Source: a virus. Taken from it: a stretch of 49,772 nucleotides of DNA. Location: IMG/VR virus record IMGVR_UViG_3300046543_000521, positions 1 through 49,772 of that record; one strand, 5' to 3'. How positions within the stretch are numbered: the stretch's first letter is position 1; each line of letters opens with the position of its first letter. A model generated the notes under the pieces. That model ran no database searches, was not told the origin of the DNA, and worked only from the letters and a program-made list of their open reading frames with translations. Shown here one piece after another: positions 1-49,772 of this stretch. The position numbers and the translations under genes were made by a program.

Positions 1-61
1 CACGATCTCCGGCCCAGATTAAGACTCCATCGCTATGCCACGGTGCAGGAGTGTGCTTCAT
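1..61 (-). CDS. N-terminus of a conserved small phage protein (cut by window edge)
   Basis: Only the first 20 codons are inside the window. The start ATG overlaps the stop of the upstream gene in an ATGA junction and follows GGAGG with 4 nt spacing. The peptide begins MKHTPAPWHSDG, resembling the HTPGPW opening of a common family of small phage proteins that usually end in an AAPELL-type helix. Function of that family is unknown. The family assignment is from recall and rests on about 12 residues. Confidence 0.55.
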   Translation of the reverse strand, partial: MKHTPAPWHSDGVLIWAGDR

Positions 62-678
62 TTTTCCTCCAGTTCTTTCAAGGCCGACTTCCAGCAGTCG
101 CATGGTCTTCCGCTATACCAAAACGAGCAAATCTCTGCATGTTCTCTCTCCTCGATAAACCTCCTCACCCTCGCCAACCGCTGCTCGGCCTTAACCAACT
201 GCGGCGAATGGTGCATGCACACATCTCCGGGTTTGTCATAGGAGCACGCGCAACTTCCATGCGGGGCCAAGGACTTGACCTTCTCGGACATCGCTTCCGC
301 TGACTTCTCGGCTTCGATGCTGCGGAGTAAGAACCCCTTACACTTCTCGTCGGCAAGTGCCTGCGATCCAGCCACTTGACCTGCGAGTTCGGTGACGCGG
401 GATTCAGCTTTAACCGTTCGTAGTTGAAGCTCTTGGACGTTTATTAGCAAGTTCTCTTCGCAGCCCATAGACTCGTAGATATATTCAAGTTCTTCCAAGT
501 AAGGCATCGCCTCTTTAATTTTGGATTCAGCCTGCTCCGCTTTGGCAACCGTATCGGCAATGGTAACTTGGATGTTTTTACGGAGAGCTTGGCATTTGGT
601 GTCAGGCCAGCCTTGCGCACAGGAACAATGACGAACATGAACACTCTCTAACAACAGCATATTTAACTTTTCACTCAT
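58..678 (-). CDS. Coiled-coil protein with three Cys-cluster motifs
   Basis: 206 residues, unknown function. Long heptad-like helices separate three similar Cys clusters. Near residues 17-29 is HCSC followed by eight residues and C; near 140-155 is HGSCAC followed by eight residues and C; at the C-terminus is the mirrored form, C, eight residues, then CDCWK. Such spacing suggests metal-binding caps on a coiled coil (inference). The last module recurs in the genes at 1514-1963 and 4436-4933. The ATG has an AGGAAAA ribosome site and overlaps the preceding mini-gene stop by ATGA, so it belongs to a coupled leftward operon. Confidence 0.75.
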   Translation of the reverse strand: MSEKLNMLLLESVHVRHCSCAQGWPDTKCQALRKNIQVTIADTVAKAEQAESKIKEAMPYLEELEYIYESMGCEENLLINVQELQLRTVKAESRVTELAGQVAGSQALADEKCKGFLLRSIEAEKSAEAMSEKVKSLAPHGSCACSYDKPGDVCMHHSPQLVKAEQRLARVRRFIEEREHAEICSFWYSGRPCDCWKSALKELEEK

Positions 679-746
679 GCATTTTTCCTCGGCAGAATCT
701 TTTCAAACAATCTCCACTGTTCAGCAATTCGATTCTTTCGTGTCAC
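675..746 (-). CDS. 23-residue peptide in coupled operon
   Basis: GTG start preceded by a perfect AAGGAGG with 4-nt spacing. The stop overlaps the ATG of the next gene (ATGA). The peptide reads MTRKNRIAEQWRLFEKILPR followed by KNA. It resembles the front half of very short phage proteins carrying a helix and a VLP/ILP turn, whose function is unknown. Support comes from the ribosome site and the two coupled junctions, not from length. Confidence 0.5.
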   Translation of the reverse strand: MTRKNRIAEQWRLFEKILPRKNA

Positions 747-787
747 CGTGCCTCCTTCTCGATAAGCGCGAGTGCGGCCTCAGTCAT
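743..787 (-). CDS. Possible 14-residue coupled peptide
   Basis: ATG overlapping the previous stop (ATGA), with AAGGA upstream, encoding MTEAALALIEKEAR. Its TGA overlaps the next GTG (GTGA). It may be a real micro-gene, or simply a bridge that carries ribosomes to the next start. Too short to judge on composition. Confidence 0.25.
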   Translation of the reverse strand: MTEAALALIEKEAR

Positions 788-1332
788 TCCAATTCCTTCA
801 CGGCCTCAGTTCCATCCTCAATTGCGTTCAGGCACATCTTGTCGAGAAAAAGAGCCAGTGGCGTTGTGCCATCTTCCTCTTCGCGTTCGATCTCGCGGAT
901 TAAATCTTTCGTGAACTGTTCAGGATCAGTGATTGACCACAGCCGCTTAAAATCATCAAGCGTCTCGTCGAAAGGATTGTTCACTTCCATTTCCTCGGCG
1001 GCAAAGGCGATCACGTTCACGCCGATCCGTATGACGAGACATCCATCTTCAACAGTTATCTTGAGCGGAGTATCGGCATTTTTTTCTTCCCACGATTCCA
1101 TGTCAGTCTCCTGTCCTGCGCTGGATTCGGCGGCGGCGAGCTTGGAGGTTAAATCTATCCAATCACCTAGTTTTTTACCCGCCACATTCAGATCGCGGAG
1201 TTCTTGATTAGCGCGCTGCGCCTGCTTCAACTCGGCGCGGAGTGCGTCGATTTCGTCATGAAGGCATCTAACGCAGAGTGGGATTGGGTTGCCATGTTTA
1301 CAGAATTTCTCTTCTTCCGCTGACAGTCTCAT
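784..1332 (-). CDS. Coiled-coil protein with N-terminal CxxH/CxxC motif
   Basis: 182 residues, function unknown. The start is the ATG at 1332, preceded by AGGAGAAAAACGC; longer in-frame openings lack a ribosome site. The protein begins MRLSAEEEKFC and carries C-x2-H-x6-C-x2-C near residues 10-22, a likely zinc site, followed by a heptad-rich helix. The first residues and the ribosome-site context match the gene at 1514-1963 almost exactly, so the two are probably duplicated openings. The start overlaps the upstream stop by ATGA. Confidence 0.7.
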   Translation of the reverse strand: MRLSAEEEKFCKHGNPIPLCVRCLHDEIDALRAELKQAQRANQELRDLNVAGKKLGDWIDLTSKLAAAESSAGQETDMESWEEKNADTPLKITVEDGCLVIRIGVNVIAFAAEEMEVNNPFDETLDDFKRLWSITDPEQFTKDLIREIEREEEDGTTPLALFLDKMCLNAIEDGTEAVKELE

Positions 1333-1517
1333 GCGTTTTTCTCCTGGAAGACTGAGTAAAATAAGCAGGAAGCGCCGATTATAAGGACAACTACTGTAAC
1401 CTGCCAACTATTCACGTGATCGTAGATCCACCCTAAGAATAAGGGGGTGATGCCGATCCGAAAGAGTACCCAGTACAGTAAAATAATTCCGATATCTCTG
1501 AAAATGAGCTTCTTCAT
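1329..1517 (-). CDS. Small two-helix membrane protein
   Basis: 62 residues starting MKKLIFRDIG. Two hydrophobic segments, about residues 8-28 and 38-55, are joined by a short turn containing YDHVNSW. It is coupled on both sides by ATGA overlaps (1514-1517 and 1329-1332), which fixes the start at 1517. No family is recognised; a role in the host inner membrane is the only inference. Confidence 0.65.
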   Translation of the reverse strand: MKKLIFRDIGIILLYWVLFRIGITPLFLGWIYDHVNSWQVTVVVLIIGASCLFYSVFQEKNA

Positions 1518-1963
1518 TGTAGTTCTTTCACGGCTGCGGCCTTCCAACAGTTACAATGGTCTGCATATCTGTGAACTAGACCACAACCAAACCCGGAATT
1601 GTCATGTGGTGCTTTGTCGATAATCTCCCTCACCTTCACCAACCGCTGCTCGGACTGCTCGGCGCGACGTGCATTTTTCTTTGCTTCATTCCGAACATTG
1701 TCAAGGCAGTCCTGTGTCTGCTTCAGCTCGGCTTGAAGTTCACGAATGTGTGAACCATGGGCCTGACAGTCGGCAAGGAGCGTATCAATTTGCTCATTCT
1801 CTTGCTTCAACTCCTCGCGAACGGCGTCCAGTTCGGAGAGTAATTCCTGGATTGTGCAGCCGATACACCGACAAGGTTGCGGATATACAGGATGCGTCAT
1901 TCCGGTCCGCAATGTAGTCGTTACGATTTTCAACTCCGCTTCACGTTCCACTGACAGTCTCAT
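1514..1963 (-). CDS. Coiled-coil protein with CRCxxC and CxCWK motifs
   Basis: 149 residues, function unknown. It starts MRLSVEREAE with the same GGAGAAAAACGC context as the gene at 784-1332. There is a CRCIGC cluster near residue 32, a long coiled coil, and a C-terminal module C, nine residues, CNCWK. The stretch EQRLVKVREII before that module resembles the equivalent part of the protein at 58-678, supporting common ancestry. It lies within the leftward coupled operon. Confidence 0.72.
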   Translation of the reverse strand: MRLSVEREAELKIVTTTLRTGMTHPVYPQPCRCIGCTIQELLSELDAVREELKQENEQIDTLLADCQAHGSHIRELQAELKQTQDCLDNVRNEAKKNARRAEQSEQRLVKVREIIDKAPHDNSGFGCGLVHRYADHCNCWKAAAVKELQ

Positions 1964-1997
1964 GCGTTTTTCTCCAGATTTATCGTGAGTCTCTCGG

Positions 1998-2195
1998 TCA
2001 TGGCTTTACGAACTCGCCGGTATCGAGTCGCAATCCGTACGAATTATCGAGTTGATATTTCTTCACGAGTTGCGCTACTTCGAATTCAGGATCACCCATC
2101 GGGCGACCACCGGATAAGAACATGCCTGAGCATTCCTGCGCGGTCTTTACTGCTTCCAATTCTTCCTTTGTGATGAAAATGCCAGTATTGGTCAT
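1998..2195 (-). CDS. Hypothetical 65-residue phage protein
   Basis: Starts MTNTGIFITKEELEAVK behind a good AGGAGA ribosome site; the start overlaps the end of the upstream gene by 4 bp. The sequence looks like a small alpha/beta protein with Gly-rich SGGRPMGD in the middle. No family is recognised. The coupled position supports it as a real gene. Confidence 0.6.
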   Translation of the reverse strand: MTNTGIFITKEELEAVKTAQECSGMFLSGGRPMGDPEFEVAQLVKKYQLDNSYGLRLDTGEFVKP

Positions 2196-2428
2196 ATCTT
2201 CTCCTCTGCTTCCACGATTACGGTTCCTTGATCGGACACCGGATAGCCGAAGTCCGTTTCGGATTCATTCGGCCACAGTGAGCCGCTCAGCGGAGCCTGA
2301 TAGAATCCGCCGCACTCTGAATTGCACAACGACAATCCACTCGGTGCGCTTCGTCCAATCGGCTGCTTGGTACGACCGCAGATAACGCACTCGACCATTG
2401 CGCCGAATTTGTTAGGATTTAGTTCCAT
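2192..2428 (-). CDS. Small zinc-ribbon-like protein
   Basis: 78 residues. CVICG near residues 14-18 and CNSEC near 35-39 form two knuckles typical of a four-Cys zinc ribbon; the remainder is acidic and unstructured-looking. A likely role is binding nucleic acid or a protein partner (inference). The start has AGAGGAAAAAC upstream and overlaps the preceding gene by 17 bp. Confidence 0.6.
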   Translation of the reverse strand: MELNPNKFGAMVECVICGRTKQPIGRSAPSGLSLCNSECGGFYQAPLSGSLWPNESETDFGYPVSDQGTVIVEAEEKI

Positions 2429-2816
2429 GTTTTTCCTCTGCTTTCACGATGGCGCGGGCGATGGCTTCAGCGATGTCGTCACCGCGCTGAAATGTTATTA
2501 TCGTGAGGTTCTGATTCCTGGTTATCATCCCGCGTCGGAAGATGAACACGCGTAGCAGGTCCGTCTCCTTGATCCGCCATCCATAATTGCGTTTCTTGCA
2601 ATAATCACGAAGCGCAGAGCACGCCACGCCAATGTCGGACTCGATGGCGGGGAGGCCTGCAATATTCGCCAGCCGGACGCCGCAGCCGGTCATGCATCCA
2701 TTCTCTTTACCGCACCACGGGTGATGCCAGAAGCGGTCGCCGTGATGCCACCCCAGCGCCTCGCAGCAAGCTTTACGTAATTCGAGTCCAGTGAGCTGTC
2801 TCTCGCCTTTTTCCAT
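2412..2816 (-). CDS. Hypothetical protein, possibly ABA-sandwich type
   Basis: 134 residues. The opening LRKACCEALGW, followed by an aromatic/His/Cys-rich stretch and LPAIESDIGVACSAL, resembles the layout of the phage ABA sandwich family, in which EALGW and a Pro-x-Tyr/Ile-x-x-Asp-x-x-Ala motif recur. That match is from recall and weak. The Cys/His cluster near residues 30-45 (HHPWCGKENGCMTGC) is unusual for that family. The C-terminal IAEAIARAIVKAEEKHG helix ends the protein. It is part of the leftward operon. Confidence 0.5.
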   Translation of the reverse strand: MEKGERQLTGLELRKACCEALGWHHGDRFWHHPWCGKENGCMTGCGVRLANIAGLPAIESDIGVACSALRDYCKKRNYGWRIKETDLLRVFIFRRGMITRNQNLTIITFQRGDDIAEAIARAIVKAEEKHGTKS

Positions 2817-2817
2817 G

Positions 2818-3216
2818 TCAATTCTTCTTACTGTTTCGCCAGAGAGTTTGAGTCTCCAACGCTGTCGATAGGAATTGCCGTCTGCGGTGCTCGTAATCGA
2901 TACCCCGATTTTTCAGTTCATCGCAGTAGTGTATAGAGTCTAACATTTCCTGGAACAGTTCCTCCATCGGATCGCCATCAAATTCTGTACTGTTTCGGTG
3001 AGATAGTACACCGTCTGCATATTTCAAGTCAAGCGCTTCTTTAATAGGAAGTTTGATGTACCGGTAGAAAGAGCTGGAAGAGTCCAGTTGCAGTTCGGAC
3101 GCCGGTTTACATGCCATGAGTTTGAGAAATATAGCGGCACGTTCCGTAGAAGTAAACCCGCTATGATGAGACTCAAGTAGTTCGCAAATGATCTCTGAGG
3201 CTTTCGAGGCACTCAT
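2818..3216 (-). CDS. Hypothetical helical protein
   Basis: 132 residues, mostly helical by composition, no recognised motif. The start ATG overlaps the upstream zinc-ribbon gene stop (ATGA), indicating translational coupling. The gene ends one base before the next coding region. It may work with the zinc-ribbon protein encoded just upstream, but nothing in the sequence proves this. Confidence 0.6.
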   Translation of the reverse strand: MSASKASEIICELLESHHSGFTSTERAAIFLKLMACKPASELQLDSSSSFYRYIKLPIKEALDLKYADGVLSHRNSTEFDGDPMEELFQEMLDSIHYCDELKNRGIDYEHRRRQFLSTALETQTLWRNSKKN

Positions 3217-3476
3217 GCGATAGGCGTTCCAGTAACGGGATTTGGTGTTCCAGTAACGGGATTTTGTGTAATTTTAGGTCTACGTCCGCGACCGGCTAAT
3301 TTCGGGCGGTCCCAGTGTTTGGATTTACATGTCGGGCAAATGCGCGGCAGTCCCTCGGAGAGCTTACTACGTTTCTCCCAGTTATGTCCGCACTTCTGGC
3401 AAGAGTAGCCGGTAGCGGTAATGTGCGGCCCTTCGGGGGCTATGATTCCTGTGACTAAGATGATTTTAGATTCCAT
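3213..3476 (-). CDS. Zinc-ribbon protein, first gene of left operon
   Basis: 87 residues. CQKCGHNW and CPTCKSKHW make a classical four-Cys zinc ribbon (about residues 25-58), followed by a basic stretch (GRGRRPK), typical of small DNA- or RNA-binding phage proteins. The tail repeats NPVTGTP twice, encoded by a 21-bp tandem repeat. There is no ribosome site; instead an extended -10 box (TGG-TACACT) ends 7 nt before the ATG, suggesting a leaderless transcript. It likely heads the leftward operon. Confidence 0.7.
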   Translation of the reverse strand: MESKIILVTGIIAPEGPHITATGYSCQKCGHNWEKRSKLSEGLPRICPTCKSKHWDRPKLAGRGRRPKITQNPVTGTPNPVTGTPIA

Positions 3477-3483
3477 GCCGGGG

Positions 3484-3492
3484 AGTGTACCA
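3484..3492 (-). promoter_or_regulatory. Extended -10 promoter for the left operon
   Basis: On the minus strand, TGG directly followed by TACACT lies 7 nt before the ATG at 3476. The -35 region is poor. This geometry would place transcription start on the ATG itself. Confidence 0.4.
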
Positions 3493-3823
3493 CAACTTGT
3501 ACGTAGTTAGGTGGATATTCGTAATGATACCCGCAAATACCCGCAAATTGGACGATCGGCAAAGAATAGCTGTACACGCGGGGTACTGGGGCATTGGGGC
3601 ACACAATTGTGTATATTTATACATTTACACATGTCATACGTGGCACACGCGGAGATTGGCTAGTGTAATCTCCGCACTATCTATATAGAAAAAGCACTTC
3701 CGGTTCTGTCGAATTCAGTCTATCACACTTATCGTATAAATGGAAGATATACGAAGAAGCGTAAATGTGTATGAGTATTCGACTTGTGCTCCAATACCCC
3801 ATGCATGCAGGTAGCACATGATG

Positions 3824-3852
3824 TGTAAATGTCTATGACACAGTGATACAAT
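3824..3852 (+). promoter_or_regulatory. Promoter of the ribbon-helix-helix gene
   Basis: TGTAAA (3824-3829), 17-bp spacer, extended -10 TGA-TACAAT (3847-3852). The -35 box and spacer lie inside the third operator-like repeat, so a protein bound there would block RNA polymerase. A 13-20 nt leader with GGGG precedes the ATG. Confidence 0.5.
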
Positions 3853-3872
3853 CCAGCGTGGGGTAAGAAATT

Positions 3873-4124
3873 ATGCGTTTGAATGTTGATCTCGATCCAG
3901 CCGTTCATGCGGCGTTTAAGGTCCGATGCGCCATGACCGGTATTAGTATGTCTGCGCAGGTCCAGGAGTGGATTTCGCGGGAATTGCAGGCTGAACCACG
4001 GCAGCGTAAGCTTGCGTTGTCACAGCTCGATAAAGACCGGGATATCATGCGCACGGCTGGCGGTATACTCAGTATGATCCAAGAAGTGGAAAATAAGTCT
4101 GGAGATACCGATGATGGCGAGTAA
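3873..4124 (+). CDS. Ribbon-helix-helix DNA-binding protein
   Basis: 83 residues. Residues 1-40 fit the CopG/Arc pattern: a short N-terminal strand (LNVDLDP) followed by two helices around TGISMSAQVQEWISREL. Such proteins bind operator repeats as dimers and often repress their own gene. The promoter of this gene overlaps an operator-like repeat, consistent with autoregulation (inference). The C-terminus is charged and probably flexible. The next gene overlaps its 3' end by 14 bp. Confidence 0.75.
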   Translation: MRLNVDLDPAVHAAFKVRCAMTGISMSAQVQEWISRELQAEPRQRKLALSQLDKDRDIMRTAGGILSMIQEVENKSGDTDDGE

Positions 4125-4455
4125 TCCATATCTCGGACTCGACCCGGAGCGCAAGAAAGCGTTTGATAAAGTCCAGTCGCATGAGAAGCCGTCACAGATT
4201 CCCGTAATCGTGACTCGCGAAAGTTATCAGCGGGCACTGGCTCACGGTAAGATGGAAGGCGGCATTTGGGGCTGCATGCTCAGCGGTGCACGATTTCAAG
4301 CTCGAATGGTTATGCGCAATGTTTACGACTCAAACAGTCAACTCGTTGACCGATCGCCAGTCGCGGAACTGTATTGTAGCGGCTGTGAGAAGCCTCCGAC
4401 CACCCCGGCTGAGGCGGCGGTCTGGAGTGCTGATCTCACGACTGTGAGTATGTAA
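4111..4455 (+). CDS. Hypothetical protein downstream of the regulator
   Basis: 114 residues; ATGATG at the start, GGAG upstream. Contains a helix around RESYQRALAHGKMEGGIWG and a later CSGCEKPP segment. No family recognised. It overlaps the regulator gene at its 5' end and runs 20 bp into the convergent minus-strand gene at its 3' end. Co-transcription with the regulator is likely. Confidence 0.6.
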   Translation: MMASNPYLGLDPERKKAFDKVQSHEKPSQIPVIVTRESYQRALAHGKMEGGIWGCMLSGARFQARMVMRNVYDSNSQLVDRSPVAELYCSGCEKPPTTPAEAAVWSADLTTVSM

Positions 4456-4933
4456 TCGGCTTGGTATCTGTATAGCAGAGCGGATATATTTCAGCATCAA
4501 GCAGTTTGAGTGCGGGGGTTTTCCAGCAAGTGCACGGACTCCAGTAGTTTTTGTAGTTTAGGCATTCTTCTGTGTGTGCTCCCTCAAAAACTTTCGAACG
4601 GATTACCTTGAGTCTGTAACACAATTCAGAGTCTTGTACCGGCGTTTTGCCGGTCTGCGTATCCAGTTCGCGCAGCAATTCATCACGGTCACGCTGTAAT
4701 GCAGCAATGCGGCTCAGGTGATCAGATGTGAAATTTTCAGGCTCGATCCCAAGAATCTCGCCAATGGACCGGTTTACATTCATGATAGCGGAGCGGATAT
4801 CATCTGCGTTTCGTCGAATCAGCGGAATTATAGCCTCCACCGCATTTTTTGCATCTTTCAGTCCGAGTACTGGGAACATATCCCGGAGTTTTTTGATTGC
4901 TTTTATTTTCCGGTCTGTATCACTTACCATCAT
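4436..4933 (-). CDS. L7/L12 C-terminal-domain-like protein with CxCWK tail
   Basis: 165 residues. Residues about 8-32 contain KIKAIKKLRD followed by LGLKDAKNAVEAI, which matches the helix-turn-helix pattern of the ribosomal L7/L12 C-terminal domain (GLGLKEAKxLVE), a fold phages reuse in small proteins. A coiled coil follows, then the module C, nine residues, CTCWK shared with the proteins at 58-678 and 1514-1963. The start ATGATG has a strong AAAGGAG. Function unknown; a link to the translation apparatus or to RNA polymerase is speculative. Confidence 0.7.
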   Translation of the reverse strand: MMVSDTDRKIKAIKKLRDMFPVLGLKDAKNAVEAIIPLIRRNADDIRSAIMNVNRSIGEILGIEPENFTSDHLSRIAALQRDRDELLRELDTQTGKTPVQDSELCYRLKVIRSKVFEGAHTEECLNYKNYWSPCTCWKTPALKLLDAEIYPLCYTDTKPITYSQS

Positions 4934-4946
4934 TGTTAATTCTCCT

Positions 4947-5102
4947 TTATAGAACCTTGTATCGACGGAAGCAGCGGCGGCACTCTTTCCAACCGTTGCC
5001 GGGCATCATGAACCCGCCGTCTTGGCGACGATGAATATTCTCACAAATCCACTTCGGAAGTCCAGCTCGAAATTTACGAATCGATGTATGAATTCTGCTC
5101 AC
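4947..5102 (-). CDS. 51-residue zinc-finger-like protein (GTG start)
   Basis: A small gene of 52 codons. The sequence carries LPKWICENIHRR near the middle and ECRRCFRRYKVL at the end, giving C-x3-H and C-x2-C pairs spaced as in small zinc fingers, with a very basic tail. Start GTG follows the upstream stop by 10 bp; only a weak ribosome site is seen. The TAA lies 13 nt before the ATG of the L7/L12-like gene. Probably a nucleic-acid binder. Confidence 0.55.
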   Translation of the reverse strand: MSRIHTSIRKFRAGLPKWICENIHRRQDGGFMMPGNGWKECRRCFRRYKVL

Positions 5103-5112
5103 TGCTGTGTTC

Positions 5113-5319
5113 TCAGTTTCTCAGTTTCTCAGCAACCATATGCAGCAAACTTGCAACCGCTTCTATGTCATCACCGGGCACCAGAAGTGTGAATTTTATA
5201 GCCTGAATAAGCTTGTTTATCGCTTTATCATGCTCTGCATATGTGCCACACAGGATTTTATTAGCTAGGATTGCATGACGCAACCTTAATGCAATCCGGA
5301 AAGCGTTATACACTTTCAT
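5113..5319 (-). CDS. Hypothetical helical protein
   Basis: 68 residues, all-helical by composition, opening MKVYNAFRIALRLRHAI. The start overlaps the upstream stop (ATGA-type junction at 5316-5319). No motif is recognised. The end contains a short tandem DNA repeat (GAGAAACT twice). Confidence 0.55.
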   Translation of the reverse strand: MKVYNAFRIALRLRHAILANKILCGTYAEHDKAINKLIQAIKFTLLVPGDDIEAVASLLHMVAEKLRN

Positions 5320-5837
5320 CGTCCCACTATCCCCAAGCAGCGGGAGAACAGTTTTTGTTTGTCCACGTTCTTGTGTTTACGCAACAGCTTGCGAATTGCG
5401 TAACTTAGGCCGGTAATTTCGGCATTTTCAGCGGCCCGCTCTGCAGCTTCAAGAAAGAGTGTCTTTAATCCGTCCGTAATCGCGAGGTCGAATTTTAATC
5501 CACGGAGAAGTGTATCGGATATGCCTCCATTGAAGACACTTTCAAGAGCACGCCCTACAGCACTGTTTTGGCCTCGACGGAAATTGAAATTTGGAGCGTC
5601 TTCCGGAGTACAGACACTGATACCGAGAACGCCGGTATACAAGTTCTGACCTATAACAATAATCGCGACGGTTGCGATATAGCCATTGGTATGACGCACT
5701 GCTGGAAACGTATAGATAGTGCAGTCCTGCCGACTTGTTTTCCCTGCCGGGCCGAATATATCTGGCACGCTAAGGCTACATATAGACCGCTCGACGGGCT
5801 GTACAGGATTGATGAAAGAGAGTTTTTTGTTAAGCAT
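5316..5837 (-). CDS. Hypothetical phage protein
   Basis: 173 residues. A beta-rich N-terminal half (to about residue 85) is followed by FNFRRGQNSAVGRAL and a helical C-terminal half with a basic end (AIRKLLRKHKNVDKQKL). The RRGQNSAVGRAL segment resembles a motif seen in uncharacterised phage early proteins. Start ATG with AGGT upstream. Coupled to the 68-residue gene downstream. Confidence 0.55.
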   Translation of the reverse strand: MLNKKLSFINPVQPVERSICSLSVPDIFGPAGKTSRQDCTIYTFPAVRHTNGYIATVAIIVIGQNLYTGVLGISVCTPEDAPNFNFRRGQNSAVGRALESVFNGGISDTLLRGLKFDLAITDGLKTLFLEAAERAAENAEITGLSYAIRKLLRKHKNVDKQKLFSRCLGIVGR

Positions 5838-5845
5838 TTTCTGTT

Positions 5846-6037
5846 TTACCTGCGCGATCGGTCAACGGTGATGTGACCGAGATCTTCAAGAATGGCAATT
5901 GCCTCTTCCAGTGTTTCAGCCTGTTTGGCGGTTTCGTTGTTCGCCAGAGCATCGGAAGCCCATGCCATAATCTCGCTGGCTTTGACCCACCGGGTTTCGG
6001 GATAGATCAGTTTGACGTTCAAAGTAGGGGTGATCAT
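5846..6037 (-). CDS. Hypothetical 63-residue protein
   Basis: Acidic helical protein with ETLEEAIAILEDLGHITV near the end. GGGGTGA precedes the start and the ATG overlaps the upstream stop (TAATG), showing coupling. No family recognised. Confidence 0.55.
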   Translation of the reverse strand: MITPTLNVKLIYPETRWVKASEIMAWASDALANNETAKQAETLEEAIAILEDLGHITVDRSRR

Positions 6038-6198
6038 TACGCTTTCACCCCACGCGCTTCGATAGCAGCCTTAAACTGCTTTCGTTGTTTTGCCGCCTTG
6101 TGGAATCCGAGCTTCGCGACCTTCTCTTCGAGGGTGAGACCGGAATACACAGCATTTCGTGTAATTGCCTCACTCCTTTTCTGTTCTTTTGATTTCAT
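6037..6198 (-). CDS. 53-residue basic phage protein
   Basis: Starts MKSKEQKRSEAITR behind a perfect GGAGG with 9-nt spacing; an ATG 15 nt further upstream lacks such a site. The rest contains LTLEEKVAKLG and KAAKQRKQFKAAIE, a helical, strongly basic pattern seen in tiny phage proteins of unknown role. The TAA overlaps the next ATG. Confidence 0.6.
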   Translation of the reverse strand: MKSKEQKRSEAITRNAVYSGLTLEEKVAKLGFHKAAKQRKQFKAAIEARGVKA

Positions 6199-6340
6199 CG
6201 GCTTTGCCTCCATCTAAACGTTTCGGACGAATGAGAATGTAACAGAGTCTAGGTGTAATTGTCAAATCTTTTTATTTACCTTTTGTGCTAAAACGGAAAT
6301 CGAATTTCCGAAAATTCTACGGCGAAAATAGGTTTTTTAA

Positions 6341-6365
6341 TTGACATGGGTTATTGTGGTATGAT
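6341..6365 (+). promoter_or_regulatory. Promoter of the portal gene
   Basis: An extended -10 TGG-TATGAT (6357-6365) ends 8 nt before the portal ATG. A TTGACA at 6341-6346 is only 13 bp upstream of it, so either the extended -10 works alone or GATATA (6363-6368) is the -10 with 16-bp spacing. No ribosome site lies before the ATG. The segment 6214-6340 is A/T-rich and contains a short palindrome, GGAAATCGAATTTCC, near 6295-6309. Confidence 0.5.
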
Positions 6366-6373
6366 ATAGCCCG

Positions 6374-7900
6374 ATGCCGCGCAAGAAAAAGTCTGTAAGT
6401 CCATCAATTAGTGGAGAACAAGCAGCCCTTCTAAAGAACTTGACGTCAGCAATCCTGACGCGCAAGAAATTTGCGGAGAGTCTCGGTTATCAATTCAATG
6501 GCCAGCGTTCGCTGTATGACGTACTCGGCTACAAGATATCTCTTGTATTTCAAGACTACTATGCCGCGTATGATCGTGGGGATATCGCACAGCGTATCGT
6601 GGATGCTCCGCCAAACGCTACGTGGCGACGAAAGCCTATCATTTCTAATGGGGGTGATCCGAAGCAGTTCACGAAGTTTGAGACAGATTGGGCAAAGCTT
6701 GTCCAACTACGTAAAGTTTTCCATTACATGGAACGCGCAGACCGGCTTGCAGGTATCGGAGAGTATGGCGCTCTTCTAATTGGTACAGATGACGTTCGCC
6801 AACAAGATGATATGCAACTGCCGATGGCTAAATTGCGTCACGGTATCAATAGCGTGCTCTATCTCGCGCCGTTATCGCAAGAGTTCTGCGAAGTACAGAC
6901 GGCAGATCCGAACCCGGCATCTCCACGATATGGCTTGCCGGAATTCTATTCCGTGATGATTGCTGAGAATAACAGCATCGCTAGTGAGCAGAATATAGCT
7001 CGCAATTCCAAGATTCCAGTTCATTGGAGTCGTATTATCCATGTTGCCGAGAATCTAAAAGAGAATGATATCTACGGTACTCCTAGACTCCGTCATGTGA
7101 TGAACAGACTCTATGACCTGGATAAGATTGCAGGTGGAGCTGCCGAGATCTTCTGGCAAGCTGCAAAGCGTATCATGGTCCTGCAGGCTAAAGATAACTT
7201 CGCGGCAGTCGATTCCGATGACGCGCTTACAGATATGATGGACGAGCTTATCCACGGTCTGCGCCGGGTTGTGGATGTCCAGGGTTATGATGTGAAAACT
7301 TTGGAAAGCTCTGACGTCAAGCCGGACGAAGCATTTCGCGTTACGGTAGCTTTAATTTCCAGCGCAACCGGTATTCCGCAGCGTATCTTACTTGGCAGCG
7401 AAGAGGGTAAGATGGCCAGTGAACAGGATGAAGTGAACTGGAATGGTAAAATTACCGATCGTCAGACTAACTTTGCAGAACCGGTTATCCTGCGTCCATT
7501 TATCGATAGACTTATTCTAGCTGGCGCACTGTCAAATCCAGGAAACGAATATATCGTTTCATGGCCATCATTGTTTGAGTTATCGGATAAGGAGAAGGCT
7601 ACTGTTGGTTTGATTAGAGCCAAAGCTATCGCAGCGTATGTTGGAATGGGCGGAGTCAACGCCGCTTTCTCTGAAATTATTTCCCCGGTTGAAGAGTTTC
7701 GAAGAGAAGTGCTTGGACTGCGGTCCGAAGCAGCTGAGACACTTGACGGTTCGCTGGAGGGTGATGGTGCTGTAAGTGCATTCCCGGCTGCCGTGAATCC
7801 GGCTGCCACATCAGATGCCGGTACGCCTCCGAGTATTATCGATCCAGAAAACGCCGCTACGGTAAAGCCGGTCGGCAAAGCAGACCAACCTAACGCATAG
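6374..7900 (+). CDS. Portal protein, DUF1073 type
   Basis: 508 residues. Portal proteins form the dodecameric vertex ring through which DNA enters the head. Features fitting the DUF1073 portal family include the early YDVLGYKISLVFQDYYAAYD segment, the stretch RIVDAPPNATWRRKP, a central GEYGALLIG, IIHVAE, YDLDKIAGGAAEIFWQAAKR, and SATGIPQRILLGSEEGKMA followed by W and ITDRQ. The last 60 residues are Ala/Pro-rich and flexible. It lies alone on the plus strand, far from the other head genes (minus strand from 45867), with glycan genes immediately downstream. No terminase gene flanks it. Confidence 0.88.
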   Translation: MPRKKKSVSPSISGEQAALLKNLTSAILTRKKFAESLGYQFNGQRSLYDVLGYKISLVFQDYYAAYDRGDIAQRIVDAPPNATWRRKPIISNGGDPKQFTKFETDWAKLVQLRKVFHYMERADRLAGIGEYGALLIGTDDVRQQDDMQLPMAKLRHGINSVLYLAPLSQEFCEVQTADPNPASPRYGLPEFYSVMIAENNSIASEQNIARNSKIPVHWSRIIHVAENLKENDIYGTPRLRHVMNRLYDLDKIAGGAAEIFWQAAKRIMVLQAKDNFAAVDSDDALTDMMDELIHGLRRVVDVQGYDVKTLESSDVKPDEAFRVTVALISSATGIPQRILLGSEEGKMASEQDEVNWNGKITDRQTNFAEPVILRPFIDRLILAGALSNPGNEYIVSWPSLFELSDKEKATVGLIRAKAIAAYVGMGGVNAAFSEIISPVEEFRREVLGLRSEAAETLDGSLEGDGAVSAFPAAVNPAATSDAGTPPSIIDPENAATVKPVGKADQPNA

Positions 7901-7915
7901 AAAGGCTATCTCGCC

Positions 7916-8926
7916 GTGTACAAATTTCAGGCTGCAGTTCTCGAAGAACTAAACCAACCGTTCGTGATAAGAGAGCTGTGTCATTCCAGTTCATTAGATA
8001 TCGGGCAAGTTTTAGTCCGTGTGAAGTATGCCGGTATCTGTGGTGCCCAGCTTGGAGAACAGGCAGGGATAAAAGGTCCTGACAGATATCTACCTCACTG
8101 TGTCGGGCATGAAGGTGGTGGAATTGTCGAGGATACGGGACCGGGTGTAAAGTACGTCAAGCCAGGAGATCATGTTGTTATCCACTGGCGTAAAGGGGTT
8201 GGTATCGATGCTAAGTTTCCAGCCTATGAGTGGGCAGAAGAGACTCGGGGCGCTGTGCGTGTCGGTGCCGGAGCAAACAATACATGGCAGGAGTACTCGA
8301 TCGTCTCTGAAAACCGCGTTACGAAGATCGATGATGATGTGCCGTTAGATATTGCGGCTCTTCTAGGCTGTGCTGTTACTACGGGAATTGGAGTTGTCGC
8401 GAATGATGCTCGTGTGAAAATAGGCGAAAGCGTCATTGTTTACGGTTGTGGCGGGGTTGGACTGACTATCCTCCAGGCGTGCAAACTTGCAGGAGCATAC
8501 CCGATTATCGGTGTAGATATTAATCCTGATAAACTGAGATTAGCTGCAAATAACGGTGCAACACACAGCGAATTGTATCTGGAAGATCATCCGCACGCGG
8601 ACGTGGCTATCGATACTACTGGAATTCCAAGTGTGATGGAAAGGGCTTGGAAATCTGCCGACCGTGTATGTTTTGTTGCACAATTACCCCTTGATAAGAC
8701 ACTTTCGTTACAGACAATACCATTCCAAAGTGGGCGTCAGCTATTTGGCAGCGACGGAGGATCGACTAATCCGACCGTGGACATTCCTAAATATATAAGG
8801 CTGTACAAGGCCGGTCGATTGCCAATAGACAATCTGATCACACATCGAATTAAACTACCTCAACTGGATGAGACGATTGCAGATATCCGTGCTGGTAATA
8901 TCGGACGTGCTGTTATTGAACTATAG
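7916..8926 (+). CDS. Zinc-dependent alcohol dehydrogenase-like protein (MDR family)
   Basis: 336 residues, GTG start 16 nt after GAAAGG. The N-terminal GroES-like domain has the catalytic-zinc residues: AGICGAQ (Cys about 43) and GHEGGG (His-Glu about 65). The Rossmann domain has GCGGVG (about 179-184) and an acidic strand end (VDIN) pointing to NAD. The four structural-zinc cysteines normally near residues 90-110 are absent, as in zinc-poor MDR enzymes and sorbitol or threonine dehydrogenase relatives. The substrate is unknown; position beside glycosyltransferases and an E1 pair suggests a sugar or sugar-acid oxidation (inference). Confidence 0.85.
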   Translation: MYKFQAAVLEELNQPFVIRELCHSSSLDIGQVLVRVKYAGICGAQLGEQAGIKGPDRYLPHCVGHEGGGIVEDTGPGVKYVKPGDHVVIHWRKGVGIDAKFPAYEWAEETRGAVRVGAGANNTWQEYSIVSENRVTKIDDDVPLDIAALLGCAVTTGIGVVANDARVKIGESVIVYGCGGVGLTILQACKLAGAYPIIGVDINPDKLRLAANNGATHSELYLEDHPHADVAIDTTGIPSVMERAWKSADRVCFVAQLPLDKTLSLQTIPFQSGRQLFGSDGGSTNPTVDIPKYIRLYKAGRLPIDNLITHRIKLPQLDETIADIRAGNIGRAVIEL

Positions 8927-8927
8927 G

Positions 8928-9209
8928 TCAGAACTTGTATACTAACCAACGTACAAATTTACCCATTAGGGTTTGGCGTGGTTCGAAATTGCGAGCGTCC
9001 GGCCCGCATCTTGATATATTCTGCCGTTCGCTTGCGCAGGTATTGCAGTCACTTTCGGTCGTATCATAAGCAGCGCTGTAAGTAGGCCATTGTCCCGTGA
9101 CTACGTTATTCGGATTACGAATCCGTTTTTTTGTAGTTGCACAAAACGCCTGATGACTAAACAACGATTGTCTGAAATGTCGGCAGTCGATACAGAATTT
9201 TACTTGCAT
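8928..9209 (-). CDS. Cys-rich zinc-binding small phage protein
   Basis: 93 residues. KFCIDCRHF at the N-terminus, later NVVTGQ, CNTCASER and CGPDARNFEPR. This order (CxxC, NPVTG-like, ER, CGP-x-A/G-x-x-F/W-EP) fits a widespread family of small phage proteins of unknown function, probably zinc-binding. It is the second gene of an inverted pair within the plus-strand region and ends 2 bp from the dehydrogenase stop. Confidence 0.65.
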   Translation of the reverse strand: MQVKFCIDCRHFRQSLFSHQAFCATTKKRIRNPNNVVTGQWPTYSAAYDTTESDCNTCASERQNISRCGPDARNFEPRQTLMGKFVRWLVYKF

Positions 9210-9454
9210 GTATGTACTTTGCGCACAGCCGCCTCAGACATTGGAACCCAGAGCCTGCCGTCCGGCGTAACCAGAACAATCTGTTTAAGATCGTCAGTAT
9301 CTGTATCCATGAAACCGTCAGCGACCAGTAATGTATCACCCATACTGAGAATAGCCGACACTCTCGGGCCAATTCCGGCTGATTTACGGGCCAGTGCAAT
9401 CGCACTCGCAATACTGAATTTAGGTTTTTTTGATGTTGACAATTTTTTTGCCAT
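9200..9454 (-). CDS. Hypothetical protein, first gene of the inverted pair
   Basis: 84 residues, starting MAKKLSTSKKPKF; a longer opening (to 9490) would run through the promoter. The TTGACT-17-TATAAC promoter ends 7 nt before this ATG, so the mRNA is probably leaderless. Basic N-terminus, then a beta-rich part (GDTLLVADGF, IVLVTPDGRLWVPMSE). No family recognised. Its 3' end overlaps the next gene by 10 bp. Confidence 0.6.
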   Translation of the reverse strand: MAKKLSTSKKPKFSIASAIALARKSAGIGPRVSAILSMGDTLLVADGFMDTDTDDLKQIVLVTPDGRLWVPMSEAAVRKVHTCK

Positions 9455-9460
9455 GAGCTG

Positions 9461-9469
9461 TGTTATACT
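9461..9469 (+). promoter_or_regulatory. Extended -10 promoter for the glycan operon
   Basis: TGT-TATACT reads as an extended -10 box; no good -35 lies at 17 bp (a TTGACA at 9436-9441 is 22 bp away). It would give a leader of about 40 nt with GAAAGG before the ATG at 9518. Confidence 0.4.
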
Positions 9470-9490
9470 CCGTTCCGTTCGCGGAGTCAA
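9462..9490 (-). promoter_or_regulatory. Promoter of the inverted pair
   Basis: On the minus strand: TTGACT (9485-9490), 17-bp spacer, TATAAC (9462-9467), then 7 nt to the ATG at 9454. It overlaps the oppositely oriented promoter at 9461-9469, so the two directions should compete. Confidence 0.55.
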
Positions 9491-9517
9491 GTCAAATCGA
9501 AAGGTTCCCTTTCTCGC

Positions 9518-11401
9518 ATGAAAGTCCGTCCAAACACATGGGATGCCGCCATTGCACAGGCAATCACAACAGATAATTCCTATAATCTCCCAGAAAATCT
9601 AGAAGGTCAAGTTATTGTTGATGTCGGAGCGCATATCGGTGCATTCGCAGAGGCGTGCCGGGATCGTGGAGCTGCGCGTATCGTATGCTTTGAACCGGAC
9701 AAGAGTAATTTTGAACTTCTAACTGTCAACAATGGCGGGAGCAATACCGACATTTACAATACTGCGGTTACCGGTAAGCGGTCAGTAGGATTGAAACTCA
9801 GGCGTCTGCAAGCTGTAGATTACGGGAATGGTATCCATACCGGACGTGTAGACGTGTTTGGGTATGATGAGCAGAAAGGATTTTCTAGTATCAGTCTGGA
9901 TGAAGTCTTGGAACTTATTCAGACTCCGGTAGATATCCTAAAACTTAGCTGTCAAGGTTCGGAGTGGGGTATCTTCGAGCACAGTTCCTTTGCCGGTGTC
10001 AAGAATATCATCGCGGAATTACATCCGATAACCTCCGGTGATCACCCATCTATTGAAACCTATAAAGACAAGAGTCTGTCTGAACTGGCACAACAAGCTG
10101 TTCGTCAGCTGCGCCAGAAAGGATTTCTTGCTAAAGTCAGAATGCGCGACAAAGGTACTGCATTGCTTACTGCCGCGCCAGCTACGGCAATATCGGTTGC
10201 TAGAGCCTCAACAAAGAAAGTTCTGTGGATCGGTCACGCTGGTGTGGTTTCCGGTTACGGAAAGGTAACAGAAAACATTTGTACCCGGCTATATGAAAAG
10301 GGCTGGGATGTCAGTGTGTACGGTATCGGTTATACCGGGGAGCCGCACAAGATGCCATATCCGATTTTCCCGGAAGATCCTACCGGCCAAAAGCTGCAAG
10401 GTATCCTGACGCGAGTCGATCCTGACATTGTAGTTGTTCTGGATGACCACTGGAACGTAGCGATACAGATGGAAATGCTAGCTAGTATGGGCAAGTTTCC
10501 TCCCGTGGTAGGCTATATCGCGGTGGACTCTGAGAATGTGCGCCGGGAAACTTGTGCGCAGTTACGTACTCTAAAACATACAATTGTCCACACGGAATAC
10601 GGTATCGGTGAACTAGCTAAAGCTGGATTCACCGGGTCGTACAGTGTTGCCGGTCACGGTGTAGATAGTTCCTTGTACATGCCATACGATAAGGCAGATG
10701 CTCGCCGTAAGATGCAGATTAGTATTGCCGGAAAATCTGTAGAAGACGCGTTTATCTGGGGTGTTGTCGGTATGAACCAGCCGCGTAAGCGCATTGATTT
10801 ATCCATGGCATTCTTCGCGGCATGGTGGAAAGCTGCCGGTAAACCGGACAATGCGTACCTCTACTTGCACACAAACTTTAGGGGTGGAGTATGGAATATC
10901 CCGCAGTTGGCTGAATTCCTCGGCATTAAAGGTCATGTGATGACTACGGCGAAGGAAGGCATACCGGAAAATAGTATGCCCGCGATGTACAGCATATTCG
11001 ATTGTATGATCTCTACCTCGGAAGGTGAGAGCTGGGGAATGTGTAATCACGAAGGTATGGCATGTGGCATTCCACAAATTGCTGTCCAGTGCGGCGGTAT
11101 GGCAGACTGGGCTAAAGATGCTATGTTGTGGGTCAAGCCGTCACATTACGCCTTTACTCCAAATGGAATGAATACCAAGCGCTACATAGCGTCAGAGCGG
11201 GATTTCGTTGATGCTATGCAGCGTATGTATTTGCACCCGGAATTGCGCGAAGACTACAGCAAGCGTGCAATCGAGCTAACAAAAACTCTACCGTCCTGGG
11301 ATGATATAGGAGATCACTTTCACGATAGCCTGCTGTCCACAATTCGAAAGGTTGAGGGTGCAAAAGCGTTCGATGCTGCTGCAGAGTTCGATAATGAGTA
11401 G
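9518..11401 (+). CDS. FkbM-type methyltransferase fused to GT4-like glycosyltransferase
   Basis: 627 residues in two domains. Residues 1-205: class I SAM methyltransferase of FkbM type, with VIVDVGAHIGAF (SAM loop), VCFEPD and the late DILKLSCQGSE; these usually O-methylate sugars. Residues about 232-610: GT-B glycosyltransferase with GHAGVVSGYGKVTENI (acceptor-side glycine loop), VVGMNQPRKRIDL, and STSEGESWGMCNHEGMACG, the nucleotide-sugar E-x7-E region of GT4 enzymes. It is therefore a bifunctional enzyme or a scaffold pairing transfer and methylation. Next gene starts inside its last codons. Confidence 0.85.
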   Translation: MKVRPNTWDAAIAQAITTDNSYNLPENLEGQVIVDVGAHIGAFAEACRDRGAARIVCFEPDKSNFELLTVNNGGSNTDIYNTAVTGKRSVGLKLRRLQAVDYGNGIHTGRVDVFGYDEQKGFSSISLDEVLELIQTPVDILKLSCQGSEWGIFEHSSFAGVKNIIAELHPITSGDHPSIETYKDKSLSELAQQAVRQLRQKGFLAKVRMRDKGTALLTAAPATAISVARASTKKVLWIGHAGVVSGYGKVTENICTRLYEKGWDVSVYGIGYTGEPHKMPYPIFPEDPTGQKLQGILTRVDPDIVVVLDDHWNVAIQMEMLASMGKFPPVVGYIAVDSENVRRETCAQLRTLKHTIVHTEYGIGELAKAGFTGSYSVAGHGVDSSLYMPYDKADARRKMQISIAGKSVEDAFIWGVVGMNQPRKRIDLSMAFFAAWWKAAGKPDNAYLYLHTNFRGGVWNIPQLAEFLGIKGHVMTTAKEGIPENSMPAMYSIFDCMISTSEGESWGMCNHEGMACGIPQIAVQCGGMADWAKDAMLWVKPSHYAFTPNGMNTKRYIASERDFVDAMQRMYLHPELREDYSKRAIELTKTLPSWDDIGDHFHDSLLSTIRKVEGAKAFDAAAEFDNE

Positions 11402-12587
11402 AGCGTTTATCTGCGGTACAGATGTTCCAGACGGTTTATATAGACGGCACTACGACGCTGCTGCAATCAACTCTCCCATAACTGTGAAAAATATGCCAGC
11501 AACCTTGGCAGCGGTGAAAGGGCTGCTCAAGCGCGATGGTGTGTTGTGGGTCACGTATCCAATAGCGCAGATACCCGCGAATGATATGGCAAAGGAATTG
11601 GAGACTGCAGGTTTCTTCGTTACTAATATCAAAATAACCGGTGAAACTGTAAGTATCTCCGCTATGCCCGAAGTGCGTATCGAAACGATTACCATCTACG
11701 GGCCTCCGGGAGTTGGTGATGTCATCTGGACACTAAATAAAGTTAGAGATATTCGCGAGCGTGAAGCTCCGTGCAAGATCTGCTATACCGTCTGTGCGAA
11801 TAAGTTTGCCGGATCGCGATCGTTCGATCTACTCAATAATTGTGGATTGATTGATTCTTGCACCTTCGAAGAGTTGCCATTGCCACGCGGGCGTGTATGT
11901 CCGGATGTGAGTATGCCAATCTACAATCTCTTCGCTAACCCACATGTGGATGCGGGTATTCCAGTGTCGGAATGGCTGCCGGAATATAAATGCGATTTCA
12001 ACATTGAATTTGAATTACCGGAGATTGTCGAACGGCAGGTCAAAGCGCGAATGGGCGACCGTAAATACGCAACAGTATATTTTTCTTCGAACGCCTGGAA
12101 TCAGGAATGTACTGCCGGGCAAGCATGGACTCCCAAAGAATGGGCAGCGACATGTATTTATCTTAGTAAACTAGGAATTAAACCGGTTGTACTAGGGCGC
12201 GAATGGGACGTCACCTATATTCACCGGGTCGCTGAAGAGATCATCGAAGCTGGCGAGAATCCGTCAAAAATCTGGATCAACATGGTAAGCAAGACTCCGC
12301 TGCTACTGGCGCTAGCTTTGATGAAGAATGCAGTTCTTACAGTAGGTAGCGGCTCCAGTGGTCTAACGATCACCGCAGCTTATTTAGGCTACAATGTACT
12401 GACTCTGTGGCCGAAGCCTGGAGTACTGCCGATCGAGCCATATTTGTGTACATTGATTAAAGATGGCTTTTCTACGAAATGGATGCCGCCAGACGTCATG
12501 GCACGTGGAAAATATACCGCGTTACATTTTGGCGAATTCACGCTGGACGATGTCAAACAAAATATCAATAGAATGGCGGGACTATAA
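11397..12587 (+). CDS. GT9-like (heptosyltransferase-type) glycosyltransferase
   Basis: 396 residues from the ATG at 11397, overlapping the previous stop by 5 bp. Residues 1-100 resemble the tail half of a SAM methyltransferase (LLKRDGVLWVTYPI, then AKELETAGFFV), perhaps a remnant. From about residue 100 comes TIYGPPGVGDVIWTLNKVR, the G-x-GD nucleotide-sugar start of GT9/ADP-heptose transferases. The C-terminal half has KPVVLGREWD and LTVGSGSSGLTITAAYLG, the usual donor-binding region. It shares this plan with the gene at 14795. It probably adds a sugar to a lipopolysaccharide or glycan core (inference). Confidence 0.72.
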   Translation, partial: SRAFICGTDVPDGLYRRHYDAAAINSPITVKNMPATLAAVKGLLKRDGVLWVTYPIAQIPANDMAKELETAGFFVTNIKITGETVSISAMPEVRIETITIYGPPGVGDVIWTLNKVRDIREREAPCKICYTVCANKFAGSRSFDLLNNCGLIDSCTFEELPLPRGRVCPDVSMPIYNLFANPHVDAGIPVSEWLPEYKCDFNIEFELPEIVERQVKARMGDRKYATVYFSSNAWNQECTAGQAWTPKEWAATCIYLSKLGIKPVVLGREWDVTYIHRVAEEIIEAGENPSKIWINMVSKTPLLLALALMKNAVLTVGSGSSGLTITAAYLGYNVLTLWPKPGVLPIEPYLCTLIKDGFSTKWMPPDVMARGKYTALHFGEFTLDDVKQNINRMAGL

Positions 12588-13169
12588 ATGAATCTAACGG
12601 ATCTGGCGATTAAATACAGCTCAGATAAATATTACAAGCACAGCTATATTCCAGTGTATGAGAAGCTGTTCGCCGGGTTCACTCCGAAACGGGTGCTGGA
12701 GATCGGTATCGGCTACCCGGAATTGATGCAACGGCAACTTCCGGCTGATGTGGAGTGGAAGTCTGCATCTAGCTTACATATGTGGGCGGAATTGTGGCCG
12801 GATGCTGAAATCACCGGAGTGGATATTCGTGAAGATGTGTGTATCAATGAGGGGAATATTCGCAGCCTTGTTGTCGATCAGTCCAGCGCAGCCAGCTTGA
12901 TGAAGCTATATGAATATGGTCCGTTCGACTTGATTATTGATGATGGCAGTCACCGGCAGTATGATCAGCTTCTAACGTCGCATATATTACTTCCGTGGTT
13001 AACCTATGCAGGTGTGTATGTGATCGAGGATGTATTACCGACACATGGAATATCACTAGCTGCAACTTGCGGAGGCTTGTATCTGAATCTGGGACGCTGT
13101 TACGACGATAATATGGTGGTGATTCCGGGAAGGGATTACCCGAGATACACCCGAGAGGATTTTATATGA
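12588..13169 (+). CDS. SAM-dependent methyltransferase (MycE-like catalytic domain)
   Basis: 193 residues. LTDLAIKYSSDKYY, VLEIGIGYPE, the aromatic LHMWAELWPDAEITGVDI, and the signature LIIDDGSHRQYDQL followed by VYVIEDVLP fit sugar O-methyltransferases related to MycE, in which the Asp-Asp-Gly-Ser-His motif is at the metal and substrate site. Starts directly after the previous TAA. Likely caps a sugar in the same polymer. Next gene overlaps by ATGA. Confidence 0.8.
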   Translation: MNLTDLAIKYSSDKYYKHSYIPVYEKLFAGFTPKRVLEIGIGYPELMQRQLPADVEWKSASSLHMWAELWPDAEITGVDIREDVCINEGNIRSLVVDQSSAASLMKLYEYGPFDLIIDDGSHRQYDQLLTSHILLPWLTYAGVYVIEDVLPTHGISLAATCGGLYLNLGRCYDDNMVVIPGRDYPRYTREDFI

Positions 13170-13807
13170 CAGTAGACCACAGCCTTGCGGACGTGAAGCT
13201 TCCAGATTTCATTGAATGGTGGACTCCGGAACGCATCGAAGCAGCCGTCGCAACATGGAAAGAACAGAAGGGTCATTTGGAGTTCTCCGGATGGATTCGC
13301 GGCGTCATGCGCAAATATCACCTGTCCTCTGTTATAGAACTGGGGTGCGGTGCAGGCTTCAATGGCGCGGAATTGGCGGAGTTCGACTATCTAGGTACAG
13401 ATGGCAGTCCTGCAATGATTGCTGTAGCTAAGGAGCACAATCCTGAAGGCAAGTATGCGGTTGCAAATATCCGGAACTTGGAAGGGCGCTCTGCAGAACT
13501 ATCGTGCTCGTTTGCTGTTCTCAAACATTTCAATGTGGAAGATCAGCGAGAGATTCTAACCAAGATGCTTGCGGCAGGCCGGAAGTACGCTCTGATTCAC
13601 ATTCAAGTCACAGACGGCCCAAGTATCAATATCCCAGAAGACTACAATCATACGTGGTTAAATCGTGACGACCTAGCAGATATCATCACGGCGGCTGGGT
13701 TCGAAATTATAGACATGCTAGGCTGCAAAACTAACGGCGATACTAGATGGGAAGGCGCAATTGTCATGAGGAGAATTGATGTCACTACTGACAATCACGG
13801 CGGCTAA
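13166..13807 (+). CDS. Class I SAM-dependent methyltransferase
   Basis: 213 residues. VIELGCGAGFNGAEL is motif I, DYLGTDGSPAMIAVAKE motif II, and CSFAVLKHFNVEDQ the post-II region of Methyltransf_11/25-type enzymes. Residues 1-45 (EWWTPERIEAAVATW) form a helical lid. AGAGG precedes the ATG. It ends inside the next gene (29 bp overlap). Acceptor unknown; the neighbourhood suggests a sugar or a nucleotide-sugar precursor. Confidence 0.8.
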   Translation: MTVDHSLADVKLPDFIEWWTPERIEAAVATWKEQKGHLEFSGWIRGVMRKYHLSSVIELGCGAGFNGAELAEFDYLGTDGSPAMIAVAKEHNPEGKYAVANIRNLEGRSAELSCSFAVLKHFNVEDQREILTKMLAAGRKYALIHIQVTDGPSINIPEDYNHTWLNRDDLADIITAAGFEIIDMLGCKTNGDTRWEGAIVMRRIDVTTDNHGG

Positions 13808-14798
13808 TGCTTATCCAGGTTTCGTGCAGGTAGAGTTTATGTTGCGCAACTTGGCAGCGCAAACATACCGAGATTTTGAGCTTATTTTTCTGGATATTTC
13901 TTACGAAGAGAATAAAGCTGCAGTTGACGAATTGTCCAGACACTTAGGACTGCAAAAGGTTGTGCACATGCCTACCTGTAGAGCTAAGCATGTTGCTCAG
14001 CAGGTACATTGGGAACTGTTCAATAACAGTTTAGTGCTAGCGAGTAATCCCTGGATACTACAATTTGGTATCTACAGATACATGCATCGTAGATCGGTAG
14101 AGATTGCTGTAGGATACATGCAACGTAATACATGTATCGTGTTTGCTCAGAATCCAGTAGACTATAGTACCCTATTATTACAAGACTACGATTTAATAGA
14201 AAGACTGAATGGGATGTCTATCGACACTAAACCATATCCATACTTAGCGCAATCTGGGTTTTTTTCAATTCCAAGGGATGTATTCATTGATCAGCTAAAC
14301 GGCCATAGTGAACCGCTTACCGCGCATCATTGGGTAGACTGTGATTTGATGCAGCGTTCGCGTCACCTTCCATTGGAAGTCAGTTATATGGAAAGGGCGC
14401 TTTTGCGCATTTCTCGGCTGCCGGGGGATATGCGCTATCTCGGAGCGCGTACAGAAAAAGTAGTTTGTGCACCAGAATATTTAGACTGTCCGTGGAATAT
14501 GTTTGCTGCAGCTAGTTATAAAGATAGCAACCTTCCAGAAAATCCCAACACATCGCATATTATACACGCCGGGTATGAATGGTTACAATGCCGCCGCTGT
14601 GGGATATTAATTGTTGAACAACCAGAGAAGTTCGCATCTTATCTATTAACAAATAAGATTGTGAAAGCTCCCATCAATCTTGGTGGAGTTGGCCGAAACC
14701 TGCGGATACTGGCAGACGATTTGCGCGGTAAAACAATTTCCGAAAAGACGCAGATTTTACGTGACAGTCATACAAATCCGAGGTATCTTAGCGCGTGA
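13779..14798 (+). CDS. GT2-like glycosyltransferase
   Basis: 339 residues; ATG at 13779 after AGGAG. The N-terminus SLLTITAANAYPGFVQVEF, then LRNLAAQTYRDFELIFLD, is the typical opening of family 2 GT-A glycosyltransferases (strand, helix with QTY, strand ending in Asp). The usual DxD is less clear; WVDCDLMQRS near residue 188 is a candidate. HAGYEWLQCRRCG near residue 270 adds a Cys pair. A/T-richer in composition than its neighbours. It ends in a GTGA overlap with the next gene. Confidence 0.72.
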   Translation: MSLLTITAANAYPGFVQVEFMLRNLAAQTYRDFELIFLDISYEENKAAVDELSRHLGLQKVVHMPTCRAKHVAQQVHWELFNNSLVLASNPWILQFGIYRYMHRRSVEIAVGYMQRNTCIVFAQNPVDYSTLLLQDYDLIERLNGMSIDTKPYPYLAQSGFFSIPRDVFIDQLNGHSEPLTAHHWVDCDLMQRSRHLPLEVSYMERALLRISRLPGDMRYLGARTEKVVCAPEYLDCPWNMFAAASYKDSNLPENPNTSHIIHAGYEWLQCRRCGILIVEQPEKFASYLLTNKIVKAPINLGGVGRNLRILADDLRGKTISEKTQILRDSHTNPRYLSA

Positions 14799-15790
14799 CA
14801 ACAGCACGAATTCTCATACCGCCCGGTATTGGTGATATCTATTGGGTCCTCGTGAAGCTCCGCGCCTTTCTGAAATCTAAAGGTATCGACAGAGCCGAGC
14901 TGACAATGGTAACCGATCCGCACGAGCACGACTCGCATTTGAGAGCGCTGCCATACCTGCAGATGTTTGATTGGTTTGACGTTAGCGACATAGTCACAGT
15001 ACCGAATGACCGGCAGAATGTGGATATCTGGCAAGAAGCATATCTCGGGCCAGGACGCTCTATCTTTGAAAATGTTCAGGGTTACGATTACTTTCTGTGC
15101 TATAACGGGCGTATCAATTCCGGTGGATTTATCGAGACGGATGAACTGGCATGCGAATGGCAACCGCAAATGTCTCCTATCGCGGAGAAAGTAATTAATC
15201 AATATGCTGCCGAGTATGCCAGTCTCCCATCTTATTTCAAAGATCGTCCCGGCCAAGGCTATATGGTTCTGTTTTGGCCTTTCTATGGAGACCATCTGCA
15301 CACATTGGCGGACTTCTCTATCAAAGAGATAGCCGAAGTATTGAATGCCTTCCGGGATCGTACGCGCCTAATTCCTATATTCATTGGAGCGGCATTCGAC
15401 AAGATCTACAATACAGCACTGCAGGATCTAGTCGATCTTGTACCATGTTCCTGTAACTGGACCGGAGAATTAACGCTACATGAGACGCTTGGATTGATAA
15501 AGTCTGCCGGTATGGTAACTGGTTATCACTCCGGTATCACCAATCTTGCTGCCGCAATGGGCGTCAAAACGTGCTTATTGTGGGGTGACAGGTATCCGAG
15601 TACTACCTCATGGGCCGTTGTTCCGCCAGACTCCCGAGGTACTAACTATCTAGCACTGGAGAGTGTTGGATTGGCAGCAGAGACGTATTTCTATACCTTA
15701 GCGGGGTTGTATGGCGGGCCTTTCATCGAAAAAATATCTCCACGTCCGGGCGATCCATGGTATAAAGATCCGGCAATTGAAGGAGTTTAG
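14795..15790 (+). CDS. GT9-like (heptosyltransferase-type) glycosyltransferase
   Basis: 331 residues, GTG start overlapping the previous TGA. ILIPPGIGDIYWVLVKLRAF is the GT9 N-terminal glycine motif, nearly the same as in the gene at 11397. The C-terminal domain has WTGELTLHETLGLIKSAG and GYHSGITNLAAAMGVKTCLLWG, matching the donor pocket of heptosyltransferase-like enzymes (SGxxHLAAAxG pattern). Probably a second transferase in the same glycan path. Confidence 0.78.
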   Translation: MTTARILIPPGIGDIYWVLVKLRAFLKSKGIDRAELTMVTDPHEHDSHLRALPYLQMFDWFDVSDIVTVPNDRQNVDIWQEAYLGPGRSIFENVQGYDYFLCYNGRINSGGFIETDELACEWQPQMSPIAEKVINQYAAEYASLPSYFKDRPGQGYMVLFWPFYGDHLHTLADFSIKEIAEVLNAFRDRTRLIPIFIGAAFDKIYNTALQDLVDLVPCSCNWTGELTLHETLGLIKSAGMVTGYHSGITNLAAAMGVKTCLLWGDRYPSTTSWAVVPPDSRGTNYLALESVGLAAETYFYTLAGLYGGPFIEKISPRPGDPWYKDPAIEGV

Positions 15791-15791
15791 A

Positions 15792-16757
15792 TTGTTACCG
15801 ACAGACCTACTACTTGAAGCGTACGAGCGGATGCTGACAATTCGCAGAGTTGAAGAGCGCATCGCAAAAGACTTTCTGGAGAATAAGATCTTCAGTTTCT
15901 ATCACAGTTCTGCGGGCCAGGAAGCCGTGGCAGTTGGTGTCGCCCTGAATATGTCGGATAACGATCGTATGTTCGGCAATCACCGCTCGCATGGGCACTA
16001 TCTCGCCAAAGGTGGATCAATAAGTGGTCTATTTGCGGAGATCTACGGCAAGGCTACAGGCTGCTGTAAAGGCTATGGCGGCTCAATGCATATGCTGGCT
16101 CGCGACAAAGGTTTCATGGGCACCACACCGATCCTGGGGAGTATAGCGCCCATCGGTACTGGCAGCGCATTCCAACAGAAGGTTGCCGGTACAAAGGATG
16201 TTACTGTTGTGTTTGTCGGGGATGGCGCTACCGAAGAGGGTGCATTCTATGAGAGTGTGAACCTCGCAGCAACCATGAAACTTCCGATTGTATTTGTGAT
16301 TGAAGATAATTTATATGCTGTCAATTCGCCGGAGTCTGCCCGGCGCTCACCGCTGTTTATTCGTAAGTTTGTTTACGAGGGTCTCGGTGCCCGCTACTTG
16401 ATGTGCGACGGAAATGACTTCACAAATGTTTTCAGTCAAGCTGGCATGCTGATCAAAGCTGCGCGTAACGGTAAACCCGGCGTACTCTACGCTAGATGTT
16501 TCCGGCATATGTCGCACTCGGGACCGCTCAAGGATGAAAGTGTGCGTACTGTGGATACGGAAGATGTTCGCAAGAAAAATGATCCTATCGAATTACTCCG
16601 GGATTCTATGCTGGAAGCCAGCATAGGAACTGTCGAAGATTTCGAATTGATCGACGATCGGATTTCCGCGTACGCAGATTCTATCTTGAGTCAAGTTCCG
16701 GATCTACCGGTACGGCGCGGCACTGAGATTTTTGAAGGAGTCTATCATGACGCGTAA
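15792..16757 (+). CDS. Thiamine-diphosphate dehydrogenase E1, alpha subunit
   Basis: 321 residues from a TTG start placed 7 nt after GAAGGAG; an upstream in-frame ATG at 15711 lies inside the preceding gene and has no site. RVEERIAKDFLENKIFSFYHSSAGQEAVA-like opening, HRSHGHYLAKGG, GGSMHM, then the ThDP motif GDGATEEGAF ending with VIEDN (GDG to N spacing about 30). RHMSHSGPLKDE matches the active-site loop His. It pairs with the beta subunit encoded next. Family members decarboxylate 2-oxo acids or cleave acetoin-like substrates; no E2 or E3 gene is nearby. Confidence 0.9.
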   Translation: MLPTDLLLEAYERMLTIRRVEERIAKDFLENKIFSFYHSSAGQEAVAVGVALNMSDNDRMFGNHRSHGHYLAKGGSISGLFAEIYGKATGCCKGYGGSMHMLARDKGFMGTTPILGSIAPIGTGSAFQQKVAGTKDVTVVFVGDGATEEGAFYESVNLAATMKLPIVFVIEDNLYAVNSPESARRSPLFIRKFVYEGLGARYLMCDGNDFTNVFSQAGMLIKAARNGKPGVLYARCFRHMSHSGPLKDESVRTVDTEDVRKKNDPIELLRDSMLEASIGTVEDFELIDDRISAYADSILSQVPDLPVRRGTEIFEGVYHDA

Positions 16758-17781
16758 ATTTACAGAAGCTATCCAGCTGGCTACACGGTCTGTTATGGAA
16801 GAGGATTCCAGTGTTCATGTTCTCGGACTTGGCGCAAACTATCCTAATGGTCTGGACGGCACAATGGGTGATATTGCCGAGACCTTTCACGACCGTGTAC
16901 ATGATACACCTTGCAGTGAGAACGCTGTTACTGGTATGGCAGTAGGCATGGCAATCTCCGGTTTACGTCCGATCGTCCATCACGGACGAATCGAATTCGC
17001 TCTACATGCCATGGATCAGATTATCACGCAAGCTGCGAAGTGGAATTACATGTTCGGCGGGAACTATCCGTGTCCGTTGACGCTGCGCATTGCAATGGGC
17101 CGTCAATGGGGAAATGGACCGCAGCATACACTGTCCTATAAAGGGCTGTTCTCTGTACCAGGACTTCAAGTAGTATGCCCATCCACCCCGCAGGCAGCAT
17201 ATTCGTTACTGCAAGCTGCTGTAGAGAATCCGAATCCGGTAGTATTTCTCGAATCACGCTGGCTATACAAGACTCAAGGGACGATTATTAACACGTCCAT
17301 GTTAATTAACAAGGCCATGATAATGCGCAGTGGTACAGACCTGACTATTGTGGCGGCAGGCGAGTTTGTCCTGGAAGCCTTACGTGCTGCAAAGGTACTT
17401 GGTGAGCATGGTATTTCGGTGGAAGTTATCGATCTTGTATCTGTCTACCCAATCGACATGGAGACTCTTCGCGAGTCTGTCGGTAAGACCGGCAAGTTGA
17501 TGGTGATCGATTCTACATCCCAGTTTGCGATGGAAATTGCGGCGCGTGCCAATGTTCAAGGAGCTTCCGTGGTGACTCTGTCGTGTGTAGAATCGCCGTG
17601 CCCTACTGCTCCGTCTATGTCAGACTCGTACTATCCAACAGATCAGGATATTATCGGTGCGGTAAGCCAGTGGTTCGGTAAGTTTGATATCCCAGTCCTG
17701 GAAAAGACATTTGCGGAATTGAATCTTGCACCTACAGATAACTTTGACGAACTATATGGAATCGATACAACGTCCGATTAA
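16747..17781 (+). CDS. Thiamine-diphosphate dehydrogenase E1, beta subunit
   Basis: 344 residues; ATG at 16747 after GAAGGAG, overlapping the alpha gene by 11 bp. PCSENAVTGMAVGMA carries the conserved Glu that activates ThDP; IEFALHAMDQIITQAAKW and GNGPQHTLSYKGLFSVPGL are standard for transketolase-like beta subunits; the C-terminal domain begins near TDLTIVAAGEF and has EVIDLVSVYPID. Together with the alpha subunit it would form a heterotetramer. E1 pairs without E2/E3 occur in some polysaccharide loci, where the chemistry is mostly not established. Confidence 0.9.
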   Translation: MTRKFTEAIQLATRSVMEEDSSVHVLGLGANYPNGLDGTMGDIAETFHDRVHDTPCSENAVTGMAVGMAISGLRPIVHHGRIEFALHAMDQIITQAAKWNYMFGGNYPCPLTLRIAMGRQWGNGPQHTLSYKGLFSVPGLQVVCPSTPQAAYSLLQAAVENPNPVVFLESRWLYKTQGTIINTSMLINKAMIMRSGTDLTIVAAGEFVLEALRAAKVLGEHGISVEVIDLVSVYPIDMETLRESVGKTGKLMVIDSTSQFAMEIAARANVQGASVVTLSCVESPCPTAPSMSDSYYPTDQDIIGAVSQWFGKFDIPVLEKTFAELNLAPTDNFDELYGIDTTSD

Positions 17782-18106
17782 GCACGATAAGGGCTGGGGC
17801 TATGAATTGTGGATAGCCAATTCCCCGTTATACTGCGGTAAAGTTCTAGTGTTCAATGCTGGCAAAGCCTGCAGCATGCACTTTCATCTTTTGAAACATG
17901 AAACATTCTTCCTGGAAAGTGGTCGTATTTCAGTGGAAATTCTGGAAGATGGAGTGCTTAGTACGCGACATATGGAGCCGGGGGATTCTATGGAGATTCC
18001 TCCCGGCACGATGCACAGAATTTGGGCAACTGAAGCAAGCCGCCTGTTCGAATTCAGTACGCAGCATTTCGAGACAGACAGCTATAGAATTGCGCGAGGC
18101 GATTGA
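17756..18106 (+). CDS. Cupin, mannose-6-phosphate isomerase-like
   Basis: 116 residues from the ATG at 17756 (26-bp overlap with E1 beta). HDKGWGYELWIANSP resembles the WG-x-Y/E start of mannose-6-phosphate isomerase type cupins. Cupin motif 1 is HFHLLKHETFFLESG and motif 2 is PGDSMEIPPGTMHRIW, giving the His, His, Glu, His metal ligands. It likely isomerises or epimerises a phosphorylated sugar or stabilises a keto-sugar (inference). It ends in a TGATG overlap with the next gene. Confidence 0.8.
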   Translation: MESIQRPIKHDKGWGYELWIANSPLYCGKVLVFNAGKACSMHFHLLKHETFFLESGRISVEILEDGVLSTRHMEPGDSMEIPPGTMHRIWATEASRLFEFSTQHFETDSYRIARGD

Positions 18107-18858
18107 TGTTATACCCGTGCGGTTCATCTAAACCGCCTAAAATAGAACACGGATCTCCGGCCAACAAAGGACAGGCATCACTGATCACAGGTGCCTCCAG
18201 CGGTCTCGGTCGCGAACTTTCCATTTTGTTTTCCAACATCGGCCATGTTATCCTCTCCGGCAGGAACAAAGTTGAGCTGGAAAAGACGGCAAGCTTATGC
18301 AAAGATCCTCACAACACGACATGCATTTACGGCGACTTGCACGACTCCGCAATTCAAGCACGCTTGGCGTATACTGGAGATTTGTACGGGATTCGATATC
18401 TGATTTTGTGCGCCGGTATCTACCAGCGAGCGCCGCTCATCGAATCGAGAATACTGTTACCCGGCCCGAGACATTCAATCGAACAGATGTTCGAGACCAA
18501 CGTACTCGGTCACATTCAGCTTATTGAATCTCTGCATAATGTTCTGATACGCGGAGCTGTAGTCAATATCAACTCTCTCAGCGGGAAGTCATTTTCTCCC
18601 AGCGAGGCTGTCTATTCAGCTACCAAACACGCCATGGCTGGGTTCCTGAAAGCCTACCGGATTGAGGCGCGTCATCGGCTTACTCGTGTGCTTGACGTGT
18701 TTCCTGGGGCTATCCAGACGCCAATGCTTGCCGGGCAGACGAACTATGAGAAAGCGATGCTGCCGGTCGAGGTCGCCAAAACAATCTTCACAGTAGCTAC
18801 CCTGGAATATCCGTCCTTGCAGATCGAAGAATTACATCTTGGAAGATTTATCTTGTAA
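18106..18858 (+). CDS. Short-chain dehydrogenase/reductase
   Basis: 250 residues from ATG 18106 (GAGG 6 nt upstream). ITGASSGLGREL is the cofactor loop (about residue 28-39); LCAGIY stands for the usual NNAG; NINSLSGKS supplies the Ser and YSATKHA the Tyr-x3-Lys catalytic pair. The first 25 residues are a variable leader (YPCGSSKPPK). It reduces or oxidises a carbonyl, plausibly on the product of the E1 pair. It closes the glycan operon; no clear terminator follows. Confidence 0.88.
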   Translation: MLYPCGSSKPPKIEHGSPANKGQASLITGASSGLGRELSILFSNIGHVILSGRNKVELEKTASLCKDPHNTTCIYGDLHDSAIQARLAYTGDLYGIRYLILCAGIYQRAPLIESRILLPGPRHSIEQMFETNVLGHIQLIESLHNVLIRGAVVNINSLSGKSFSPSEAVYSATKHAMAGFLKAYRIEARHRLTRVLDVFPGAIQTPMLAGQTNYEKAMLPVEVAKTIFTVATLEYPSLQIEELHLGRFIL

Positions 18859-18881
18859 AGTGTTGTCAATTGTGATAACAT
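18853..18881 (+). promoter_or_regulatory. Promoter of the HTH gene
   Basis: TTGTAA (18853-18858), 17-bp spacer, TAACAT (18876-18881), then 9 nt to the ATG at 18891. No ribosome site fits, so a leaderless or nearly leaderless mRNA is likely. Confidence 0.45.
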
Positions 18882-18890
18882 TCTCTTCTC

Positions 18891-19121
18891 ATGTGGCGAA
18901 AAGGTGAAATCCCGATAGATCAAGCACAAGTTGTCGCGTTATTGAAAAGTCAGCAGGGTGATCAATCTCTGCGGGCGTTCTCCAGCCAGCTTGGCGTACA
19001 GCCTGCCTATCTCTGCCGTCTCTATCAAGGCACTAGACCGGTCAATACGACGGTGTTGGACTTTCTAGGTTACGAGCCGCAAATAATTTACACAAAGAAG
19101 TGGCGAAATGACAATTCATAG
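18891..19121 (+). CDS. Small HTH (lambda-repressor-like) DNA-binding protein
   Basis: 76 residues. VVALLKSQQGDQSLRAFSSQ, then LGVQPAYLCRLYQGTRP, gives the helix 1-4 pattern of an XRE-type HTH, with LRAFSSQLGVQPAYLCRLY as the turn and recognition helix. It lacks any effector domain. It follows its own promoter and heads the 18891-20277 operon, so it may regulate this module or the neighbouring glycan genes (inference). Confidence 0.7.
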   Translation: MWRKGEIPIDQAQVVALLKSQQGDQSLRAFSSQLGVQPAYLCRLYQGTRPVNTTVLDFLGYEPQIIYTKKWRNDNS

Positions 19122-19299
19122 AAACGAAATTATGCATCATTATCTGTGCACGTGTGTACGCTGCAGACCGTATTTGTATCACTATCCGTATCCACACTGG
19201 TTACCGTATCCGGTATATCCAGTGCCGGTGCCGGTCTGTGTTCCAATTCAAGTTCCAGTCCCAATATTCATTCCGGCGAGACCGGAGAGATGGAGATAA
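19108..19299 (+). CDS. Pro/Val/Tyr-rich low-complexity peptide
   Basis: 63 residues; starts inside the last codons of the HTH gene (14-bp overlap). An N-terminal CTCVRC motif is followed by alternating Pro-Tyr and Pro-Val: LPYPVYPVPVPVCVPIQVPV. Such repeats form extended polyproline-II rods. There is no signal peptide. DNA around it is repetitive but in-frame. Real coding status is likely but unproven; it may serve as a linker or a binding partner of the vWA protein encoded 5 nt downstream. Confidence 0.5.
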   Translation: MTIHRNEIMHHYLCTCVRCRPYLYHYPYPHWLPYPVYPVPVPVCVPIQVPVPIFIPARPERWR

Positions 19300-19303
19300 A
19301 ATT

Positions 19304-19996
19304 ATGGCAAAGAAGAGCATTAAAGTTGCGCCAAAACAGCGCGTGCTTGTAGATTTCATTCAAGACCGTTCCGGTTCTATGTGCTCTACATGGAAGGATT
19401 GTTTGGGAGGGTTCGCCTCGTTTATCGAGGATCTGCGCAAGAATCCCGAAGTGGAATATCTTATTTCACTTACAGCATTTGATACCACTGTAGACAGAAT
19501 CTACACAGCAATTCCATTGGGCAAAATCAACCCGGCTATTTTGGAAGATTACGGGCCGCGTGGCGGAACTGCTCTCTATGACGCTTTGGGAGACACGATT
19601 CTAGCAACAGAAACCGCTGAAAGTTTTGTTGACAAAGTCATCTATATCATTGTTACAGATGGCGAAGAGAATGCGAGCAGGCGCTTTGCAAAAGACATTG
19701 CATCGCTGGAATACCAGAGTCTCCACACTTTAATTGACCGGAAAATCCGGGAAGGTAAATCTACATTTCAGTATATCGGTGCACAGCCGGAGAGCTGGAC
19801 GGATGCTAAGGCAATTGGATTGTCAGCCGGGCAGACCGTGCGGTATGATCTCGGAAGTACCGGTGCGATGTACGGGGCAATAGCGTCCGGAGTCAACAAC
19901 TTCTCATGTTCAGCGTTCCGCTCGACACAGAGTATGACAGCCGACTTTGCAGATGAAACACTGATCAAAGCTGCAAATCTCACTGTCAGTAAGTGA
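19304..19996 (+). CDS. von Willebrand factor A domain protein
   Basis: 230 residues; ATG at 19304 after GGAG with 8-nt spacing. One vWA domain fills the protein. MIDAS residues are DRSGSM (D-x-S-x-S, about residue 21), the Thr in RGGTALYDALG, and the Asp in VTDGEEN. Such domains bind Mg2+ and partner proteins. No signal or transmembrane segment is present, so it acts in the cytoplasm. In phages such proteins are uncharacterised. It is in an operon with the HTH, Pro-rich and lipoprotein genes. Confidence 0.82.
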   Translation: MAKKSIKVAPKQRVLVDFIQDRSGSMCSTWKDCLGGFASFIEDLRKNPEVEYLISLTAFDTTVDRIYTAIPLGKINPAILEDYGPRGGTALYDALGDTILATETAESFVDKVIYIIVTDGEENASRRFAKDIASLEYQSLHTLIDRKIREGKSTFQYIGAQPESWTDAKAIGLSAGQTVRYDLGSTGAMYGAIASGVNNFSCSAFRSTQSMTADFADETLIKAANLTVSK

Positions 19997-20004
19997 GTGG
20001 TGAC

Positions 20005-20277
20005 ATGCGCCGAGCTATTGTAGTCGCAATCTTCTCGCTAGTGGTTGCTGCGTGCGTTCGCAAGACGCACGTGGCAGCCGTCCCGTCCATCGACCTGCCA
20101 AGAATCGCTAGCAATTCTTATGCTATATGGACTGTGAAGAAAGATACTTATGCAGTCTGGACACTCACCCCGCGAGATCTCAATGCTGCAAAGGACGCAT
20201 TAAAATGCGGCATCTGCACGACACAGCCGACCGGTATGATGTGGTTCATAACGGTAAAAGTTCCGCACAAAGAATAG
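20005..20277 (+). CDS. Putative lipoprotein
   Basis: 90 residues from ATG 20005 (a GTG at 19993 overlapping the vWA stop is an alternative). The N-terminus MRRAIVVAIFSLVVAAC is a signal peptide with a lipobox (VAAC), so the mature protein would begin at Cys 17 and be lipid-anchored. The rest is beta-rich with a repeated pattern, YAIWTVKKDT then YAVWTLTPRD, and a CGIC pair. Phage lipoproteins often block superinfection; that role is only a guess here. Confidence 0.6.
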   Translation: MRRAIVVAIFSLVVAACVRKTHVAAVPSIDLPRIASNSYAIWTVKKDTYAVWTLTPRDLNAAKDALKCGICTTQPTGMMWFITVKVPHKE

Positions 20278-20295
20278 TTCCAGCACAGAAAATAG

Positions 20296-20324
20296 TTGAC
20301 AGCTTGTTCAGTTTCTTGTAGCAT
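20296..20324 (+). promoter_or_regulatory. Consensus promoter, TTGACA-17-TAGCAT
   Basis: TTGACA (20296-20301), exactly 17 bp, TAGCAT (20319-20324), then 7 nt to the ATG at 20332. There is no ribosome site, so transcription should start at or next to the A of ATG. The same -35/-10 pair with 17-bp spacing appears at 41790-41818. Confidence 0.7.
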
Positions 20325-20331
20325 ACATTTC

Positions 20332-20559
20332 ATGATTGATATTCATGATATGCTTGATATTGAAGGCGTTATTGCAAATGCAGCTGTTGAAATTTCAAAC
20401 AAGCTGCGTACTCAGCTTAAACCTGCATTTCGCTTAAAAGATTGTGATATTAACGATAATCACGGGTCTTACACCGCTTGCGTTGGAACACTCAAAGTCA
20501 ATATTGAAGCTCTCCGGGCAATGCTGAATCGGGTTGAAAAGGAAATTGGCAACTCATGA
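20332..20559 (+). CDS. Hypothetical 75-residue protein
   Basis: Starts MIDIHDMLDIEGVIANAAVE, from the first ATG after the consensus promoter; the longer open frame upstream would include the promoter. Alpha/beta composition, acidic. No family recognised. The next gene overlaps its stop (ATGA). Probably a leaderless early gene. Confidence 0.6.
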   Translation: MIDIHDMLDIEGVIANAAVEISNKLRTQLKPAFRLKDCDINDNHGSYTACVGTLKVNIEALRAMLNRVEKEIGNS

Positions 20560-20798
20560 ATTGTACAATCTGCACACTTTCAATCTATGAGATGGACGCA
20601 TCCATTGGGGATGGAGACGGTAGCGGCCAGAAGTTTGCGCACCCCGAGTGCTATTACCGGCGCGAGGCGTCTAGGGCTTTACAGTCCAGAGAAGAAATGC
20701 AGGATACTCTTACTCGTGCGCAAGCGGAGTGTACCCGTCTAGTTAATGAAAATCGTGCACTGCGCAATATACTATTCCCCGCACCGTCCAAGACCTAA
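20556..20798 (+). CDS. Small zinc-motif coiled-coil protein
   Basis: 80 residues. MNCTICTLSI gives CxxC; HPECYYRREASR gives H-x2-C, together a plausible Cys3His site over residues 3-32. A helix with heptads follows to the end. Similar in plan to the left-end Cys/coiled-coil family. Its 3' end overlaps the convergent minus-strand gene by 27 bp. Confidence 0.55.
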   Translation: MNCTICTLSIYEMDASIGDGDGSGQKFAHPECYYRREASRALQSREEMQDTLTRAQAECTRLVNENRALRNILFPAPSKT

Positions 20799-21197
20799 CG
20801 TAAATATCTGCTTGATCCTGCAACCGAAACCGGTTCCGGGCTGCTTCTTGACAGACGAGTAAAGCTCTTTATACGTCTCAGCTCTCTCCTTCTCGACAGT
20901 GGACTCACGCTCCGCAGCGGTAGTCAAAGCTTTCTGAGCATCCAGTTCTTTGGCACTCAGAGCCTGCTCACGCACTTCAAACTGCTTCTCCCGGTCCAAA
21001 GCATCATTCGTCGTCGAAAGCTTCGTGGTGACCTGTTCCAGCTGAATTAACTGGATAAGGATTTCACGCAACTCTTCGGACGTCAGCGGTTTATTGTCCT
21101 GGGGTAATGCTGGGGATGGCTGTTGCGATAGCCCGGTTGCGTACAACTTGGGCACGAATAGCATCAGGCAAATCAGAAACAGGCACTTGTAACGCAT
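20772..21197 (-). CDS. Exported coiled-coil protein, possible outer spanin partner
   Basis: 141 residues from ATG 21197. MRYKCLFLICLMLFVPKLYA is a signal peptide without a lipobox. A long coiled coil (about residues 45-115, with REKQFEVREQALSAKELDAQ) leads to a Cys-containing tail (GFGCRIKQ, LGRCGE). Its 5' end overlaps the upstream TM/coiled-coil gene by 107 bp in another frame, the way Rz1 overlaps Rz; but it is longer and not Pro-rich. So it is a lysis candidate, not a proven spanin. It is the last gene of the late operon. Confidence 0.5.
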   Translation of the reverse strand: MRYKCLFLICLMLFVPKLYATGLSQQPSPALPQDNKPLTSEELREILIQLIQLEQVTTKLSTTNDALDREKQFEVREQALSAKELDAQKALTTAAERESTVEKERAETYKELYSSVKKQPGTGFGCRIKQIFTLGLGRCGE

Positions 21198-21549
21198 TTG
21201 ATGTGGCTTCCTTTGCACGCGCATCGATCGTATCGAGCTGCGCCTTGAATTGCTGGCTGGCCGCACTACGAGCCTGCTGGAGCGCTAATAGCTGGGCATT
21301 GTTGCCTTGGATCAGTATCTCAACATCGGCGCGATCTTTGGCAATCTGAGCTTCCTGATCGGCCCATTCCTTAGCCTTGGTTTTCTCGATCTCCGAGGCC
21401 ATAGCCTTGCGACCTGATGTATCTCCCTTATAATACTGGGTGTTACCCCAGTACCGTAGACCCATGAAGATGGCTACAGCGATACCGGCGTAAATGAAAT
21501 ATTGCTGATATTTCTTGACAAACGGCAGAAATTGTAATAGCCAGAGCAT
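21091..21549 (-). CDS. Rz-like inner-membrane spanin candidate
   Basis: 152 residues. One N-terminal transmembrane segment (YFIYAGIAVAIFMGLRYWG, about 17-35), a periplasmic coiled coil (to about residue 115) and an Ala/Val-rich end, the layout of i-spanins. Spanins join inner and outer membranes at the end of lysis. The overlapping downstream gene and the holin-like gene just upstream support it. No sequence identity to a named Rz can be claimed. Confidence 0.6.
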   Translation of the reverse strand: MLWLLQFLPFVKKYQQYFIYAGIAVAIFMGLRYWGNTQYYKGDTSGRKAMASEIEKTKAKEWADQEAQIAKDRADVEILIQGNNAQLLALQQARSAASQQFKAQLDTIDARAKEATSNALQVPVSDLPDAIRAQVVRNRAIATAIPSITPGQ

Positions 21550-21566
21550 GATTGATTATACCACGA

Positions 21567-21800
21567 CTATTTTTGTTCTGACGGGGTCACTCCGGGAATT
21601 TTCCATTTGGAGACAGCATCCACAAGAGCCTGCCCGCCGATCGTGAAGAATCCGCACGCGCCGACTACCCACAAAGCTTGCACAGATACATTCTCCGGTG
21701 TATGCATTTTTGTGGTTACAGCGACCAAGGCGAGAACTCCCATGACAACCACAACAAACGATACTATTTTTCTAGATTTCAAACTTTCAGCCACAGACAT
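21567..21800 (-). CDS. Putative holin
   Basis: 77 residues with two hydrophobic segments (about 11-29 and 43-65: VSFVVVVMGVLALVAVT and VQALWVVGACGFFTIGG), charged N-terminus and a Lys-rich tail. GGAGAAAGGAC precedes the ATG. Holins make the inner-membrane lesion that times lysis. Position between spanin-like and tail genes supports this call; size and topology are otherwise not specific. Confidence 0.6.
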   Translation of the reverse strand: MSVAESLKSRKIVSFVVVVMGVLALVAVTTKMHTPENVSVQALWVVGACGFFTIGGQALVDAVSKWKIPGVTPSEQK

Positions 21801-21820
21801 TGTCCTTTCTCCGATAAAGT

Positions 21821-24043
21821 TTACTTACGACCTAGCCGCTTTCTAGCTCCACCGCCTACGGATACGGCAGTACCGGCAGTGGTACCTCCCCCGCCACCAC
21901 CACCACCACCCCCGCTAGTTGTTACAGTAAAGTTCAATGCATTACTTGCCCCATTATCTGTTGTTAGCGATATTGTACGTACACCGGCTATAGCATTCGC
22001 TGCAATTGTGAGAGTAGCAGTCACCGTAGTTGAGTTTACGCAAACAACAGAACTGGCTGTAATACCGGATGCGCCAGTTATGGTCAAACCGCATGCCGTT
22101 GTCGTGCTGAGTGTTGTTCCTGTGAAGGTAACTGGCACAACCGCACTCTGAGCACCAGTACTCGGCGTCATGGATGTCAATACAGGAGCTGCTCCAGGTG
22201 CATCAAAAGCGCCCTTATTCGGCGCAACATTGCCCGGTGACGGCGGCCACGCGGTTCCGGTTCCAGCAAAGTTAGGGATAGCTATACCTGTACCCCATGC
22301 CGGGCTGCCGTTACTAACCTGCAGTATCTGAGTATTGCTAGTTTTGTTTGTAAATACCGGGTCTCCTGTCGCTCCACCAACTTCTTGACACGGAGTCGGG
22401 CACGATTGGAAAGACGGCGCTCCGTTTATCACTCCGTTTGATCCGTAGGATACACCACTCCAATTTTTAGCATAAGTATTGCTGAGCAGCCTGATATATC
22501 CGAGATCATACTCGAAGGTCATACCGTGCGAAGCGTCTACGGTCGTCGTACCGGTATCGATAAAATGTCCATTCAAAGTTGTGCATATGTTGTTTGCTGC
22601 GAAGATTATGTCCCCGCCGTTAACGAAACATATCCAGTTACCGGTAGCATCGTCAGTATAAAATGAATTGTTGATAAACCAAATAGGGGCAGTTCCCGTA
22701 CCGCTTTTGATTACAGTCTCAGCGCCAGCACCATCATAACCACTCTTCACGCGTCCTGTGTTCCGGTAGACGTAAATAGGCCCGTAAGGAATGAAACCAT
22801 CACCCGCAGGTTCCCCGGTCGGAGCCATGAAAGTCTCACCATATGCACCGTTAGCGTTGTAAACATACATGATGTTACTGCCCATACGCAGAAACGGTCC
22901 ATCACCTTTGTTTTCTATTCCGTCATCCTTATAGCCAGAACAGTAGTTATTGATCTCCTCTTCGTTTTCTCCTGTAACTGAATCGTCTAATGTAACGCAA
23001 TCACGGAATCCGCCTGTGATAGTATTGCCATCTATTGAAATGTTGTAGTCTCCACTTCCCATTTGAACACCGGCAGCTGGACTGTCATAAATATTCGTAC
23101 TTCCTCCAGAGCACGGGTTTGAGACACTACAGGTGCATGCAGCGGAGTCTAGTCCAGTAGACGCGACAATGACATTATTTCGAACGTAGATATTGCTAGC
23201 GCCCGTGCCGATCGTCACTCCACCATCACCGTAGTGTGTATTCGATGACAGGCCTACCGCACATAATGTAGATACGGAGTCCTCGGTAATGTTCTCAACC
23301 AGCACATGATTCTGATTATTTCCAATACGCAAAGCGGTTCCATCAGACGTTGTAAGTTCGAATCCCCTTACCCACCAGAAATTGGCATTGATGGTTATGT
23401 TGGTAGCCCCCACGCCGGATATCTTGCAGGCATTCGGAGTTGCGCATATCAATTTAATCCACGCACCGGAATTGCCGACCGAACGACTGATAGTAAATGC
23501 CGAATAATTTCCAGCCGAGACTGTAATGGTGTCTCCAGCCGTTAATGTGGCTGCACCGTTGACTAATGCTCCGAGTGTACTATCGTCTGTAGCTGTACGC
23601 GCACTGCCACCAAGCGGCGGAGTATATGTGTCAGTAACTACGCTAGACATCGTAGTCGGATTGGTTCCAGTGACGCCGTCTGTATCCGACACCGTAGTGC
23701 GAACATCGTAGGCCGTATTCGGAGTCAGTCCGACAATAGATACACGAAATTCGTGATAGTGTGTATTTGGATTGTTATTCTGAATGATCGCACGGCGATC
23801 AATTTGCGGAGCAATAGCTGCCGACCAAGTTCCAGCCCCGGCCAGCGAATATTCAATGAGTGCACTGTTGTTGTTGTTGTCGTCACCGCTGTACTGGCAG
23901 ATTACAGATATTGAGGTAAATGATACTCTAGGGTATGCTGGACTGCCGGGAGTACACGATCCTGTTGTTGTGCTGTTTGCACCGAATGCCGTGCTCAACC
24001 CCAAGAATAGGAACGCGAAAATAGTCAATAATACTCGGCGCAT
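21821..24043 (-). CDS. Exported beta-helix, tail-fibre-like protein
   Basis: 740 residues. A clear Sec signal peptide (MRRVLLTIFAFLFLGLSTAF, cleaved near GA) opens the protein. Residues about 40-140 are fibronectin-III-like (LTPNTAYDVRTTVSDTDG). Residues about 150-560 look like a right-handed parallel beta-helix, as in pectate-lyase-type or tailspike proteins (VRNNVI, IDGNTI, YVYRNTG, FINNSF repeats). Residues about 620-700 resemble an IPT/TIG-type beta domain. A ten-glycine run and a basic tail (ARKRLGRK) end it. A signal peptide is unexpected for a virion protein; see findings. Confidence 0.75.
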   Translation of the reverse strand: MRRVLLTIFAFLFLGLSTAFGANSTTTGSCTPGSPAYPRVSFTSISVICQYSGDDNNNNSALIEYSLAGAGTWSAAIAPQIDRRAIIQNNNPNTHYHEFRVSIVGLTPNTAYDVRTTVSDTDGVTGTNPTTMSSVVTDTYTPPLGGSARTATDDSTLGALVNGAATLTAGDTITVSAGNYSAFTISRSVGNSGAWIKLICATPNACKISGVGATNITINANFWWVRGFELTTSDGTALRIGNNQNHVLVENITEDSVSTLCAVGLSSNTHYGDGGVTIGTGASNIYVRNNVIVASTGLDSAACTCSVSNPCSGGSTNIYDSPAAGVQMGSGDYNISIDGNTITGGFRDCVTLDDSVTGENEEEINNYCSGYKDDGIENKGDGPFLRMGSNIMYVYNANGAYGETFMAPTGEPAGDGFIPYGPIYVYRNTGRVKSGYDGAGAETVIKSGTGTAPIWFINNSFYTDDATGNWICFVNGGDIIFAANNICTTLNGHFIDTGTTTVDASHGMTFEYDLGYIRLLSNTYAKNWSGVSYGSNGVINGAPSFQSCPTPCQEVGGATGDPVFTNKTSNTQILQVSNGSPAWGTGIAIPNFAGTGTAWPPSPGNVAPNKGAFDAPGAAPVLTSMTPSTGAQSAVVPVTFTGTTLSTTTACGLTITGASGITASSVVCVNSTTVTATLTIAANAIAGVRTISLTTDNGASNALNFTVTTSGGGGGGGGGGTTAGTAVSVGGGARKRLGRK

Positions 24044-24065
24044 TTAAAGATACCCCTCTGCCATC

Positions 24066-24941
24066 CTAGTTCTGTGTCGTAATAGTGTATGAAATGAAAA
24101 CTTCCGAACTCTGCGATGCTGTGCGATGGATGCATAGATTGCGCCCCACGGGAGATTTTAGCCCGCCCCATAATGCACTGCCGATTACGATACCTGGAAT
24201 CATTCCACCTGATGTACTGGTACCAAATGAGACTGCCGGAGTAATATCTGTTGCACCGGTTGTGCAATCATTAGCCGTTGCGTATCGAAGGTTCACAGCA
24301 CTGGCAGTTGTATTCTCATTTGTTATGGCATATGAGCAAATGCGAATTGTCTGATTCGCTGTCGCCGCGACAGCCTCCACATCAGCGGTGGATGCCCCCG
24401 CATAATATGTCAAATCACAAGTAGAGATAATAAGACGAGCACGAGGATCTATTTGCAAATCTGTTGCTGTGCCCGCATCCGCAATCGGTCCCGGCAATGT
24501 CGCATTGTAGGTAATTCCAGGACGAATTAAGCCGGATGTAGCTGCGGTATATCCGTGGTATGTGACGTCAATAACCGCAGTAGATGGTGAAATTGTCAAC
24601 TCAACCCGGAATATGTGATATGTTCCGGTTGTCGTGATTGTATCGCCAGCTGCTACAGACGTGCTTGTGATAGCAGAGTATGCTGTAGTATCCGCGCCCT
24701 GCGAAACGACCATGTTCACACCGCTTGCTTTGACATTATCCTTAGCTGTCATGTAAGTAAACGTATGTGTCGTCGCGCCGGTAGATGATACATCAATATC
24801 GATAGTGCACGAACCCGTGCAGCGCGTATTATAGAAAAACGAGCCATCCGATATCAGTGTCGGCACCTTGACTTGCGCGAAAGCGGTGATAGACAGACAA
24901 ACTGCCAATATAGCCGCTATTAAGAAATTTCTAACTCTCAT
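24066..24941 (-). CDS. Exported beta-rich protein of unknown function
   Basis: 291 residues; GGGAG before the ATG. MRVRNFLIAAILAVCLSITA plus FAQ is a signal peptide with an Ala-x-Ala-like cleavage site. The mature part is Thr/Ser-rich beta sheet with paired cysteines (CTGSC, ISTC, IRIC, ANDC), fitting disulphides formed outside the cytoplasm. It could be a trimeric or decoration protein, or a secreted surface factor. No family recognised. Confidence 0.65.
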   Translation of the reverse strand: MRVRNFLIAAILAVCLSITAFAQVKVPTLISDGSFFYNTRCTGSCTIDIDVSSTGATTHTFTYMTAKDNVKASGVNMVVSQGADTTAYSAITSTSVAAGDTITTTGTYHIFRVELTISPSTAVIDVTYHGYTAATSGLIRPGITYNATLPGPIADAGTATDLQIDPRARLIISTCDLTYYAGASTADVEAVAATANQTIRICSYAITNENTTASAVNLRYATANDCTTGATDITPAVSFGTSTSGGMIPGIVIGSALWGGLKSPVGRNLCIHRTASQSSEVFISYTITTQN

Positions 24942-24955
24942 TTTGAGTCTCCCTT

Positions 24956-25321
24956 TTAGATGACAACTTCAAGCCGCCGATCTGAACTACCTGCAACGAA
25001 TTGTCGAATTGCCTTATTCTGCACAATACAACCCTCACTAGCGTTTCCAGGATCAGCAATCGAATCCCCGTGTATACGGAATAGCGATCGGTCACACATA
25101 TCATTGGAGGCATCCGGCGTCAAATTCATGCATACCGGTCCCTTAGTTTCGTGCTTGTAAGCCGGACCGATCGTGTAAAATCCGCGAGGTAGAGGACCTT
25201 CACCTTTTATACACTGAGCCGTGGGATTATTTTTATATAAACCCTTGCCAGCATATCCGTGACCTGTAACAGTTCTGTCCGCTGATATTAAAATTCCAGT
25301 CGATTGTGAGTATGTCCACAT
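24956..25321 (-). CDS. DUF2778-type (Tlde1-like) peptidoglycan enzyme, likely lysin
   Basis: 121 residues. The protein follows the DUF2778 pattern from the start: MWTYSQSTGIL, GYAGKGLYKNNPTAQ, GPLPRGFYTIGP, RSLFRIHGDS, ASEGCIV. His in IHGDS and Cys in SEGC are the L,D-transpeptidase-like catalytic pair; family members (for example the T6SS effector Tlde1) cut or exchange peptidoglycan cross-links. No signal peptide is seen, so it needs the holin. It is the only cell-wall enzyme in the window and sits between tail-like genes. Confidence 0.75.
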   Translation of the reverse strand: MWTYSQSTGILISADRTVTGHGYAGKGLYKNNPTAQCIKGEGPLPRGFYTIGPAYKHETKGPVCMNLTPDASNDMCDRSLFRIHGDSIADPGNASEGCIVQNKAIRQFVAGSSDRRLEVVI

Positions 25322-25406
25322 AATTTAGTACAAAACGGGCATGACTAACTTACCACATAGCTACGGTATCGGTGTAACTCATTCTATGGTATATAGTTAC
25401 ACGTAT
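25322..25406. other. Intergenic segment with inverted repeat
   Basis: 85 bp between the lysin and the LamG protein genes. It contains the inverted repeat GTGTAAC / GTTACAC (about 25372-25403) around an A/T-rich centre. This could be an operator or an RNA hairpin; no T-run follows, so it is not a standard terminator. Confidence 0.3.
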
Positions 25407-27353
25407 CTAAAATATACCTCCGCCGACCACTCTAAGAAGCCCCGCCCCACTCTGTTGCATTGTTGCTTCAATACGACCACGAAAACCAGCCGATGTCCCA
25501 TTACCGTTGTCTGCTTTTATCATCATACGGTACGTCCCGCCATCCAAGTATAAGTTCACAGAATTAGCTATGATGTCCTCAAAAGCGTTGGTTCCTGTAG
25601 CATTCACATTCTTCGTCAGAACTGGATTAAAGCTTCCTCTTGTCCACGCTTTTGCATCGTTGCTATACGCAAATCCTATCCCATCAGTATCGGTGAATAC
25701 GCCAGTAGGACACCCACCATACCATGCGATGTATTTACCGGTTGTAGTATCGTAGGTAAAACCGGGTTGAAAAACGGAGCCAACGTCCCACGAACCCGCT
25801 GCGCCTTTCGCAATTACTGGGTTACCGGCGTATGGAGTCCATGTCAAACCTCGGTCTGTAGATTCAGCTTCGCCAATCTGATTTACATTGCTGCCATCGG
25901 CCCCCTCAAAAATCATCACCATCAGATTTGAAGACCGCCGCACAACAATAGCTCCATCAGACCGGCCAGAATTCCAGGAACCCCCAGCGCCCTCGCAGAC
26001 GACACAAACACCACCATTCTGTACCTGCCAATTACCTGCAGTTGTGCAGGTAACAATAGATGATGAGTTACATTTGGCGTAATAGATTCGTCTAGTACCG
26101 GGAGAATTATTTCCACCGTGGAACCACGCCTTCCAGACATTATCGTCCGGATCGAACATAAGTGTACTGACTGAGGTCTCAGCAGAAACCGCAGCTTTAA
26201 ATGTTGTCGTTTGCCCGGCAGTTAGACCACTAACGATATTATTAACGTTAAAAACAGCACTAGACGAGACATCCTGTTGACCGTTAAAATTCCATGTTGT
26301 ACCGTCTGGCGATGTCGCATATATAGATGGCGTGTCATATTGGAATGTCCCACCTTGATTGCCGACATCGAGAGCTTTCGCCCCAGTATCATTTTCTATA
26401 AATCCGATATAATTACCCGCGCCCAACTTCAAAATAGCCCCCGGACCTATCTGGTCGGAAACTCCGGCATTGGCCCCTCCAGACCATCCAAGGTTTTGCA
26501 TAAATGGCTCAGGTGTAGTCTTAGTTAGCTGTCCAGATAGAGTTGTGACACCAGTTGTGCCGATGTTTGGACCACGCGTTTTAATACCGGCTGGATCGGT
26601 CGATGAATAAACCGCTCCCGTAACTCGTCCCCAATTGCCATTGCCGGAAAGGTCGGTAACGAGAGTTGCTCCATCGTCCTTCGCGCCGAATTCGTACCAC
26701 GCCTGCAAGCCGCTGATGGAGTACGGCGTCACGGCATCGTTATAGAGATCAGTAACGTTCTGCGCCGTCAATGCGACATTATAGAGCAGCAATCGTCTTT
26801 CAAGACCATTCAGGAAATTCACAGGTGCGCCAGTTCCACCCTTCGCCCCTATCTGGGCGGGGACGGCATTCAAGATAGTAGATCCCACCAAATTATCAGC
26901 GACTGTTGTTTTAGATACCGAAGCCCCATCCACATACATCGTGACGCCGGATGCCAGCCCGTTACCGTTATAAGTCATCACCACGTGATGGTAAGTATTC
27001 AATGTCAGCTGATCTGCCGCCGACTGAACAACAACGTGAGCCGTGGTCGCATTCTGAATTGTGAACTGTAGTTTAGGAAATGACGATCCGGTTGCAACGA
27101 AAAAGATCCAGCCTCGATTATTTGCCGTAGCGTCTGACTTGCCCATCATGCAAGCACCGGCATTTGTCTTCATACTAATCCAAACAGCGGCACTCCACGC
27201 CTGTGTATACTCCCAGTTGCCGAGCGTTGTGTTCAAATCGATCCGCTGAGATGAGGCTGACGTGAAGTCACGCGAGGCAAATGCGGAGTTGGTGGCTAGT
27301 ACAAACAGTACCGATGCTAGGAACAGTGAGCGTTTTATGAATAGATTTCTCAT
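25407..27353 (-). CDS. Exported LamG plus beta-propeller protein
   Basis: 648 residues. Signal peptide MRNLFIKRSLFLASVLFVLA. Residues about 30-240 form a laminin-G/concanavalin-like domain (YHHVVMTYNGNG, VTMYVDGASV, FLNGLERRLLLYN). From about residue 330 to the end, repeated strands with Trp/Asp (PDDNVWKAWFHGG, GLTWTPYAGNPVIAKGA, GFTYDTTTGKYIAWYGG, DAKAWTRGSFNPVLTK) recall five-bladed propeller glycosidases of the GH32/43/62/68 group. Catalytic acids cannot be assigned by eye. It could bind or trim host glycans from outside the cell. Confidence 0.72.
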   Translation of the reverse strand: MRNLFIKRSLFLASVLFVLATNSAFASRDFTSASSQRIDLNTTLGNWEYTQAWSAAVWISMKTNAGACMMGKSDATANNRGWIFFVATGSSFPKLQFTIQNATTAHVVVQSAADQLTLNTYHHVVMTYNGNGLASGVTMYVDGASVSKTTVADNLVGSTILNAVPAQIGAKGGTGAPVNFLNGLERRLLLYNVALTAQNVTDLYNDAVTPYSISGLQAWYEFGAKDDGATLVTDLSGNGNWGRVTGAVYSSTDPAGIKTRGPNIGTTGVTTLSGQLTKTTPEPFMQNLGWSGGANAGVSDQIGPGAILKLGAGNYIGFIENDTGAKALDVGNQGGTFQYDTPSIYATSPDGTTWNFNGQQDVSSSAVFNVNNIVSGLTAGQTTTFKAAVSAETSVSTLMFDPDDNVWKAWFHGGNNSPGTRRIYYAKCNSSSIVTCTTAGNWQVQNGGVCVVCEGAGGSWNSGRSDGAIVVRRSSNLMVMIFEGADGSNVNQIGEAESTDRGLTWTPYAGNPVIAKGAAGSWDVGSVFQPGFTYDTTTGKYIAWYGGCPTGVFTDTDGIGFAYSNDAKAWTRGSFNPVLTKNVNATGTNAFEDIIANSVNLYLDGGTYRMMIKADNGNGTSAGFRGRIEATMQQSGAGLLRVVGGGIF

Positions 27354-27358
27354 ATATT

Positions 27359-27691
27359 TTAAATTTTCTGTTTGTTTCCATTTCTGTATGTCAATAGAAG
27401 TAAAATACCCTGCAACATGGTCAACGTTACTCCGATGCCAATGCCGATGCCTGTAAATCTATCCATTGAAGATTTCAATGCTTCAAACTGTTTCACTTCC
27501 GCATCCTGGCGTATTGTATTGTCCGAGACTTCTTTATCTAGACGGTCAAGTCTCGCTTCGAGAAGCGCATTAGTAGTCTCCTGAGATTGTTTCACCGGAA
27601 GTGTATAGACACCTTGGCCGACAAGAGCGGTGCTGCAAAGTAAGAATATGAAAAACACTATCTGTAGCATTATCTGTAACCTGCGCATCAT
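27359..27691 (-). CDS. Small membrane protein with coiled coil
   Basis: 110 residues. N-terminal hydrophobic segment (IMLQIVFFIFLLCSTALVG) that may be a signal or a membrane anchor, a coiled coil over about residues 35-80 (LLEARLDRLDKEVSD), then a C-terminal membrane segment (GIGIGVTLTMLQGILLLL) and a basic tail. Both ends appear to be membrane-anchored. It lies between tail-tip and exported protein genes. Role unknown. Confidence 0.6.
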   Translation of the reverse strand: MMRRLQIMLQIVFFIFLLCSTALVGQGVYTLPVKQSQETTNALLEARLDRLDKEVSDNTIRQDAEVKQFEALKSSMDRFTGIGIGIGVTLTMLQGILLLLTYRNGNKQKI

Positions 27692-27778
27692 CTTCGATGA
27701 ACCTCTAGCTAAGCCTTTCTACAACAAGCACAGACTATTGTAGAGGATGGTCACCTAAGCCATTTTGTGCCCCAGTTC
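27692..27778. other. Intercistronic hairpin
   Basis: 87 bp between the hub and membrane-protein genes. TCTACAA at about 27711-27717 and TTGTAGA at about 27737-27743 form a 7-bp stem with a long loop. Without a T-run it is more likely an mRNA processing or stability element than a terminator. Confidence 0.3.
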
Positions 27779-30700
27779 TTATGCGCCGTTCGACAGCATG
27801 TTAGTAATACCGGTTACCTGCATAGTTGGGTTTTCCGGGCTGAGATCCATGGATATACGTAATACACGTACCGTCTGCCCACTATAAACTACTGAATAGG
27901 TAGGTGATCCGGTATGATTGAACTTTCGCGCTCTCCAATGAGTGACACCTAGCACTGTATTAACATCAATCAAGTCATACATGTTCGATCCGAATACAAG
28001 AACGCCGGAAGCGTAATGCTGGTATACACGATCGGCACCGATTGCCGTGTTATAAAGTGCCACATTCGCCATGTTCCCAGCAAAGTGAGAAGTTCCGCCG
28101 ACAGACATACCCAGTTCCAAATTGACTGCATTATCTGCTAGTGTTGAAGTGCTCGTAACATCGGAAACATCTACCCCATTGAGATAGACATGCACATCTG
28201 TACCGTTTTTGGTGCAGCAGATATGCGACCACTGATTAATCTGGACAGCTACCGTAGAAAATGCCAGCACAGCTGCCCCGGATTTTACAAAAGAAATAAT
28301 TCCACTGGACCCGATCTGCACTCCGTAGGCATTTGCTCCCTTGTCGATAATATACGGAGAAGTACTCAAATCGGTCGGGTATACCCAAACTTCGCAGGTG
28401 CATACATCCCCGAGATCGATAAGAGAACTGTCCAATACAAGAGCATTACTTGTCGAACCATTGAATAAAGTTGAGGTATTCGAATCTTCCAACAACGGAC
28501 CAGTCTGCCCATTCGTACAGAAAAGAAAACTTCCACTGTAATTATTGCCACTGGAATCGAGCATCGTAGATGTCACATCATTCATGCGATACAATACGGA
28601 TGGAATATCCCGCAGCACTTGCAGTGCGTAGATCAAGTCTCTATTCACACAAGACAATGGAAATTTAACTGACGGGAATTGGACAGCTGGCCCCATCAAT
28701 TCTGAGTATCGATACGTCATTGATGTAGATACACCGGCCAAATCATCTCCAATCAATCTTTCATTAAGCACGAGAGGAATGTAGTCTTTAACAACAGCCG
28801 TGCCCAGAGTACCGCGAAGATCAGTCGGGGCTAACGGGGATACGAGATATGCATTCTTGAGCGGACTAAACAGCCGGTTAATCTGAATAGCCGACATGAA
28901 TTGCTGATTTGACGGCACCATCAAACTGTCCCTGAGAATGTCGTACTTATCAGTTACCTGGAAATCTGCAGACTGTGTCGAGCTTGCACTGGTATAGATG
29001 TAAGGCGCGTAAAGATTGCTTCTAGTACTGTACACAGATAGCAAAAACGATACTTGGAATTCAAGCAGCAAATCTTGCTGTGTCATTGTTGCTTCAGTTA
29101 AAACAAAACCAGCTCTAAGTGGAGTGCTGACGGCTGATACTGTATTGGCCTCAGCTTTCAAGGCTTCGGATACCCAAAGATTGACCTTCAAACTTGCTGC
29201 AGCAAACCCGAAGAACTGTGTCATGAATTGATACAGGACAGTAACTGGATTTTCCAGAAAAATAGGCTCTGTACCGTTATTGTAATGTACTAGAATGCGA
29301 GCAGCCGACAAGGCTGTCGGGTAAATAGCCATTTCATCTATCGTGCCGTTGAAAAAATCCGCAGTTGTAGAGATCGTACGGCCCATGTTCAACGCGGATG
29401 CTGTACCGGCAATTGTTCTATTTAAGATGACAGTTGTAGAATCGGCACCGTTGATATAGATATGAATTGCAGAGCCGTTCTTAGTAACCGCGATATGCGT
29501 CCAGACTCCATTTGTTAACGATGACAGATTCTGTGCAATAAGCCCCACACTCTCCTTGGAGAGCATAACTAGAATTGTGCCGAGAGTATTCTGCAGTGTA
29601 ACGAGATAACCATTCGCACCCTTCGAAAATATAGTGTGTGTTGTCCCGGCTGATGTATTAGGTTTTACCCAGCATTCTAATGTGAATACGTCTCCTGGAT
29701 CGAGCAATGCATTGTCTGGAACTGTAATATATTGAGTGCTGCCGTTTAGCAGAACAGCCTTGTTTGGATCACCCAATAAAGGACCGGTTTGCTGCTTAGT
29801 TGGTGCTCCGACATACGTGCCGGTTTGCGCATTAGCTGTGTTATCAGCTGCAGTTGTTGCCGCAGAAGCATCATTAAGACGCCAGTAAGCACTTGGCGAG
29901 TCGGCCATGACTTCAAGATCATATCGGGTATTGCCGGATGTCATGCCACGCGCAACGACTGCAATCTCCTGTAACTGTGCACGGTCGGGATCTCGCTGAT
30001 CGAAATCGAAATCTATGACGGTCATTAGGACTCCGCCATATGTTGCAGTTGTTACGGTATATGCGGTCCAGTAGTCTGTAGGCTGTTCTAAAACTTCGTA
30101 CCGATAGACAGCATCGACAGACATGCATACATGCTGGGCGACGACATAACGATATTTAGCTGAACCGATCGCCGGGTCGATTAGAAATGCCGGAGAAATG
30201 CCAGGAATACCGATCCCCGAACTCATATCACCAACAATGATCGGCACAAGCTGATTTAAATAACGGCATGGAGAGCCGTCCAGCTCTGTTGGAAGATTCG
30301 GAAATAATGCAGCTGTGAATGTTTTCCCGGCAGAGTTGCCATATCCATAAGTGGATAATGGATTTGCAAATACAGACCACACATTCGATTGTGTCTGGAC
30401 TTCCCCAGTCAGAATATTGTGTGCGGTGATTTCACATTGCAGTTCACTCATTGTCCAGGATGAGATAGATCCGGTGAACAGCGTTGTGAATGAAGCCTCC
30501 CCATAGTCTGGATCACCAATCTTGATTACAACAGTCTTGCCCTCTGGATTGCCTTGGTATGTTGTCAGAGCCGTTGAAATCTCTCCGTTGCGGTCCATCA
30601 AAGTAACAACAGCGTCTGTCTTGGAAAACGACCCTGTTAGATGGTCAACAGAGCGCTCAAGTCCACTGATGCCAAGTAATAGATCCGTATAATCATGCGA

Positions 30701-30796
30701 GGCTGTACGCAATCTCTGGTACGAATAATACCCGGTAAAGTCTACTCCGTCCGTGGCGAGTACGCCCCATGTGATGGCAACTGTGATGACGTTCAT
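27779..30796 (-). CDS. Tail tip/hub protein with two inserted LamG domains
   Basis: 1005 residues. Residues 1-300 and 540-720 look like a baseplate hub of long-tailed phages: a beta-rich start, LNQLVPIIVGDMSSGIGIPG and KYRYVVAQHVCMSVDAVYRY, a layout seen in many siphophage tail-tip proteins. Two laminin-G/concanavalin-like domains are inserted at about 300-510 and 725-930; both contain QTGPLL, a FNGS/LNGS strand start, and NGVWTHIAVTKNG or NQWSHICCTKNG, so they are duplicates. The end (VLRISMDLSPENPTMQVTGI) returns to the hub fold. Start overlaps the upstream stop (TAATG). Confidence 0.78.
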   Translation of the reverse strand: MNVITVAITWGVLATDGVDFTGYYSYQRLRTASHDYTDLLLGISGLERSVDHLTGSFSKTDAVVTLMDRNGEISTALTTYQGNPEGKTVVIKIGDPDYGEASFTTLFTGSISSWTMSELQCEITAHNILTGEVQTQSNVWSVFANPLSTYGYGNSAGKTFTAALFPNLPTELDGSPCRYLNQLVPIIVGDMSSGIGIPGISPAFLIDPAIGSAKYRYVVAQHVCMSVDAVYRYEVLEQPTDYWTAYTVTTATYGGVLMTVIDFDFDQRDPDRAQLQEIAVVARGMTSGNTRYDLEVMADSPSAYWRLNDASAATTAADNTANAQTGTYVGAPTKQQTGPLLGDPNKAVLLNGSTQYITVPDNALLDPGDVFTLECWVKPNTSAGTTHTIFSKGANGYLVTLQNTLGTILVMLSKESVGLIAQNLSSLTNGVWTHIAVTKNGSAIHIYINGADSTTVILNRTIAGTASALNMGRTISTTADFFNGTIDEMAIYPTALSAARILVHYNNGTEPIFLENPVTVLYQFMTQFFGFAAASLKVNLWVSEALKAEANTVSAVSTPLRAGFVLTEATMTQQDLLLEFQVSFLLSVYSTRSNLYAPYIYTSASSTQSADFQVTDKYDILRDSLMVPSNQQFMSAIQINRLFSPLKNAYLVSPLAPTDLRGTLGTAVVKDYIPLVLNERLIGDDLAGVSTSMTYRYSELMGPAVQFPSVKFPLSCVNRDLIYALQVLRDIPSVLYRMNDVTSTMLDSSGNNYSGSFLFCTNGQTGPLLEDSNTSTLFNGSTSNALVLDSSLIDLGDVCTCEVWVYPTDLSTSPYIIDKGANAYGVQIGSSGIISFVKSGAAVLAFSTVAVQINQWSHICCTKNGTDVHVYLNGVDVSDVTSTSTLADNAVNLELGMSVGGTSHFAGNMANVALYNTAIGADRVYQHYASGVLVFGSNMYDLIDVNTVLGVTHWRARKFNHTGSPTYSVVYSGQTVRVLRISMDLSPENPTMQVTGITNMLSNGA

Positions 30797-31698
30797 TATA
30801 GTAAAGTAATAACCCTGTCCGTGAACTGATGAATCTCATAGTAGATATCATCTACTGGAGATGTTAAACTACTGTCAGGCTGCATATTCACTGTGATCTT
30901 TCCTGAACCATTTGTAATCGTTGCGGTAGTGATCAAGATAGTTCCTGATGAAGCCACCGTAGCCTGCTGCAGCGCGAGATCAATCGAACTTGCGATCGTT
31001 CCAGCTTTGTTCACAGCCGATACAAAATAGTGCAATTGACGAACTTGGTATTCTGTACCATTGTTCGCCATTACTGTGAACATGACATAACAACTAAAAC
31101 TAGCTGCCGATGGCAAATCTACATCAAATAATGCAGTACTAACGTTATCCGAAACGCCGAGCTTCGATGCCCGGATAATCTGACTTTGCGCAAATGGCTG
31201 CACTGTAGAGCTGCTCGCTCCACGTACTGGAGTCCATATTTGATACGGCGCTACCTTACCCGCCCCAGTACCTGCCCCAGAATATATATTTCCAGATATT
31301 CCAGCCTGATCTGAACCTGACGCGTCTGCCGGACGTAAAGCTCCCGGCATGCGATAGGTTATCGTAATGGTATAGACTACAGCTCCGACACCGTTATTGA
31401 AGATTCTCGAATGAATTACTCCTGTTGCCCCCTCGTCCTCATATGGATGATCAAAAATTTCACTGTCCATAACAGGACCGATAACCGTACCGAGCGGCGG
31501 AATAATCTTATGTAGTACACGCTTTGTTCCAGTCCTTGCGCTGTCTTTGTACACATCAAAGATTCCAAGTCCGGCAGAAATCTTGATCGATACAATATCT
31601 ACAACATTAGCCGCACTAGCTAGTGTTATGTCATAGTCGAATGATGTACCAGCGGGGATACTGCTGACTACAAATGTTTCAGTTTGATAGACACTCAT
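30796..31698 (-). CDS. Tail protein of unknown type
   Basis: 300 residues, beta-rich, no signal peptide. SVYQTETFVVSSIPAGTSFD opens an N-terminal beta domain; residues about 130-160 are Gly-rich (GAGTGAGKV). It is coupled on both sides in the tail-tip operon (TAATG overlaps), so a virion role is likely. Could be a tail fibre attachment or tip accessory protein. Confidence 0.65.
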   Translation of the reverse strand: MSVYQTETFVVSSIPAGTSFDYDITLASAANVVDIVSIKISAGLGIFDVYKDSARTGTKRVLHKIIPPLGTVIGPVMDSEIFDHPYEDEGATGVIHSRIFNNGVGAVVYTITITYRMPGALRPADASGSDQAGISGNIYSGAGTGAGKVAPYQIWTPVRGASSSTVQPFAQSQIIRASKLGVSDNVSTALFDVDLPSAASFSCYVMFTVMANNGTEYQVRQLHYFVSAVNKAGTIASSIDLALQQATVASSGTILITTATITNGSGKITVNMQPDSSLTSPVDDIYYEIHQFTDRVITLL

Positions 31699-32456
31699 TA
31701 GCTAGAACTTTGACCTCGACTATCTTCCAGAAAAGTTAGTGTTGCTGAACTGTATAAATCTACCTGACGATCGAGCTGATTCTGGAAACGCCCGAAGTAG
31801 CCGTCTGTTCCAGTGGACGCCGGTAGTATAAAAATGCCATAAACATTACGTTTGTTCTGGATATACAAGTTGCGCAGCACCGTAAATTCTGCATTACTGA
31901 GCGGCCCAAATGGCAACATCAGTTTTGTTTGTCTATACATCGACTCGATATGTTGAATACCGAACACAGATGTCTGCTCCAGGTTCACAAAATCGTCTTC
32001 CTGATGCCAGCCGTAGCGAAACTGGTAAGTAGACGTAGTAAATGGCCCGATCATTAGATAGCCCACTTCGATATTCGAAGAGTTACCGGTATCCGAGAAC
32101 AGTACTTTCCAATAACGCCATGTTTGCGTGGCAAACAAAACGAATGCATCAAATTGCCTCCATGTCATGGTTGTCGTAAACTGGCTACCATTCGGATTTG
32201 CGGATGATCCACCGTTAACGGTAATTACCGCAGCCGCAGTCAAGTTGTGATTGATAATCGCCACACCGGTAATAGCCTTTGCCGATCCAAGATCGATCTG
32301 ATAGTCACCAGTCTTAGCCCCAAATTTATGCGTCAATGAAATAGGTGTTGTTTTCACATTTGCCGCAGGAAAAGCGCTGTTCGTCGAAGATGCCGCTAGT
32401 GTCGATGCGGGAATAGTATTGTCAACTTCACTCAAATATGCCCAATGTAACGCCAT
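31698..32456 (-). CDS. Tail protein with discoidin-like domain
   Basis: 252 residues. Residues about 25-140 fit an F5/8 type C (discoidin) beta-sandwich: TTPISLTHKFGAKTGDYQIDLGSAKAITG-type start, VAIINHNL, WRYWKVLFSD. The second half resembles a short tail adaptor (FGPLSNAEFTVLRNLY, GIFILPASTG). Position directly after the tape measure suits a distal-tail or tip protein that contacts sugars. AGGAG precedes the ATG. Confidence 0.7.
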   Translation of the reverse strand: MALHWAYLSEVDNTIPASTLAASSTNSAFPAANVKTTPISLTHKFGAKTGDYQIDLGSAKAITGVAIINHNLTAAAVITVNGGSSANPNGSQFTTTMTWRQFDAFVLFATQTWRYWKVLFSDTGNSSNIEVGYLMIGPFTTSTYQFRYGWHQEDDFVNLEQTSVFGIQHIESMYRQTKLMLPFGPLSNAEFTVLRNLYIQNKRNVYGIFILPASTGTDGYFGRFQNQLDRQVDLYSSATLTFLEDSRGQSSS

Positions 32457-32457
32457 C

Positions 32458-35400
32458 CTAGACTCCTAATACAGAACGTGCCCTTGTGCGACTCCTGGTC
32501 GCGTCTGTTCTCCACATACGCTCTAGAGCCGGGAAGATCTGCTCGCGTACCGATTTTTCTACACTAGGGCCATCCATCGCATTAATCGAGAAGTGCACGT
32601 GAACATCACCAGCACTAGTATTGCCGCCGCGATTCCGGCTTGCTGGAATAACCTCTTCACCCCGGTGAAGGTAAGCATACCCATCACGCGGAATATATGA
32701 ACTACCGGATGCGAACGCTCCCAATCCAAGCCATACATTGTTTGGGTTGGTATTCACTGGAGGATTATTCGTTCCTGGAGGATTTTGTACTGTTACAGTG
32801 CTGCCGCTAGCTGTATTAGTATTGTCTTCCGTTGTCGTAATCGTCGGCTGAATAGTTGTACCACCCGGTGTTGTAGACGTTCCAGCAGGCAGTCCTCCGC
32901 CGACAGGAACCCCGCCGATGATCAAAGTACCTGGAGGTAGAATCAATCCAGTACCTTTATCGATCGTATCGACCGGCGCACCATAAGGATTTCCATTTCC
33001 ACCGGAAGCTGTATCCGCAGCACTACCCGCTTCAGCGATAGCTAAAGCCAACTTGTGGAAAATATCAGCACTCTTTGCTGCGATGCCTGTCAACAATTCA
33101 AGCTGAGTACGCTGATCTTCCAGCGCGAGACCCTCTTTCATGAGCTGATCAATAGTGGCATTAATCTTGTCGATATCGCTCTGTTGAGCGACACCGAGAA
33201 TGTTCATGTATGCCATGGTCTGCTGAGCGAGAGCATCCAAAGTAGAAATTTGATTCTGCTCCGTCGTGATCGTATTTCTCAGTGTAGCAATCTGGATTGT
33301 CTGTGTAGTGATCTGCTCTTCTAATGCAGCCTTCTGTGCTGTAATCTGCGCCGTAGCATCCGTCTTAGCCTTATCAAGATCGGCTGTAGCCTGCGCTACA
33401 TCACCGACAGACTGTGCAAGCTGCTGCTGCAGTGTTTGTAACAAGGTTACACGGCTCGCGGCATCCTGTTGTGCAAACTGATTCTTGAGTGCATCGAGAC
33501 TTCTCTGTGCATAAACAGCCTGGACCGAACCCTTTGTTGCATTGATAATAATCTGGAATTGATCTTCAGCAACCTGACGCGATAAATCCTGAATTTGCGT
33601 GGCAAGATCCGCCTGCTTGCGTACAGCATCGTCATAAGCCTTCTGCGTTTCACTGATGGCATTTGTATACTGGTTTGTCCAGTAAACGTTATCCCCAAGC
33701 TGCTTTTGCGCAGCAGAAACCGATGCCGTCAAACTGATAATGGATGAATTTGCACCGTCGATAACAGTCTGTGCAGCCTGGATCTTTGAATTGAGAAGAT
33801 CCAATTTCTGTTGATAAGCGTCTGCTAACTGTTGTTGGAGATCCGCCAATTTGTTTTCTACGTCAGCCTGAGTAGCGATAGCTGTCTGTAATTTAGCTGC
33901 CGCATCCGCCGCATCCTGCTGAGCCTGCTGCAGAGCGGCAAATTGTGCAATAAGAGGCGGTACGGTTATACCTACGGCAATCAGTGCGGCATTCATATTT
34001 GTAATATCGGTACCGAGTACCTCAAGAATACGGCTGCTCGCTACACCAGTATCGCTCATCATCTGCAAAGCCTGTTCCATGGCATCCACACCGGTAGGAG
34101 CGCCGGTAACTTTATCGATGATCTGCATCGCAGCCGCGAGATCATCGGCTTGCTTCTTGAGAGCCGCTACGGCAGCTTCCTGTTCAGTGGCTGTAGCAAT
34201 ACCCTTATCCATATCCGACAGGATCTGGTTGAGCAACGGGCGCATATTCTGGTACATCTGATTTACGACAATGGCATTGTCTCTTCCCTTTGCAGCAAAG
34301 GTATCCGCCGCAGTCTGGAACTTCGACCACAAATCTTCTACCGCAGTTTTGGCGTCTGTCGCACCCTGCATAGTCTGCTTACCGGAAGCGAGCAGGGCAT
34401 TGTTCTCGTCAACAATAGATGCTAAAGCTTGTGCAAATGGATTCTGAAAACTCTGAACGAACTCATTAGCAACCAAGTGAGTCTTGCTAATAAGAACTGT
34501 AACAATAGCGGACACAGCGGCAACGGCGGCTGCGATAGCGGCAGCTTCTGGATGCCCGGCCTGTAATAATCCAAGCGCCGCACCTGCAGCTCCCCCAGTT
34601 ATAGCACCGCCAATACCTCCAATTTTACCACCGATACCAGCTCCAGCCATCGCTAGTGCTCCGGTGAACTTACCCATCTTATTGAACAACCCATCGGGTC
34701 CATTAAAGAAGGTGTCCATCCAATCGGTGAGAGGCTTAACAATAGCTTTCATCAACCCATCCTTGATCTGCTTCGTGAACGCATCAATAACAGGTTTGAA
34801 CATGTCTGTTGCAAATGTTGCGAAGTCTCTCCATGTAATTTTACCCTTCGCCAGAAACTGCTCAAACAGACGATCGAATGCGTGGCTAAATTCACGCTCA
34901 TATGCAGCCGCGCTAGCCTTCGCCAATTCATCTCCCTGCTTCTTGATCTTCTCCATATCTGCCGGACTGATCATTGGATTCTCGCCAGGAAGATTGCGCC
35001 CTGGATGTGTAGGATCGTTATTATTCACTTCATTAAGAATTTCAATTGGACTCAATCCGCCACTATTCACATTATTCATAGCAGCCTGATTGCTCCGTAT
35101 GGAAGCGATAGCTACAAGTTCTGCATAATAGCTCTTAGCAGTATCTGTACCGACATCTAGCACGTGATTAATCTCGCGCTGAAACTGGAGATAGTCGTTC
35201 TCGTGCTTTAATAATTCAATCAAAGCGGAACTGGATTCCTCGACCATCTGCTTGCCCTTACGCGCATCTTCGATATACGCCAGAAGTGCCGCATCTTGGA
35301 GATTTAGAGCATGTCCGAGTGCAAGTTCGAGATCAATCTGCTTTTTAATTTCATTCCCGTGAACAAGCATAATTGCTTGGAAAGATGTACCAGATGCAAG

Positions 35401-37131
35401 CAGATTCTTAATAGCGTCATCCCATGATTTATCTTTTGCAGTTACATTATTCACTTCATCCATGTGCTTTTGAACTAAAGCATTATATTTAGCCTGCTCT
35501 GCACCAGCAATTTTGATAAGTTCGGTATGTGCCTGCGTAGCGGCAGCTGTTGCACGCACAGCTTTCTCATGCTCACGGTAATCAGCTGCGGCAGCTAGCA
35601 CATCCTTCCGCAACTGATCAACGGTCGTACGGTAAATCTCAATGTGATATCCGAGATTGTTGAAATTCTCTGCAGCTTTCTTGAGATTCTGCATTTCCTC
35701 ATCATGCGCAGTTGCTTGGTCCGCCTGAGCCTGCTTAACAGTGTCGTAAGTATCCTTTAGATCTCTCAAGAGAACGGCAACAGCTAAAATTGCAGCTCCC
35801 CAAGCCGCTATAGATATATTTAGCGCATCTACTGCTGCGGCAGCGGACATAACCCACTTCGTAAGCCCGAAGCCTATAATAACCGTTAATGCCAATCCTA
35901 ACGTTTTCAGTTCTGAACTGTAAGTTATCGTGCCTTGTGCAAGATCGGCAAATGCTTTTGCAGTACTTAGTAAGGCCGGTGTTACAGCGTTAGAAAGTTC
36001 AATTTCAACCGCGTTCAATCGATCTCTGACTATTTTTAGCTGGCCTGCTGCATCTTCAGCTTTCTTAGCAACACCGTCTTGAAGTGCGTGTCCGGTACCG
36101 TCCATTGCATCTGTGCTGGCTTTCAGCGCACGCGTGGCTAGATCTGTCACATTGCCCAAGCGTGTCATAACATCTTCGACACGCACACCCTTGAGACCAA
36201 GTGCGTCCATGATGGCAATCGTATCTGCACCGGCTTTCTTCTGCTCCGCAAGACCTGCAGTAAACGAAAGTACAGCTTTGGTCGGATTGTCCTTCCAAGC
36301 ATCTGTAAATTCTTTTGCAGTTAAACCTGATACTTGAGCGAACAAAGCCAGATGATGATTGCTGCCGTTAATAGCTTCACCGATATCCGTAACTACTTTG
36401 ATCATGCTGGATGAAGACTTCTCAGCACGCAGCCCGGCAGACGCCATAGCCGTAGCCATAGCCAATGTCTGGCTTGCTGACATATTAGCCATTGCCGCCA
36501 CGCCGGACAATGCCAGAGAGAAGTGCAAGACTTCTTCAGTTGTTGTCGGGAATTCTTTACTACCGAGAGTGAACACCGCATTCGCAAGAGTTTTGATCTG
36601 GTCTTGAGGTATATGCAGGTTGTCTGCAAGACGCACGAACGCCGTTGTCGCCTCATCACCGGATAGTTTCGATACGGTACCGATACCGGCAATAGACTCC
36701 GTGAACTGCATCAAATTGCTCTTAGAGATACCTAACTGTCCACCAACTTCTGCAATTCTCGCGAGATCTGCTGCAGCTACGGGTAGTTTTGTGGATAGAT
36801 CAATAAGACTCTGAGCCATGCGCTCAAACTCGGCATTTGTGCCGGAGACCTTGGTTTGAATACCAACCATGGCATCCTGGAACTGAATACCAGTGTTGAT
36901 AACATCCTGGATACCGGAAATGATACGCGTGAATATAAATGCTGCCACAAAGCCGGTAACTGCCGACTGCATTTTCTTCATGGTAGCTTCGAGACGATCA
37001 AAGGCTGTAGTAGCCTGCTGAGAAGACTTTGATGCAACTGGTCCGATTTGGGCGAGCGCAGAACCGTAGGCATTGACAGCCGTAATGGCTCCTTGTGCGT
37101 TCGTCGTGATGTTGAAAATAATATTCGGCAT
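32458..37131 (-). CDS. Tail tape measure protein (TP901 type)
   Basis: 1557 residues, the longest gene. Residues about 80-260 match the TP901 tape-measure core: FERMAQSLIDLSTKLPVAAA, EVGGQLGISKSNLMQFTE, GDEATTAFVRLADNL, SASQTLAMATAMASAGLRAE. Hydrophobic stretches near 405-450 and a Gly/Ala-rich segment near 830-870 precede long coiled coils with Gln-rich heptads (about 1080-1380). At about 1.5 angstrom per residue it predicts a tail of roughly 230 nm. It directly follows the frameshifted chaperone gene, the standard order. Confidence 0.92.
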   Translation of the reverse strand: MPNIIFNITTNAQGAITAVNAYGSALAQIGPVASKSSQQATTAFDRLEATMKKMQSAVTGFVAAFIFTRIISGIQDVINTGIQFQDAMVGIQTKVSGTNAEFERMAQSLIDLSTKLPVAAADLARIAEVGGQLGISKSNLMQFTESIAGIGTVSKLSGDEATTAFVRLADNLHIPQDQIKTLANAVFTLGSKEFPTTTEEVLHFSLALSGVAAMANMSASQTLAMATAMASAGLRAEKSSSSMIKVVTDIGEAINGSNHHLALFAQVSGLTAKEFTDAWKDNPTKAVLSFTAGLAEQKKAGADTIAIMDALGLKGVRVEDVMTRLGNVTDLATRALKASTDAMDGTGHALQDGVAKKAEDAAGQLKIVRDRLNAVEIELSNAVTPALLSTAKAFADLAQGTITYSSELKTLGLALTVIIGFGLTKWVMSAAAAVDALNISIAAWGAAILAVAVLLRDLKDTYDTVKQAQADQATAHDEEMQNLKKAAENFNNLGYHIEIYRTTVDQLRKDVLAAAADYREHEKAVRATAAATQAHTELIKIAGAEQAKYNALVQKHMDEVNNVTAKDKSWDDAIKNLLASGTSFQAIMLVHGNEIKKQIDLELALGHALNLQDAALLAYIEDARKGKQMVEESSSALIELLKHENDYLQFQREINHVLDVGTDTAKSYYAELVAIASIRSNQAAMNNVNSGGLSPIEILNEVNNNDPTHPGRNLPGENPMISPADMEKIKKQGDELAKASAAAYEREFSHAFDRLFEQFLAKGKITWRDFATFATDMFKPVIDAFTKQIKDGLMKAIVKPLTDWMDTFFNGPDGLFNKMGKFTGALAMAGAGIGGKIGGIGGAITGGAAGAALGLLQAGHPEAAAIAAAVAAVSAIVTVLISKTHLVANEFVQSFQNPFAQALASIVDENNALLASGKQTMQGATDAKTAVEDLWSKFQTAADTFAAKGRDNAIVVNQMYQNMRPLLNQILSDMDKGIATATEQEAAVAALKKQADDLAAAMQIIDKVTGAPTGVDAMEQALQMMSDTGVASSRILEVLGTDITNMNAALIAVGITVPPLIAQFAALQQAQQDAADAAAKLQTAIATQADVENKLADLQQQLADAYQQKLDLLNSKIQAAQTVIDGANSSIISLTASVSAAQKQLGDNVYWTNQYTNAISETQKAYDDAVRKQADLATQIQDLSRQVAEDQFQIIINATKGSVQAVYAQRSLDALKNQFAQQDAASRVTLLQTLQQQLAQSVGDVAQATADLDKAKTDATAQITAQKAALEEQITTQTIQIATLRNTITTEQNQISTLDALAQQTMAYMNILGVAQQSDIDKINATIDQLMKEGLALEDQRTQLELLTGIAAKSADIFHKLALAIAEAGSAADTASGGNGNPYGAPVDTIDKGTGLILPPGTLIIGGVPVGGGLPAGTSTTPGGTTIQPTITTTEDNTNTASGSTVTVQNPPGTNNPPVNTNPNNVWLGLGAFASGSSYIPRDGYAYLHRGEEVIPASRNRGGNTSAGDVHVHFSINAMDGPSVEKSVREQIFPALERMWRTDATRSRTRARSVLGV

Positions 37132-37134
37132 CGT

Positions 37135-38441
37135 TTACTCGGACGGTTGTTCTAGAAAATGAAATTCAGGACCTCGATTCTTATTGGACTCTGCCTCAGC
37201 AGCCCTTGCATGAGCCTCTTCACGACGTTCATCGTTCTGCCTGTTTAGCTCCGCTTTGGAAGCAATAAGTTCTGTAACCGTAATAGGGTCCAGCTCTGAC
37301 TCTACCAGCAGGCCAAGGTCTGCAGAGTTTACTAGTCTAAATAGTCTATCTACAGCAGGATAGACATTCTCTCTATTGGCGAAGATATCTTCGTTATGCG
37401 CATACACATTGTGCGGGCATACTGTTCCACCTTCTATACCATCCACCCCATAGGGCAAGCTTTCACAAGCTGCCGGACTTCTGCGCAGCCAAGGACAGTG
37501 ATGCTTATTTGGAGTATTGCTGCGAATAGCATCCTGGGATTCTTTATCCCCCAGTAATCTAAAAAGTTCTACGAACGATTCCTCACGCGGACAACTCTCA
37601 ATTTCATTCGCGTCATTCCACGTCCGTAGAGCTTCAATAGCGCTATCCGCAGCTATACGTTTTTTTCCACAAGGTCCGTAAAGATCTTGTCAACCAGCCA
37701 GATTTTGTGCCACAACGGAACGCTATCGATCCAGGCAGTTTTATTATCCGATCGGCATTCGATACCACTCACGAGAGCGCCGGATATCGATTGGACTGTC
37801 GCATCGTAAAGCTTTTCCAGCGTGTTGTAGTTTTCAGCTACCGTCCAGAGATTCTTTTTCTGAAGATAGCGGTTACGCTTGGATGCCTTATATTCGCGAT
37901 ACTGGGCCTCTGTAGGCTGCACGTAAGAATGAACCATCTCAATGTCCGCAATTGTATCGGTGATCTCGTCATAGATCGGCTGATGCGTTACAACGGCATT
38001 CAGGACAGTCGCATCGACATTGATATCAAATTCGGTGCTGTCTTCAGCTTCAATAGGCTCGCTGCGCAGACCCCCAAATGTGTGTTCGACAACACTCGGC
38101 TTGAGATTCGGATTGTTATCAAAGAACCGGCGCTGCTGATCCGGTGTGCCGGTCGCATTGGACATTCTTACGAAATGATCATTGAAAAGAGATGCATAGA
38201 CAGAGTTATCGGCATTCTCGATCTCCAAGTCACGTTTCGTGCGCCGGTAACCCGCAACAATCTTACTCAGTACATCCTTCAGCTCTTCAGGCTTGTAAGG
38301 AGACATGAATACATAGACAGTCGGACTCTTTGCACCTTGCTTCAATTCAAGCGGATATGCTGTAACTGCGGCAAGATCGAGAAGTGGTTTCTTATTTTTC
38401 CAGGTAATGGATTGGACAGTGGTCGGGGAGACAGTAGACAT
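37135..38441 (-). CDS. Tail assembly chaperone GT fusion by -1 frameshift
   Basis: The zero-frame gene (38441-37653) has the slip heptamer A AAA AAC at 37665-37659. A -1 shift joins codon 261 to a frame that runs open, without stop, from 37659 to the TAA at 37135 (174 codons), giving 435 residues. I translated the whole extension base by base. It has no ATG/GTG start before 37458 (TTG), so it cannot be expressed well alone. The T part is Cys/His-rich (SCPREES, KHHCPW, CESLPYG, CPHN) and ends in a charged helix. GT fusions recruit the tape measure during tail assembly. Confidence 0.82.
37653..38441 (-). CDS. Tail assembly chaperone, G product
   Basis: 262 residues, the unshifted product. No strong motif by eye (PLELKQGAKSPTVYVFMSPY near the start, then helices with KRNRYLQKKNLW). 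The assignment rests on order, major tail - this gene - tape measure, and on the canonical slippery site six codons before its stop. It would coat the tape measure with the longer GT form. Confidence 0.78.
   Translation of the reverse strand: MSTVSPTTVQSITWKNKKPLLDLAAVTAYPLELKQGAKSPTVYVFMSPYKPEELKDVLSKIVAGYRRTKRDLEIENADNSVYASLFNDHFVRMSNATGTPDQQRRFFDNNPNLKPSVVEHTFGGLRSEPIEAEDSTEFDINVDATVLNAVVTHQPIYDEITDTIADIEMVHSYVQPTEAQYREYKASKRNRYLQKKNLWTVAENYNTLEKLYDATVQSISGALVSGIECRSDNKTAWIDSVPLWHKIWLVDKIFTDLVEKNV
37659..37665 (-). promoter_or_regulatory. -1 frameshift slip site A AAA AAC
   Basis: Heptamer in the correct register (zero frame AAA AAC). Downstream of it TAGCTGCGGATAGCGCTA can form a small hairpin (AGC-GC pairing GC-GCT) that may stimulate slipping. 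The ATAGCGCTAT part is itself palindromic. Confidence 0.8.
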
Positions 38442-38478
38442 GAGTTACTCCAAGTGGCCCTAGCTGGGCGAGTTGAAT

Positions 38479-38505
38479 TTGCCGGATTTTTAAGGAATCC
38501 GGCAA
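38479..38505 (-). terminator. Strong hairpin after the major tail gene
   Basis: TTGCCGGATT and AATCCGGCAA form a perfect 10-bp stem with a 7-nt loop between the major tail protein and chaperone genes. No U-run follows on the minus strand, so partial attenuation or protection of the abundant major-tail mRNA is more likely than full termination. Confidence 0.45.
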
Positions 38506-38523
38506 AACCTTTGCAAACCAGAG

Positions 38524-38964
38524 TTATATGATACGACGAGTTAGCTGACCGGCTACGGTAAATGTAACCTGAGCTTCCAAGTTTGCACCGTGAGCGCCCT
38601 GAAGAATCTTATAGCTCGACAGAACAGCTGCACCGCTGAATCGCGGATTGGTTGCACTGACTGAACTGCTAGCATCCGCGCCAACTTCAATACCAAACGG
38701 TGTATGAGCTGCACCGAAACCGCTGCTACCGAGAAGACCGGAAATCGTCGCATCGACCTTGGCTGAAGCAAAATCCTGCAGGAATGTAGCCTGCACAGAC
38801 CAGCTTTCCAGCCCAGAGATCATCTTCAGAACATTATCGCCGTGTGTATCGTTCGGAAGAGTTGCAACCGTTGTATCGAGAGTAATGTCACGTGCATGGT
38901 CAGAAAGGTTCACACCACCAATACCGATGAACCCGTTCTTCCAGCAACCGAAGCCGTTGGCCAT
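38524..38964 (-). CDS. Major tail (tube) protein
   Basis: 146 residues; AGGAG before the ATG. DITLDTTVATLPNDTHGDNV, ISGLESWSVQATFLQDFAS, PFGIEVGADASSSVSATNPR and VTFTVAGQLTRRI match small siphophage tube proteins, in which SATNP and the closing AGxLTR strand are typical. Forms the hexameric tube rings. Short for a tube protein and without an Ig-like extension. A hairpin follows the gene. Confidence 0.82.
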   Translation of the reverse strand: MANGFGCWKNGFIGIGGVNLSDHARDITLDTTVATLPNDTHGDNVLKMISGLESWSVQATFLQDFASAKVDATISGLLGSSGFGAAHTPFGIEVGADASSSVSATNPRFSGAAVLSSYKILQGAHGANLEAQVTFTVAGQLTRRII

Positions 38965-39073
38965 AAAATTTTTCTACTCCTAATCGTTACAACAGGGAGG
39001 CGTGCTGCGTGCCTGCGCCGCAATGATGCGGTAAAAAGGCAAGTATGCAGTATAGTCACGGGCTGGAAGAAGA

Positions 39074-39475
39074 TTATTTGGCCAAGTCTATAAGCCAGAT
39101 ACGGTAGGTCTTAATTGCACCTTTGTACCAGCGTAGTAGCTGCTCATGAAACAGTTTCGATGCCGGATAGTATCGGAAAGTCTCAAGAGTACTTCTGTCA
39201 AGCCATTCTTGCCAACGATGCTGAAAAGCAATTCCTGCGGTAATAAGATCCTCGTGCAGTTGTTTTTTATTCTTCGTGATGTAAAACTTATCGAGAACGG
39301 CAGATATATCCTTAGAGAGCAGGAGTCCAGCCTCGTATAAAACTATATGTCCAGATGGGATATTCCAGTCACCGGCCTCGAAACATTCCATCATGTCTAC
39401 GGTAAAGTCTCTAAGATGCCTGATTACTAGGTATAACACGTTAGGATCTAATCGCTTGAGCTTGGAACTCTGCAT
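39074..39475 (-). CDS. Hypothetical connector-region protein
   Basis: 133 residues from ATG 39475 (a 160-residue frame from 39556 would mostly overlap the upstream gene; neither start has a strong ribosome site). Helical, with RHLRDFTVDMMECFEAGDW and a C-terminal aromatic/basic helix (LRWYKGAIKTYRIWL). It sits between the tail terminator candidate and the major tail gene. No family recognised. Confidence 0.5.
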   Translation of the reverse strand: MQSSKLKRLDPNVLYLVIRHLRDFTVDMMECFEAGDWNIPSGHIVLYEAGLLLSKDISAVLDKFYITKNKKQLHEDLITAGIAFQHRWQEWLDRSTLETFRYYPASKLFHEQLLRWYKGAIKTYRIWLIDLAK

Positions 39476-39842
39476 AGAAAGTTTTACTTCCTGTCTCACC
39501 GCGCTGCATGACTGCTGGGCCGTTAATCTTGAAGATATCTGTATATTCCACGCCATTTATTGTGGTATCCCCAAGCCCGTCTAATAGATCAATAATACTT
39601 AGTATATTCATCAATGCAGTCTGCGCCGATGTATGTCTGGATAAAATTTGGAATCTGGAAGTGTCGAATTTGATACCGCCAGGATTAGCCTGTTTCCCGT
39701 GTGTTCTAGTGCTGCGTCTATCATATTCAATGATAGCAATTTGATTAATCGGTTGCGCAGCTAGCTCATAGATAGTAATCGGAGTTACACCTTGCCCTAT
39801 TAAATAGGTATATATGTCTGCTCCAATGTTAGGCGCTCCCAC
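39441..39842 (-). CDS. Tail terminator / minor capsid-like protein
   Basis: 133 residues, GTG start with AGGAG 9 nt upstream. A small alpha/beta protein: an N-terminal helix (IGADIYTYLIGQG), FQILSRHTSAQTALMNILSI and ending KTFYAEFQAQAI, fitting tail-terminator folds (the FQI-strand, long helix, closing beta pair). It lies between the HK97 gp10-like gene and the major tail gene, where the terminator normally is. Confidence 0.65.
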   Translation of the reverse strand: MGAPNIGADIYTYLIGQGVTPITIYELAAQPINQIAIIEYDRRSTRTHGKQANPGGIKFDTSRFQILSRHTSAQTALMNILSIIDLLDGLGDTTINGVEYTDIFKINGPAVMQRGETGSKTFYAEFQAQAIRS

Positions 39843-39981
39843 TATCGTCGTCTCCTAGGAAAGTCTTCACAGATAGCCATCTTACGCCCGCGTCACATAC
39901 ACAGCAGGATTCACATCCCCAACATCGGACGCAGATATACTCAGATTCATGGAAATCACAATCCAGACAAGTCGATACCAC
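39829..39981 (-). CDS. 50-residue Cys-rich zinc-finger protein
   Basis: GTG start immediately after the stop of the gp10-like gene. Cysteines: CLDCDF, CVRCWGC, CCVC, i.e. eight Cys within 26 residues, enough for two metal sites, then an acidic tail. It overlaps the next gene by 14 bp. AGG near the start is a poor ribosome site, while GAAAGGA lies about 12-14 nt upstream. The regular CxxC spacing is hard to explain by chance. Function unknown; unusual inside a head-tail module. Confidence 0.5.
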   Translation of the reverse strand: MVSTCLDCDFHESEYICVRCWGCESCCVCDAGVRWLSVKTFLGDDDSGSA

Positions 39982-40404
39982 TTACCTATATGTCCTTTCA
40001 ATGTCATCTACTAATTCCTGCAGGGTTTCTGAAGCACCTTCCGGTAAATCTTCTGCAATATCCAGCATGTGAGCTTCTACAAACTTCGGACCCGATCCCG
40101 GCAATGTATATTTGCGATCCCGTAAATCGTCATGCACATAAGCCGCGTAGTCCACAAATCCGCCAGCCGGTGTCTCTCCACCGTAGATGACAGCATACCC
40201 CTCTTGTACGGCTTCCACGCGCCCTGTAGAGCGCAAAGCCCCGGTATCCTTCGGGCACGTTGGATAACTGCCATACAGCGAATCGTAGAGAACTTTATTT
40301 GCGATGATCTTTGAAGACTGTTTCGCTGCAATAGGAATCCCATTAACCAGTGCCTTGATACCAGCTACAATGCTATCAATATTGTGGGTAATTTTGACTG
40401 CCAT
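39982..40404 (-). CDS. HK97 gp10-like head-tail completion protein
   Basis: 140 residues. An N-terminal helix pair (NIDSIVAGIKALVNGIPIAA), then CPKDTGALRSTGRVEA and VDYAAYVHDD before GPKFVEAHM; the DTGALR / YA-x-YVH pattern is characteristic of HK97-gp10/minor tail completion proteins. It closes the neck for tail joining. Adjacent to connector genes in order. Confidence 0.8.
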   Translation of the reverse strand: MAVKITHNIDSIVAGIKALVNGIPIAAKQSSKIIANKVLYDSLYGSYPTCPKDTGALRSTGRVEAVQEGYAVIYGGETPAGGFVDYAAYVHDDLRDRKYTLPGSGPKFVEAHMLDIAEDLPEGASETLQELVDDIERTYR

Positions 40405-40763
40405 TAGAGTATCGCTTTGTATAGAGTCGTGCCACTGCTGCGCAGTTCAGAGGAACTATCGACATGCAAAATACGAAATGCGCCGGATACCGCTTCTGGA
40501 TTGGTCACCACACTGGTACCTAAGTAGAGATAACCACCTATTGCAAATGCAGTTTGCGTGGAATACACTATAGAATGACCGAGATCCTCATCCCCGCGCA
40601 TATTCTGGAACTTAACTACCTTACTCTCGAAACGCACTCCGTTATTCGTTGCTGGGTCCAATACAACCGGAGCTGCGAAGACGGGATCTCCATAGACACC
40701 GTACGATCCTGTAGGTGCCCAGTATGTCGCCACGGCATTCATGGCTGCAGTAAACAACGACAT
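40404..40763 (-). CDS. Head closure (stopper)-like protein
   Basis: 119 residues, small beta-barrel composition (GYLYLGTSVVTNPEAV, FRILHVDSSSELR). The position between the adaptor and the gp10-like gene is that of head-closure proteins. No specific motif supports it, so the call is by synteny. Confidence 0.5.
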   Translation of the reverse strand: MSLFTAAMNAVATYWAPTGSYGVYGDPVFAAPVVLDPATNNGVRFESKVVKFQNMRGDEDLGHSIVYSTQTAFAIGGYLYLGTSVVTNPEAVSGAFRILHVDSSSELRSSGTTLYKAIL

Positions 40764-40773
40764 TTAGCTCCTC

Positions 40774-41196
40774 TTAATCCTTAGTAAGATGTCGCGTAAA
40801 ATTCTTACTATCTTCACGCGGAGCGGCACGGAAAGTCCCGCGAGGTATGCCAAGATTAGCTAGAAAGCTACTGCGATCGAGAACAAGAACTTGCTGCCCG
40901 TATACCGTTAGATTCAAACCTTTTCCCCACGCTGTTGTAACAGAATATGGGAAACTGTGCTGTTCACCGTCCCCGACCTTGGATCGGATAGCAACCGGAT
41001 CTCGAATGTCGGCAAAGTGAGCGGCTAGCCAGCGTTCTATCTCGAACAACTCAGCATCACTTAATGGTGGATTTGCAGCACTTGCCGGGATAACATTGGT
41101 TAGAATATTAGCCACATTGATAAACGCACCTAGAGTGGTATCATCAAGAGCTGTAGAGAAAATTGCGCGGAGATCGGTTACAGTTATACGTGCCAT
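40774..41196 (-). CDS. Head-tail adaptor (gp6-like)
   Basis: 140 residues from ATG 41196; a TTG further upstream (41232) is less likely. All-helical N-terminal half (TVTDLRAIFSTALDDTTLGA, ELFEIERWLAAHFADIRD) resembles HK97 gp6/SPP1 gp15 adaptors, followed by a beta hairpin and loop. It follows the capsid genes, as usual. Confidence 0.65.
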   Translation of the reverse strand: MARITVTDLRAIFSTALDDTTLGAFINVANILTNVIPASAANPPLSDAELFEIERWLAAHFADIRDPVAIRSKVGDGEQHSFPYSVTTAWGKGLNLTVYGQQVLVLDRSSFLANLGIPRGTFRAAPREDSKNFTRHLTKD

Positions 41197-41245
41197 GAGT
41201 GACAGTATGAATCCACGCCACTCACGGCACAATTTGGTGGGAGTT

Positions 41246-41773
41246 TTAGCTGCTAATTGTAACTATTCCACCACCTTCGCCGCTGCGATCCAATTTCGGT
41301 GTAGCAGCTTGCGCAACAAGAACTGTCCTGCGAGTTTCGATTGCAGTAATAACATCCTCGCGTGGGGCCGCAGCTTCGCATTCGAGATTAAAAATGCGAT
41401 CCAGCTCTTCGGTAGTCTTGATACCAGATATGTATTCCAGAGCTTTTTTCTTGCTCAGCTTATCGATATCGAACTTGATATCCTTTTTCTGGGTATTTTC
41501 GGCTATCGTTACAGGTGGCATACTAGGAAGCTTTTCAGTTTTCACGGCGGTACTTGTCGGTGGATCGCTGATGGTTGCTTGTCCAACAATTGTCTTCGGG
41601 ACACTTGCAGGATCTGGCGAACCGTCATCACGAACGGCTACCATCCGCCACTTGTTTGCAGCTAGTTCGGAGGGTAGTGGAACAAAATCATACGGCGCTC
41701 TGTGTAATTTCATTACACCTTCAGCATCTGGCCGGGAAATCGCTCCTGAGAGGAGCCGATAAATTATTGCCAT
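41246..41773 (-). CDS. Hypothetical head-associated protein
   Basis: 175 residues, AAAGGAA before the ATG. Residues 1-60 are a compact domain (YRLLSGAISRPDAEGVMKLH), followed by a Pro/Thr linker and a Lys-rich helical part (KFDIDKLSKKKALEYIS). No family recognised. It lies between the moron and the adaptor gene. Confidence 0.55.
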   Translation of the reverse strand: MAIIYRLLSGAISRPDAEGVMKLHRAPYDFVPLPSELAANKWRMVAVRDDGSPDPASVPKTIVGQATISDPPTSTAVKTEKLPSMPPVTIAENTQKKDIKFDIDKLSKKKALEYISGIKTTEELDRIFNLECEAAAPREDVITAIETRRTVLVAQAATPKLDRSGEGGGIVTISS

Positions 41774-41789
41774 GGGATTCCTTTTTTAT

Positions 41790-41818
41790 TTGACATACAG
41801 AACAGCTGAGTATAGCAT
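41790..41818 (+). promoter_or_regulatory. Moron promoter, TTGACA-17-TAGCAT
   Basis: TTGACA (41790-41795), 17 bp, TAGCAT (41813-41818): identical boxes and spacing to the promoter at 20296. Here a 20-nt leader with GGAG follows, so translation is conventional. Confidence 0.7.
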
Positions 41819-41844
41819 ATCTTTCGAAGGAGACAGGAACCTAA

Positions 41845-42159
41845 ATGATGTATTCGAAAGGACCGTACAGAGTAACCGGTTTGGATACTCCGGGCATGAA
41901 AGTTGTAAATAGCGCTGCCGGTAAAGTTGTCGCTACGATGAGCACATACGCTGTCGGAGAAGATACAGGTACCGGTAATGCCATTATCCTCTCCAAAGCA
42001 CCGCAGATGTTCGAGTTGATCGAGCAGTTGTACAGATTCATGCAACGTAATGGCATTGTAGGCTATGAGGGTAGTCAGCTTGCCATTCTCCGGTTTATGA
42101 TTGCCGAAGCAGGCGACATTATTGAAGTCGCGAATCGTGAATATCAGGAGAATACATAA
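41845..42159 (+). CDS. Moron gene, small phage protein of AAPELL-like type
   Basis: 104 residues on the plus strand inside the minus-strand late operon. GPYRVTGLDTPGMKVVN, VVATMSTYAV and AIILSKAPQMFELIEQLY follow the common pattern of small phage proteins (G-P-W/Y-x-V start, NAxLIxxAPxLL helix) whose function is unknown. It has its own promoter and a terminator, the definition of a moron. Possibly expressed before late genes. Confidence 0.75.
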   Translation: MMYSKGPYRVTGLDTPGMKVVNSAAGKVVATMSTYAVGEDTGTGNAIILSKAPQMFELIEQLYRFMQRNGIVGYEGSQLAILRFMIAEAGDIIEVANREYQENT

Positions 42160-42166
42160 CAAAAAA

Positions 42167-42187
42167 GGGGAGGCATTTAGCCTCCCC
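42167..42187 (+). terminator. Rho-independent terminator, probably bidirectional
   Basis: GGGGAGGC (42167-42174), loop, GCCTCCCC (42180-42187), then TTAATCTTT on plus and a run of A on the other side (T-run on minus). On the minus strand it lies right after the major capsid gene, where it should cut down transcription of the tail genes. Confidence 0.85.
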
Positions 42188-42209
42188 TTAATCTTTACAA
42201 CTCAGCTAT

Positions 42210-43256
42210 TTAGCTGATTCCGGTCACTGTGCAGATACCCGATCCGGCAGCTGCGTCAGACTTAACTCGCGGTGCAAGCGCTGCCATCACCTTGAAGTGA
42301 AGCATAAGACCGCCCTTTGTTTCCCACTCGACAACCGTCAGGTCCTGACCGATAGCCAAATCTACCACGTCACGGCGCATGGTAACCATGACACCAGTTC
42401 CAGAAGTCAGACGATCACCAGGACGTACATCTTCGATACCCTGGATACGACGGAGACGATCGAAAATCTGATCACCAGAACCGTCCGTCAGGAAATTACG
42501 AAGTTTGTTGTACTGCGCTGTCGGAGCGTAAAGAACATACTGACCACCGAAGTAGCGAGCACCTTCCAGGACACCGATAACGTTGATGACGTCAGTCTGC
42601 GGGTTAGTTGCAGTTCCCCATGACGACCCAGCCTGAGTATTGATGCTCGGATGCGTTGTGTAGCCGTACAGGTTATTCGATGTCACGTTACCGGCACCGG
42701 TCTGTACTGAACCGCCAGGAGCAGTACCAAGAGCACCTACTGTGCTATTCATTCCATTGAACAGAACTTCTTCCATCTGCTCTGTAACCTTCTGAGCAGC
42801 CGTCTCGATCTGAGTACGATCGATAGGAGCACCGATACTATTCGGACCGCGTGAAGCTTCCAAGCGACGAATATTGATACTGAAATCCTTGTGGAAGATC
42901 GGGACCGGAACACTCACAAGAGTGAATGTCACACTATCCTTTTCACCTTCGGTTACGCCGGAGAAGTCCACGTTCGCAGCCGTCATATCACCCAGCTGTT
43001 CATACTGCGAAAGAACCACACCAAGTCCACCGAGGTTGAATGACAGCCCACGGCTAACAAGGTCGCTGATACCGATGAGACGCTGACGAGCAACGCCCAC
43101 AAGGGTCTCGTCCAACTGTTGCCATTCTTCCTTACGGAGTACATCGTTGGTACGAAGAGCGCCGATGGCATTGAGTCCGTTGGTAGCGAGGAATCTCGCC
43201 GGACTGCCGCCACTGCGCAAAAAGTCTGCTGCGTGTTGAATAAGTGCCTTGTCCAT
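42210..43256 (-). CDS. Major capsid protein
   Basis: 348 residues. VPVPIFHKDFSINIRRLEAS, RTQIETAAQKVTEQMEEVLFNG, VLEGARYFGGQYVLYAPTAQ and TVVEWETKGGLMLHFKVMAAL match HK97-fold phage and encapsulin-like shell proteins (E-loop region, spine helix, P-domain, A-domain). There is no obvious N-terminal delta domain beyond about 40 residues (LRSGGSPARFLATNG), so scaffolding probably comes from the protease gene upstream. Confidence 0.85.
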   Translation of the reverse strand: MDKALIQHAADFLRSGGSPARFLATNGLNAIGALRTNDVLRKEEWQQLDETLVGVARQRLIGISDLVSRGLSFNLGGLGVVLSQYEQLGDMTAANVDFSGVTEGEKDSVTFTLVSVPVPIFHKDFSINIRRLEASRGPNSIGAPIDRTQIETAAQKVTEQMEEVLFNGMNSTVGALGTAPGGSVQTGAGNVTSNNLYGYTTHPSINTQAGSSWGTATNPQTDVINVIGVLEGARYFGGQYVLYAPTAQYNKLRNFLTDGSGDQIFDRLRRIQGIEDVRPGDRLTSGTGVMVTMRRDVVDLAIGQDLTVVEWETKGGLMLHFKVMAALAPRVKSDAAAGSGICTVTGIS

Positions 43257-43261
43257 AATTC

Positions 43262-43696
43262 TTAGATAACCCTCGCTCTGAATCGAATTCCGGCTGTGGT
43301 CGTACCGGCTACTGTTGCGTTTGCAGCTTCATCAGCCTGCGCCACGTAGTAGTTGGTGCTAGTCTGCGCTGTTAGCGTACCGTCACCAGCAGACATCAGG
43401 AACGCGCCACGTGAAACGTTCTGACCGGATGCCAGGAATGCCCAAACGATCGTACCCTGCGGGCAGTCCGCGTAAACCACACGATCACCAGATGCGTAAG
43501 CCGTTGAGACTCCGCCTCCCTGAAAGTCCGTCTCAAGTGCAAACAGCCGAGCCGCCGCACCACCTGACGTTGCGTGCTTCTGGACGCGTCCTGTTGAAGA
43601 GTTGAATTCAAGCAAGTGTCCTGGACTCAGGATAGCGTTACCCTTATCCTCTCGGACTACAAATGCTTCGCCGCGAAGAATGACTGTGTTCGGCAT
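43262..43696 (-). CDS. Capsid decoration-like protein
   Basis: 144 residues, small beta-barrel composition: LSPGHLLEFNSSTGRVQKH, LFALETDFQGGGVSTAY, YASGDRVVYADCPQGTIVWA and GIRFRARVI. It lies between protease and capsid genes, where DUF2190-like or head-stabilising proteins are usual. No single motif is diagnostic. Confidence 0.6.
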   Translation of the reverse strand: MPNTVILRGEAFVVREDKGNAILSPGHLLEFNSSTGRVQKHATSGGAAARLFALETDFQGGGVSTAYASGDRVVYADCPQGTIVWAFLASGQNVSRGAFLMSAGDGTLTAQTSTNYYVAQADEAANATVAGTTTAGIRFRARVI

Positions 43697-43698
43697 GA

Positions 43699-45867
43699 TT
43701 AGTTAGTACCTCTCTGTGCGTTCTTGCTGGTCTGAACTGCAAAGTCCACACCCTTAACTCCGGGCTTTGCCAAGAGAATAGTCGGAGCAATTGCAATCTC
43801 TTCAGCATTTTCAATGCGTGCGCCAGCGGCGACACGGAAAGGCGAAGTGGTATTCGGTACCAACATTGCCAAGGTCTTATCGAGCGATGCTTCGCTGAAA
43901 GCTGCAAGCTCTTCCTGCGTGAAAGTGTTACCGTTCACAGCCAGGATCTGTGTGATCTTGTTTGCACGAGTCGCCTTCTGCGCATTCGTCACACTCTTAA
44001 CTGATGCAAGCTCTTCCTCGGACAGACCGAGAGTGGCCATCATCACTTCTTTTGTAATAGTTGGCGCAACCGGGGCTACGACTGCTGCAACATTCTGCAC
44101 TGGGGCCGTTACCGGAGCTGCAACTGCAGGATCTGCTACCACAGCCAAGTCGAGCAATTCGAGATCTGCATCGGCCATAGCCGTCAGTTGAACACGGTGA
44201 GCTTCGGTGAACTTGTTCTTGTTCGAAGCGATCAGCCCGTCAACCTTAATTTTCTTCTGCTCTGGAGTCATGTTGTTAAGAACCTCTTTCGAATCGTCAG
44301 ACTTAATTATTCCTAAAGTCTGCAGAATTTCTTTGATCTTCACCGTCAGCGACTTTGCGCAAGGTGCACAAGTACCAGTTCCTGACTGCTCGATTTCATG
44401 ATTATCGGGTATGGTCACGCCTGTGCCATCATTTGTTGCAACTATTTTCTTAGCTGCATTCGCTGCCATTGCCATATCACCCTCACCGGCATCGTCGATA
44501 TCAGGCGCGTCATAGCGAGCGTCACAGTTATCATTACTTGCTGCCATCTGCATATCAAATGGATCAATATCCAGAATTGCTGCCCAGATAGCTAGCCACT
44601 GTCGCGGAACAAAATCAATCTTACCGGCAACAATCTGAGACATAGTAGCGGCATCGATATCGGCTGCCTGCGCGAGATCTGCGATTGTTTCATCAGAGCC
44701 GGTTTCGTTGGCGTAGCACTCTAAAGCACCCTGAAGGACTGCTGCGAGCTGTGAGCCATTTACCTTGATACCAACAGCCTGATTATTTTTTGTATCCATT
44801 TGAAATTCAGACTTGAGAAGTGCACGCGCTTCATTTTGAGCCGATGTAATTGCACTTGCCGGGATACTTGCCTGAGATCCTCTACCGCTAATAACTGCGA
44901 GTAGGGCACCCTTATTCAATTTTCCAGTGCCAGGATTAACTACAGGGAAAAAAATAAGATCGCGGAGAGTCGTAGCACTAGCTTCCCCAAGAAGAGTTTT
45001 GGAAGCAATCCACTTCTTCATACCATCAGAGGCATCATTGATTGAACTGGGAACACTGTCCGAAGAGTTAGTTGACTTGATGTATGCACGCGCATAAGCA
45101 CCAAAGCTCTTATCTACAGCTCCCCATGATGACGTTTCGGTACCACTAAAAGAAGGGTGACGTGCCTTGGATGCAACATTGTAAGTAACAGCGGCTGTAG
45201 CCATAGTGTTCAAATTTACAGCATAGTCATCCGTTTGTTGATTTATTCTCGGAGCACCGCAGCCATCTTTCCAGCTACATGCCCCTTCATCGTTCGGGAG
45301 AAGAGCTAAATGATCCGGCTTAAGTTGGACTTGCACACCGGTATACTTCTCTTCTGCACCGGTACGAGGATTGATAAATACACCCTTCGTATTGTCTACA
45401 AAAGTGTAATAGCCGGTAGAAACTTCAAGAGGTTGCCCGGCTTGAAGTAGCTGTACGACCTTACTCCCGCCAGGAACAGTCTCAGCTTTAACTAAATCAA
45501 TCCACAACTCGCCCGATATACCGCGAATATCCTCACGCGCCTGTACATTGAACAAGAAACCGACCACAGAACTTTCCATGACTGTAGGACTGCCAGCCGT
45601 AACAGGTTCGTTATTGGCATCCATCGGATGAGTAACAGGTAATGGACGCCCATTCCAAATATCGGCATAAGGGCTAACTAACTCTTCGTAAGATACATAC
45701 TCGCCATTGTGCACACCTTCGACTATCGGTGTGACAGGTGCGACTAGATAATCTTTTCCATCCAATTTCTCTGTACGTATGAGATCTTGTCGTCCTTCAA
45801 GTACGGAAAAGTTAGAATTGCGGAGTTGTGCTTTTTTGCTTGTCACTTTTTCGCTTGTCACAGCCAT
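43699..45867 (-). CDS. DUF2213-type prohead protease with scaffold-like extension
   Basis: 722 residues. Residues 25-210 fit DUF2213: EGVHNGEYVSYEELVSPYAD, GRPLPVTHP, STGYYTFVDN, PDHLALLPNDEGACSWKDGCG. The His in THP, the Ser in LEVSTGY and the HLALL segment may be the protease site. Residues about 240-340 carry FFPVVNPGTGKLNKGALLAV, another recurring phage module. Residues about 385-435 look like an HTH (IADLAQAADIDAATMSQIVAG). The Ala/Glu-rich helical C-terminal part is scaffold-like. Starts the late operon. Confidence 0.75.
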   Translation of the reverse strand: MAVTSEKVTSKKAQLRNSNFSVLEGRQDLIRTEKLDGKDYLVAPVTPIVEGVHNGEYVSYEELVSPYADIWNGRPLPVTHPMDANNEPVTAGSPTVMESSVVGFLFNVQAREDIRGISGELWIDLVKAETVPGGSKVVQLLQAGQPLEVSTGYYTFVDNTKGVFINPRTGAEEKYTGVQVQLKPDHLALLPNDEGACSWKDGCGAPRINQQTDDYAVNLNTMATAAVTYNVASKARHPSFSGTETSSWGAVDKSFGAYARAYIKSTNSSDSVPSSINDASDGMKKWIASKTLLGEASATTLRDLIFFPVVNPGTGKLNKGALLAVISGRGSQASIPASAITSAQNEARALLKSEFQMDTKNNQAVGIKVNGSQLAAVLQGALECYANETGSDETIADLAQAADIDAATMSQIVAGKIDFVPRQWLAIWAAILDIDPFDMQMAASNDNCDARYDAPDIDDAGEGDMAMAANAAKKIVATNDGTGVTIPDNHEIEQSGTGTCAPCAKSLTVKIKEILQTLGIIKSDDSKEVLNNMTPEQKKIKVDGLIASNKNKFTEAHRVQLTAMADADLELLDLAVVADPAVAAPVTAPVQNVAAVVAPVAPTITKEVMMATLGLSEEELASVKSVTNAQKATRANKITQILAVNGNTFTQEELAAFSEASLDKTLAMLVPNTTSPFRVAAGARIENAEEIAIAPTILLAKPGVKGVDFAVQTSKNAQRGTN

Positions 45868-45874
45868 AGACGAT

Positions 45875-45903
45875 AGAGTAATATCACGCCATGTATCTGT
45901 TCA
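45875..45903 (-). promoter_or_regulatory. Candidate late-operon promoter
   Basis: On the minus strand TGAACA (45898-45903), 17 bp, TACTCT (45875-45880), 7 nt to the ATG at 45867. There is no ribosome site, again suggesting a leaderless first gene. Confidence 0.45.
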
Positions 45904-45931
45904 GGAGAAGTGTGAATAACAAAATTAGTTT

Positions 45932-46039
45932 ATGCATGAAATAATCATAAAGATACTTTACGGAATACTAATTGGCTGCGGCGTGGGGATTCCGTTGTTT
46001 TTTGTCTGGTTTGTTTTTTGTGAGAGAACGTGTGACTGA
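45932..46039 (+). CDS. 35-residue membrane peptide
   Basis: ATG at 45932, peptide opening MHEIIIKILYGILIGCGVGI, then PLFFVWFVF, a single hydrophobic span, then CERTCD. It ends inside the 5' end of the methyltransferase gene (GTG 46032). No good ribosome site. Could be a leader peptide or a small membrane protein; a TTG-started extension of the methyltransferase over the same DNA is the alternative reading. Confidence 0.35.
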   Translation: MHEIIIKILYGILIGCGVGIPLFFVWFVFCERTCD

Positions 46040-46691
46040 TCTCGAAGAGAAACAATTCTTACAAGCGTTACGGGCTAGAATCGTAGCAGCAGCGGATCAA
46101 TCAACATACGATCATCGCCCGTTTATGATCCCGGAAGTTGTGCAGAAATTCCCGCACATGTCAGACGAAGAACAGTTGCAATATTCGCGGTTCAAATTGG
46201 CAGTTGCACGTATACTGCAGCCGTATACGATCTATGAAGTTGGAGTTGGCTGGGGTGTATCGGCGCAGGCATTCCTTGAAGGATATCCGGACACTAAATT
46301 CTTCGGAATAGATAACATGGCTATGGGAGTTGACCCGAATAGGGCGGTTTTATATAATCCCTTATTACCGTGCCGGGTTGTGGACTCTGCCGATCTGGAT
46401 GAATTTGTACATCCAGACGGTCCAATCGATCTCTTGCACATCGACGGCGGGCATGCACTAGAGCATAAAGCCGATGACATGGTCCGGGCATTTAAATCAA
46501 AACCTGAATGGATTCTGATTGATGACTGTCACGACGTCATGGTAGCTGCTGGCGTCTTTGCCGGGATCTACCGCGCCGGTCGTAACGCATTATCTATGAT
46601 GTACTTCGAGAATTCACACACTGGAAATCTTTTGATCCACGCCAAGCGTAGAGAACCTGAATTTCGTGGCCTGGAATGTAAACGAGTTTGA
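46032..46691 (+). CDS. Class I methyltransferase of cephalosporin hydroxylase/Methyltransf_24 type
   Basis: About 219 residues from GTG 46032 (46020 GTG or 45972 TTG are alternatives). YEVGVGWGVSAQAFLEGYPD is the SAM motif, FFGIDNMAMG strand 2, DLLHIDGGHALEHKADDM the characteristic HIDG-x-H motif, and WILIDDCHDVMVA the next acidic strand. It modifies a sugar or small molecule; it lies away from the main glycan island, near the divergent late promoter. Confidence 0.72.
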   Translation: MTDLEEKQFLQALRARIVAAADQSTYDHRPFMIPEVVQKFPHMSDEEQLQYSRFKLAVARILQPYTIYEVGVGWGVSAQAFLEGYPDTKFFGIDNMAMGVDPNRAVLYNPLLPCRVVDSADLDEFVHPDGPIDLLHIDGGHALEHKADDMVRAFKSKPEWILIDDCHDVMVAAGVFAGIYRAGRNALSMMYFENSHTGNLLIHAKRREPEFRGLECKRV

Positions 46692-46695
46692 AACA

Positions 46696-47268
46696 ATGCA
46701 TATCAGTTATTCGGCAATGGATCGCTTCCTACAGTCTCGCTGCGGGCAGCCGTGGGATAAAGTATACTCAGAAATACGCAAACGAGATCTCTTCACATTC
46801 TGGCGTAGAATGTACCCGCACGATCACCTGCCTGTAGCCGAGAAAACCTATACAGGTGCCGATGGACATATCTACGGGTGCGGATGGCAAGGAGTCCATC
46901 GTATCGGCGGGGCTAACTGGACACGATACAGCTTTTATGTCGATCAAGCTGGCATCCTGCGTAGCCGGGCTAAATTGCGATTGGAATATAAACGGGAACA
47001 ATCGGCCAAAAGAACGGCCAAATCTGTCGATAGAATACCGGCTAGCGGAAACTGCACATACGTTAAAGAAAATGGAATCTGGTACTTGGAAACGAAATCC
47101 GTTCTTACTTACACCTATAGACATCCGGCCATAGATCCGGTCACGGGTGAAAAAAACTCCAAGCTGGACACTGTCGATAAGATAATCGTTAGGAAAAAAC
47201 AACTCAATAAAAAGGAATTGAAACAGTTATGTCAGATGCAATTGACTGTCTCGACACGAACGAGATAG
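46696..47268 (+). CDS. Hypothetical conserved protein (RPWDKVYSEI type)
   Basis: 190 residues from ATG 46696 (GTG 46666 also possible). MDRFLQSRCGQPWDKVYSEI matches a motif I recall from a conserved uncharacterised bacterial/phage family (RFL-x-R-x-G-RPWDKVYSE). Middle: beta strands with YVDQAGILR and GIWYLETKSV, end: basic VRKKQLNKKELKQL. Function unknown. The next gene starts inside its last codons. Confidence 0.6.
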   Translation: MHISYSAMDRFLQSRCGQPWDKVYSEIRKRDLFTFWRRMYPHDHLPVAEKTYTGADGHIYGCGWQGVHRIGGANWTRYSFYVDQAGILRSRAKLRLEYKREQSAKRTAKSVDRIPASGNCTYVKENGIWYLETKSVLTYTYRHPAIDPVTGEKNSKLDTVDKIIVRKKQLNKKELKQLCQMQLTVSTRTR

Positions 47269-47417
47269 TATGCCCATACTGCGGCTATGAATTTTCCGAA
47301 TCATGGACATACTTTGAGTCCTCTGGTAATGAAGAAAAAATACAATGTCCAGAATGCGATCAAAAATTTACTTGTTCGCCAGACTACACTGTGACATACT
47401 ACTCTCGTAAGTTATAA
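47229..47417 (+). CDS. Small zinc-ribbon protein
   Basis: 62 residues. CPYCGYEF and CPECDQKF form a typical zinc ribbon (about residues 15-48). AAGGA lies about 13 nt upstream of the ATG. Overlaps the preceding gene by 40 bp. Ends 2 nt before the tmRNA-like RNA. Likely a nucleic acid or protein adaptor. Confidence 0.65.
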   Translation: MSDAIDCLDTNEIVCPYCGYEFSESWTYFESSGNEEKIQCPECDQKFTCSPDYTVTYYSRKL

Positions 47418-47419
47418 AC

Positions 47420-47497
47420 GGGCGTGAGAATGGCTTCGACGGCAAGTAAGCCCTACAAGGAACTTGTCGGACGCGGGATCGATACCCGCCACGTCCA
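47420..47497 (+). ncRNA. tmRNA-like tRNA-domain RNA without messenger domain
   Basis: 78 nt. Acceptor stem GGGCGTG (47420-47426) pairs with CACGTCC (47490-47496) with a G3-U70 wobble, the alanine identity pair kept in all tmRNAs; A73 follows. GGCTTCGACGGC matches the conserved 5' stretch of tmRNA. The T-arm is GCGGG-ATCGATA-CCCGC. The 3' part (AGGAACTTGTCGGACGCGGG) closely resembles the 3' end of bacterial tmRNA as I recall it from E. coli. A short ACAAG-GAA-CTTGT hairpin replaces the usual P2 to pseudoknot region and reading frame. No CCA is encoded. Confidence 0.72.
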
Positions 47498-47502
47498 CTT
47501 TT

Positions 47503-47616
47503 ATGATTGTCAAAGTCTATATGAGATCAGCAGATGATTGGAGTTACGAAGAATGGATGGCAGCACAAACTCAAGAAGATCTTAATGAGGAAGATGAGCC
47601 AGGAACCTGCTTTTAA
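47503..47616 (+). CDS. 37-residue acidic ORF
   Basis: ATG at 47503, 6 nt after the tmRNA-like RNA. Its first 18 bases are identical to the start of the gene at 47747 (both open MIVKVY), then it diverges to a Glu/Asp-rich peptide (EEWMAAQTQEDLNEEDEPG). No ribosome site. It may be a decayed duplicate or a short real peptide. Confidence 0.3.
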   Translation: MIVKVYMRSADDWSYEEWMAAQTQEDLNEEDEPGTCF

Positions 47617-47746
47617 AGGCATCTTAAATCACTTTATCTGCTTTTGAAAGCACTAACGCTAATGGGCGAAACCTCATGACCACCTCACTCGTTGTTATGA
47701 GGCTGGTAGGCAGCGTGTACTTACCGGACCGGCTCAGGTAGGAAAT
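47608..47746 (+). repeat. Hairpins and repeated segments
   Basis: Two near-identical hairpins, TGCTTTTAAAGGCA (47608-47621) and TGCTTTTGAAAGCA (47639-47652). A further stem CCTCAT / ATGAGG spans about 47672-47702. GCTGGTAGGCAGCGTGTACT near 47711 recurs as GCTGGTAGGCGGCGTGTACT near 47882 inside the next gene, so this stretch seems to be a degenerate duplicate of that gene's first part. Confidence 0.4.
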
Positions 47747-48136
47747 ATGATTGTCAAAGTCTATCGTAATCTCAAACACGGACGGTCGGCAGCCCCGCTG
47801 TATTCAGTATTATACAAAGGAAAAGTGATTGCCAGGAAACACAGAGTCCTACTCCGTGATGCGCATTTCATTGTCAATGAAGCTGGTAGGCGGCGTGTAC
47901 TCGAAAGCGGACATAAAAATGTGCATGCTTTTGTCGTCGGAACCTTAACAAATGAACATGGATGTTTCGGTATAGATGCCGATGGAAATGATTTTAGAAT
48001 GCGCGTAACTTACGACCCGCGAAAAGGCCCGCACTTCGTTACAGCAACGGCTCCGGTAGGAAGAATTGTAAAAAGTGCTCTCGGCGTACTGCTGAATGAG
48101 CGTGGTATCAGCGCCTGCTATCTGGAAACTGCTTGA
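47747..48136 (+). CDS. Conserved hypothetical phage protein
   Basis: 129 residues; AGGTAGG before the ATG. VYRNLKHG, APLYSVLYKGKVIARKHRVL, RRRVLESGHKNVHAFVVG and a C-terminal beta domain resemble a conserved small phage protein with the KNVHAFV motif. Its biological role is unknown. Basic N-terminal half suggests nucleic-acid contact. Confidence 0.65.
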   Translation: MIVKVYRNLKHGRSAAPLYSVLYKGKVIARKHRVLLRDAHFIVNEAGRRRVLESGHKNVHAFVVGTLTNEHGCFGIDADGNDFRMRVTYDPRKGPHFVTATAPVGRIVKSALGVLLNERGISACYLETA

Positions 48137-48336
48137 AATATATAAATCTGACAGTACGCGATAATCTTCCAGAATCTAGCGTAGATGTCTACGATACAGA
48201 TACAAAAGAGCTATTACGCAGATATCCTTTACATCTTATCCATTCTGGGTACTGGCACGCTACACAGAACGACCTTGCTCGACTCGCCTCGGTACGTATA
48301 CCAGACCGGCTCAACGAATGCAAACTCTGGTGCTGA
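48133..48336 (+). CDS. Hypothetical 67-residue protein (TTG start)
   Basis: TTG overlaps the previous TGA, coupling the two genes. Short alpha/beta protein (VRDNLPESSVDVYDTDTKEL); no motif recognised. Ends 10 nt before the promoter of the structured RNA. Confidence 0.45.
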   Translation: MKYINLTVRDNLPESSVDVYDTDTKELLRRYPLHLIHSGYWHATQNDLARLASVRIPDRLNECKLWC

Positions 48337-48346
48337 AAATTTCTTG

Positions 48347-48374
48347 TTGACTTTGCCGGACGTTGTGGTATAGT
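48347..48374 (+). promoter_or_regulatory. Promoter of structured RNA / tRNA cluster
   Basis: TTGACT (48347-48352), 16-bp spacer, TATAGT (48369-48374). Transcription should begin near 48381-48383. Confidence 0.6.
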
Positions 48375-48383
48375 TCTTATCAA

Positions 48384-48491
48384 TGCAGCAAACAAGCTGC
48401 AGAAACTTAAGCGTAAAAACGTCGCTATCAATGGCGTATTGGGTAAGGGCGGCACCGGCATATTTCCGGCCCGCCCGAACCGCTTAAGTTT
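48384..48491 (+). ncRNA. Candidate structured RNA with three-way junction
   Basis: Just after the promoter comes hairpin TGCAGC-aaacaa-GCTGCA (48384-48401). Then AAACTTAAGCG (48403-48413) pairs perfectly with CGCTTAAGTTT (48481-48491), 11 bp. Inside are two further stems: ACGTC/GGCGT (48419-48437) and GGGCGG (48447-48452) with CCGCCC (48471-48476), which stacks on CCGG/CCGG with a 7-nt loop. A 34-codon open frame from ATG 48383 covers the same DNA without a ribosome site. The fold fits no riboswitch class I can name. Confidence 0.55.
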
Positions 48492-48505
48492 GAAAAAGAG
48501 ACGAT

Positions 48506-48631
48506 ATGAAGAACACATCTACAATTCGAACAGCAAGACTTCAGTCGTCACAGCTCCATTCCTATCCACAGCACCCGCTGTTGCCTTGCTCGCAAAGCTG
48601 GCTGAGTTTACCTCAGTCCTTTAGCCTGTAA
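48506..48631 (+). CDS. Possible 41-residue protein after the structured RNA
   Basis: ATG at 48506, preceded by AGAG with 5-nt spacing, directly behind the three-way-junction element. Ser/Leu/Gln-rich without a motif (MKNTSTIRTARLQSSQLHSY). The peptide does not look like a folded protein, so this is uncertain; if real, the RNA would be its leader. Confidence 0.3.
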   Translation: MKNTSTIRTARLQSSQLHSYPQHPLLPCSQSWLSLPQSFSL

Positions 48632-48670
48632 GGCTAGCCTGCAAATCGGGCATATTCAAATTTAAATCAC

Positions 48671-48744
48671 GCTCCAGTAGTCCAATTGGCAGAGGCGTCT
48701 CATTCAAAATGAGAATGTTGGGGGTTCGAATCCCTTCTGGAGTA
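48671..48744 (+). tRNA. tRNA-Leu (CAA), short variable loop
   Basis: Acceptor GCTCCAG pairs with CTGGAGT (one G-T), A73. Anticodon stem TCTCA/TGAGA, loop TTCAAAA, anticodon CAA at about 48704-48706. T-arm GGGGG-TTCGAAT-CCCTT. The variable region is only about 5 nt, whereas bacterial tRNA-Leu normally has a long variable arm. No CCA is encoded. Confidence 0.8.
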
Positions 48745-48760
48745 TTTAAGAGCGACTATA

Positions 48761-48769
48761 TGCTATAGT
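48761..48769 (+). promoter_or_regulatory. Extended -10 promoter of the HNH gene
   Basis: TGC-TATAGT, then 7 nt to the GTG at 48777; no ribosome site. It lies 17 nt past the tRNA-Leu 3' end. Confidence 0.45.
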
Positions 48770-48776
48770 ACATTCT

Positions 48777-49541
48777 GTGGGTACGAGAACATGGAAAGAT
48801 TCAGAATTGAAAAGAGCTGTTTTACAGAATATTTCCATGGCCGGAGTCCTACGACAGTTAAATTTATCGCCAAAAGGAGGGTCATATAAATCGGTCAAAA
48901 AGCATATAGAGAGACTGAAATTGGAGACTTCGCATTGGCGGGGGATGGCATGGGCGGCTGGGACTACATTACTGAGACAAGCTATACCTCTAGATGAGAT
49001 ACTTGTTGAACATTCGTTTTACGGCACAGCAGCTTTACGTAGAAGACTTCTAATAGCCGGTCTTAAGAAAGCGGCCTGCGAAAAATGCGGGCTTAAACAG
49101 TGGTTTGACGATCCAGTACCATTGGAACTTGATCACATAAATGGGGATCACTGCGACAATAGAATATCTAATCTACAGATATTATGTGCAAATTGTCATG
49201 CTATTAAGACAAAGAGACAAAGCGCTGAATCTCGTAAGGAGTCTAGAAAGTGTCCATTATGCGGTATTTCGATAGCCAAACGCAGTAAGTTGTGTCAGAA
49301 ATGCAGATTTATAGCAGCTCCAAGAACGCCAAAAATAAATTGGCCAGAGGACACTATCCTCCTTCAGGCGCATCGGGATAGAAAAGTATTACCGCTCGCT
49401 CGTAGTTTGGGAGTTAGTGATGGAGCAATTCATAAACGAATTAGGAAAATTAAACTCAAGGTAGTTCTAACGGTAGAACATAAGTGTGAAGAACTTAGTG
49501 TTGGCAGTTCGAATCTGCCCCTTGAGACTTTGGGTAAGTAG
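48777..49541 (+). CDS. HNH endonuclease with HTH domains in the tRNA cluster
   Basis: 254 residues, GTG start. N-terminal helical domain (residues 1-55, WKDSELKRAVLQNISMAGVL) resembles the specificity part of HNH homing enzymes. HNH core: CEKCG (about 102-106), LELDHINGDHCDNRISNLQI, LCANCHA. A second zinc knuckle pair follows (CPLCG, CQKCR), then a C-terminal HTH (ARSLGVSDGAIHKRIRKIKL). The last 29 codons lie in the tRNA-Phe gene and first bases of tRNA-Tyr. Likely a free-standing homing endonuclease. Confidence 0.82.
   Translation: MGTRTWKDSELKRAVLQNISMAGVLRQLNLSPKGGSYKSVKKHIERLKLETSHWRGMAWAAGTTLLRQAIPLDEILVEHSFYGTAALRRRLLIAGLKKAACEKCGLKQWFDDPVPLELDHINGDHCDNRISNLQILCANCHAIKTKRQSAESRKESRKCPLCGISIAKRSKLCQKCRFIAAPRTPKINWPEDTILLQAHRDRKVLPLARSLGVSDGAIHKRIRKIKLKVVLTVEHKCEELSVGSSNLPLETLGK
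49455..49527 (+). tRNA. tRNA-Phe (GAA)
   Basis: Acceptor CTCAAGG/CCTTGAG, perfect 7 bp, A73. D-stem GTTC/GAAC, anticodon stem TAAGT/ACTTA, loop GTGAAGA with anticodon GAA (Phe), T-arm GGCAG-TTCGAAT-CTGCC. Overlaps the 3' end of the HNH frame. No encoded CCA. Confidence 0.88.
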
Positions 49542-49616
49542 ACATTTAAGGGGAATGGGCAGGCTGTAACCCTGTTAGCGGCAACGCTCCTCTCGGCTCG
49601 AATCCGAGCTTACCCA
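49532..49616 (+). tRNA. tRNA-Tyr (GTA)
   Basis: Acceptor GGGTAAG/CTTACCC, A73. Anticodon stem GCAGG/CCTGT, loop CTGTAAC, anticodon GTA. Long variable arm AGCG-gcaa-CGCT, as expected of bacterial tRNA-Tyr. T-arm CTCGG-CTCGAAT-CCGAG. Begins inside the last codons of the HNH frame. Confidence 0.88.
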
Positions 49617-49621
49617 CTTAG

Positions 49622-49690
49622 TTACCGAACGGGAATATTTGATCTAAAAGTCAAAGTAATTTGACCTAAAGATACCGTACGGTAATATTT
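49622..49690. repeat. Direct repeats between tRNA-Tyr and tRNA-Ser
   Basis: TACCGAACGGGAATATTT and TACCGTACGGTAATATTT lie about 50 bp apart, 15-16 of 18 bases alike, with GTCAAAGTAATTTGAC (6-bp inverted repeat) between them. Could be processing, recombination or regulatory elements. Confidence 0.45.
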
Positions 49691-49691
49691 T

Positions 49692-49772
49692 GGAGAGTCC
49701 GGCATTGGTGCGCCAAGCACGTTGGAAGCGTGTGGCCGACTAAACTCGGTTAGAGATTCAATTTCTCTACTC
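49692..49772 (+). tRNA. tRNA-Ser (GGA), cut by window edge
   Basis: Acceptor 5' strand GGAGAGT, the 3' strand begins ACTC and runs off the end. Anticodon stem GCACG/CGTGT, loop TTGGAAG, anticodon GGA. Long variable arm with CCGA/TCGG. T-arm AGAGA-TTCAATT-TCTCT. Confidence 0.85.

What the first reader, a model, noticed from the sequence alone, without database searches (positions are those of the whole stretch)
47420..47497. A tmRNA cut down to its tRNA-like domain
The 78-nt RNA has a 7-bp acceptor stem with G3-U70 and A73 (alanine identity), the GGCTTCGACGG stretch typical of tmRNA 5' ends, and a 3' part that follows the tmRNA end (AGGAA, then CGGACGCGGG and T-arm). A 5-bp hairpin replaces the long P2, pseudoknots and tag reading frame. 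Such an RNA could be alanylated and enter stalled ribosomes without supplying a message, which would block or redirect host trans-translation. An alternative is a decayed tmRNA or an att-site remnant, but the 5' half would not be kept in an att site.
Basis: partly seen in the sequence, partly recalled or inferred. Interest (0 to 1): 0.88.

Follow-up and report, generated by a model that had tools for sequence, protein, structure and literature searches.

The report
Phage-encoded tRNA-like-domain-only tmRNA
A phage carries a 78-nucleotide RNA that is only the tRNA half of the bacterial ribosome-rescue RNA (tmRNA), one of about 300 such genes found here across very different phages, and it probably jams or diverts the host's rescue system; only one phage example had been described before.

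Summary
Window 47420-47497(+) is a complete tRNA-like domain of tmRNA (Rfam RF00023, 57.5 bits, above cut-off) with the message part gone. The P2 helix is 8 bp, not 5. It is not a decayed gene or att remnant. Pattern scans found the same architecture on 295 IMG/VR contigs, in at least six named Streptomyces phages (unannotated, in tRNA arrays) and on 10 contigs of bacterial assemblies: 208 distinct sequences, 118 below 85% identity. Acceptor, P2, apical and T helices covary strongly. All 118 keep G3-U70. In a scan that left them free, 32 of 32 keep A73, G3-U70, G19 and A334 (the last two contact SmpB). No SmpB or second tmRNA lies in the mini-bearing records searched; bacterial assemblies with a mini mostly carry their own full tmRNA. 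The kind is known from one phage, mycobacteriophage DS6A, whose tmRNA form inhibits endogenous tmRNA in E. coli. Best reading: a phage antagonist that, charged with alanine and bound to host SmpB, enters stalled ribosomes without supplying a tag. Universal G3-U70 suggests charging matters, not only SmpB titration. Not new in kind; new in scale, conservation and contexts. Function remains inferred.

The parts
47420..47497 (+). whole RNA: tRNA-like-domain-only tmRNA, 78 nt without CCA
   Evidence: RF00023; own model R1, 57.4 bits
47420..47426 (+). acceptor stem 5' strand GGGCGTG, with G3 of the G3-U70 alanine identity pair
47427..47439 (+). D-loop-like segment AGAATGGCTTCGA; its TCGA holds the equivalents of E. 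coli U17 and G19, which contact SmpB
   Evidence: sequence; conservation in the freer scan; contacts from PMC8363625
47440..47447 (+). P2 helix 5' strand CGGCAAGT (8 pairs)
   Evidence: covariation
47448..47461 (+). apical part AAGCCCTACAAGGA in place of the pseudoknots and tag frame; in relatives a purine-rich internal loop and a 3-bp hairpin
47462..47469 (+). P2 helix 3' strand ACTTGTCG
47470..47472 (+). GAC after P2; its A is the equivalent of E. coli A334 (SmpB pocket)
   Evidence: 32 of 32 in the freer scan
47473..47489 (+). T arm GCGGG-ATCGATA-CCCGC
47490..47496 (+). acceptor stem 3' strand CACGTCC, with U70
47497..47497 (+). discriminator A73; CCA not encoded (CTT follows)
47229..47417 (+). 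upstream 62-aa ORF with two CxxC motifs; its stop codon ends 2 nt before the RNA
   Evidence: read directly
47503..47616 (+). downstream 37-aa ORF starting 5 nt after the RNA; its first 18 nt are repeated at the start of the ORF at 47747
   Evidence: read directly; repeat
48671..48744 (+). tRNA-Leu(CAA), nearest ordinary tRNA gene of the phage
49455..49617 (+). tRNA-Phe and tRNA-Tyr genes

Best explanation
The gene makes a stable 78-81 nt RNA that is the tRNA-like domain of tmRNA capped by a short P2 hairpin. It is cut from a phage transcript by host tRNA-maturing enzymes and given CCA, then charged with alanine through G3-U70/A73 and bound by host SmpB and EF-Tu. It competes with host tmRNA for SmpB and for stalled ribosomes. 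On a stalled ribosome it donates alanine but offers no reading frame, so neither an SsrA tag nor the normal stop codon follows. The net effect is inhibition of host trans-translation, with proteins left untagged or carrying extra alanines. Shown here: the structure, its conservation, the kept AlaRS and SmpB identity nucleotides, spread across phages, and absence of a phage SmpB or second tmRNA in the records searched. Shown elsewhere, on the same form: inhibition of tmRNA (DS6A) and template-free alanine transfer by TLD plus SmpB. Inferred: expression, processing, charging and effect of this RNA, and the benefit to the phage.
For: RF00023 hit; independent model hit. P2 pairs 2-7, anchored by sequence alone, are 79-98% paired against 40-50% in shuffles, 0 of 2000. 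In A2, 120 cells changed on both sides against 36 in shuffles, covariation score 0.708 against 0.157 and at most 0.139 for slid partners. G3-U70 in 118 of 118; in a scan that left positions 3, 70, 73, 17-21 and A334 free: A73 32/32, G3-U70 32/32, A334 32/32, G19 and A20 32/32, U17 31/32, while U16 varies (24/32 U). A15, U17, A334 and G19 contact SmpB, and G19C prevents tmRNA-SmpB binding (PMC8363625). No SmpB in 50 records searched; the only strong tmRNA hit in the mini-bearing ones is the mini. Literature: DS6A form inhibits endogenous tmRNA in E. coli (PMC11915505; PMC4131195); TLD plus SmpB alone passes polyalanine from one TLD to the next (PMC2481249; PMC3929946).
Against: No transcript, charging or binding data for any member. 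A molecule like DS6A's is reported to inhibit whether or not it can be charged, so pure SmpB titration would not explain universal G3-U70. Some phages need host trans-translation (lambda-immP22, PMC2481249), so inhibition is not an obvious advantage.
Confidence: 0.6

Rival explanations
1. Template-free rescue or alanine tailing. The charged RNA with host SmpB enters ribosomes on broken phage mRNAs and adds one or more alanines until the chain is released by another factor, sparing phage proteins the SsrA tag. The benefit is a different rescue outcome, not blockade.
For: Exactly this activity is described for an engineered TLD plus SmpB in vitro (PMC2481249; PMC3929946). G3-U70 and A73 are kept without exception, although charging is not needed for inhibition by a similar molecule (PMC4131195).
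Against: No release step is provided; the only in vivo result on this form is inhibition of tmRNA.
Confidence: 0.22
2. The RNA acts mainly as a tRNA-like processing signal that splits phage operons, or as a sponge for AlaRS, EF-Tu or tRNA enzymes, with no role in trans-translation.
For: It lies between tightly packed genes, such as protease and major head protein or terminase and portal.
Against: A plain tRNA-like signal would not need G19, A20 and A334 together with U17, which meet SmpB and are kept while a neighbour (U16) varies; positions relative to genes differ from phage to phage.
Confidence: 0.1
3. Decayed tmRNA or att-site remnant.
For: Phages often integrate in tmRNA genes; in another Pseudomonas phage record an att site does overlap a full tmRNA.
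Against: Both halves are kept, helices covary over many nonredundant sequences, and in 6 of 8 assemblies the mini's acceptor stem differs from that of the full tmRNA of the same assembly.
Confidence: 0.02
4. Ordinary tRNA-Ala or a diverged tRNA.
For: Alanine identity and T arm; some family members sit in tRNA arrays.
Against: No anticodon arm; RF00023 outscores the tRNA family of the same clan; ARAGORN calls no tRNA here.
Confidence: 0.01

Closest known systems
TLD-only tmRNA of mycobacteriophage DS6A (tmRNA Website tmID 11587)
   Same: [quoted passage not shown] the form is reported to inhibit endogenous tmRNA in E. coli (PMC4131195, PMC11915505).
   Different: Sequence not available here, so apical part and P2 could not be compared; a single case in those papers, whereas here about 300 contigs of unrelated phages.
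Standard bacterial tmRNA (RF00023)
   Same: Acceptor stem, D-loop-like GG..UUCGAC, GGAC, T arm, G3-U70, A73, start of P2.
   Different: No pseudoknots, no tag reading frame, 63-82 nt as a rule instead of about 350.
CDS-less tmRNAs of jakobid mitochondria and of Mallomonadaceae plastids (about 65 bp)
   Same: [quoted passage not shown] Jacob 2004, cited in PMC7050145).
   Different: Organellar; the organelle's own tmRNA, not an extra copy in a virus.
Engineered TLD fragments used with SmpB (Shimizu and Ueda 2006; TLD halves joined by UUCG)
   Same: Same architecture; the short class here (63-65 nt, P2 closed by a small loop) is nearly the same design.
   Different: Made in the laboratory; no apical purine loop plus 3-bp hairpin.
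Full-length phage tmRNAs (mycobacteriophages such as Bxz1, Streptomyces phages such as Daubenski, Methylophilales phage Melnitz)
   Same: Phage-borne, often near tRNA genes.
   Different: Encode a tag or are two-piece; none was found beside a mini.

Membership tests
tmRNA (ssrA) | tRNA-like domain with acceptor stem, T arm and D-loop-like region | tested here: met
tmRNA (ssrA) | G3-U70 and A73 alanine identity | tested here: met
tmRNA (ssrA) | tag reading frame with resume codon and stop, and pseudoknots | tested here: not met
   over 300 model positions deleted, 14-nt loop only; so it is not a working tmRNA
TLD-only phage tmRNA (DS6A kind) | phage gene reduced to little more than the TLD, both halves on one RNA | tested here: met
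   window is a tailed phage record (portal, tape measure, capsid); RNA anatomy
TLD-only phage tmRNA (DS6A kind) | inhibits endogenous tmRNA | not testable with these tools
   reported for the DS6A form in PMC11915505 and PMC4131195; not measured for this RNA
TLD-only phage tmRNA (DS6A kind) | sequence kinship to DS6A RNA itself | not tested
   DS6A record not in the collections under the two accessions tried
SmpB-binding RNA | nucleotides at the SmpB interface (U17, G19, A334) kept | tested here: met
   31/32, 32/32 and 32/32 in a scan that did not require them; binding itself not tested
tRNA | anticodon arm and loop | tested here: not met
   8-bp P2 and 14-nt loop; not called by ARAGORN

The most novel reading that the evidence does not exclude
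A widespread, diverse class of phage RNAs, selected to be charged with alanine, turns host trans-translation into template-free alanine addition on stalled ribosomes: a natural counterpart of the TLD-SmpB polyalanine reaction and a viral way to change the fate of stalled proteins.
Probability: 0.25. Interest if true: 0.88.

Novelty: new member of a known kind. Interest (0 to 1): 0.74.

Why it matters
Ribosome rescue by tmRNA is nearly universal in bacteria. One phage (DS6A) was on record in the papers read with a TLD-only tmRNA, easily taken for a curiosity. Finding the same RNA on about 300 viral contigs and in isolated Streptomyces phages, with the AlaRS and SmpB identity nucleotides kept almost without exception, indicates that many phages gain from interfering with, or redirecting, trans-translation. 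It makes testable why they do so, and offers small natural tmRNA antagonists as tools. It also fills unannotated gaps in phage tRNA arrays, because ARAGORN largely misses the form.

Tried and rejected
Chance similarity: rejected. Decay or att remnant: rejected. Split tmRNA with the coding piece elsewhere: both TLD halves lie on one closed RNA, and no second tmRNA hit of comparable strength in mini-bearing records. A hidden very short tag frame in the P2 loop: the loop has no conserved GCN codon followed by an in-frame stop across members (read). Own SmpB partner: none in 50 records. Gordonia GMA2 first looked like a mini by BLAST but is a full tmRNA; Pseudomonas SM1 is a permuted full tmRNA and OQ658364 a full tmRNA at an att site; Microbacterium Armstrong has a G3-U70 acceptor and T arm but no UUCGAC and was not counted. 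BLAST with the window RNA itself finds only 3'-end fragments and unrelated matches in named phages, and the DNA and proteins tried gave no close named relative, so the host is unknown. A first alignment (A1) misaligned the linker and was not used for covariation. No terminator-like site and no telling promoter near the RNA.

Full report
Observation. Window 47420-47497(+) reads GGGCGTG-AGAATGGCTTCGA-CGGCAAGT-AAGCCCTACAAGGA-ACTTGTCG-GAC-GCGGG-ATCGATA-CCCGC-CACGTCC-A. Rfam's tmRNA model matches it end to end with over 300 positions deleted, 57.5 bits against a cut-off of 47. It folds into a 7-bp acceptor stem, an 8-bp P2 and a T arm at -30.7 kcal/mol, z -2.3. ARAGORN finds three tRNAs nearby but not this gene. 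CCA is not encoded.

The thing itself is a family. They hold 208 distinct sequences; 118 of those with a paired P2 remain below 85% identity. In 84,980 bacterial and archaeal genomes the same kind of pattern gave 58 stretches, mostly 3' ends of ordinary tmRNAs and only about ten minis; terminase or portal genes on two of these contigs mark them as phage DNA. The counts are lower bounds: the fourth class of first P2 pair was not scanned on its own, and diverged members such as Riptide escape the patterns.

Structure under selection. With P2 positions anchored by sequence alone, pairs 2-7 are 79-98% paired against 40-50% when partners are shuffled, 0 of 2000 shuffles reaching the observed value. 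On a gapless alignment of 20 members, 96.7% of cells pair, 120 cells carry changes on both sides against 36 in shuffles, and the covariation score is 0.708 against 0.157; sliding the partner drops it to 0.14 or less. The apical 3-bp hairpin covaries too. A model from those 20, which do not include the window, finds the window RNA at its exact ends.

What is kept and what is free. All 118 have G3-U70, while pairs 4-6 of the acceptor change freely. Three of the scans fixed U70, so the fair test is the scan that fixed neither G3, U70, A73, A334 nor the UUCGAC stretch: of 32 distinct sequences, 32 have G3-U70 in a 7-bp acceptor, 32 A73, 32 A334, 32 G19 and A20, 31 U17; U16 is free. In cryo-EM structures A15, U17 and A334 form the pocket for SmpB Trp122 and G19 packs on SmpB; G19C stops binding (PMC8363625). 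So the alanine and SmpB identities are what selection keeps. Riptide and Alone3, found by BLAST, have lost parts of UUCGAC or GGAC but keep G3-U70, G19 and A334.

Surroundings. The window is an IMG/VR record of 49,772 bp with portal, tape measure, head protease and head protein genes, without close named relatives. The RNA sits 2 nt after a 62-aa ORF and 5 nt before a 37-aa ORF on the same strand. Elsewhere it lies between terminase and portal (L003), between head protease and major head protein (L007 and several others), or beside a DnaB-like helicase (L065, L042). Among loci with 1 kb on both sides, 23 of 80 have a tRNA within 1 kb, so in most phages it stands alone. In Streptomyces phages BRock, LuckySocke, Alone3, pSt2308, Riptide and Shaeky it fills an unannotated gap in a tRNA array, in several of them with an RNA ligase gene nearby.

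Partners. None of 50 records (45 IMG/VR, 5 named phages) holds SmpB, whereas the control search finds it in ten bacterial control genomes; most records are fragments, so absence is only indicative. No mini-bearing record has a second tmRNA hit above cut-off. Of ten bacterial assemblies with a mini, eight hold a full tmRNA of 366-398 nt; its acceptor stem differs from the mini's in six of eight. The mini is thus neither a host tmRNA nor a fresh copy of one, and any SmpB must come from the host.

Known precedents. Hudson et al. 2014 (PMC4131195) list mycobacteriophage DS6A as 'TLD only' and cite Mao et al. 2009: a similar molecule, chargeable with alanine or not, strongly inhibits tmRNA, perhaps by titrating SmpB. 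The 2025 database paper (PMC11915505) repeats that the DS6A form inhibits endogenous tmRNA in E. coli and adds CDS-less plastid tmRNAs of about 65 bp; in the passage read, it names no other phage of this form. Shimizu and Ueda 2006, as described in PMC2481249 and PMC3929946, made polyalanine without template from SmpB and a TLD. I could not read Mao 2009 or obtain the DS6A sequence. Searches for other descriptions in the held library found none; most subscription papers are not held.

Mechanism. Shown: fold, conservation, distribution, lack of a message. Established for the form: inhibition of tmRNA in vivo, ribosome entry and alanine transfer in vitro. Inferred: that this RNA is expressed, processed, charged, bound by SmpB and antagonises host tmRNA. 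The invariant G3-U70 is the most informative point: if inhibition needed only SmpB titration, the alanine pair should have drifted in at least some of 118 lineages. Its retention argues that charged entry into ribosomes is part of the function, which either makes a stronger block or leads to alanine extensions. I put 0.6 on antagonism of host trans-translation, with charged entry likely, and 0.22 on a rescue or tailing benefit.

Verdict. Real, old by its divergence, widespread, and a member of a kind on record from one phage. The family-scale finding and the charging argument appear to be new, as far as the held literature shows.

Noticed in passing
window 47502-47520 and 47746-47764: Perfect 19-nt direct repeat TATGATTGTCAAAGTCTAT, the start of two ORFs; a second 25-nt repeat at 47697/47877 suggests partial duplication of the gene just after the RNA.
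   Followed up: no
window 48777-49541: HNH endonuclease gene between the tRNA-Leu and tRNA-Phe genes; its ORF runs into tRNA-Phe.
   Followed up: no
L183 2938-3027 (Microbacterium phage Armstrong): Unannotated RNA with G3-U70 acceptor and tmRNA-like T arm but no UUCGAC and a longer middle (36.8 bits with model R1); perhaps a diverged relative.
   Followed up: partly
L379 2922-3313 (Pseudomonas phage SM1; similar BLAST hits in PaMx31, UF_RH6, PA_L9): Unannotated permuted (two-piece type) full tmRNA in SM1; the other phages share the same 3' end match and were not examined.
   Followed up: partly
L182 (Gordonia phage GMA2 60389-60800): Unannotated full tmRNA, 94.6 bits, upstream of a 16-tRNA array.
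   Followed up: no
L042, L057, L076, L116, L154: Shorter class of the same RNA (63-65 nt) whose P2 is closed directly by a small loop, close to the engineered TLD fragments used in structural work.
   Followed up: partly
L180, L181, L382, L383 (Streptomyces phages): Conserved order tRNA-Val, mini, tRNA-Ser or tRNA-Cys, thioredoxin, RNA ligase; the RNA ligase hints at repair of cleaved tRNAs in the same module.
   Followed up: no
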